NCBI GenBank assembly: GCA_029819875.1
Contig: JALGVG010000002.1
Coordinates: 1-33,096 of the forward strand
Length of the DNA: 33,096 nucleotides
DNA from: Candidatus Zipacnadia bacterium
GTDB lineage: Bacteria > Armatimonadota > Zipacnadia > Zipacnadales > Zipacnadaceae
Direction: 5' to 3'
Shown one piece after another: positions 1-33,096 of the stretch. Below the pieces are notes generated by a model. It was not told where the DNA came from and ran no database searches. It worked only from the letters and a program-made list of their open reading frames with translations. Within the stretch, counting starts at the first letter, position 1; each line of letters begins with the position of its first letter. Both the position numbers and the translations under genes were made by a program.

Positions 1-1
1 C

Positions 2-82
2 TTCGAGCGCGAGAACCTGACCGAAGGCTTCCTGTTCCGGGTCACGGCGACCGTCGGCGAAGAGGTATCGGCGCATGCCTAA
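2..82 (+). CDS. C-terminal end of an ORF truncated by the window edge, overlapping the hicA start; possibly the HicB-type partner (unproven)
   Basis: Open frame FERENLTEGFLFRVTATVGEEVSAHA* ends at 80-82, overlapping the ATG at 75. An overlapping upstream small ORF is typical of hicBA-order TA pairs, but the fragment is too short to classify. Confidence 0.4.
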   Translation, partial: FERENLTEGFLFRVTATVGEEVSAHA

Positions 83-302
83 GCTGCCCCGGGTGACCTC
101 GGAGCAAATGGCCAGGGCACTGCGACGGGCGGGGTTTGCGGATGATCGGCAAAAAGGCAGTCACCTCACAATGCTTAACCCCAAATCACGTCGCAGAGTG
201 GTAGTGCCGATGCACGGGCGCGTTCCGGGAACAGGCATCACGCATGATATACTAAAGCAGGCAGGTTTGACCGTGGAGCAATTCTGCGAACTGCTCAAGT
301 GA
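75..302 (+). CDS. hicA: HicA-like (YcfA family) mRNA interferase toxin
   Basis: 75 aa, MPKLPRVTSEQMARALRRAGFADDRQKGSHLTMLNPKSRRRVVVPMHGR...GTGITHDILKQAGLTVEQF; has the typical HicA G-SH core, basic/HxG segment and C-terminal helix. Confidence 0.88.
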   Translation: MPKLPRVTSEQMARALRRAGFADDRQKGSHLTMLNPKSRRRVVVPMHGRVPGTGITHDILKQAGLTVEQFCELLK

Positions 303-430
303 CTGGCCGGTTTATAATCTATCTGTCTTTGCGGGCCGCAGGATTTGTAGGGCGGGCAACGGGCAATCCCCTTGCAAAAAGCGGCCTCGGTTAGGTCCTT
401 TTCCGGAGAGAACTTGGGAACGGTGATAAG

Positions 431-931
431 ATGAGCATCAAAGGCAGGGCACACAAGTACGGCGATCATGTGGATACCGACGTGATTATCCCGGCGCGGT
501 ATCTGAACACCAGCGACCCCGACCAGTTGGCCGCCCACTGCATGGAGGACCTGGATGCGGATTTCGTGAGCCGGGTGCGGCAGGGAGATGTCATCGTGGC
601 GGGGCGCAACTTCGGGTGCGGGTCGTCACGTGAGCATGCCCCCATCGCAATCAAGGCGGCCGGCATCGCCTGTGTCATCGCCGAGAGCTTTGCGCGCATC
701 TTTTATCGAAATGCCCTCAACATCGGCCTGCCCATCGTCGAGAGCGTGGAGGCCGCCAGGGGGATTGCAGACGGCGACGAGGTTGAAGTGGATATCGACG
801 AGGGCGTGGTGCGCAACCTCACCAGCGGAGCGCAGTACAAGTTCCCCCCGCTGACGGGAAGGGCGCGCGAGCTGATAACGGCAGGGGGACTGAAGGTGCT
901 GGTGCGCCAGAAGCTGGCATCCGGGAAGTGA
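431..931 (+). CDS. leuD: 3-isopropylmalate dehydratase small subunit (LeuD/HacB-like)
   Basis: 166 aa with [29 protein letters not shown] and [19 protein letters not shown] motifs. Confidence 0.93.
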
Positions 932-1033
932 CAGAAGAGGCGGACCGCACCGTGGGCATGAGACGGCGGGGAAGAATCTACCGGGCGTAGCGGTCGGCGG
1001 TTGCAGGCTGCTGCAGAAGAGGGAAGTTGGAGA

Positions 1034-2419
1034 ATGTCACTGCCGGTGGTCGCAATAGTAGGGCGGACGAACGTGGGCAAGTCGGCACTGTTCAACCGGC
1101 TTGTGCGCGAGCGCGTGGCGGTGGTGGAGGACACTTCGGGCATCACGCGCGACCGCATCTACCGGGAGATCGAGCTGGACGGCAGGCGGATAATCCTGGT
1201 GGATACGGGGGGGCTGGCGGGTGCCGAGAGCGACGAACTGGTGACGCAGGTCAAGGAGCAGGCGGCCTTGGCGCTGGCGGAGGCGGACCTGCTGGTAGTG
1301 GTTGTTGACGGGCAGGAGGGCGTCACCTCCTTGGACCACGACGTCGCCGAGGTCGTGCGCCGCAGCGGCAAGCCGTACGTGCTGGTAGCCAACAAGATGG
1401 AGGCCAAGGAGGCCGACAGCACCCAGTTCGCCGAGTTGCGGATGGGCTTGCCCATTGAGGTGTCGGCCCTGCATGCGCTTAACATCGACGAGCTGATAGA
1501 GGCGATACTGCAGCAACTTCCCGCGACCTGGGAGGAGCCTGCGCCGCGGCGGGAAGGCGAGACCGCCATCGCGGTAATCGGGCGGCCGAACGTGGGCAAA
1601 TCGGCACTGATTAACGCGCTGGTGGGTGAGCAGCGGGTGATAGTCAGCGAAGTACCCGGCACCACGCGCGATGCCATCGACGTCGAGCTGCAGGTGGACG
1701 GGCAGATGTATCGGCTGGTGGACACGGCCGGGTTGAGGCGGCGGGGGCGGCGCTCGGCGCGAGGGCCGGAATACTACTCATCCCTGCGCACCTTGAAGGC
1801 GTTGCAACGCGCCGACCTGGCGGCGGTAGTAATCGACGCGGCGGAGGGGGTAACGGCGCAGGATGCGCACATCGCCGGGGAGGCGCACCAGGCCGGCCGG
1901 GGGCTGGTTATCGTGGCCAACAAGTGGGACAAGGTCCAGGAGCTGGCATTCGGCAAGGAGGAACTGACGCAGGCGGAACGGGAACGCAACGAGCGGCTGC
2001 TGCGCGAAGACTTCAAGAAGATGGTGCGCCAGCGGATGGCGTTTGCCGGATACGCAGACGTGCTGTACACTTCGGCGATAACCGGGCTGGGGGTTGGCGA
2101 GCTACTGCCCCAGGCGCGGCGGATCGCGGAAAATTACCGCAAGCGAGTGGCGACCGCGGAACTCAACCGCGTAATTCAGCAGGCGGTGTCCGAGCACCAG
2201 CCGCCCTCGCGAGGGGGCCGGCCGCTGCGCATCTACTACGCCGCCCAAGTGGCGACACAGCCGCCGACCTTCGTGGTGTTCGTCAATGATCCGAAGCTGA
2301 TGCACTTTTCCTACGAACGGTACCTGGTAAACAGGTTAAGGGAGACATTCGGGTTCGAGGGGACACCGATCAATCTGTTCGTGCGCCGCCGGGAGCGCAA
2401 GGGAGGCAAGAAGCGGTGA
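1034..2419 (+). CDS. der: Ribosome biogenesis GTPase Der (EngA), two GTPase domains plus KH-like domain
   Basis: GRTNVGKSALFNRL and GRPNVGKSALINAL P-loops, DTGG/DTAG and NKWD motifs, C-terminal INLFVRRR. ATG at 1034 gives the canonical MSLPVVAIVGRTNVGKS start. Confidence 0.96.
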   Translation: MSLPVVAIVGRTNVGKSALFNRLVRERVAVVEDTSGITRDRIYREIELDGRRIILVDTGGLAGAESDELVTQVKEQAALALAEADLLVVVVDGQEGVTSLDHDVAEVVRRSGKPYVLVANKMEAKEADSTQFAELRMGLPIEVSALHALNIDELIEAILQQLPATWEEPAPRREGETAIAVIGRPNVGKSALINALVGEQRVIVSEVPGTTRDAIDVELQVDGQMYRLVDTAGLRRRGRRSARGPEYYSSLRTLKALQRADLAAVVIDAAEGVTAQDAHIAGEAHQAGRGLVIVANKWDKVQELAFGKEELTQAERERNERLLREDFKKMVRQRMAFAGYADVLYTSAITGLGVGELLPQARRIAENYRKRVATAELNRVIQQAVSEHQPPSRGGRPLRIYYAAQVATQPPTFVVFVNDPKLMHFSYERYLVNRLRETFGFEGTPINLFVRRRERKGGKKR

Positions 2420-3057
2420 GTGCCGAGGGGCTTTTGTGGATTGCAGCGGCATATTTCATCGGGGGTATTCCCGTAGGCTATCTGGTCGGCAAGTCGAAGG
2501 GGATTGATATCCGGCAAATCGGCAGCGGGAACATCGGGGCTAGCAACGTGTTGCGGATCCTGGGTGTGAAGGCGGGCATGGCCGTGTGGGTGGCGGATGT
2601 TATGAAGGGCTTCCTGCCGACGTGGGCAGAGGCGCAGTGGCAGCCTGAAATGGCGGGGCGCTGGTGGCTGGCGGCCACCGGCACGGCGGTGATAATGGGG
2701 CACTGCTTTTCGCCGTACCTGCGACTGCGCGGCGGGCGCGGGGTGTCAACCATCCTGGGAATAATGCTGGCACTGAACTGGAAGGCGGCTGTCACCGGCT
2801 TCGGCATCTGGCTCGTGATAGTAAGCATCACGCGCTACATATCCCTGGGCTCGATCGTTGCGTCACTGAGCGGGGCACCGCTGCTGGTGGTGTGGGGCTC
2901 GCCGGCCGCGTACTGGCCGTTCGTACTGTTCGCCGGCATGCTTATCACGTGGCGACATACGCCCAATATTCGGCGGTTGCTGGCCGGCACCGAGAGCAAG
3001 ATCGGCCAGAGGGTGAAGGAAATCGAGCCGACAGAGGGCGCACAAGAGAATGGATGA
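2416..3057 (+). CDS. plsY: Glycerol-3-phosphate acyltransferase PlsY
   Basis: YFIGGIPVGYLVGKSKGIDIRQIGSGNIGASNVLRILG, multi-TM. GTG start overlaps the der stop by 4 bp. Confidence 0.94.
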   Translation: MSAEGLLWIAAAYFIGGIPVGYLVGKSKGIDIRQIGSGNIGASNVLRILGVKAGMAVWVADVMKGFLPTWAEAQWQPEMAGRWWLAATGTAVIMGHCFSPYLRLRGGRGVSTILGIMLALNWKAAVTGFGIWLVIVSITRYISLGSIVASLSGAPLLVVWGSPAAYWPFVLFAGMLITWRHTPNIRRLLAGTESKIGQRVKEIEPTEGAQENG

Positions 3058-4069
3058 TATTCGGGCAGTCAGCGTCATCGGCGCCGGCGCGTGGGGGACG
3101 ACACTGGCGTGGATGCTGGGGCGGGCGGGGCGGCGGGTGAAGTTGTGGGTGCGCGAGCCGCGGTTAGCCCAAATCATGCGCCGGCAGCGGCGCAACGCAA
3201 CCTTCATGCCCGACCTGGAACTGCCGGCGACGGTGGAGCCGAGCAACGAGCTGGCGGAAGTGCTGGACGGTGCCCAGGTCGTGCTGACAGTGGTCCCCTC
3301 CCACGGCCTGCGGGAGGTGATGAGGGCTGCGGCGGAGTTCTTTCCCGATGAGGCGGTCATCATCAGCGCTACCAAGGGCATCGAGCGGGGCAGCGGGCTG
3401 CGGATGTCGGAGGTGATATTGCAGGAATTGGGCGAGGGCCATCGCCGGCACATAGCGGCGCTGTCGGGGCCGAACCTGTCCGGGGAGATCGCCCGGGGGA
3501 TGCCGGCGGTGAGCGTGGTGGCCAGCAGCGACGAGCAAACGGCGCTGTTGGGCCAGCGGCTGTTGTCAAACGACCTCTTTCGTGTATATACTAACTGTGA
3601 TATAATAGGCGTGGAGCTGTGCGGAGCGCTCAAGAACATCATCGCGATAGCAGCCGGCGTTTGCGATGGGCTGGGGTACGGTGACAATGCCAAGGCGGCG
3701 CTGATTACCCGGGGCCTGGCGGAGATGGCGCGTCTGGGCGTGCGACTTGGTGCCCAGCCGGCCACGTTCTGGGGCGTTGCCGGCGTCGGTGACCTGTCGG
3801 CCACCTGCATGAGTCGGCTGAGCCGCAACTGGAACGTGGGCTGGAGGTTGGCCAAGGGGGAAAGCCTGCAGCAGATTCAAGCGAGCCGCGATTCGGTGGC
3901 CGAGGGGATTTACACGACGGTGGCGGCGTGCCAGTTGGCGGAGCAGGCGGGGGTGGAGATGCCGATTGCGCGGGCGGTGCACAAGGTGCTGTTTGAAGGC
4001 TGCCCGGTGACGGAGGCGGTGCAGTCGCTGATGACGCGGGCAAGGAAGCCGGAGACCGAGGACTGGTAA
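3050..4069 (+). CDS. gpsA: NAD(P)H-dependent glycerol-3-phosphate dehydrogenase
   Basis: VIGAGAWGTTLAWMLGRAG Rossmann motif, LSGPNLSGEIARGMPA, ELCGALKNIIAIAAGVCDGLGYGDNAKAALITRGL. Starts inside plsY (8-bp overlap). Confidence 0.96.
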   Translation: MDDIRAVSVIGAGAWGTTLAWMLGRAGRRVKLWVREPRLAQIMRRQRRNATFMPDLELPATVEPSNELAEVLDGAQVVLTVVPSHGLREVMRAAAEFFPDEAVIISATKGIERGSGLRMSEVILQELGEGHRRHIAALSGPNLSGEIARGMPAVSVVASSDEQTALLGQRLLSNDLFRVYTNCDIIGVELCGALKNIIAIAAGVCDGLGYGDNAKAALITRGLAEMARLGVRLGAQPATFWGVAGVGDLSATCMSRLSRNWNVGWRLAKGESLQQIQASRDSVAEGIYTTVAACQLAEQAGVEMPIARAVHKVLFEGCPVTEAVQSLMTRARKPETEDW

Positions 4070-4208
4070 TGGGAGGAGGCGCAGACCGGGGACTGGTGAG
4101 CGGGGCGATGCCTTCAGGCAGGGATGGGAGCAGGGCGGCAGCGGCGGAGGCTGAAGAAGGCGAGTTGAATGCTTACGGCTGGTGTGAAAAAGCCAAGGAG
4201 GTGCTGGC

Positions 4209-4493
4209 GTGGGTAAAACAGTCAACAAGCGGGATATTGCCGAGACGGTGAGTGAGAAGACGGGACTGAAGAAGGCGGAAGCGGCGGCGGTCGTGGGCAC
4301 AGTGATAGAGGCGATCGTCTCAGCACTGAAATTAGGCGACAAGGTGCAGATCAGCGGGTTCGGCACTTTCATGATACGCGAGCGGGCGGCGCGGACGGTG
4401 CGGAACCCCCGCACCGGCGAGCCCGTGGAGGTGGCGGCGAGCAAGGCAGTGGTATTCAGGCCGAGCAAGGGCTTAAAAGAGGCGGTAAACTAG
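4209..4493 (+). CDS. HU family DNA-binding protein
   Basis: GTG start preceded by AAGGAGG; KRDIAETVSEKTGLKKAEAAAVV...GFGTFMIRERAARTVRNPRTGE. Confidence 0.94.
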   Translation: MGKTVNKRDIAETVSEKTGLKKAEAAAVVGTVIEAIVSALKLGDKVQISGFGTFMIRERAARTVRNPRTGEPVEVAASKAVVFRPSKGLKEAVN

Positions 4494-4592
4494 AGGAGGA
4501 GAAAGCGGCGGCCGGCGGGAAGGACTACCGTTGCAACCGGAGAATAAGTTATACGAGGCGTAGTTCGTGGGGGCGATGTTTGCAGTTCAGGT

Positions 4593-4670
4593 CGGGGCGT
4601 GGCGCAGCTTGGTTAGCGCGTTTGACTGGGGGTCAAAAGGTCGCCGGTTCAAATCCGGCCGCCCCGACCA
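4593..4670 (+). tRNA. tRNA-Pro(GGG), CCA encoded
   Basis: Acceptor CGGGGCG/CGCCCCG, anticodon stem TTTGA/TCAAA with loop CTGGGGG (anticodon GGG), T arm GCCGG-TTCAAAT-CCGGC, 3' A-CCA. Confidence 0.94.
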
Positions 4671-4690
4671 GCTTATTGAAGCCACCACCA

Positions 4691-4729
4691 CAAGTCGCCC
4701 ATCTATGCAGATGCGGCGACTTGTTTTTT
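4691..4729 (+). terminator. Rho-independent terminator downstream of tRNA-Pro
   Basis: CAAGTCGCC-CATCT-ATGC-AGATG-C-GGCGACTTG followed by TTTTTT; 14-bp stem with a single bulge. Confidence 0.9.
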
Positions 4730-4748
4730 GAAAGCAAGGGAGCATTCG

Positions 4749-6008
4749 ATGACTGAATCCAATTACGAGAACCTCGCGCAGATGACCTTTGAGCGGTACG
4801 CAGAGTACGTGAACCCGGGGATGGCGGCGTTGGTGCGTTTCATGGGGTTTGAAGTGGTGGAGGTGGAGGCGGAGGGTTGCTACGTGGTGGACAGTGAAGG
4901 GCGCAAGTTCCTGGATTTCCTGGGAGGGCCGGGGGTGTTTACGATGGGTCACCGCCACCCCAAGGTGGTGGCGGCGGTGCGGGCACAACTGGAGAAGATG
5001 CCGCTGAGCAGCCACGTGCTGCTCAATCCCGTGCAGGCCGAACTTGCCGAGCGGCTGGCGCAGATCACGCCCGGCGAGCTTCGCTACACGTTTTTTTGCA
5101 ACTCGGGAGCGGAGGCGGTCGAAGGGGCGTTGAAGGCGGCGCGGGCGTTCACGGGCAGGCCGAAGTTCGTGGCCGCCGAGGGCGGGTTTCACGGCAAGAC
5201 CTTCGGTGCCCTGAGCGCCTCGGGCCGCGAGACATACCGCAAGCCGTTCTACCCGCTGCTGGAGAGCTTCGTTCACGTTCCGTTCGGCGACGCGCAAGCC
5301 CTGCAGGCGGCAGTTGATGAGCAGACCGCCGCCGTTATCCTGGAGCCGATACAGTGCGAGGCCGGCATAAGGGTGCCGCCGGAAGGGTACCTGCGGCAGG
5401 TGCGGGAGATTTGCGATGCGGCCGGATGCCTGCTTATCCTGGACGAGATACAGACCGGGCTGGCGCGCAGCGGCAAGATGTTCTGCTGCCAGTGGGAGGA
5501 GGTGGCCCCGGATATCATGACGCTGGGCAAGGCGCTCGGAGGGGGCGTGATGCCGATCGGCGCCTTCACCGCGCGGCCGCAGATCTGGCGGATCTTCGAG
5601 GAAAACCCGTGGGTGCACAGCTCGACGTTCGGGGGCAACCCGCTGGCCTGCAGCGCGGCACTGGCGGCGCTGGAGGTCATCGAGCAGGAGCAACTGTGCC
5701 AGAAGGCGGCGGCGCGCGGCGCCCAGCTTCTCGAAGGCGTTTCGGCACTGGCAGCGAAGTACCCCGGCATCATCAAGGATGTACGGGGGCGGGGCCTGCT
5801 GGTGGGCGTGGAGTTCGGCGACAGCGACATCGGCGGACTGGTCATCACCGGGCTGGGCCAGCGCGGGATCCTGGCGGCCTATGCCCTCAATAACCCCGAG
5901 GTGCTGCGCTTGGAACCGCCGGCCGTGGTCAGCGAAGGGCAGATTGACGAGTGCGTGCAGGCCCTGGACGAGGCGGTAGCGCAAACCGTGGAATTGCTCG
6001 AAGGATAA
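4749..6008 (+). CDS. Class-III pyridoxal-phosphate aminotransferase (acetylornithine/putrescine aminotransferase-like)
   Basis: FFCNSGAEAVEGALKAARAFTGRPKF, LILDEIQTGLARSGKMF, DIMTLGKALGGGVMPIGA, STFGGNPLACSAALAAL. ATG at 4749 with SD AAGGGAG; the upstream in-frame start at 4728 falls in the terminator. Confidence 0.92.
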   Translation: MTESNYENLAQMTFERYAEYVNPGMAALVRFMGFEVVEVEAEGCYVVDSEGRKFLDFLGGPGVFTMGHRHPKVVAAVRAQLEKMPLSSHVLLNPVQAELAERLAQITPGELRYTFFCNSGAEAVEGALKAARAFTGRPKFVAAEGGFHGKTFGALSASGRETYRKPFYPLLESFVHVPFGDAQALQAAVDEQTAAVILEPIQCEAGIRVPPEGYLRQVREICDAAGCLLILDEIQTGLARSGKMFCCQWEEVAPDIMTLGKALGGGVMPIGAFTARPQIWRIFEENPWVHSSTFGGNPLACSAALAALEVIEQEQLCQKAAARGAQLLEGVSALAAKYPGIIKDVRGRGLLVGVEFGDSDIGGLVITGLGQRGILAAYALNNPEVLRLEPPAVVSEGQIDECVQALDEAVAQTVELLEG

Positions 6009-6147
6009 GGCCGGCCCGGCCGGCTGAAGCCTATTGCCCGAAACTTGGTGCGGGCGGCGGGCCTTTGCTTGGATGCGGGGGCGGCCGGGGGGCGGGGGCA
6101 GCGGAAAAGGGCGATGGAAGACCACAAAATGCAATGAACCTGCCTAG

Positions 6148-8361
6148 ATGAACCATTCAGGCCATCCACTGCGTGAATCGCCGTTGATCATGCTGGGCTA
6201 CGAGTCGCCACGGGCACGGCGCAGGCGGCGGCAGGTCCAGCAGCAATCTACCTGTTGCTGTTGTCTGTTGGTTGTCACATGCATCGCGATACTGCTAATC
6301 CTGTTCGGCGGCAAGATGATGCACTGGGTGCGGGAGCGCCACCGCCAGGCGCAGGAAACGCGGTCCCACGCCGATTTCCCCCTCGATCTGACGATCCAGC
6401 AACCCTCCTATTATCGCTACGGACTGGTGAAGATCTCGCTGGTGTTGACTGACGTGAACGGGAAGATGATACGGGCGGAGACACCGCCCAAGATAATAGT
6501 GAGGGATACCAAGATGGACATCGTGACGACCGTCGGGGGCGTGGACAAGCTGGTACCGAGGTTCGAGGCCTCCGAGGGCCGCTATGTCTGCTACTGGCCT
6601 ATTCCGTGGAATGCCGCGCCGGGGCGGTACATCGTGGAGGCGCAGGTGGAGATGGAAAAACCCCAGCAGTGGGAGTGGATAGCGCCGGGCCAGCGCAAGA
6701 AGAAAAGAGGCAGGGGCCAGGAAGAGGGCGAAGAGCCGGCCGTCGAGGGGCAGGCGTTTTGCGTGGTGAGGGAGCCGTTCGACGTGGTGGCGCGGCGGAG
6801 GCGAAAGATCGAGCCGGGCATGTGCGTGGCGACGTGGGAGCCTGATTTTCCGGGCGGGCAGATAATGCGGCCGGACGGGACGAAGGGCGACTGGCGGGCG
6901 ATGCTGGATTGGGCGCAGTATATCGGGGCTGACACTTTCTGGTTCCGGGGCGGGGTGACCACCGCTTACAATTCTTCGCAGGCGCTGAGTTTCGACCAGC
7001 CGTGGGTGAAGGGGAACATCGAGGCTTTGGCGGCGCTGGGAGACGAGGCCCATCGCCGCGGCTTGAAGTTCGGGGCGTGGGCGGTGGCTTATGAAACGTA
7101 TCCCAACAAGCCCACGCCGGCCCTGCCGGACCCCAACATGTACAAACCTCCTTACAGGTTCGCCAAGGACATCTCGCGCAGCAGCGGCAAGGTAAGTGAT
7201 ACCTGCTGGGTTTCCCTGCTGGACGAGGAGCGGGCCCGCCACCTGCAGGAGTTTTTCGAATACCTGCAGGCGCTGCCGCAGGTGGATTACATCGGGCTGG
7301 ATTACATGCGCGTGGAACGCGCCTACGAGATGACCGAGCGGTTCGCCTCGCAGATGCCGGTGCAGCTACCCGATGATTGGGACAGTCGCAGCCAGAAGAG
7401 CAAATGGCTGTACGTGGCCAAGAAGGTGGAGACGGAGTGGAACCAGGCGTCAGGGCGCGACTTTTACGATTGCTGGAACTGGTGGCGATCACACCTGGCG
7501 GCGGAGATCCTGGCGGGCATCATAAACCAGGGGAAGATAACCAAGCCGGTGTGGATTTTCACGTTGGGGTGGAAGACAGGGCACCAGCACGGCCAGGACG
7601 TGGTGATGTTCCATGATGCGGGTGCAGCGCTGCTGGCGCCGATGCTGTATCAATGCGATTCTTACGAGCATTTCGACTTCCTGATAAACGATTGGCGGCA
7701 GTACTTGCAGACGGGCGAGGTAAACCTGCTGCCCGGTGACGAGGTGAGCGATTACTGGCACAAGCGGGAGGGCAATATCCGCTCGCGGCGGCCGGCGGCG
7801 CCGGAGGTGATGTATCAGAGGATGGTGCGGGCGTACGAGGAGATGATGCCTGGGATGCCGGCGGTGGGGCTGTTTTGGCATGACATCAGCCGCGCCGCCT
7901 CGCTGGGCAAGAACCCGGGGGCAGGCAAGGGGCCGTACCCGGGCATCGAATGGGCGCTGGCGGGCGGGGCGGCGTTCAGCAAGGCGCGGGAGGGCTGGCA
8001 GGTGTACCCGATAACGGCGCAGATACGGGTTCCCTCGCAGGCCGTGATCGGCGTGCCGTTCGAGGTGCGGGTGCGCATCAAGAACCGGGTCAAGCGGGCG
8101 GTGGCAAACATTGACATCGAATTGCAGCCCACGCCGCAGATCGGTGCCGTCGGCAAGAGCAAGAAACGGGTAAAGAGCCTGGGGCCGGGCGAGGAGATAA
8201 GCGTGCCCTTCGAGGTGAAGATCACGTCGGGGAACGCCAAGCGGGCCAACCGCTTCATGGTGGCGGCGCGCATCACCTGGCCGCACGGCAAGTACGGCCC
8301 GCGGGTCAGAGAGGACCTGCCGCGGGTCATCATCGTGATGAAATACCTTGACGGCAAGTAG
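6148..8361 (+). CDS. Membrane-anchored large extracytoplasmic protein with putative glycosidase-like TIM barrel and C-terminal beta domain
   Basis: 737 aa; basic N-terminus, CCCCLLVVTCIAILLILFGG TM anchor, then GADTFWFRGG, KFGAWAVAYETY, YIGLDYMRVERAYE, PVWIFTLGWKTG barrel-like segments. No exact family recognised. Confidence 0.6.
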   Translation: MNHSGHPLRESPLIMLGYESPRARRRRRQVQQQSTCCCCLLVVTCIAILLILFGGKMMHWVRERHRQAQETRSHADFPLDLTIQQPSYYRYGLVKISLVLTDVNGKMIRAETPPKIIVRDTKMDIVTTVGGVDKLVPRFEASEGRYVCYWPIPWNAAPGRYIVEAQVEMEKPQQWEWIAPGQRKKKRGRGQEEGEEPAVEGQAFCVVREPFDVVARRRRKIEPGMCVATWEPDFPGGQIMRPDGTKGDWRAMLDWAQYIGADTFWFRGGVTTAYNSSQALSFDQPWVKGNIEALAALGDEAHRRGLKFGAWAVAYETYPNKPTPALPDPNMYKPPYRFAKDISRSSGKVSDTCWVSLLDEERARHLQEFFEYLQALPQVDYIGLDYMRVERAYEMTERFASQMPVQLPDDWDSRSQKSKWLYVAKKVETEWNQASGRDFYDCWNWWRSHLAAEILAGIINQGKITKPVWIFTLGWKTGHQHGQDVVMFHDAGAALLAPMLYQCDSYEHFDFLINDWRQYLQTGEVNLLPGDEVSDYWHKREGNIRSRRPAAPEVMYQRMVRAYEEMMPGMPAVGLFWHDISRAASLGKNPGAGKGPYPGIEWALAGGAAFSKAREGWQVYPITAQIRVPSQAVIGVPFEVRVRIKNRVKRAVANIDIELQPTPQIGAVGKSKKRVKSLGPGEEISVPFEVKITSGNAKRANRFMVAARITWPHGKYGPRVREDLPRVIIVMKYLDGK

Positions 8362-8391
8362 GCACAAGGCCGGGGGGTATGCAGTCAGCAA

Positions 8392-9192
8392 ATGGGTAAG
8401 TTGCACGCGCAAGAGGGTGGCAATCGCACGAGCCGGGTGTTGACACGCCCCGGAGCGGGGGAATTCGACAGGATCGCGCCGTACTACGACCAGTTGATGG
8501 CGCACGTGCCGTACGGGCAGTGGGTGGATTACGTGCAGAGGCTGGCGGCCAGGCATGGCATCGGCGGCAATATCGTGCTGGACCTGGCCTGCGGGACGGG
8601 CAGCGTGGGGGCGGAGATGCTGCGCCGCGGCTACAAGGTGTACGGAGTGGACTTGTCGGAACCGATGGTGCGCCAGTGCGCCAGGCGCAGGCCCTACCTG
8701 CCGGCGGTGGTGATGGATGCGACGCGGCTGGGCATCAAGGCGGGGAGCATGGATATAGTGGTGTGCCTGTACGACAGCCTCAACTACATCCTGGACCCGG
8801 CGGGGCTGCAGCGCTGCTTTGAAGGAGTGTGGCGGGCACTGCGGCCGGGCGGGGGGTTCATTTTCGACCTCAACACGCGGCGGGCACTGCAGATCGGGCT
8901 GTTCACGCAGGACAACCTGGCGACGAACGAGCCGCTTCGCTACTGCTGGAAGTCGCACTGGGACGAGAGGGAGGGCCTCTGCCGGGTGGACATGTGGTTC
9001 GGCTGGTACGGGGAGGGGCGGCCGCTGGAGTTTACCGAGACGCATTATCAACGCGCCTATGATGAGCAGCAGGTGCGGTCAATGCTGGCGGCGGCCGGCT
9101 TTTGGCAGGTGACGGCCTACAGCGCCTACACCTTCACACCTCCCACGCGGTGGTCGGATCGCATCTATTACGTGGCGTGCAAAGGGAAATAG
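8392..9192 (+). CDS. Class I SAM-dependent methyltransferase
   Basis: YYDQLMAHVPYGQWVDYV...VLDLACGTGSVGAEMLRRGYKVYGVDLSEPMVRQC...LRPGGGFIFDLNT. Confidence 0.9.
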   Translation: MGKLHAQEGGNRTSRVLTRPGAGEFDRIAPYYDQLMAHVPYGQWVDYVQRLAARHGIGGNIVLDLACGTGSVGAEMLRRGYKVYGVDLSEPMVRQCARRRPYLPAVVMDATRLGIKAGSMDIVVCLYDSLNYILDPAGLQRCFEGVWRALRPGGGFIFDLNTRRALQIGLFTQDNLATNEPLRYCWKSHWDEREGLCRVDMWFGWYGEGRPLEFTETHYQRAYDEQQVRSMLAAAGFWQVTAYSAYTFTPPTRWSDRIYYVACKGK

Positions 9193-9272
9193 CAGGCGGC
9201 GGCTAATATCGCCTATGCGAGGTAACTTGCAGTTGCAGTAAACCAGTGTAATCCTCCTGGGAGGGAGCGCCG

Positions 9273-12200
9273 ATGAGCCTGGAGAACATCAGGCGGCAAT
9301 TTGCAGATCCACCGAATGTTCATCGCTTTGCGCCGTTTTGGTTCTTGAATCACGAGTTGGAAGAGGCCGAGATGCGCTGGCAGGTGAGGGAGATGCACAG
9401 CCAGGGGGTGGGCGGATTCATCCTGCACGCCAGGCACGGACTGATAACGCCGTACATGTCGCAGGAGTGGATGGACAATCTTGCGGCGGCGATAGACGAG
9501 GGCAAGAAGCTGGCGATGAAGGCGTACCTGTACGACGAGAACAACTGGCCCAGCGGCCCGGCGGATGCCATGGTGTTCGAGGGGCACAGCGAATATCGCA
9601 TGTCGGGGGTGGTGTTAAGCGAGGAGTTCGAGGTGGCGCGGCGCGCCCGCGTGCGGCGCCGGTTGAAGGTGGAGGATGAGCTGATAGCGGTCATCGCGGT
9701 GCCGGTAGAGGACGGCGAGCCGGTGGAGTTTCCCGAATCGGCGGTGAACCTGGCCGATTTCGTGGAGGGCACCGAGCTTGACTGGCGGCCGCCGGGGGGA
9801 ACGTGGCGGGTCTACGTGTTCTCGCGGCGCTGGTTTGACGGGCACTTTTTCGGTTCATATCTTGATACCCTCAATCCGCAGGCGGTAAGGCGTTTCATCG
9901 AGCTTACGCACGAGCGGTATGCCGAGCGGTTTGGCAGTGAATTCGGAAGCACGATACAGGGCATTTTCACCGACGAGCCGTCAATGAATTTCAACGGTTC
10001 GGACGCCCTGCCGTGGACGGGGCGGCTGCCGGGGGAGTTCGAGTGGCGCAAGGGATACGAGCTGCTGCCGGCGCTGCCGGCGCTGTTCAGGGAGATGGGG
10101 CCTGCCACGGCGAAGATCCGCTGCGACTGGTACGACGTGACGACGAGCCTGTACACGGAGGCATATTTCAAGCAGATATACGAGTTTTGCGATGCACACA
10201 ACCTGTCACTGATGGGCCACGTGGACTGCGAGGGGGAGCTGGTGGAACACACGCGCCAGCAGGGCGACTTTTTCCGGGGGGCGCGCTGGATGCACTGGGG
10301 GGGAGTGGATTTTCTGTGCGAACTGACATGGCCTGCAGAGGACAGCCCGTGGGGCTTGAACAACCTGGCGGGGCCGAAGTTCGCTTCTTCGGCGGCGCAC
10401 CTGCTGGGCAAGCGGGTGGTGGGCTGCGAGTGCTTCGGCCTTGCCAGCCAGTGGGCCGTTGACCTGCGTAACCTCAAGTGGATGACCGACTGGATCGTGA
10501 CACTGGGGGTCAACCTGCTGGAGCCGCACGCCTTCTATTATTCCATCCAGGGTTTCCGCAAGTGGGAGTGCCCGCCCGGAGAGTTCTACCAGTCGGCCTT
10601 CTGGCCGTATTACCGGCACCTGGCTGACTATGCAGGGCGTCTTTGCTCGCTGTTTATTGACGGGCAGCACCGGGCGGACGTGGCGTTCTTTTATCCAATC
10701 AAGTCGATGTGGGCGGAACTGGGGCCGGGGCCGACGGCGAAGGCCAAGGAGCTGACCGAGAGCTTCAACCGCCTGGGGAGGCTGCTGCTGAAGCTGAACT
10801 TCGACTTTGACGTAGTCAGCGAGGAGATGCTGCAGGAGGCGGAATTCGAGGACGGCACGATACTGATCAAGCACCCCGACGGCAGTGCCGCCGAACGGTT
10901 CAAGATCCTGGCGATGCCGGCCGTGACCACGATAAGCAGGCAGACGGCCCGCAAGCTGCTGGAGTTCGTGCGCTGCGGAGGGCGCATCGTGGCAATCGGC
11001 GAGCTGCCCAGCAAGTCTCCCGAGCAGGGGGAGGACTGCGAAGTGGCCGAGATCTTCCGGCAGATATTCGGCCCCGACTACGAGGCCGGCTTCGGGGTGG
11101 CGGAGGCGGCAAGGCCGGTGCTATCGGAGAAGGCGTTGGCGGGGTGGAGCGGCGGCATCCTGGTGGGCGTCCCGCCCGCGGTGGATGACGAGGCGGTGCT
11201 GCCGGCGTTGGCGGAAGTGCTCGAGGCGGCCATCGAGGCAGACGTGACGGTCAGGGCAGCCGGCCAGCCGGTGCCGGAGGTCGTGCACCTGCACTACGTG
11301 CGCGAGGGCGTGCACTTGTTCATGTTTACGAACACCTCGCGCCAACGGAAGCATGAAGTGGAGGCGACCATGGCGGTCACCGGGGAGGTGAGTATCTGGA
11401 ATGCACAGGACGGCAGCGTGCAGCCGGCGCCGGTGGCGAGGGGAGAGACAACCCGGACGGTGGTGCCGTTGAGCCTGGAGCCGACGGAAAGCGTAATCCT
11501 GGCCGTGGACCCGTCGCGGGAGTGCCCCAGCACGCCGCTGATCGCCGCCGACCTGCCCATCGTGCGGGTGGAAGGTAACAAGGCCGTGGGGCTGACGGCA
11601 CAGGCCGGAACATACAGCGTGACGGTCGGCGGACGGGGGGAGGAGGGGGAGGTGGTGCGGGTGCGTGTGGCGCGGCCGCCTGCACCGCTGGTGCTGGAGG
11701 ACAGGTGGCAGTTCACCACCGACAAGCCCAACTGCTTGCCCTTGACGCGCTGGAGCTACGAGATGCGCAACGAGGTGACGGGGCGGGACTCGGATGCCAA
11801 TCGGCGGGTATACACAAGTTGCTTCGATGCCGATATCGTTCCCGGGCAGGCGCGGCTGCTGCTGGACGGCCTGGCCGTGGAGAAGGTGTGGAAGCGCTCG
11901 CGGCCGATAAGCTACAAGGTGGAGGTCAACGGCCAGCGCATCGAGCACTTCGAGCCGGGCACGTACCTCGATCACTACATATACGAGGCGGACTTAAGCG
12001 GTATCTTGCGCGAAGGACGCAACGAGATAGTGATCGAGACCGAAGGCCACCTGTACGAGCCGGGGGCGCTGCAGCATCCGGTTGTGATAGTGGGACGATT
12101 CGCCGTCGCCGAGGAGGGGCAGGTACCGAGGCTGACGGCGGAACCGGGCGAGATTACCGCCGAGGGATGGGAAGGCCAAGGCTATCCTTACTATTCGGGA

Positions 12201-12500
12201 GTGGGCATCTATTCGCAGACCTTCCGCCTGACAGCGGCGCGGTGCGCATGCGAGTTGTGGCTGGAGATGGAGCGTCCCCGGGACCTGGCGGAGGTGCTGG
12301 TGAACGGCAAGAGCTGCGGGGTGCGCTGCTGGGAACCGTTCAAATGGAACATCGGTTCGGCGGCAAAGACGGGGATAAATACCATCGAGATCCGGGTGGC
12401 GAACTCGATGCAGAACCTGCTGGTGCAGCAGCCGCGGCCCTCGGGCATTGTGGGGACGGTGACAATCGTGCCGTACCGCCGGGTGCAGTTTGAATGGTAG
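9273..12500 (+). CDS. GH106-like glycosyl hydrolase (alpha-L-rhamnosidase-like)
   Basis: 1075 aa; PFWFLNHELEEAEMRWQVREMHSQGVGGFILHARHGLITPYMSQEWMDNLAAAIDEGKKLAMKAYLYDENNWPSG, C-terminal beta-sandwich regions with LEMERPRDLAEVLVNGKSCGVRCWEPFKWNI. Confidence 0.8.
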   Translation: MSLENIRRQFADPPNVHRFAPFWFLNHELEEAEMRWQVREMHSQGVGGFILHARHGLITPYMSQEWMDNLAAAIDEGKKLAMKAYLYDENNWPSGPADAMVFEGHSEYRMSGVVLSEEFEVARRARVRRRLKVEDELIAVIAVPVEDGEPVEFPESAVNLADFVEGTELDWRPPGGTWRVYVFSRRWFDGHFFGSYLDTLNPQAVRRFIELTHERYAERFGSEFGSTIQGIFTDEPSMNFNGSDALPWTGRLPGEFEWRKGYELLPALPALFREMGPATAKIRCDWYDVTTSLYTEAYFKQIYEFCDAHNLSLMGHVDCEGELVEHTRQQGDFFRGARWMHWGGVDFLCELTWPAEDSPWGLNNLAGPKFASSAAHLLGKRVVGCECFGLASQWAVDLRNLKWMTDWIVTLGVNLLEPHAFYYSIQGFRKWECPPGEFYQSAFWPYYRHLADYAGRLCSLFIDGQHRADVAFFYPIKSMWAELGPGPTAKAKELTESFNRLGRLLLKLNFDFDVVSEEMLQEAEFEDGTILIKHPDGSAAERFKILAMPAVTTISRQTARKLLEFVRCGGRIVAIGELPSKSPEQGEDCEVAEIFRQIFGPDYEAGFGVAEAARPVLSEKALAGWSGGILVGVPPAVDDEAVLPALAEVLEAAIEADVTVRAAGQPVPEVVHLHYVREGVHLFMFTNTSRQRKHEVEATMAVTGEVSIWNAQDGSVQPAPVARGETTRTVVPLSLEPTESVILAVDPSRECPSTPLIAADLPIVRVEGNKAVGLTAQAGTYSVTVGGRGEEGEVVRVRVARPPAPLVLEDRWQFTTDKPNCLPLTRWSYEMRNEVTGRDSDANRRVYTSCFDADIVPGQARLLLDGLAVEKVWKRSRPISYKVEVNGQRIEHFEPGTYLDHYIYEADLSGILREGRNEIVIETEGHLYEPGALQHPVVIVGRFAVAEEGQVPRLTAEPGEITAEGWEGQGYPYYSGVGIYSQTFRLTAARCACELWLEMERPRDLAEVLVNGKSCGVRCWEPFKWNIGSAAKTGINTIEIRVANSMQNLLVQQPRPSGIVGTVTIVPYRRVQFEW

Positions 12501-12528
12501 CAGCAGCGACGGGGCGGGACAGGGGCGG

Positions 12529-13080
12529 TCAGGAGGAGGCGGTTTCGGCGGCGGTAACCGGCAGCAAGGTCTCCGGCGCCGGTTGGGGGACGGCGAACCG
12601 GCGGGCGCACAGGTAGGCCTGCCGGTGGCTGGGGTAGACGAGGGTGCGGGCCCACAGGACGTTGACGGCAATCAAGGGGCCGCCGACGGGAGGGAAGACC
12701 AGCAGGCTGCCGATAAGGTGGCCGACGACCATGCCCATCAGCCAGGGAGCGGTCATCATAACGACGTACTCCTCGAGAATGAACACGCGCTGGAACCGGG
12801 CGCCGTCACGCAAGGCCTGGATCTTGTGATACAGGTAAGCGCGCTGCAACCCCACGATGGGCAGGCCGATGAGCAGCCCCACCGCTACGCAGCACAGCAG
12901 GCCCGCCCAGCCCCATTGTATGATAGCCACCGCTCCGGGCACGGCCAGTACCAATGCCTCGACAGGCAGCGTGTGGGTGTGAAACGAACAGGCGACCAGG
13001 ATATTCATGACCAGGGGAACGAGCAAATAGGCAGCCAACACGAACAGAGGGTGGTTGAGAAGGTTTATCTTGAACATCAC
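12529..13080 (-). CDS. Hypothetical multi-pass membrane protein
   Basis: 183 aa with several hydrophobic segments (LFVLAAYLLVPLVMNILVA; LLCCVAVGLLIGLPIVGL; MGMVVGHLIGSLLVFP). Convergent with the upstream gene. Confidence 0.6.
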   Translation of the reverse strand: MMFKINLLNHPLFVLAAYLLVPLVMNILVACSFHTHTLPVEALVLAVPGAVAIIQWGWAGLLCCVAVGLLIGLPIVGLQRAYLYHKIQALRDGARFQRVFILEEYVVMMTAPWLMGMVVGHLIGSLLVFPPVGGPLIAVNVLWARTLVYPSHRQAYLCARRFAVPQPAPETLLPVTAAETASS

Positions 13081-13607
13081 GGTAGCGCCCCCGTAAGTAG
13101 AGCGGGTAGTGGGAACTACAATGGCTGTGCCGGCGTCTATCTTTCAAAGAGCCATGCCGATGCACAAACAGGTGCCATGAGAAGTGTGATGTAAACAAAC
13201 ATTAACAATGCAAAATGCGCGCGTCAAGCGAATGATTAAACCTTGAGCATACGCAAGAAGTTCGATGAATAATTCTTGGGAGAAATAAAGGATTCGCGGC
13301 AACCGAGGGCTAATTACAGGGGCAGGAGAACGCACGGGAGCGTGCAACGGCGGGCGTGCGGCGGCAGCCGCGGAGGCGGTGAGAGTTGCGAAACGCCAAG
13401 GCGGACGCCGCCCAGGCGGCAGGGCCGAGCTTTACAGGCAATCACAGGGGGCCATGTTTCGGTTGAATCACATTGCCAAGACAGGTAGGTTGCAGCCATT
13501 GGTCTGCCTGCTGTCATATCGGGGTTGGACAAGTCAGACAATAATGTCTAGGAGCGCTAAATGCAGGGTATATTACTACCGAGAAAAGGCGCAGAGGAGT
13601 GATTGCC

Positions 13608-14768
13608 ATGAAGCTGTGGACAGCCAGTGCAGCAGTGGCAGCGGCTGCACTGATAGTGGTGCTGGTAAGCGGGTGCGGTGGCGGCGGCAGTCCGGCGACG
13701 GACTGGGCGCGGTACACGCCCCCGGCGCAGGTAGTGCCCGTTGAGCAGCAGCAGGAATTTGCAGTGAGCCAGACGGTGGAGCCGGTGGGAAGTTCAACGT
13801 CAGAGGCGACGGGCCCGCGGGAGATGATCGAGGCCGGCACTGCGCCGATTGCACCGGTGGTGGAGTACACGGTGCAGGAAAGCGGCCTCAGCGGGTACCT
13901 GCCGGTGCAGGTGCAGTCGGCCGGCGGTTCACATCCCAACCTGGTATTGGCCATCGCCAAGCTGATGCGGGGGGCCATTGCCCAATCCGCCCAGAGCCGG
14001 CCGGCGCAGGAGAACGTGATAGAGATAGACTGGACCGACCCGGTCACCGGTATCCACTGGACGGGAAGTTTCCGGCAGGTGCTTACCGGCTACCGCCTGG
14101 ACCTGCACGGCGAGGGTCCCAACACTGATGTGACGGTCACGGCCTCGATAAACGTGACCACGCTCAGTTCGGCGACGGCGTCGCTTGCCATCGAGGGCTC
14201 GGTGGCGGCCGAGGTGGACCTGGTCAATTGGCAGACCGGGGAATGTGAGCCGCGCAGTGGTCGGGCGATCCTCAATGACCGGTTCCGCATCACCGCCACT
14301 ACCGAGGACGAAGTGACGACCGCGTTCAACGGCACCTGCTCGGTGGATGACAGGTTCGAGGTGCTGGAGGATGACCAGTGGGTCACCAAGGTGAGGCAGG
14401 AAGGGAGCCTGGGCTTCAACGGAACGCTGACGGACGAGACAGGGGCGGCGAGCGGCGAGTTTGACCTCTACTTCGGCGTCGAGGCGGGCGAGGAGCTGTT
14501 CTGGGCGCATCACACCGGCAGCGTGGAAGCCGAATACGACCTGGTTGCCGAGGAGGGCTGGATAGAGGTAACCCATGACGTGGAACTGAGCAACGGCATG
14601 ACCGGCCACGTGGCCATGGACCGCGACGGCAACCTGGACGGCTGGATCCGCGACGCCGATGGTGAATTGCTGGCTACCATCACCGGCAACCTCTACGACG
14701 GAACCGGCCAGATCATCTGGACGGACGGCACCATAGAGCCGATAAATCCGGTTGGTCCGCTTCTGTAG
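13608..14768 (+). CDS. Predicted lipoprotein, function unknown
   Basis: MKLWTASAAVAAAALIVVLVSG|C lipobox; beta-rich, acidic repeats-like body. ATG at 13608 preceded by GAGGAGTG. Confidence 0.7.
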   Translation: MKLWTASAAVAAAALIVVLVSGCGGGGSPATDWARYTPPAQVVPVEQQQEFAVSQTVEPVGSSTSEATGPREMIEAGTAPIAPVVEYTVQESGLSGYLPVQVQSAGGSHPNLVLAIAKLMRGAIAQSAQSRPAQENVIEIDWTDPVTGIHWTGSFRQVLTGYRLDLHGEGPNTDVTVTASINVTTLSSATASLAIEGSVAAEVDLVNWQTGECEPRSGRAILNDRFRITATTEDEVTTAFNGTCSVDDRFEVLEDDQWVTKVRQEGSLGFNGTLTDETGAASGEFDLYFGVEAGEELFWAHHTGSVEAEYDLVAEEGWIEVTHDVELSNGMTGHVAMDRDGNLDGWIRDADGELLATITGNLYDGTGQIIWTDGTIEPINPVGPLL

Positions 14769-14852
14769 CGATCTGCAGCACAGCGACAGGCAGAGAAAGG
14801 GTATGTGCCCGGCCGGGGCGGGGAAGCCTCGGCCGTGTTTTTTGGGGGGCCT

Positions 14853-16367
14853 TCAATCGCCGCAAGCAGGGCCGGATTGCACGCCGAGGCGGGCGGCAAG
14901 CTGGCGGGCAAGCTGCAGCGCCTGCCGGCGGTTGCAGATGGCGCCGTCGGCCCGGGCATCCTCCACTTCGTCGAGGATGACGCGGAAATGCGGCCCGGGC
15001 GTAAGCCCCAGTTCCTCGATCAAGTCACGTCCGCGCAGCAGCGGTTCCGTGGCCTGCTCGTTCACCCACTGCAGGTAGCGGACGAGCATGTCGTCAAGCA
15101 GCAGCGTGCAGTCGTGCCGGTACTTGGGGCTGGTGGCCGGCCCGCGGCAGGCGTACAGGTCGGCGCAGGCCAACAGGACCAGGCCCACGCCGTGAGGGTG
15201 TGCCAGGCGCATCAGGCGGCGGACGGCACGCATCGAGAGGGCGTCGGAGGGGGGCTGGTGCCGGCAATTGCTGTCGTGAAGGGCCGCGCGGACGAGGTGG
15301 AGAGGGCGCAGGTGGAGGCGGACGAGGCGCTCGACCAGCACGCGGATGTCGCGGGCAAGCCGCAAGCGCCGGGTGATCGTTGCGGCAATGTCCGCTCCTA
15401 TCTGCTCGTGGCCGCGGAACCACACCCGCCCGGCCTCGTCCACCGTCCTGGTAGCCGGCTTGCCCAGGTCATGCACCAAGGCGGCCAACTTCAGCCCGGC
15501 GATCACCCCGGGGGCGGACAGGTAGTCGCTGACCGCACCGGCGGCACGGGGCAGCACAGCGGCGGGCCGGCTGATAATCTTCTCCAGCTCCTCGACGGTA
15601 AGCAGGGAGTGCCGCCAGACGTCGAGGTGATGATAGCCGCCTTGGCGGACGCCGCGGGCGGGGCCGATCTCGGGCAGAATCTGCTCCAAGAGGCCGGCGT
15701 CATCGGCGCTGCGCAGGCAGGCGGCGGCGCGGCTGCAAGCCAGCAGCTTCAGCAGCTCGGCACCCACCCGTTCGCCGGCCGCGTGCTTGATGCCCGGGGC
15801 AAGCTCGCGGATCCACGACAGCGTCGCTGGCTCAATGGTGAAGTCCAGTTCGCCGGCCAGGCGGAAAGCGCGCAGGCAGCGCAGACCGTCAGCGGCAAGA
15901 TTGGCACGCGCCACCGCGCGGATGGTGCGGGAAGCGAGGTCCTCCAGCCCGCCGCAGGGGTCGAGGAGGGCAAGGCTTTCGGTGCCGGGGGCGGCAAGCA
16001 GCCAGGCGCAGGCATTGACGGTGAAATCGCGGGCTTGCAGGTCGGAGAGGATGTCCGGGCCGCGCAACTGGGCGAAGTCAAGTTGGCGGCGCTTGCCGGC
16101 ATCGTGGGGGTTGAGCACCACGCGGGCGGTGACGAAATCCTCATGCAACACAACAAAGGCGCCGTTGAGGCGGTCGGCCACGTGGCGGGCGAAGTCGGCG
16201 GCGTCGGCGAGGGCGAAGTCCAGGTCGCGGGGGGCCCTGCCCAGCAGAATGTCGCGCAAGGCACCGCCGACGAGGTACAGCCGGCTTGCGGTCGCCGCCG
16301 CCAGGTGCGCCAGTTGCGGCAACAGCGGGTCGGAGTGCAAGATTTGGTGAGCGGAGGGTAGTTGCAT
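14853..16367 (-). CDS. CCA tRNA nucleotidyltransferase / poly(A) polymerase family protein with HD domain
   Basis: YLVGGALRDILLGRAPRDLDFAL, DILSDLQARDFTVNACAW, DPCGGLEDLASRTIRAV, HD motif LAALVHDLGKPATRT. Confidence 0.88.
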   Translation of the reverse strand: MQLPSAHQILHSDPLLPQLAHLAAATASRLYLVGGALRDILLGRAPRDLDFALADAADFARHVADRLNGAFVVLHEDFVTARVVLNPHDAGKRRQLDFAQLRGPDILSDLQARDFTVNACAWLLAAPGTESLALLDPCGGLEDLASRTIRAVARANLAADGLRCLRAFRLAGELDFTIEPATLSWIRELAPGIKHAAGERVGAELLKLLACSRAAACLRSADDAGLLEQILPEIGPARGVRQGGYHHLDVWRHSLLTVEELEKIISRPAAVLPRAAGAVSDYLSAPGVIAGLKLAALVHDLGKPATRTVDEAGRVWFRGHEQIGADIAATITRRLRLARDIRVLVERLVRLHLRPLHLVRAALHDSNCRHQPPSDALSMRAVRRLMRLAHPHGVGLVLLACADLYACRGPATSPKYRHDCTLLLDDMLVRYLQWVNEQATEPLLRGRDLIEELGLTPGPHFRVILDEVEDARADGAICNRRQALQLARQLAARLGVQSGPACGD

Positions 16368-16388
16368 TGCAGTTGTAGTATAGCGCGG

Positions 16389-17933
16389 TCAGAAGGGTTT
16401 GACGAGGGCCAGATGGGCGGCCAGGGACAAGGCGAACCCCACCTGGGCGACCACGAGGGTGGCCCCTGCGGCCAGCAGGGCGCTGTGGCGGAGGCGGGCA
16501 AGCTGCTCGGCTACCGCCGGCGTCATAAGCGGCATCATGAACAGCCAGATGCGCCCCACCTCGCCGCGCGTGGTGCCGGATACCAGCAGGACGGCCAGCA
16601 AGGCGGCAAGCGCCCAGCCGACTGCTGCCGGGGCCTGAAGAGGGCGGCGCGAGACCGCCAGCGCCCACACCCACAGCACACTAACAGCCGGCCCGGCAAA
16701 CAGCAAGAAGTCGTACAGATTGCCCGGCAGCCATCCCCAGTAGCTGCGATGCCAGGCCACCATCACCTGCCGATGGGCAGCCAACGAGGCGCGCATGGCC
16801 AGCGGGAAGTTGTATCCCGACCACAGGTAGAGGACGAGATAAGGGGCAGCGAACCCCAAGATGCCGCAGACGATACCCTGCGCACAGCGCCGCCAGCCGC
16901 CGGCAAGTTGCCCGCGGCGCAGCAGTACCGCCATCACCAGCATGGGCACAACCATCACGGCCAGGCCGTAGGTCCACAACAGGGCCAGCGCTCCGGCCAG
17001 GCCACACAGCGTGTACACGGCCAGGTGCCCGGAGCGGAGAGCGAGCACCCACAGGTAGAGGAGCAGTGCCGCCAGCAAGGCCGCCACGGCGTCAATGCTG
17101 GGGACGAATACCAGCAGCGAGGGAATTGCCAGGCAAAGCAGGGCGGCAAGCAAGCCGACGCGCCTGTCCGCAATAACCGCACATATCCCGAACACAAAGA
17201 CGGACACCAACACGCCGGGCAAGGTCACCGCCACTGCCAACGGCAAGGCCACCAGGGCGTCAAGAGGCGCAAGGGGCGTCTTGGACAGGCCCCGGATGTT
17301 ATCGTACAGCTCCGCCGTCGCCACGCCCATTTGCTGCAGGTGCCGGTCAAGCCAGGCCAACAGGCCGGGGCTTGACAGGAACAGGCGGCGGAGGGCGGCA
17401 AAGCACAGGATGGGGCCGGGAGGGTGCGTACGCACGCGGGCGGGAACCGCGGGGTCAGCGGCCCGTTGCAGGTGGGAGGCGAACAGGCGGCGGGCGGAGG
17501 TCATCGCCAGCGCCTGGCCATAGTAACCCATGGAGATGTCGCTGATGGTAGCAGCGGGCAGGGTGAGCGCAAAGGCCGGGTCCCACAAGCCGCAGGCGGT
17601 CACGGCCATAGCGCCGGCTATGACCATGAGCAGCAGCAAGAGGACGCACAGGCGCCGCGAGGGCTGGGCACCGCTGCGCACACGGTCCAGGACCACCAAG
17701 GCGGCAAGCACCAGGACGCCAAGACATACAAGGGGCGGCAGGCTTGCGGGCAGGGGCTGGTCGCGCCACGGCCATTGCCACTGGCCGGCCAGGCCGGTGG
17801 GCAGCAGCCGCAGCCGCAACAGTATTGCAGCCAGAACGGTTGCGGCCACGGCCGCCCCCAGGCCCCCAAGCAACGAGCAGGGGAGTGACGAGGAACGGTT
17901 ATTCGCCGGCAGTCGCTGCTTTTTTGAGTTCAT
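16389..17933 (-). CDS. Multi-pass membrane protein, GT-C/PMT-like glycosyltransferase candidate
   Basis: 514 aa with about 10 hydrophobic segments; RTHPPGPILCFAALRRLF resembles the HPPGP motif of GT-C membrane glycosyltransferases. Confidence 0.55.
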   Translation of the reverse strand: MNSKKQRLPANNRSSSLPCSLLGGLGAAVAATVLAAILLRLRLLPTGLAGQWQWPWRDQPLPASLPPLVCLGVLVLAALVVLDRVRSGAQPSRRLCVLLLLLMVIAGAMAVTACGLWDPAFALTLPAATISDISMGYYGQALAMTSARRLFASHLQRAADPAVPARVRTHPPGPILCFAALRRLFLSSPGLLAWLDRHLQQMGVATAELYDNIRGLSKTPLAPLDALVALPLAVAVTLPGVLVSVFVFGICAVIADRRVGLLAALLCLAIPSLLVFVPSIDAVAALLAALLLYLWVLALRSGHLAVYTLCGLAGALALLWTYGLAVMVVPMLVMAVLLRRGQLAGGWRRCAQGIVCGILGFAAPYLVLYLWSGYNFPLAMRASLAAHRQVMVAWHRSYWGWLPGNLYDFLLFAGPAVSVLWVWALAVSRRPLQAPAAVGWALAALLAVLLVSGTTRGEVGRIWLFMMPLMTPAVAEQLARLRHSALLAAGATLVVAQVGFALSLAAHLALVKPF

Positions 17934-18627
17934 CTACCTGTGCAGGATCAAGGGAGCGGACCTCGCCCTCGGCCAAGTCGCCGAGCTGCAGAGGGCCGAA
18001 CGAGATACGGACCAGCTTGCGGACGGGATGGCCTACCGCTTCGCACATGCGCTTTACCAGGCGGTTGCGGCCCTCGGTAATCGTAAGCCTGATAACCGCT
18101 TGCCCGCGGCCGCTGCTGACTAGAACGACCTCCGAGCAGGCGGCGGTTCCATCGGCCAGGCGAACGCCGCTGCGCAACGCACGCAAGGCGGCCTCGTCCG
18201 GCACACTTTCGACGGTGGCAAGATATGTCTTCGGCACGTGATAGCGGGGATGGATGAGCCGGTTGGCAAGCTCGCCGTCGTCGGTGAGCAACAGCAGGCC
18301 GGTGGTATCGGCGTCCAGCCGGCCCACGGGAAAGACCCGCCTGCGCAGGGAGGCCGGCACCAGGTCCATGACGGTGGGGCGGCCGAAGGGGTCGCGCCTG
18401 GTGGTGATGTAGCCGGCCGGCTTGTTCAGCACCAGGTAATGATAGTCGGCAGGCAGGCTGAGGGGCCGGCCGTCAACACATATAACGCTGCGGGCAGGGT
18501 CAACCTTCGTCCCCAGCCTGGTGACGACCTGTCCATCAACGGTGACGCGGCCTTGCCGGATAAGCTCTTCGCTGCCGCGGCGGGAAGCGACGCCGGCTCG
18601 TGCCAACAGCTTTTGCAGCCGCTCCAT
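17899..18627 (-). CDS. Pseudouridine synthase, RluB/RsuA family
   Basis: MERLQKLLARAGVASRRGSEELIRQGRVTVDGQVV (S4), LVLNKPAGYITTRRDPFGRPTVMDLVP, VGRLDADTTGLLLLTDDGELANRLIHP, EGRNRLVKRMCEAVGHPV. Confidence 0.93.
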   Translation of the reverse strand: MERLQKLLARAGVASRRGSEELIRQGRVTVDGQVVTRLGTKVDPARSVICVDGRPLSLPADYHYLVLNKPAGYITTRRDPFGRPTVMDLVPASLRRRVFPVGRLDADTTGLLLLTDDGELANRLIHPRYHVPKTYLATVESVPDEAALRALRSGVRLADGTAACSEVVLVSSGRGQAVIRLTITEGRNRLVKRMCEAVGHPVRKLVRISFGPLQLGDLAEGEVRSLDPAQVDELKKAATAGE

Positions 18628-19840
18628 ATAGCACCATGCTCCCGAAGATGGTAAACAAGAGAACGCAAAGCGCCAGCGCCCTGCCGTTGGCGCGGACACG
18701 TGACCACAGGGTAGCCGGCACGTCGGCCTCTGCGACCAGGGGCACGGTGCGGGTGGCGCCCGTGGGCAGGGTGAACTTGAGGGTCGCCACCACCTGTCCG
18801 CGGTGGACGGGAGCGCTGACCTGCGGCGGCTGGAGGGTCTCGGTGACGTGCAACTGGTCGGCCGGCAGTACAACCGTCACAGAGCGCGCGGCCGCGGCCA
18901 GCACGTGACGGTGCGTGCCGTGCTTTACGGCCACGGGGCGCAGCGATGCCCCCTTGACAGCCAGATGCAACGGCCGGAAGTTGTCAAACGCCCACTGCAG
19001 CAGGTTGCGGCTGTCATCGGAGATGGCGCGGCTGTTCATCACGACACACAGAAGCTGCCAGCCATCGCGCGTGGCGGAGGCGGCGATGCAATTGCCGGCC
19101 TGGCGCGTGTAGCCGGTCTTGATGCCATCGCACTCCTCCCAGCGGTGCAGCAGGCGGGTGCGGTTGACCAGGAGGCGGTCGTACGGCTTGCCGGGCCACG
19201 GCAGGGTCAAGCGCCTGGTAGCCACAATCCGCCGCAGCAGGGGATGTTGCAGGCACTTGCGGGCTATTGTGGCCATGTCGGCGGCACTGCTGTAGTGGCG
19301 CGGGTCATGCAGGCCATGGGGATTGACGAAGTGACTGTCGGCCAGGCCCAGGCGCGCGGCTTCCTCGTTCATCATCCTGGCAAATGCCGGCACCGAGCCT
19401 GCCACGTGGATGGCCAGCGCCACGGCGGCGTCATTGGCCGAGGCGATCAAGGCCCCTTCCAGCAGGTGGCGGACCGTTATCTGCTCGCCGGCCTGCAGGT
19501 TCATGGTCGTCTCGCCGACAGCGGCGGCGCGGGGCGAGACGGTGACAAGTTCGTCAGCATCGGCGGAGTTGACGACGACCAAGGCGGTAAGCATCTTGGT
19601 CAGGCTGGCCGGGTAGACCTTAGCGTGAGGGCGCAAGGAACACAGCACCGTGCCGGTCTCGACATCCATGAGCACGGCGGCGCGGCCGGCGATGCGCGGC
19701 GGCGGAACGCGGCCCATAAAAAAGGTAAGAGAGTGCTGCGGCGCGGCGCAGGCCGGCGGTTCAGTTGCGCCGAAGCAGTCGGCCGTCCACATTAGCAGCA
19801 GGATGGCAGCGAGGGTGGCTACTGGTCTGAAGCTGCGGAT
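18536..19840 (-). CDS. D-alanyl-D-alanine carboxypeptidase (DacA/PBP5-like)
   Basis: SLTKMLTAL (SxxK), SANDAAVALA (SxN), KTGYTRQAGN (KTG), C-terminal TM. First ATG is at 19792; the signal peptide needs a start near 19840 (ATC). Confidence 0.88.
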   Translation of the reverse strand: MRSFRPVATLAAILLLMWTADCFGATEPPACAAPQHSLTFFMGRVPPPRIAGRAAVLMDVETGTVLCSLRPHAKVYPASLTKMLTALVVVNSADADELVTVSPRAAAVGETTMNLQAGEQITVRHLLEGALIASANDAAVALAIHVAGSVPAFARMMNEEAARLGLADSHFVNPHGLHDPRHYSSAADMATIARKCLQHPLLRRIVATRRLTLPWPGKPYDRLLVNRTRLLHRWEECDGIKTGYTRQAGNCIAASATRDGWQLLCVVMNSRAISDDSRNLLQWAFDNFRPLHLAVKGASLRPVAVKHGTHRHVLAAAARSVTVVLPADQLHVTETLQPPQVSAPVHRGQVVATLKFTLPTGATRTVPLVAEADVPATLWSRVRANGRALALCVLLFTIFGSMVLYGAAAKAVGTSRRRFPPRQRRAYPARPRHR

Positions 19841-20448
19841 GGTTCCTCACCTGTGTCAGCGATGGATTCAGCGGTCGTTGTGCCGCCGGTGTCGGCTACG
19901 GGAAGCGCCATGGTAGCTGCGGTCTGCTGAAATTGCTCCAACAGCGGCAGATCATCGAGGCTGCCGAGGCCGAAGACGGCCAGAAAGTGCTCGGTGGTCT
20001 CCAGCAAGAAGGGGCGCCCGGGGGCGTCCTTGCGGCCTGCGATGCGGATAAGGTTCTTTTCCAGGAGGCTGTTGATGATGCCCGCGGAGTTGACCCCGCG
20101 CAGTTCGTCAATCTCCGGGCGGGTGATGGGCTGGCGGTAGGCAATAATGGCCAGCGTTTCAAGGGCCTGGGTTGAGAGGCGTTGCGGCTCAGGCTCCAAC
20201 AGCGCCTGGACGTAGTCGGCATACTGGGGGCGGGTGGCGAGGGTATAGCCGTTCGCCAGCCTGGTGAGCTGGACACCGTGGCCTACCAGCTTCTGTTCCA
20301 GGCGCTGCGCCAGCTCGGCGACCTGCTCGGTGCTGCAGCCCAGGATAGCGGCAATCCTGTCGCCGGGGAGGGGCTGGCTTGCGACAAACAGCAAGGCCTC
20401 CAGGGCGGCGACGAGAAGTTGTGCTTGTTGTTCTGTCAGCGAGTCCAT
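19819..20448 (-). CDS. scpB: Segregation and condensation protein B
   Basis: LVAALEALLFVASQPL, QALETLAIIAYRQPITRPEIDELRGVNSAGIINSLLEKNLIRIAGRKDAPGRPFLLETTEHFLAVFGL. Confidence 0.95.
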   Translation of the reverse strand: MDSLTEQQAQLLVAALEALLFVASQPLPGDRIAAILGCSTEQVAELAQRLEQKLVGHGVQLTRLANGYTLATRPQYADYVQALLEPEPQRLSTQALETLAIIAYRQPITRPEIDELRGVNSAGIINSLLEKNLIRIAGRKDAPGRPFLLETTEHFLAVFGLGSLDDLPLLEQFQQTAATMALPVADTGGTTTAESIADTGEEPSAASDQ

Positions 20449-20463
20449 GGCGTCCTTGTAGTC

Positions 20464-21258
20464 TTAAGTCTGTTGGTCAGCCAATTTAACCATGAGATTG
20501 CGGGCGGCGGAGTCCAGGTAGATGCGGATGCGGCCTTGGCGTATCAGTTCCAGCACGGCCAGGAAAGTGACAATGATGTGAAGCCTGCTGGTGGGCACGT
20601 CCACCAGGTCGCGGAAGTGAAGCGGCGTGTTCGGCTCGGCGGCGAGGCGGAAGATGATCTCTTCCACGCGCTGGGAGACGGTGACGGTCACGGGTGCCAG
20701 GCGGGCGGGGCGCGGGGGCTGGGCGCGTTGCAGCATCTCCTTGACGGCGCCTATCAAGTCAAAGACGGAGACCTCGTTCAGCGGCACGAAGCCGCGCACT
20801 ATCTCGTCGGCCTTGCCGGCCGGTCGCAGGAAGATACGCTGGCGGGCACGCCGTGATTCGTCCAGTAACTGGGCGGCTTCCTTGTAGACCTTGTACTCGG
20901 CCAGGCGGCGCTTCAATTCAGCCTCGGTGTCGCCGAGTTCCTCCTGCTCGTCTTCGTCGTCGGCCTCGGAGGCGGGCAGCAGGGCGCGGGACTTAAGCAG
21001 CAGCAAGGTGGCGGCCATCACCAGGAACTCGCCGGCCACTTCGATGTTGACGGCCTGCATGGTGTGAAGATACTCCAGGTACTGGTCGGTGATGGAGGCT
21101 ATCTGCACCTGGTGGATGTCCACCTGCTGGCAGCGCACCAGGTGCAGCAATAGGTCCAGCGGCCCTTCGAAGATGGTAATCTTCACCGGGTAGCCGCTGA
21201 ACCCCTCGGCCTGGGCAGGGTCTGTAGCGGTTGGTAGCCGGGTATTCGTTGTAATCAC
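20464..21258 (-). CDS. scpA: Segregation and condensation protein A
   Basis: ITIFEGPLDLLLHLVRCQQVDIHQVQIASITDQYLEYL...EVAGEFLVMAATLLLLKSRALLP. GTG start at 21258 overlaps the preceding stop (GTGA). Confidence 0.94.
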   Translation of the reverse strand: MITTNTRLPTATDPAQAEGFSGYPVKITIFEGPLDLLLHLVRCQQVDIHQVQIASITDQYLEYLHTMQAVNIEVAGEFLVMAATLLLLKSRALLPASEADDEDEQEELGDTEAELKRRLAEYKVYKEAAQLLDESRRARQRIFLRPAGKADEIVRGFVPLNEVSVFDLIGAVKEMLQRAQPPRPARLAPVTVTVSQRVEEIIFRLAAEPNTPLHFRDLVDVPTSRLHIIVTFLAVLELIRQGRIRIYLDSAARNLMVKLADQQT

Positions 21259-22703
21259 TCGATCTGCAACTGCACCTGTGATTTGGCCAGCAACTTGCCT
21301 GCGGACCTTGCATATATTGTGACAGTATACGGCCCGGATTTCAAGTCGGGCAGCTCGATGTCGAGGATGGCATGGGCGGCCCGCAGCTTGCCCACCTGCC
21401 CCCTCCACCGGGGCTTTGCGCCGGCGGGCGCGAGGCTGACAGTCCACTTGAGGCTCTGCAGCCACTGCAGCTCGGCATTGATGGCCAGCGGAACCCGGAT
21501 GAAGTTGCGGCCGCCGAGGTTGACGAGCCGCGGTCGGCCCGGCTGCAGCAAGGGCGGCAGTTCATACGGCAGCGAAAAACTCATCAGCGTGCGGGGGCGG
21601 GAGGCGGCGATGCTCTCCAGCACCCAAATGCCCATGGAGTATTCCCACGGCATCCACCAGGTGGGCAGGTGGGTCCACTGCCGCGGCCCCCTGACCTTGA
21701 TGGCGACACGCCCGGTGCCGGGGGCTTGCAGCGTCACCGGCACGGTGCGGACGCTGGTGCCCCCCGACAGGGAGGTGGTGATGGTGGTGCCGGTGCCGGC
21801 GGCGAGGGGCTGGGGCTGGGTGGTAATCCAGATTTTGCCCGAGGGGCTGGTGAAGGTCAACTTGATATTGTTCTTGCCCCATAGGGGCCGGGGGAAGTCA
21901 AGGCCTGTGAGCACGAGCTTGCTGCGCCCCATCATCACCCACCCGAAGCTGCCGGCCGCAACCCAGGAGCTGATGCCCTCGCCGTCGCCGGCCGCGCGAT
22001 GGCGCAAGAAGTTTATGCCCCACACGCCGCCGGGCCGGGCGCCCAGTTGCTTGAAGCCGATTTCGATCTCGGCACTCCAGAAGCCGTCGCCGATCTGCAC
22101 GGCACCGATCCAGGCCGGATCCCAGGCTGCGGGGTCGGCAGGGGCGGCCGGCCGCTTGGTGCGCGCATCCCACTGCCCGCCGCGGCAGTTGAGGCGCAGT
22201 TCGAAGTAGCCGTCGCGGCCCAGGTTGTTGGCCGGCTCGAACTGCACGGCGACGTAGTCATCGGCGCTGATGTCGCGGTCCAGCTCGCCGCGGCGGCCGA
22301 CCAGGGCATCAACCTGCGGTTCCTCGCAGCGGAAGGCCAGGTAGATGCTGTTCTTGTCCCATGCCATCCACACCTGGGTCTGGCAGCGGGGCTTGCCGCC
22401 ATCGGGCAGCACAAAGCCGGAAGCGGCGGCCTGGGCCTGCCACGGCTTGTCACCGAGGTGCCCGTCTATGACCGGGGCCACCTCGGTGGGCGGGCAGTTG
22501 AAAAAGGGCGGGGCAGGGCCCGGCTGGGGCTGCGGTGCGTCCAGGTCATACGACACGTCAACGTACAGGCCCTGCGGTTTCTCCTGGCGCGCGCGGGCCT
22601 GGGTGGCGCCGGCCCCACCGGGGCCGGGCCAAGGTATCTGCCCGTGGGCTATGCCACAGGCGGCAATGGCAAGGCAAATTGCAAGGATTGTACGTGCCCT
22701 CAT
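21255..22703 (-). CDS. Secreted protein with CBM9-like domain
   Basis: N-terminal signal MRARTILAICLAIAACGIAHG; PVIDGHLGDKPWQAQAAASGFVLPDGG...TQVWMAWDKNSIYLAFRCEEP...DDYVAVQFEP pattern of CBM9-like modules. Confidence 0.7.
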   Translation of the reverse strand: MRARTILAICLAIAACGIAHGQIPWPGPGGAGATQARARQEKPQGLYVDVSYDLDAPQPQPGPAPPFFNCPPTEVAPVIDGHLGDKPWQAQAAASGFVLPDGGKPRCQTQVWMAWDKNSIYLAFRCEEPQVDALVGRRGELDRDISADDYVAVQFEPANNLGRDGYFELRLNCRGGQWDARTKRPAAPADPAAWDPAWIGAVQIGDGFWSAEIEIGFKQLGARPGGVWGINFLRHRAAGDGEGISSWVAAGSFGWVMMGRSKLVLTGLDFPRPLWGKNNIKLTFTSPSGKIWITTQPQPLAAGTGTTITTSLSGGTSVRTVPVTLQAPGTGRVAIKVRGPRQWTHLPTWWMPWEYSMGIWVLESIAASRPRTLMSFSLPYELPPLLQPGRPRLVNLGGRNFIRVPLAINAELQWLQSLKWTVSLAPAGAKPRWRGQVGKLRAAHAILDIELPDLKSGPYTVTIYARSAGKLLAKSQVQLQIE

Positions 22704-22755
22704 GTCATCAGCCTCCTCAACTGCCTGCCTTGTTCCACGAGTGAGAGCAGGGACC

Positions 22756-24420
22756 TTAGCGATGCGGCCGGCTCGGCGGATACAGCTTCCTGTCAGCGAG
22801 CACCAGTACCCAGTCTTCTCCGGTCGGCTTGCGCGGGGGCGTCCAGCGGCCGCAAGGATCGGGGCTTACGGCGCCGATAGGGATGTCGGCCCCCGTGCGG
22901 GGATTGAAGAAGTAGGCGTGGTAGTCGGCGCCCGGCTCGATGGTGACAGGCGCGATATCAGCGCGGTTTGTCTGCATCCCCGCCAATTCCTCGGGGACAG
23001 GGGCGATCGGCAGGTAGTAGACGGCGACCTGGCCGGGGATGCCGGTGGCGAAGGCGCTCAGCCGGCCCGCGGGCAAGTTCGGCTCCTGGCGGGGGGCAAA
23101 CCGCCACCAGGGGTAGCGTTCGAAGAAGCGGCGCCCGATGCCGACATAGGTGGAGCCGGGCAGGTGCATGGCGTCCTGCCAGAAGCCGTCGCCCCAGCTC
23201 ACTCTTGCGGGCGGGTCTTCGTAGGGTTCGTGGCGCGAGTTCATGGCCCAGATGCCCTGCGCACCGTAAGTATGGCCGGCCGTCCCGCTGGTCATGCAGA
23301 ACCAGAATTGCAGGCGCTGGACCTCGTGCTGGCTGCCGCCCATGATGTTTTCATAGGACGGCTCGCCGTTTATCACCGGCATGGGAGGCTGCTTGGCCAC
23401 GCATCTGGTCACGGTTTGCAGCATCCTGGTCAGCGCAAGATAGCCGCCGTGGCCGGTCTGGAGCATGTCAATGTCCACGAGGGTTTCGTCCCGCAACATT
23501 TCGCGCGAGTCGGGGAAGGAGGGGTGCGCAGTGATCGGGTTGTGGTAGGGGTCGATCTGCCGCAGGTAGCCGGTCACCTCGGTCCAGCCTTCCTCCTGCT
23601 GGTTGCGCCTGGTTTCCCTCTCCTCGGCGTTGCTGCTGTAGGTGGGCATGTTCACCTCGCCGGCGATGCACCAGATAACGGGATAAGCCCCGTAGCGGGC
23701 GACGAGGTTGCGCCAATGCTGTTTGGCGCGCTCAACGCCCATGAAGGGCAGATAGTAGCCCCACATCCCGACGACGCACGGCACCAGGCCTTGGTCGACG
23801 AGGAAGGCGATGCGCAGGTCGGCCAGGTCGTAGAAGCGGGGGTTGAGGCGCGCCCACTGCTGCTCCCAGGGCCAGCCGGCTTCGTTTGCCTGCTGGGGAT
23901 GCCAGGTGGCCGCTATTGCATCGTACTCGGGGAGGGGGCCGGCGACGATCTGGATCACGGAAAAGCCCTTGGCGAGGCGGTCGGCGACCAGCGTTCTGAA
24001 GCCGTGGGGCCAGTCCAGGCGGGGGCTGAGGCCCATCCACCAGGTATCTGCCAGCCACAAGAACGGCGTGCCGTCGGCGTGCTGGAGGGTGCGGCGGCTG
24101 TCGGCCACCTGCAGGCGGCCGTGCCGGTACAGCGGGTTGTGCCCGTCGTACGGCTCGATGGTCAGCTCGCCGGTGCGACCGTGGAGGCCCGCGTCGGCGG
24201 GGTTGGTGCACGTGCTGCGCCACAGGTATCGGCCCGGCAGGGGAGCGGCGAAGCGCACCCGGAAGGTGTCATCACCCGCCCAGAAGGCCGGCACCTTCCA
24301 CTGCCGGCCCTCAGGGCCCTCGAATATGACGTCCACTTCGACATCGTGGAAGATATCGGCATAGCTGTCCGCGGCCTGGAGGGCGAATTCCAGCGGAACA
24401 TTGGTTTTCCCGAAAAGCAT
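22756..24420 (-). CDS. DUF5060/DUF4038 apiosidase-like putative glycoside hydrolase
   Basis: N-terminal beta domain (FEGPEGRQWKVPAFWAGDDTFRVRFAAPLPGRYLWRSTCTN), DGTPFLWLADTWWMGL, VIWCIAGEVNMP, PVINGEPSYENI. Start MLFGK at 24420. Confidence 0.8.
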   Translation of the reverse strand: MLFGKTNVPLEFALQAADSYADIFHDVEVDVIFEGPEGRQWKVPAFWAGDDTFRVRFAAPLPGRYLWRSTCTNPADAGLHGRTGELTIEPYDGHNPLYRHGRLQVADSRRTLQHADGTPFLWLADTWWMGLSPRLDWPHGFRTLVADRLAKGFSVIQIVAGPLPEYDAIAATWHPQQANEAGWPWEQQWARLNPRFYDLADLRIAFLVDQGLVPCVVGMWGYYLPFMGVERAKQHWRNLVARYGAYPVIWCIAGEVNMPTYSSNAEERETRRNQQEEGWTEVTGYLRQIDPYHNPITAHPSFPDSREMLRDETLVDIDMLQTGHGGYLALTRMLQTVTRCVAKQPPMPVINGEPSYENIMGGSQHEVQRLQFWFCMTSGTAGHTYGAQGIWAMNSRHEPYEDPPARVSWGDGFWQDAMHLPGSTYVGIGRRFFERYPWWRFAPRQEPNLPAGRLSAFATGIPGQVAVYYLPIAPVPEELAGMQTNRADIAPVTIEPGADYHAYFFNPRTGADIPIGAVSPDPCGRWTPPRKPTGEDWVLVLADRKLYPPSRPHR

Positions 24421-24552
24421 CAGTCCTGTGACCCCCTTTCGACGACGGGTTGCCCACCGCTTCCGGCAAGCCCCAACTTGCCGGTTCCGGTGGCCTTTAC
24501 CCAACCGCCTGCCGGCCCGTATCGCCGACAGCGGCTGCGTGGTCTGTTGCGG

Positions 24553-26892
24553 TCACTTCGGTGTCGGCAGGTCGTACCAGTCGCAGGCCGGGTCAACTAT
24601 CGGGAAGTTGCCGGTATGGTAAGGCGCGCGGTACATGGGCACGACACCGGGCGAAACCCTCGACAGTGCCACGTAGGCGAGGGCGAGCTGCCGGAGTGTC
24701 GTGGTCGCCGCGCTGGACCCGCGGTTGACCTGAACGTTTCCGTCTGCGCCAAGCACCCTGTTGCCCCGCGTGCCGGCCATCCATTCCTCCAACTGCCTCA
24801 GTGCCCCTGCAGCGGCGTCGGCATTGTATGCCTCGGCGCAGGAGGCAGGCGTGGGTCGGACCCGCTCGCGCTCGGCACGGGGGACGGGACCGGTCCAGCC
24901 CGGTACGATGGGTCCCATCTCGTCGCGCAGCTTTAGCTCGTTGGCCAGCCATTCTTCGGCACGCTCGGAGCGCGATCCGTAGTGGCCGTTGAGGGGCTTG
25001 AGGTAGCAATCCACCTCCGGGTAGTCCACGGGCACCATCTGGTGATGGTATGCGACTATGGGTTCGCCGGTCTTGATGGCGATGCCGCTTTGGGCCTTCT
25101 TGGAGGGGAGCTGTGCGCCGAAGCGCTTGGCGAGGCTGGCGCTGCTGCTGCTGATGGAGGCCTTGTTTTCTTCCGGCGCCCAGTCGCGGTAGGCATACCA
25201 CATCCAGCCCTTCTTGTCCTTGGGAATTGACTGCAGCCAGGCAAGGTGCTTGCGCAGAGGTTGCAGGTAGCGCTCATCGCCGGTGAAATCGTACAGCATC
25301 AGGAGGGCGGAGCCGGCGCCGTATGTTCCGAAGACGGTGTCCACGGCCGGCGGCTCGAAGGAGCGGCCCCAGGAAGGGTTGCCCTGCATGTCATACTGGG
25401 CGGCCCAGCCGGGGACGGGTCCGTCAAGCTGGGCGGATATTATCCACTCGCCGGCCTTGAAGATGGCGTCAAGGTAGCGCTGGTCGCCGGTCATGTGGTA
25501 CAGGACCATGCAGTCGCCGATGCAGGCGTTGAGGTTCCAGTCGTTGAGCGTAGGGCCTTTCAAGTAAGCGGCCCGCGGATCATTGGCCGGGTCGGCGGGG
25601 GCTCCCCACGGCCACCAGCCGGATTCGTCCTGTGCCCGGAGGATGACTTCGCCTGCCTTGACGGCCGCCTGCTTGTAGGAATCGAGGCCGGTGAGCTGGT
25701 AACAGGCCGCCAGGTAGCGGATGCCGTTGCTCTGGGTCCATTCCTCGAAGTGGGCGACCTTCCAGGGCTGGCCGACCGTCCCGTCAGGGTAAAGGTAGAA
25801 GGTCTGGGACCAGCCGCCGGTGGGGAACTGGGCACGGGCGTAGAAGTTGGCCAGTCTGCAGGCGGCACGCAGGTAGCGCTCATCACCCCAGATGCGGTAG
25901 GCCCACAGGAAGGGGTAGCCGAGGCCGCTGGCTGAATCGTCGTTTCGCATGGTAAAGGGGTTGCCGAGGTCGAAGCCGGTGTCGTAGTTGACGGCCATGG
26001 GCAGGGCGCCGTCGCGCTGGATGCGGACGAGGAAGTCCACCCAGGCGCGGGCGGCATCCTGCATCTGCAGCAGTTTCTGCAGGTCTATGTTCGGAGCCGC
26101 AGCGCCGGTCGCCAGGCGGGCGCCAAGCGAGCAGGCCAGAATGCGTATCTCGTCAATGACGGCACCTCCGGGGCCGAAATTGAGCGAGTAGATGAACCCC
26201 GGCAGCGGCGAGGCGTCGTCGAGGCCCATGACGCCGTGGGTGCCGACGCCGTCAACTGTCAGCCACATGTGCCCGGGCGGGGTGTCGTCCCACGAAAAGA
26301 CAATATAGTGCCACTGGTCTGGCGCCAGGTCGGCGACCGAGAGGGAAAGGTCGAACTGGTCGCGGGTGGTGCCGGGGCGGTCGAGCTGGAAATGAAGGCT
26401 GTTGTCGGCGCCGCTCTTGAGCAGTCGGAAGTTCTGGTTGGTACGGCCCGGGTAGCTTGCGGCATTGGCGTAGGCGGAAAAGAACCAGTGGTCGCGGCCG
26501 TCGGCCCAGATGTTTTGGTCCGGCAGCGAGCGGACCCACAGTTCGATGGTGCCGCGCGGGGCGTGGATGTTGTCCAGGCCGCTGTAGGAAAGTATCCACT
26601 GGTTATCGGCCGGGGCGGTGGCCCCTGCCCCGAATCGGCCCTCGGCGGCTTTGGCCCAGCTACCCAGTTGCAGGCCCTGGAAGCGGGCGTAGTCGGCATT
26701 GAAGCGGCCGCCGGCATCCAGGTGGGCCAGCAGCATGGTGTCTATGTCGCGGGCGGGTGGGCCACTGGGAACCGGCAGCGAGCAGGATTCGAGGGTCGCA
26801 AAGTTTACCGTCGCCGCCATGCCGATGGCGGTGCTCAGCAGCAAGGCGAGAACTACCAGCGAAGTCTTAGTGCTAAGGCCTTTCATGGTCAC
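24553..26892 (-). CDS. Secreted LamG/ConA-like domain plus alpha/alpha-toroid domain protein
   Basis: Signal TSLVVLALLLSTAIGMAA; LamG-like APRGTIELWVRSLP...QWHYIVFSWDD...VIDEIRI; toroid-like repeats GDERYLRAACRLANFY / GDQRYLDAIFKAGEW / GDERYLQPLRKHLAW. GTG start or ATG at 26886; SD AAGGAG. Confidence 0.7.
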   Translation of the reverse strand: MTMKGLSTKTSLVVLALLLSTAIGMAATVNFATLESCSLPVPSGPPARDIDTMLLAHLDAGGRFNADYARFQGLQLGSWAKAAEGRFGAGATAPADNQWILSYSGLDNIHAPRGTIELWVRSLPDQNIWADGRDHWFFSAYANAASYPGRTNQNFRLLKSGADNSLHFQLDRPGTTRDQFDLSLSVADLAPDQWHYIVFSWDDTPPGHMWLTVDGVGTHGVMGLDDASPLPGFIYSLNFGPGGAVIDEIRILACSLGARLATGAAAPNIDLQKLLQMQDAARAWVDFLVRIQRDGALPMAVNYDTGFDLGNPFTMRNDDSASGLGYPFLWAYRIWGDERYLRAACRLANFYARAQFPTGGWSQTFYLYPDGTVGQPWKVAHFEEWTQSNGIRYLAACYQLTGLDSYKQAAVKAGEVILRAQDESGWWPWGAPADPANDPRAAYLKGPTLNDWNLNACIGDCMVLYHMTGDQRYLDAIFKAGEWIISAQLDGPVPGWAAQYDMQGNPSWGRSFEPPAVDTVFGTYGAGSALLMLYDFTGDERYLQPLRKHLAWLQSIPKDKKGWMWYAYRDWAPEENKASISSSSASLAKRFGAQLPSKKAQSGIAIKTGEPIVAYHHQMVPVDYPEVDCYLKPLNGHYGSRSERAEEWLANELKLRDEMGPIVPGWTGPVPRAERERVRPTPASCAEAYNADAAAGALRQLEEWMAGTRGNRVLGADGNVQVNRGSSAATTTLRQLALAYVALSRVSPGVVPMYRAPYHTGNFPIVDPACDWYDLPTPK

Positions 26893-26975
26893 ACGCTCCT
26901 TACTTACTGGCTTACACGGTCTTGTAAGCTACAAAACCCGGCCCTGGCGATGAAGACACAATGCCCATCCGGTGC

Positions 26976-28112
26976 TTACCAGATGACCTTGCACTCCCAC
27001 ACGGCGGCCGTCGAGCGCCCTATCATGTCCGTCTCGCCGGTATAGATGACGTCGTCGGCATCCATGGTCATATCGTGCGGGATAATGCAGCGGATGTCCA
27101 GTTCCGGGTCGGCGATCGGTCCGAGGTTGTAAAAGCGCTTCGACTCGCGATCATAGGCGAAGATTTCGGACTCGAAGTAGCCACCGCACCCGTACAGTAG
27201 ACCATCGGAGCCGACCTGCAGGCCCTCGATGCGGACATCGGCCAGGGGTTTGCCCAGGTAGCGGAACTCGACGGCCTTGGGGTCAAAGGCCAGCAGGGCG
27301 CCGGCACCGGTGCCGATGTAGCAGGTATCCTCGTCAGGCGCCTGGTAGAAGATATTCATGGTCAGCCTCTGCCTGTTGAATTCAGGCAATGTAATATCTA
27401 GAACAACCAAACCGTCGTCGGGGTTGTACCGGAACAGGTTTTTTGCGTGGTTGATGGTACCCCACAGGTTGCCGTCCTTGTCGCAGCCGGCCTGGTGCGG
27501 GAGCGAGCCAAGCCCCAGCTCGACGACCTTGTTTTCGCGGATATGATAAGCGAACATCAGGGGGACGGGGTAGCCGTGGCCGTATATGATCTTGCGGGTG
27601 TTGTCCAGGCAGATGGTCTGGATGCCGACATGGGGCAGGGGTGTGGCGAGCACCTCGGTGCGGCCGGTGGCGGGGTCGTGGCGGAAGATCTTGCCGCCGA
27701 CCGACTCGACGTATTCGGATTCCTGCTGCAGGGTGGCGGAGGCGCAGTAGATGCAATCATCATCCGGGTCGAAGATCAGCGAGCGGTGGACCTTGACATC
27801 GAACTTGGTGGTGACGGGCTTTATGTTGCAACTGGCGAACTTGCCGGTGGCGGGGTTGTAGGTGTACAGGATATCGTTGTCGTAGTCGGTGAGGCCGCAA
27901 TACACCAAGCCGTTGCTGGGATTGTAGAGCACGGAGGTGTAGGCATTGACGATTTTGATTCCGGGGACGGCGGCCTCCAGGTCGGCGGAGGGAGGGGGTG
28001 CGTCCTGGACGATGGTCTTGGGCACGGCGGCACGCCACAATGACTTGTCAACGTCGTTTACTGTCACACCTTCTGGCAGCATGATTCTGGCGTGAACTTC
28101 CATCTTGGGCAT
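26976..28112 (-). CDS. Beta-propeller-like protein
   Basis: Repeated blade-like motifs: GLVYCGLTDYDNDILYTYNPATGKF, KIFRHDPATGRTEVL, GNLWGTINHAKNLFRYNPDDG, GALLAFDPKAVEF, SEIFAYDRESKRFYNLG. Confidence 0.65.
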   Translation of the reverse strand: MPKMEVHARIMLPEGVTVNDVDKSLWRAAVPKTIVQDAPPPSADLEAAVPGIKIVNAYTSVLYNPSNGLVYCGLTDYDNDILYTYNPATGKFASCNIKPVTTKFDVKVHRSLIFDPDDDCIYCASATLQQESEYVESVGGKIFRHDPATGRTEVLATPLPHVGIQTICLDNTRKIIYGHGYPVPLMFAYHIRENKVVELGLGSLPHQAGCDKDGNLWGTINHAKNLFRYNPDDGLVVLDITLPEFNRQRLTMNIFYQAPDEDTCYIGTGAGALLAFDPKAVEFRYLGKPLADVRIEGLQVGSDGLLYGCGGYFESEIFAYDRESKRFYNLGPIADPELDIRCIIPHDMTMDADDVIYTGETDMIGRSTAAVWECKVIW

Positions 28113-28180
28113 TTCAATCGCTCCCTAGGTAAGATTTTCGCCGGTGGCCTCGGGCGGGCCGAGGCCGGGCCGGCACGGCA

Positions 28181-29305
28181 CTATTTCGCCTGCGGCTCGA
28201 TAATGGCCTTTATTGCCTGCCTGGTGGCTATGGCCTGCAGCGCTTCATTGGCCTGGCTGAGGGGGAAGCGGTGGGTGATCATCTCCTGCAGCGGGTACTT
28301 GCCGCTGAGGGTGAGGGTGACGGCCTCGTACATGTGCCGGGCGTCGCTGACCCACACGCCTTGGAGGCGGAGATTGCGGACGGCAATCTGCTCGAAGGGC
28401 AAGATGGACATCTCGCCGACGGGGACGGCGATGCCGGGGATGGCCACGCTTCCGCCGCGGCAGGCCAGGTCAACGGCTTCCTGGGCACAGGCCTTGACGC
28501 CGGTGCACTCGATGACATAGTCCGCTCCCAGGCCGTGGGTTGCGTCCAGGACGGCCTGGCGGCGCTCGTCAGGCCCGACTTCATCCACGTTGACGGGGAT
28601 GCAGCCGAAGCTTTCGGCCAACTGCAGGCGGGGGATATCGGCCGCGGTGCCGAAGATGAAGACCTGAGCGGCGCCGCGCTCGAAGCAGTATGCCGCGGTG
28701 TACAGGCCCAGCGGCCCGGGGCCGATAATGACCACGGTGCTGCCCATGGTGATGTCCAGCAGCTCGATGGTATGGGCGGCGGTGGCCCCGGAGCAGGTGG
28801 CGGCGGCGATCAGGCCGTCATCGCAATCTTCGGGCAGTTTCATTATCTCGCTTTGGGGGTGGACGTAAAGCACCTCGGCGTAGTTGCCGGTCAGGTACGG
28901 CCACTGGTCACAACTGTACATGGTGCCGTAGACCTTGCGATACAGGCACAAGGAGGGTTCGCGGCGCTTGGCGCAGTAGACGCAGCGGCCGCAGGTGACC
29001 CCGCGGTGCCAGACGATCTTGTCGCCGACCTTCAGCTCTTCGCCGAAGAGGTCGCGCTTTGGGCCGTTGAGCATGCGGATGCGCCCCACCCCTTCGTGGC
29101 CGAGGATCATGGGCAAGCGGGTACGCGGGTCCTTGCCGGCCCAGATGTGGACATCGGAGCCGCAGACGCCGGCGGCGGTGATGTCCACAAGCAGCGCTCC
29201 GGGCTGAGGGTCGGGAAGCTCGAACTCGCGCATCTGCATTGGCTGGGAATAGGCCTCAACTACCATTGCTTTCGCCGTGTCACTCAAGAGCAGTTCACCT
29301 CGCAT
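28181..29305 (-). CDS. Zn-dependent medium-chain alcohol dehydrogenase family protein; start uncertain (29305, a TTG, or ATG 29266)
   Basis: GVCGSDVHIWAGK, GHEGVGRI, structural Zn cysteines CGRCVYCAKRREPSLC, VVIIGPGPLGLYTAAYCFERGA. Confidence 0.9.
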   Translation of the reverse strand: MRGELLLSDTAKAMVVEAYSQPMQMREFELPDPQPGALLVDITAAGVCGSDVHIWAGKDPRTRLPMILGHEGVGRIRMLNGPKRDLFGEELKVGDKIVWHRGVTCGRCVYCAKRREPSLCLYRKVYGTMYSCDQWPYLTGNYAEVLYVHPQSEIMKLPEDCDDGLIAAATCSGATAAHTIELLDITMGSTVVIIGPGPLGLYTAAYCFERGAAQVFIFGTAADIPRLQLAESFGCIPVNVDEVGPDERRQAVLDATHGLGADYVIECTGVKACAQEAVDLACRGGSVAIPGIAVPVGEMSILPFEQIAVRNLRLQGVWVSDARHMYEAVTLTLSGKYPLQEMITHRFPLSQANEALQAIATRQAIKAIIEPQAK

Positions 29306-29412
29306 TGAATAGTGAATGGTACTTGACGGCCGCCCGCCGGTTGCAGCGGAGGGCAGGCCTCAATGTAGCTTGGCATACTGTAGCAGATTGTACAAGTTTT
29401 GACACCCCATCT

Positions 29413-29442
29413 TGTGGAAAACTATGTGAATTCCGTGAATAA
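29413..29442. promoter_or_regulatory. Degenerate DnaA-box pair upstream of dnaA
   Basis: TGTGGAAAA (29413-29421; complement TTTTCCACA) and CGTGAATAA (29434-29442; complement TTATTCACG). Confidence 0.5.
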
Positions 29443-29807
29443 GTCCCGGCGGCTGGGTGCCGGCGGAGCTGATCGGCCGGCGGACTGGGCGCCTGGTGGC
29501 CGGCGGCAGGGTGTCTGGCCGGGCCCGGCGCGACATGGGCCGGCGCTGAAAAGCGTGTGCCGTCGAAGATGTCGGCGGCCAGGTGCCGGTGCGATCGGCG
29601 GCAGCCCATGAGAGTAGTTTACCATGTTGTTGGTGTAGGTGTCGATGGGCGGCGGACTCGGCGTGCATGTGCGCTATCTCTGCCGGCGGTGTTGTGGCCA
29701 GCGGGCAAAAACGGCCGAATCAGGGTGATTTTGGGCATGTTCAAAAATTGTTTTGCAATACCAAGTTATACATGCTATACTCCTTCCACCCAGGGGGAGG
29801 GAGGCCC

Positions 29808-29838
29808 TTTTCCACGTTGTGGATAACATTGTGGAAAA
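29808..29838. promoter_or_regulatory. DnaA-box cluster upstream of dnaA (candidate oriC sub-region)
   Basis: TTTTCCACG (29808-29816), TGTGGATAA (29818-29826, perfect TTATCCACA on minus), TGTGGAAAA (29830-29838). Confidence 0.8.
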
Positions 29839-30237
29839 CCCCGTCATAACTGGGAAAACTGCTGTACGATTACCGTCCGCGAGCCCGGCCGCATCACGCT
29901 ATGCTCCGGTGGGCCGGTACATTATACTTCTACCTCGCAGTTACGCTCGCCTGCAGACAACTTACCAGTTCCGTAGTACTCCATAGAAACTGCCATAAAG
30001 CAGGGTTGTCGGTTCGCAAGAATAGCTTACCGCCTTGGGGGCGGTTGGGGCAGTTACAAGCAGGCGTAGTCGGCGGCCGGTTGTTCGGTGGCCATCATGC
30101 AAGTTATAGTCATACAAGCGCGGCTAGGTTGGGGGGCGGGGATGGAGAAGGCTGGCAGTAAGGTTGCAGTTGAGCAGGTCGGTTGCCATTTTCGCTTCAT
30201 CGAATACGTCCAAAAGAACAAAACAATTGGGTAAAAG

Positions 30238-31614
30238 GTGTTGCACATGCCTAACCGCGGCGAAGCTCTTTGCAAGCAGTTATGGAAGACAGCATTGCCT
30301 TTGCTTGCCGAACGAGTTGGACCCGTCACCTATGACGGCTTTCTGCGCAACGTGAAGGCCTTAAGCTATGACGGCGAGACATTCGTGCTGGAGGTGCCCA
30401 ACCAGTTTGCCAAGGCATGGCTGGAGGAGCACCACAGTGGTGTCATCGGTGCGGCGCTGGCGGAGTTGCTGCAGCGCGATGAGCCTGTGCGGCTGGACCT
30501 GCGCGTATCAGACAGGCAACCGGAGCCGGCGCCGCCGCAACTGTTGGAAGCAACGCCGCCGGCGGCTGAGACGGCCGGCGGTAATAGGATGTTGAACCCC
30601 AAGTATACCTTCGAGCAGTTCGTAGTGGCTGACTGCAATCGCTTTGCGCACGCCGCGGCTGTGCAAGTGGCCAAGTCGCCGGGAAAGAGCTACAACCCGC
30701 TGTTTATCCACTCCAAGGTCGGCCTGGGCAAGACGCACCTGATGCAGGCGATAGGTCACATGGTCTGCAAGCTGTACCCGTCGGCGCGGGTGGTGTACAT
30801 CTCGGCGGAGGATTTCGTCAACGAGCTGATTACTTCCATCCGGGACAATCGCACCGAGGCGTTTCGCCGCAAGTACCGCACGGTGGACGTGTGGCTTGTA
30901 GATGACATCCAGTTCATCGCGGCCATCGAGGGGCCTGTTTCAGAGGAGGCGTTTTTCCACACCTTCAACACGCTTTACCAAAATGACAAGCAGGTGGTGA
31001 TTGCGTCCGACTGTCCGCCGCGGCACCTGCAGCTAATCAACGAACGGCTGCGCAGCCGCCTGGAGATGGGGATCGTGGCCGACCTGCGGCATCCGGACGT
31101 GGAGACGCGCATAGCAATCCTGGAAAAGAAGGTGCAGACCGAGGAGGTCAGCATTCCGCGGGAAATCCTGGAGCTGATAGCCAAGGAGGTCGAGTCCAAT
31201 ATCCGGGTGCTCGAAGGGGCACTGTTGAACGTGTGCGCCTACGCGTCGCTGAACAATGTGGAACTGACCCCGGAGCTGGTAAAGGAGATAATTGCGCCGT
31301 ACAAGGGCAGCTCGGACCAGCACCGGGTGACGCTTGAAGAGATCGTGGATTACGTCAGCAAGCAGATGGCATGCTCCAAGGAGGATATCTTGGGGCCCAA
31401 GCGCAGCAAGGAGATCGTGTGGCCGCGGCAGGTGGCGATGTACCTGAGCAGGGAGCTTACGGACAATTCGCTGGCCGAGATCGGGCGCTTTTTCGGCAAC
31501 CGCGACCATACGACGGTAATGCACGCATACGAGAAGGTAAGTAACCTGGTGGCGACCGACGAGAAGACCTTGTGGCTGGTGAACGACATGAAGTCAGCGC
31601 TGCAGGGCAGCTAG
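30238..31614 (+). CDS. dnaA: Chromosomal replication initiator protein DnaA
   Basis: NPKYTFEQFVVADCNRFAHAAA, VGLGKTHLMQAIGH, VWLVDDIQF, C-terminal SLAEIGRFFGNRDHTTVMHAYEKV signature; followed by dnaN. Confidence 0.96.
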   Translation: MLHMPNRGEALCKQLWKTALPLLAERVGPVTYDGFLRNVKALSYDGETFVLEVPNQFAKAWLEEHHSGVIGAALAELLQRDEPVRLDLRVSDRQPEPAPPQLLEATPPAAETAGGNRMLNPKYTFEQFVVADCNRFAHAAAVQVAKSPGKSYNPLFIHSKVGLGKTHLMQAIGHMVCKLYPSARVVYISAEDFVNELITSIRDNRTEAFRRKYRTVDVWLVDDIQFIAAIEGPVSEEAFFHTFNTLYQNDKQVVIASDCPPRHLQLINERLRSRLEMGIVADLRHPDVETRIAILEKKVQTEEVSIPREILELIAKEVESNIRVLEGALLNVCAYASLNNVELTPELVKEIIAPYKGSSDQHRVTLEEIVDYVSKQMACSKEDILGPKRSKEIVWPRQVAMYLSRELTDNSLAEIGRFFGNRDHTTVMHAYEKVSNLVATDEKTLWLVNDMKSALQGS

Positions 31615-31622
31615 GGTCGGCC

Positions 31623-31858
31623 CGTGAATAAGCGGGGCAAATCTTGTGAAGGATTTGTGCAAAGCGACCGGACGGGGCGGGGTGGGGGATGATGTGGATA
31701 ATTTCAGCCGGTTGTTAAGAAGTTTATCCACAGCCAAGATGCCCACCGGTTGGACACTGAGGCGGCTTTTCCACCCTTTACACGGCCCTATTATTACTAT
31801 TACTATAGTGTATAGATATGCCGTCTTTTCGAAGTAGGGGCCGGGGTGTTGTGGAAAA
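31623..31858. promoter_or_regulatory. Probable oriC: DnaA boxes plus DnaA-trio-like element between dnaA and dnaN
   Basis: CGTGAATAA 31623-31631; TGTGGATAA 31693-31701; TTATCCACA 31724-31732; TTTTCCACC 31767-31775; CTA TTA TTA CTA TTA CTA 31788-31805; TGTGGAAAA 31850-31858. Confidence 0.85.
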
Positions 31859-31942
31859 CCAGTCGCCGGGCACCTGTTGACATGAAACATTGTAAATGTC
31901 GGGGCAGGCGCCAAGCTTTGCCTCACAGGGAGGTCAGGACGG

Positions 31943-33070
31943 ATGCTTAGCGTTGTGTGCCAGCAGTCGGACCTGTACGAGATGGTGCAGATAGTAGGCC
32001 GCGGGGTAACCGGGCGCAGCAGCTTGCCGGTGCTGAATAACATCTACTTGGAGGCGGGGGATGATTCACTGCGCCTGCTGTCAACGGACATGGAGTATCT
32101 TACCATTGACGGCAAGATCGATGCGCAAGTAGAGGAAGAGGGAGCGATAACCATTGGCGCCCGCATCCTGGGGGAGGTGGCCGGAGCGCTGGGGGAGGGT
32201 GATGTGCACCTGGAAACGCAGACCTCGGAGGGGGGGCAGGCCAATGCCGTGAGAATCAGCAGCGGCGTGGCCAGCTACAGCATCAATGCCCTGCCCGCGG
32301 ATGAGTTCCCGGTGCCACCCTCTGTAGAGGAGGGGACGGCGCTGTCGATCCCCCAAAACCTGCTGCGGGAGGTAATACAGCAGACGGTGTTTGCGGCCTC
32401 GGCGGACGAGACGCGTCCGATTCTGACCGGGGCGCTGTTCAGCATCAAGCCCGAGGGGCTGGAGGTGGTGGCTACCGACACCTATCGGCTGGTGCTGCGC
32501 AAGGTGGAGCTTGAGACCGGCATTGCCCAGCCTTGCCAGGCGATAGTGTCGGCGCGGGCGTTGAACGAGCTGGCGCGCGTGCTCAGTCCCGTATCAGACG
32601 AGGCGGTTGAGGTGATATTGTCCGAGCGGCAGATTGAGTTCAGGCTGCCGGATCTGAAACTCGGCTCCCGGCTTATCGAGGGCGAATTTCCCAAGTACGA
32701 GAAAGTCATTCCCACCAGCCACGAGAAGGAGATTCTGTGCGAGGTCAGCGAGCTGCAGACGGCATTGAGGCGCGTGCTGATAGTGGCGCGCGATGACGCC
32801 AACAGGGTTGTGTTCCGGGGCAAGCAGTCGCAGTTGCAGCTCAGCGCCAAGAGCAGCGACGTGGGAGAGGCGGGTGAAACGATTGGCGCCGAGCTGCAAG
32901 GCGACGACATAGAGATCGCCTTCAATGCCCGGTATATCCTGGAAATGCTTGGGGTCTGCCCCAGCGAGCGTGTCGTCATACGGCTTAGCGGGCCGCTTAA
33001 TCCGGGGATAATCGTGCCCGATGGGCGCGACGATTACATCTACGTAGTGATGCCGATGCAGATCATGTAG
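31943..33070 (+). CDS. dnaN: DNA polymerase III beta subunit (sliding clamp)
   Basis: 375 aa; GRSSLPVLNNIYLEA, DETRPILTGALFSI, VATDTYRLVLRKVEL, LIEGEFPKYEKVIP, C-terminal MPMQIM. SD GGGAGG upstream. Confidence 0.96.
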   Translation: MLSVVCQQSDLYEMVQIVGRGVTGRSSLPVLNNIYLEAGDDSLRLLSTDMEYLTIDGKIDAQVEEEGAITIGARILGEVAGALGEGDVHLETQTSEGGQANAVRISSGVASYSINALPADEFPVPPSVEEGTALSIPQNLLREVIQQTVFAASADETRPILTGALFSIKPEGLEVVATDTYRLVLRKVELETGIAQPCQAIVSARALNELARVLSPVSDEAVEVILSERQIEFRLPDLKLGSRLIEGEFPKYEKVIPTSHEKEILCEVSELQTALRRVLIVARDDANRVVFRGKQSQLQLSAKSSDVGEAGETIGAELQGDDIEIAFNARYILEMLGVCPSERVVIRLSGPLNPGIIVPDGRDDYIYVVMPMQIM

Positions 33071-33096
33071 GCAAGCCAGACCGGCTCATCAGTAGT

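Follow-up and report, generated by a model that had tools for sequence, protein, structure and literature searches.

According to the published rule for the basal unwinding system (BUS), tandem DnaA-boxes, the better one upstream, are followed after 10–13 bp by at least three NAN triplets, the DnaA-trios (PMC8287927). The better box has no more than two mismatches and is often followed in tandem by a second, less well conserved one (no more than four mismatches). The triplets are 3'-NAN-5', in most cases 3'-GAT, on the strand that is read leading away from the box. In Bacillus subtilis DnaA, Arg202 and Glu228 touch the guanine of the trio and Asn187 the adenine; cells with alanine in place of Glu228 grow very poorly, and converting all six trios to 3'-AA impairs the origin (PMC10721633). 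An origin candidate of this kind was found between dnaA and dnaN in a 2.56-Mb MAG of Candidatus Zipacnadia (WS1, Armatimonadota), with WS1 MAGs and Candidatus Zipacnadia as the nearest named relatives. Positions 31767–31805 of the window, the whole stretch of 33,096 nucleotides analyzed here, were considered to be a genuine BUS of the chromosome origin with a probability of about 0.85. The core is the known BUS design, extended to an uncultured lineage, and an opposed DnaA-box on the far side of the predicted bubble is apparently the new part.

Gene Context and Core Elements

The gene dnaA (30238–31614, + strand, 458 aa) was identified by NCBIfam TIGR00362 (496.8 bits), Pfam and alignment to 8btg chain A and to relatives, and dnaN (31943–33070, + strand, 375 aa) by NCBIfam TIGR00663 (288.9 bits) and Pfam; on these matches, both genes flanking the BUS are genuine. 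The contig ends shortly 3' of dnaN, leaving the right flank outside the window. The contig is unlikely to be a chimera joined between dnaA and the alcohol dehydrogenase gene, the neighbors being identical in the sister genome. The chromosome condensation genes scpB and scpA (19819–21465) lie on the opposite strand, ~9 kb from dnaA.

The window contains eight copies of the motif TTWTCCACM, where 0.34 would be expected by chance. An inverted DnaA-box pair was located 5' of dnaA (29818–29838, − strand; TTATCCACA at 29818–29826 and TTTTCCACA at 29830–29838), and the sister genome has a comparable pair ahead of its dnaA. The motif scan placed two further copies of TTATCCACA between the genes, one inverted (31693–31701, − strand) and one on the + strand (31724–31732), the latter at a position shared with the sister genome. 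The initial annotation had given TTATCCACA at 31724–31732, TTTTCCACC at 31767–31775 and the triplets at 31788–31805, all exactly, and had overlooked the inverted boxes at 31693–31701, 31850–31858 and 29818–29838.

The distal box of the tandem pair, TTTTCCACC (31767–31775, + strand), was recovered by the motif scan, is kept across the order and differs from TTATCCACA by two mismatches. It is directly followed by a degenerate proximal box, CTTTACACG (31776–31784, + strand; four mismatches), in register with the TCCACG boxes of relatives. The stretch CTTTACACGGCC (31776–31787), previously taken as the spacer and correctly positioned, thus contains a missed box, and since this box lies beside TTTTCCACC the two form a tandem pair, which leaves GCC (31785–31787, + strand) as the actual spacer, as seen in both sequence and alignment. 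The better box is separated from the first trio by 12 bp (31776–31787). The six trios, CTA-TTA-TTA-CTA-TTA-CTA on the + strand (31788–31805), read 3'-GAT AAT AAT GAT AAT GAT-5' on the bottom strand, three GAT and three AAT, in a conserved phase. They run into an AT-rich stretch, TATAGTGTATAGATATG (31806–31822), as had been noted, which is predicted to be the bubble extension. The proposed DnaA-trio and BUS identity between dnaA and dnaN was supported, spacing and polarity matching the published rule (PMC8287927).

Runs of at least four consecutive YTA triplets were expected 0.00 times in shuffles, and the only one in the window is at 31788–31805. Throughout the 2.56-Mb MAG, five consecutive YTA triplets were found in just two other places, both reading as coding tyrosine runs with no adjoining DnaA-box. 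These runs (YYYYYYDYYYYY-like; L206 660–697 and L207 582–620, in G000:C119 and G000:C129), which mimic trios at the DNA level, lie at the end of or within two genes, in surroundings that we take to resemble a bacterial tyrosine-kinase tail.

Conservation among Relatives

The proposed check was whether relatives keep the boxes, the spacer and the phase of the triplets; they do so across the order, and the flanks were not conserved. In an alignment anchored on the trio start, comprising the window and its relatives in the order and class (22 sequences in all), mean information content was 1.46 bits per column for the trios, 1.11 for the tandem boxes and spacer, and 0.25–0.37 for the flanks. The triplet phase was kept in relatives whose DnaA proteins are 56–72% identical, as well as in loci fetched later, and the same block was found in other families of the order and class, including genomes in which dnaA and dnaN are separated. 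This separation was seen in families f2 and f3 (genus g6), where the BUS remains about 110–545 bp 5' of dnaN (L211–L215, L219, L222); the block is therefore no by-product of the end of dnaA.

The Far-Side Inverted Box

An inverted DnaA-box, TTTTCCACA (31850–31858, − strand), lies 44 bp past the trio block, and a box is found at a fixed spacing in relatives. When 31 loci were scored for their best inverted box over a span of 77 bp, the result was 250, compared with 209 ± 3.8 for base-composition shuffles; boxes in forward orientation in the same loci gave no signal (200 vs. 208). Nine later loci, fetched for another purpose, scored 75 against 44 ± 3.25 at 32–36 bp past the trio block, a value reached in 0 of 5000 shuffles, with no signal at other offsets. 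The p-values for the far side overstate independence because the sequences share ancestry. Other lineages, represented by 25 BUS loci, gave no far-side signal (167 vs. 166.9 ± 3.1). In a tally of 35 loci, with values entered by hand from both box scans and loci without a clear box left out, the box lies 33–34 bp past the 18-nt block in 24 and 42–44 bp past it in five, including the genus of the window. The second class is about one helical turn beyond the first.

Two trio-like triplets, CTA-CTT (31832–31837, − strand), lie 12 nt from the far-side box of the window and are weak evidence on their own. Trio-like GTA/GGA triplets beside the far-side box are abundant in f5 (15 vs. 2.5 expected, 0 of 2000 shuffles), and outside f5 the excess is modest (p about 0.0015). 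In the later loci, the p-value was 0.007 with a pattern picked after seeing the data and 0.12 with an unbiased one. Overall, as a sequence feature the opposed box on the far side has good support. No description of it was found in the papers covered by the search, mainly open-access ones.

By homology to B. subtilis, DnaA would dock on the tandem boxes TTTTCCACC-CTTTACACG, and its AAA+ domains would polymerize rightwards on the bottom strand, with one protomer per triplet (3'-GAT/AAT-5'). Opening of the DNA would then start at 31788 and spread through the AT-rich stretch. An oppositely facing DnaA most likely docks on the far-side inverted box, which bounds the bubble and may seed a top-strand platform for the second helicase. 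Because this opposed box keeps a fixed place across the bubble and can be mutated, it offers a concrete handle for testing how the two copying machines load.

DnaA Residue 228 and the First Trio Base

Among the ssDNA-binding residues of DnaA domain III, the equivalents of Asn187, Ile190, Ile193 and Arg202 are present in the window and that of Glu228 is alanine. Alignments to 8btg chain A and to relatives place Ala238 (codon 30949–30951) at this position, and a phylum-wide pattern search returned alanine here only for the two members of this genus among 49 matches. The 3'-AAT trios account for three of six in the window and, in the sister genome, for four of seven, the other genera of the family being nearly pure 3'-GAT. 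A-rich trios also occur in two unrelated lineages that lack Glu228 and have a recognizable BUS: one is an Oscillospirales genome with Ala at this position, the other a Dehalococcoidia genome with Val. The mean fraction of A at the first base was 0.09 (maximum 0.40) in 27 lineages with Glu228 and ranged from 0.54 to 0.71 in the three without it. The corresponding one-sided Mann–Whitney test gave p = 0.001, on a hand-curated lineage table that omits weak BUS calls (e.g., Patescibacteria with Lys202 and mixed trios) and for an idea that came, post hoc, from two of the three non-Glu lineages.

Most lineages without Glu228 yielded no detectable BUS, among them most Dehalococcoidia with Gly, Ser or Cys at this position; Dehalococcoidia with Ala (L043, L045) showed a weak BUS only, and G925 (Ala), with no boxes beside dnaA, was uninformative. 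A search for the Glu228-to-Ala pattern in 399 genomes of the Oscillospirales phylum returned nothing beyond the known case. The co-variation of Glu228 loss with 3'-AAT enrichment, read from sequence comparison, is a lead and not a result. Both features would fit an altered first-base pocket, making trio specificity testable by a one-residue and triplet swap. As separate observations, the Glu228 position is unusually variable in Dehalococcoidia L158–L187 (A, G, V, S, C, K, N, E), where canonical trios near dnaA were mostly not found. Relative to B. subtilis DnaA, the whole order carries two extra residues in the loop that precedes the Glu228 region (window 30919–30942; L002–L031), and the essential Lys222 of B. 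subtilis DnaA is replaced throughout it (L002–L031).

Another variant replaces CTA by GTA in unchanged register, giving 3'-CAT-5' trios, in every f5 locus with a BUS found and in two of three f2 genomes (L024, L029, L030, L126–L128, L131, L209, L211 and L212). In f5, 3'-CAT is also found beside the far-side inverted box, that is, on both sides of the bubble. The DnaA tree groups f2 with f5 (support 87/93), and their DnaA proteins retain Arg202 and Glu228; repeat slippage could homogenize the triplet array with DnaA unchanged. Reading GTAGTAGTAGGAGTAGTAA of f5 as canonical trios on the opposite strand that DnaA would engage from the far-side box was rejected and 3'-CAT in the original register preferred, because that box is ~34 bp away, past the published 16-bp limit, and because lineages with CTA (g2, G020) have the same-frame GGA fourth triplet too. 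An inversion of the f5 interior was likewise disfavored, the long array remaining on the left. The 3'-CAT trio type is regarded as a lead.

GC Skew and Alternative Explanations

If leading strands are G-rich, a change in the sign of the skew is expected at the origin. The initial annotation had predicted a skew minimum here, a prediction that this contig did not bear out: the third-codon-position skew of the + strand is uniformly positive, at +0.23 for + genes and +0.24 for − genes (dnaA +0.18, dnaN +0.19). This positive GC3 skew on both gene strands extends over 1001–33070 and is opposite in sign to that of the alcohol dehydrogenase gene and dnaA of G001. In this sister genome of the same genus, with identical gene order, the skew flips at the BUS (alcohol dehydrogenase −0.30, dnaA −0.19, dnaN +0.12). 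A flip was also found within about 10 kb in G005 and loosely near the site in G024, with no clear pattern in G002 and G026. Contigs sampled from the MAG of the window mostly showed weak skew and were given no weight, the gene calls behind these values having handled the window badly. The skew of the window points to an inversion, a relocated origin or an unusual strand bias; as the contig stops just past dnaN, inversion, relocation and noise would look alike.

The uniform GC3 skew, the lost Glu228 equivalent and the presence of only two far-side trio-like triplets count against reading the site as the BUS of the origin, and the relatives that support this reading are not independent of one another. 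One alternative is that the BUS was inherited and the active origin has moved, so that the site would be a relic or serve DnaA autoregulation or titration, with forks crossing from the left. This would agree with a third-position skew that stays positive for genes of either strand throughout the 33 kb, including orthologues with negative skew in the sister genome. However, six unbroken triplets and intact boxes stand between genes where little else is conserved, the same skew would follow if the flank had recently been inverted, and the right side is unseen as the contig ends after dnaN; a moved origin was judged improbable. Equally doubtful is the proposal that the block or its far-side box mainly regulates dnaN, as a DnaA-controlled promoter, and not unwinding. 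Promoter regulation by DnaA-boxes is common, and the block remains upstream of dnaN even with dnaA gone, but a promoter does not need in-phase triplets adjoining tandem boxes, and the distance from BUS to dnaN varies between about 110 and 530 bp while that from box to box is fixed.

That the triplets are a chance low-complexity repeat can be virtually dismissed: YTA runs do exist in the tyrosine-rich coding sequence of this genome, but none was expected in shuffles, the site is non-coding and conservation of the phase in relatives disfavors such an origin. Beyond the reading of the site as a genuine BUS, a tentative extension, less probable than not being so, is that the origins of the order are convergent double BUSs. 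Two DnaA docking sites turned towards each other across one bubble, at a fixed helical phase, would seed filaments on opposite strands and help load both helicases, with the first trio base depending on lineage (3'-GAT mostly; 3'-AAT-enriched without Glu228; 3'-CAT in f5 and part of f2).

Comparison with Known Systems

The BUS of B. subtilis oriC (DnaA-boxes 6/7; PMC6669920, PMC8287927, PMC10721633) shares with the Zipacnadia locus the tandem co-oriented boxes, the short GC-rich spacer, six trios of equal phase and polarity, the location between dnaA and dnaN, and the box clusters upstream of dnaA. In contrast to B. subtilis, the Zipacnadia proximal box is more degenerate, the Glu228 equivalent is missing, 3'-AAT trios are more numerous, and an inverted box stands at a fixed spacing across the bubble. 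The opposed boxes of Escherichia coli are understood to lie all on one side of the unwinding element, whereas the opposed box of Zipacnadia sits across it. Both origins nevertheless combine DnaA-boxes of opposite orientation, arranged in E. coli oriC as paired left and right DnaA-oligomerization regions (PMC10316083). The oriC of Thermotoga maritima also involves an inverted DnaA-box, together with TAG-type triplets in the unwinding element (PMC10316083). Its box recognition sequence is unlike that of Zipacnadia, and its inverted box is part of the cluster itself, with the next box only a few bp away, whereas that of Zipacnadia lies across the bubble.
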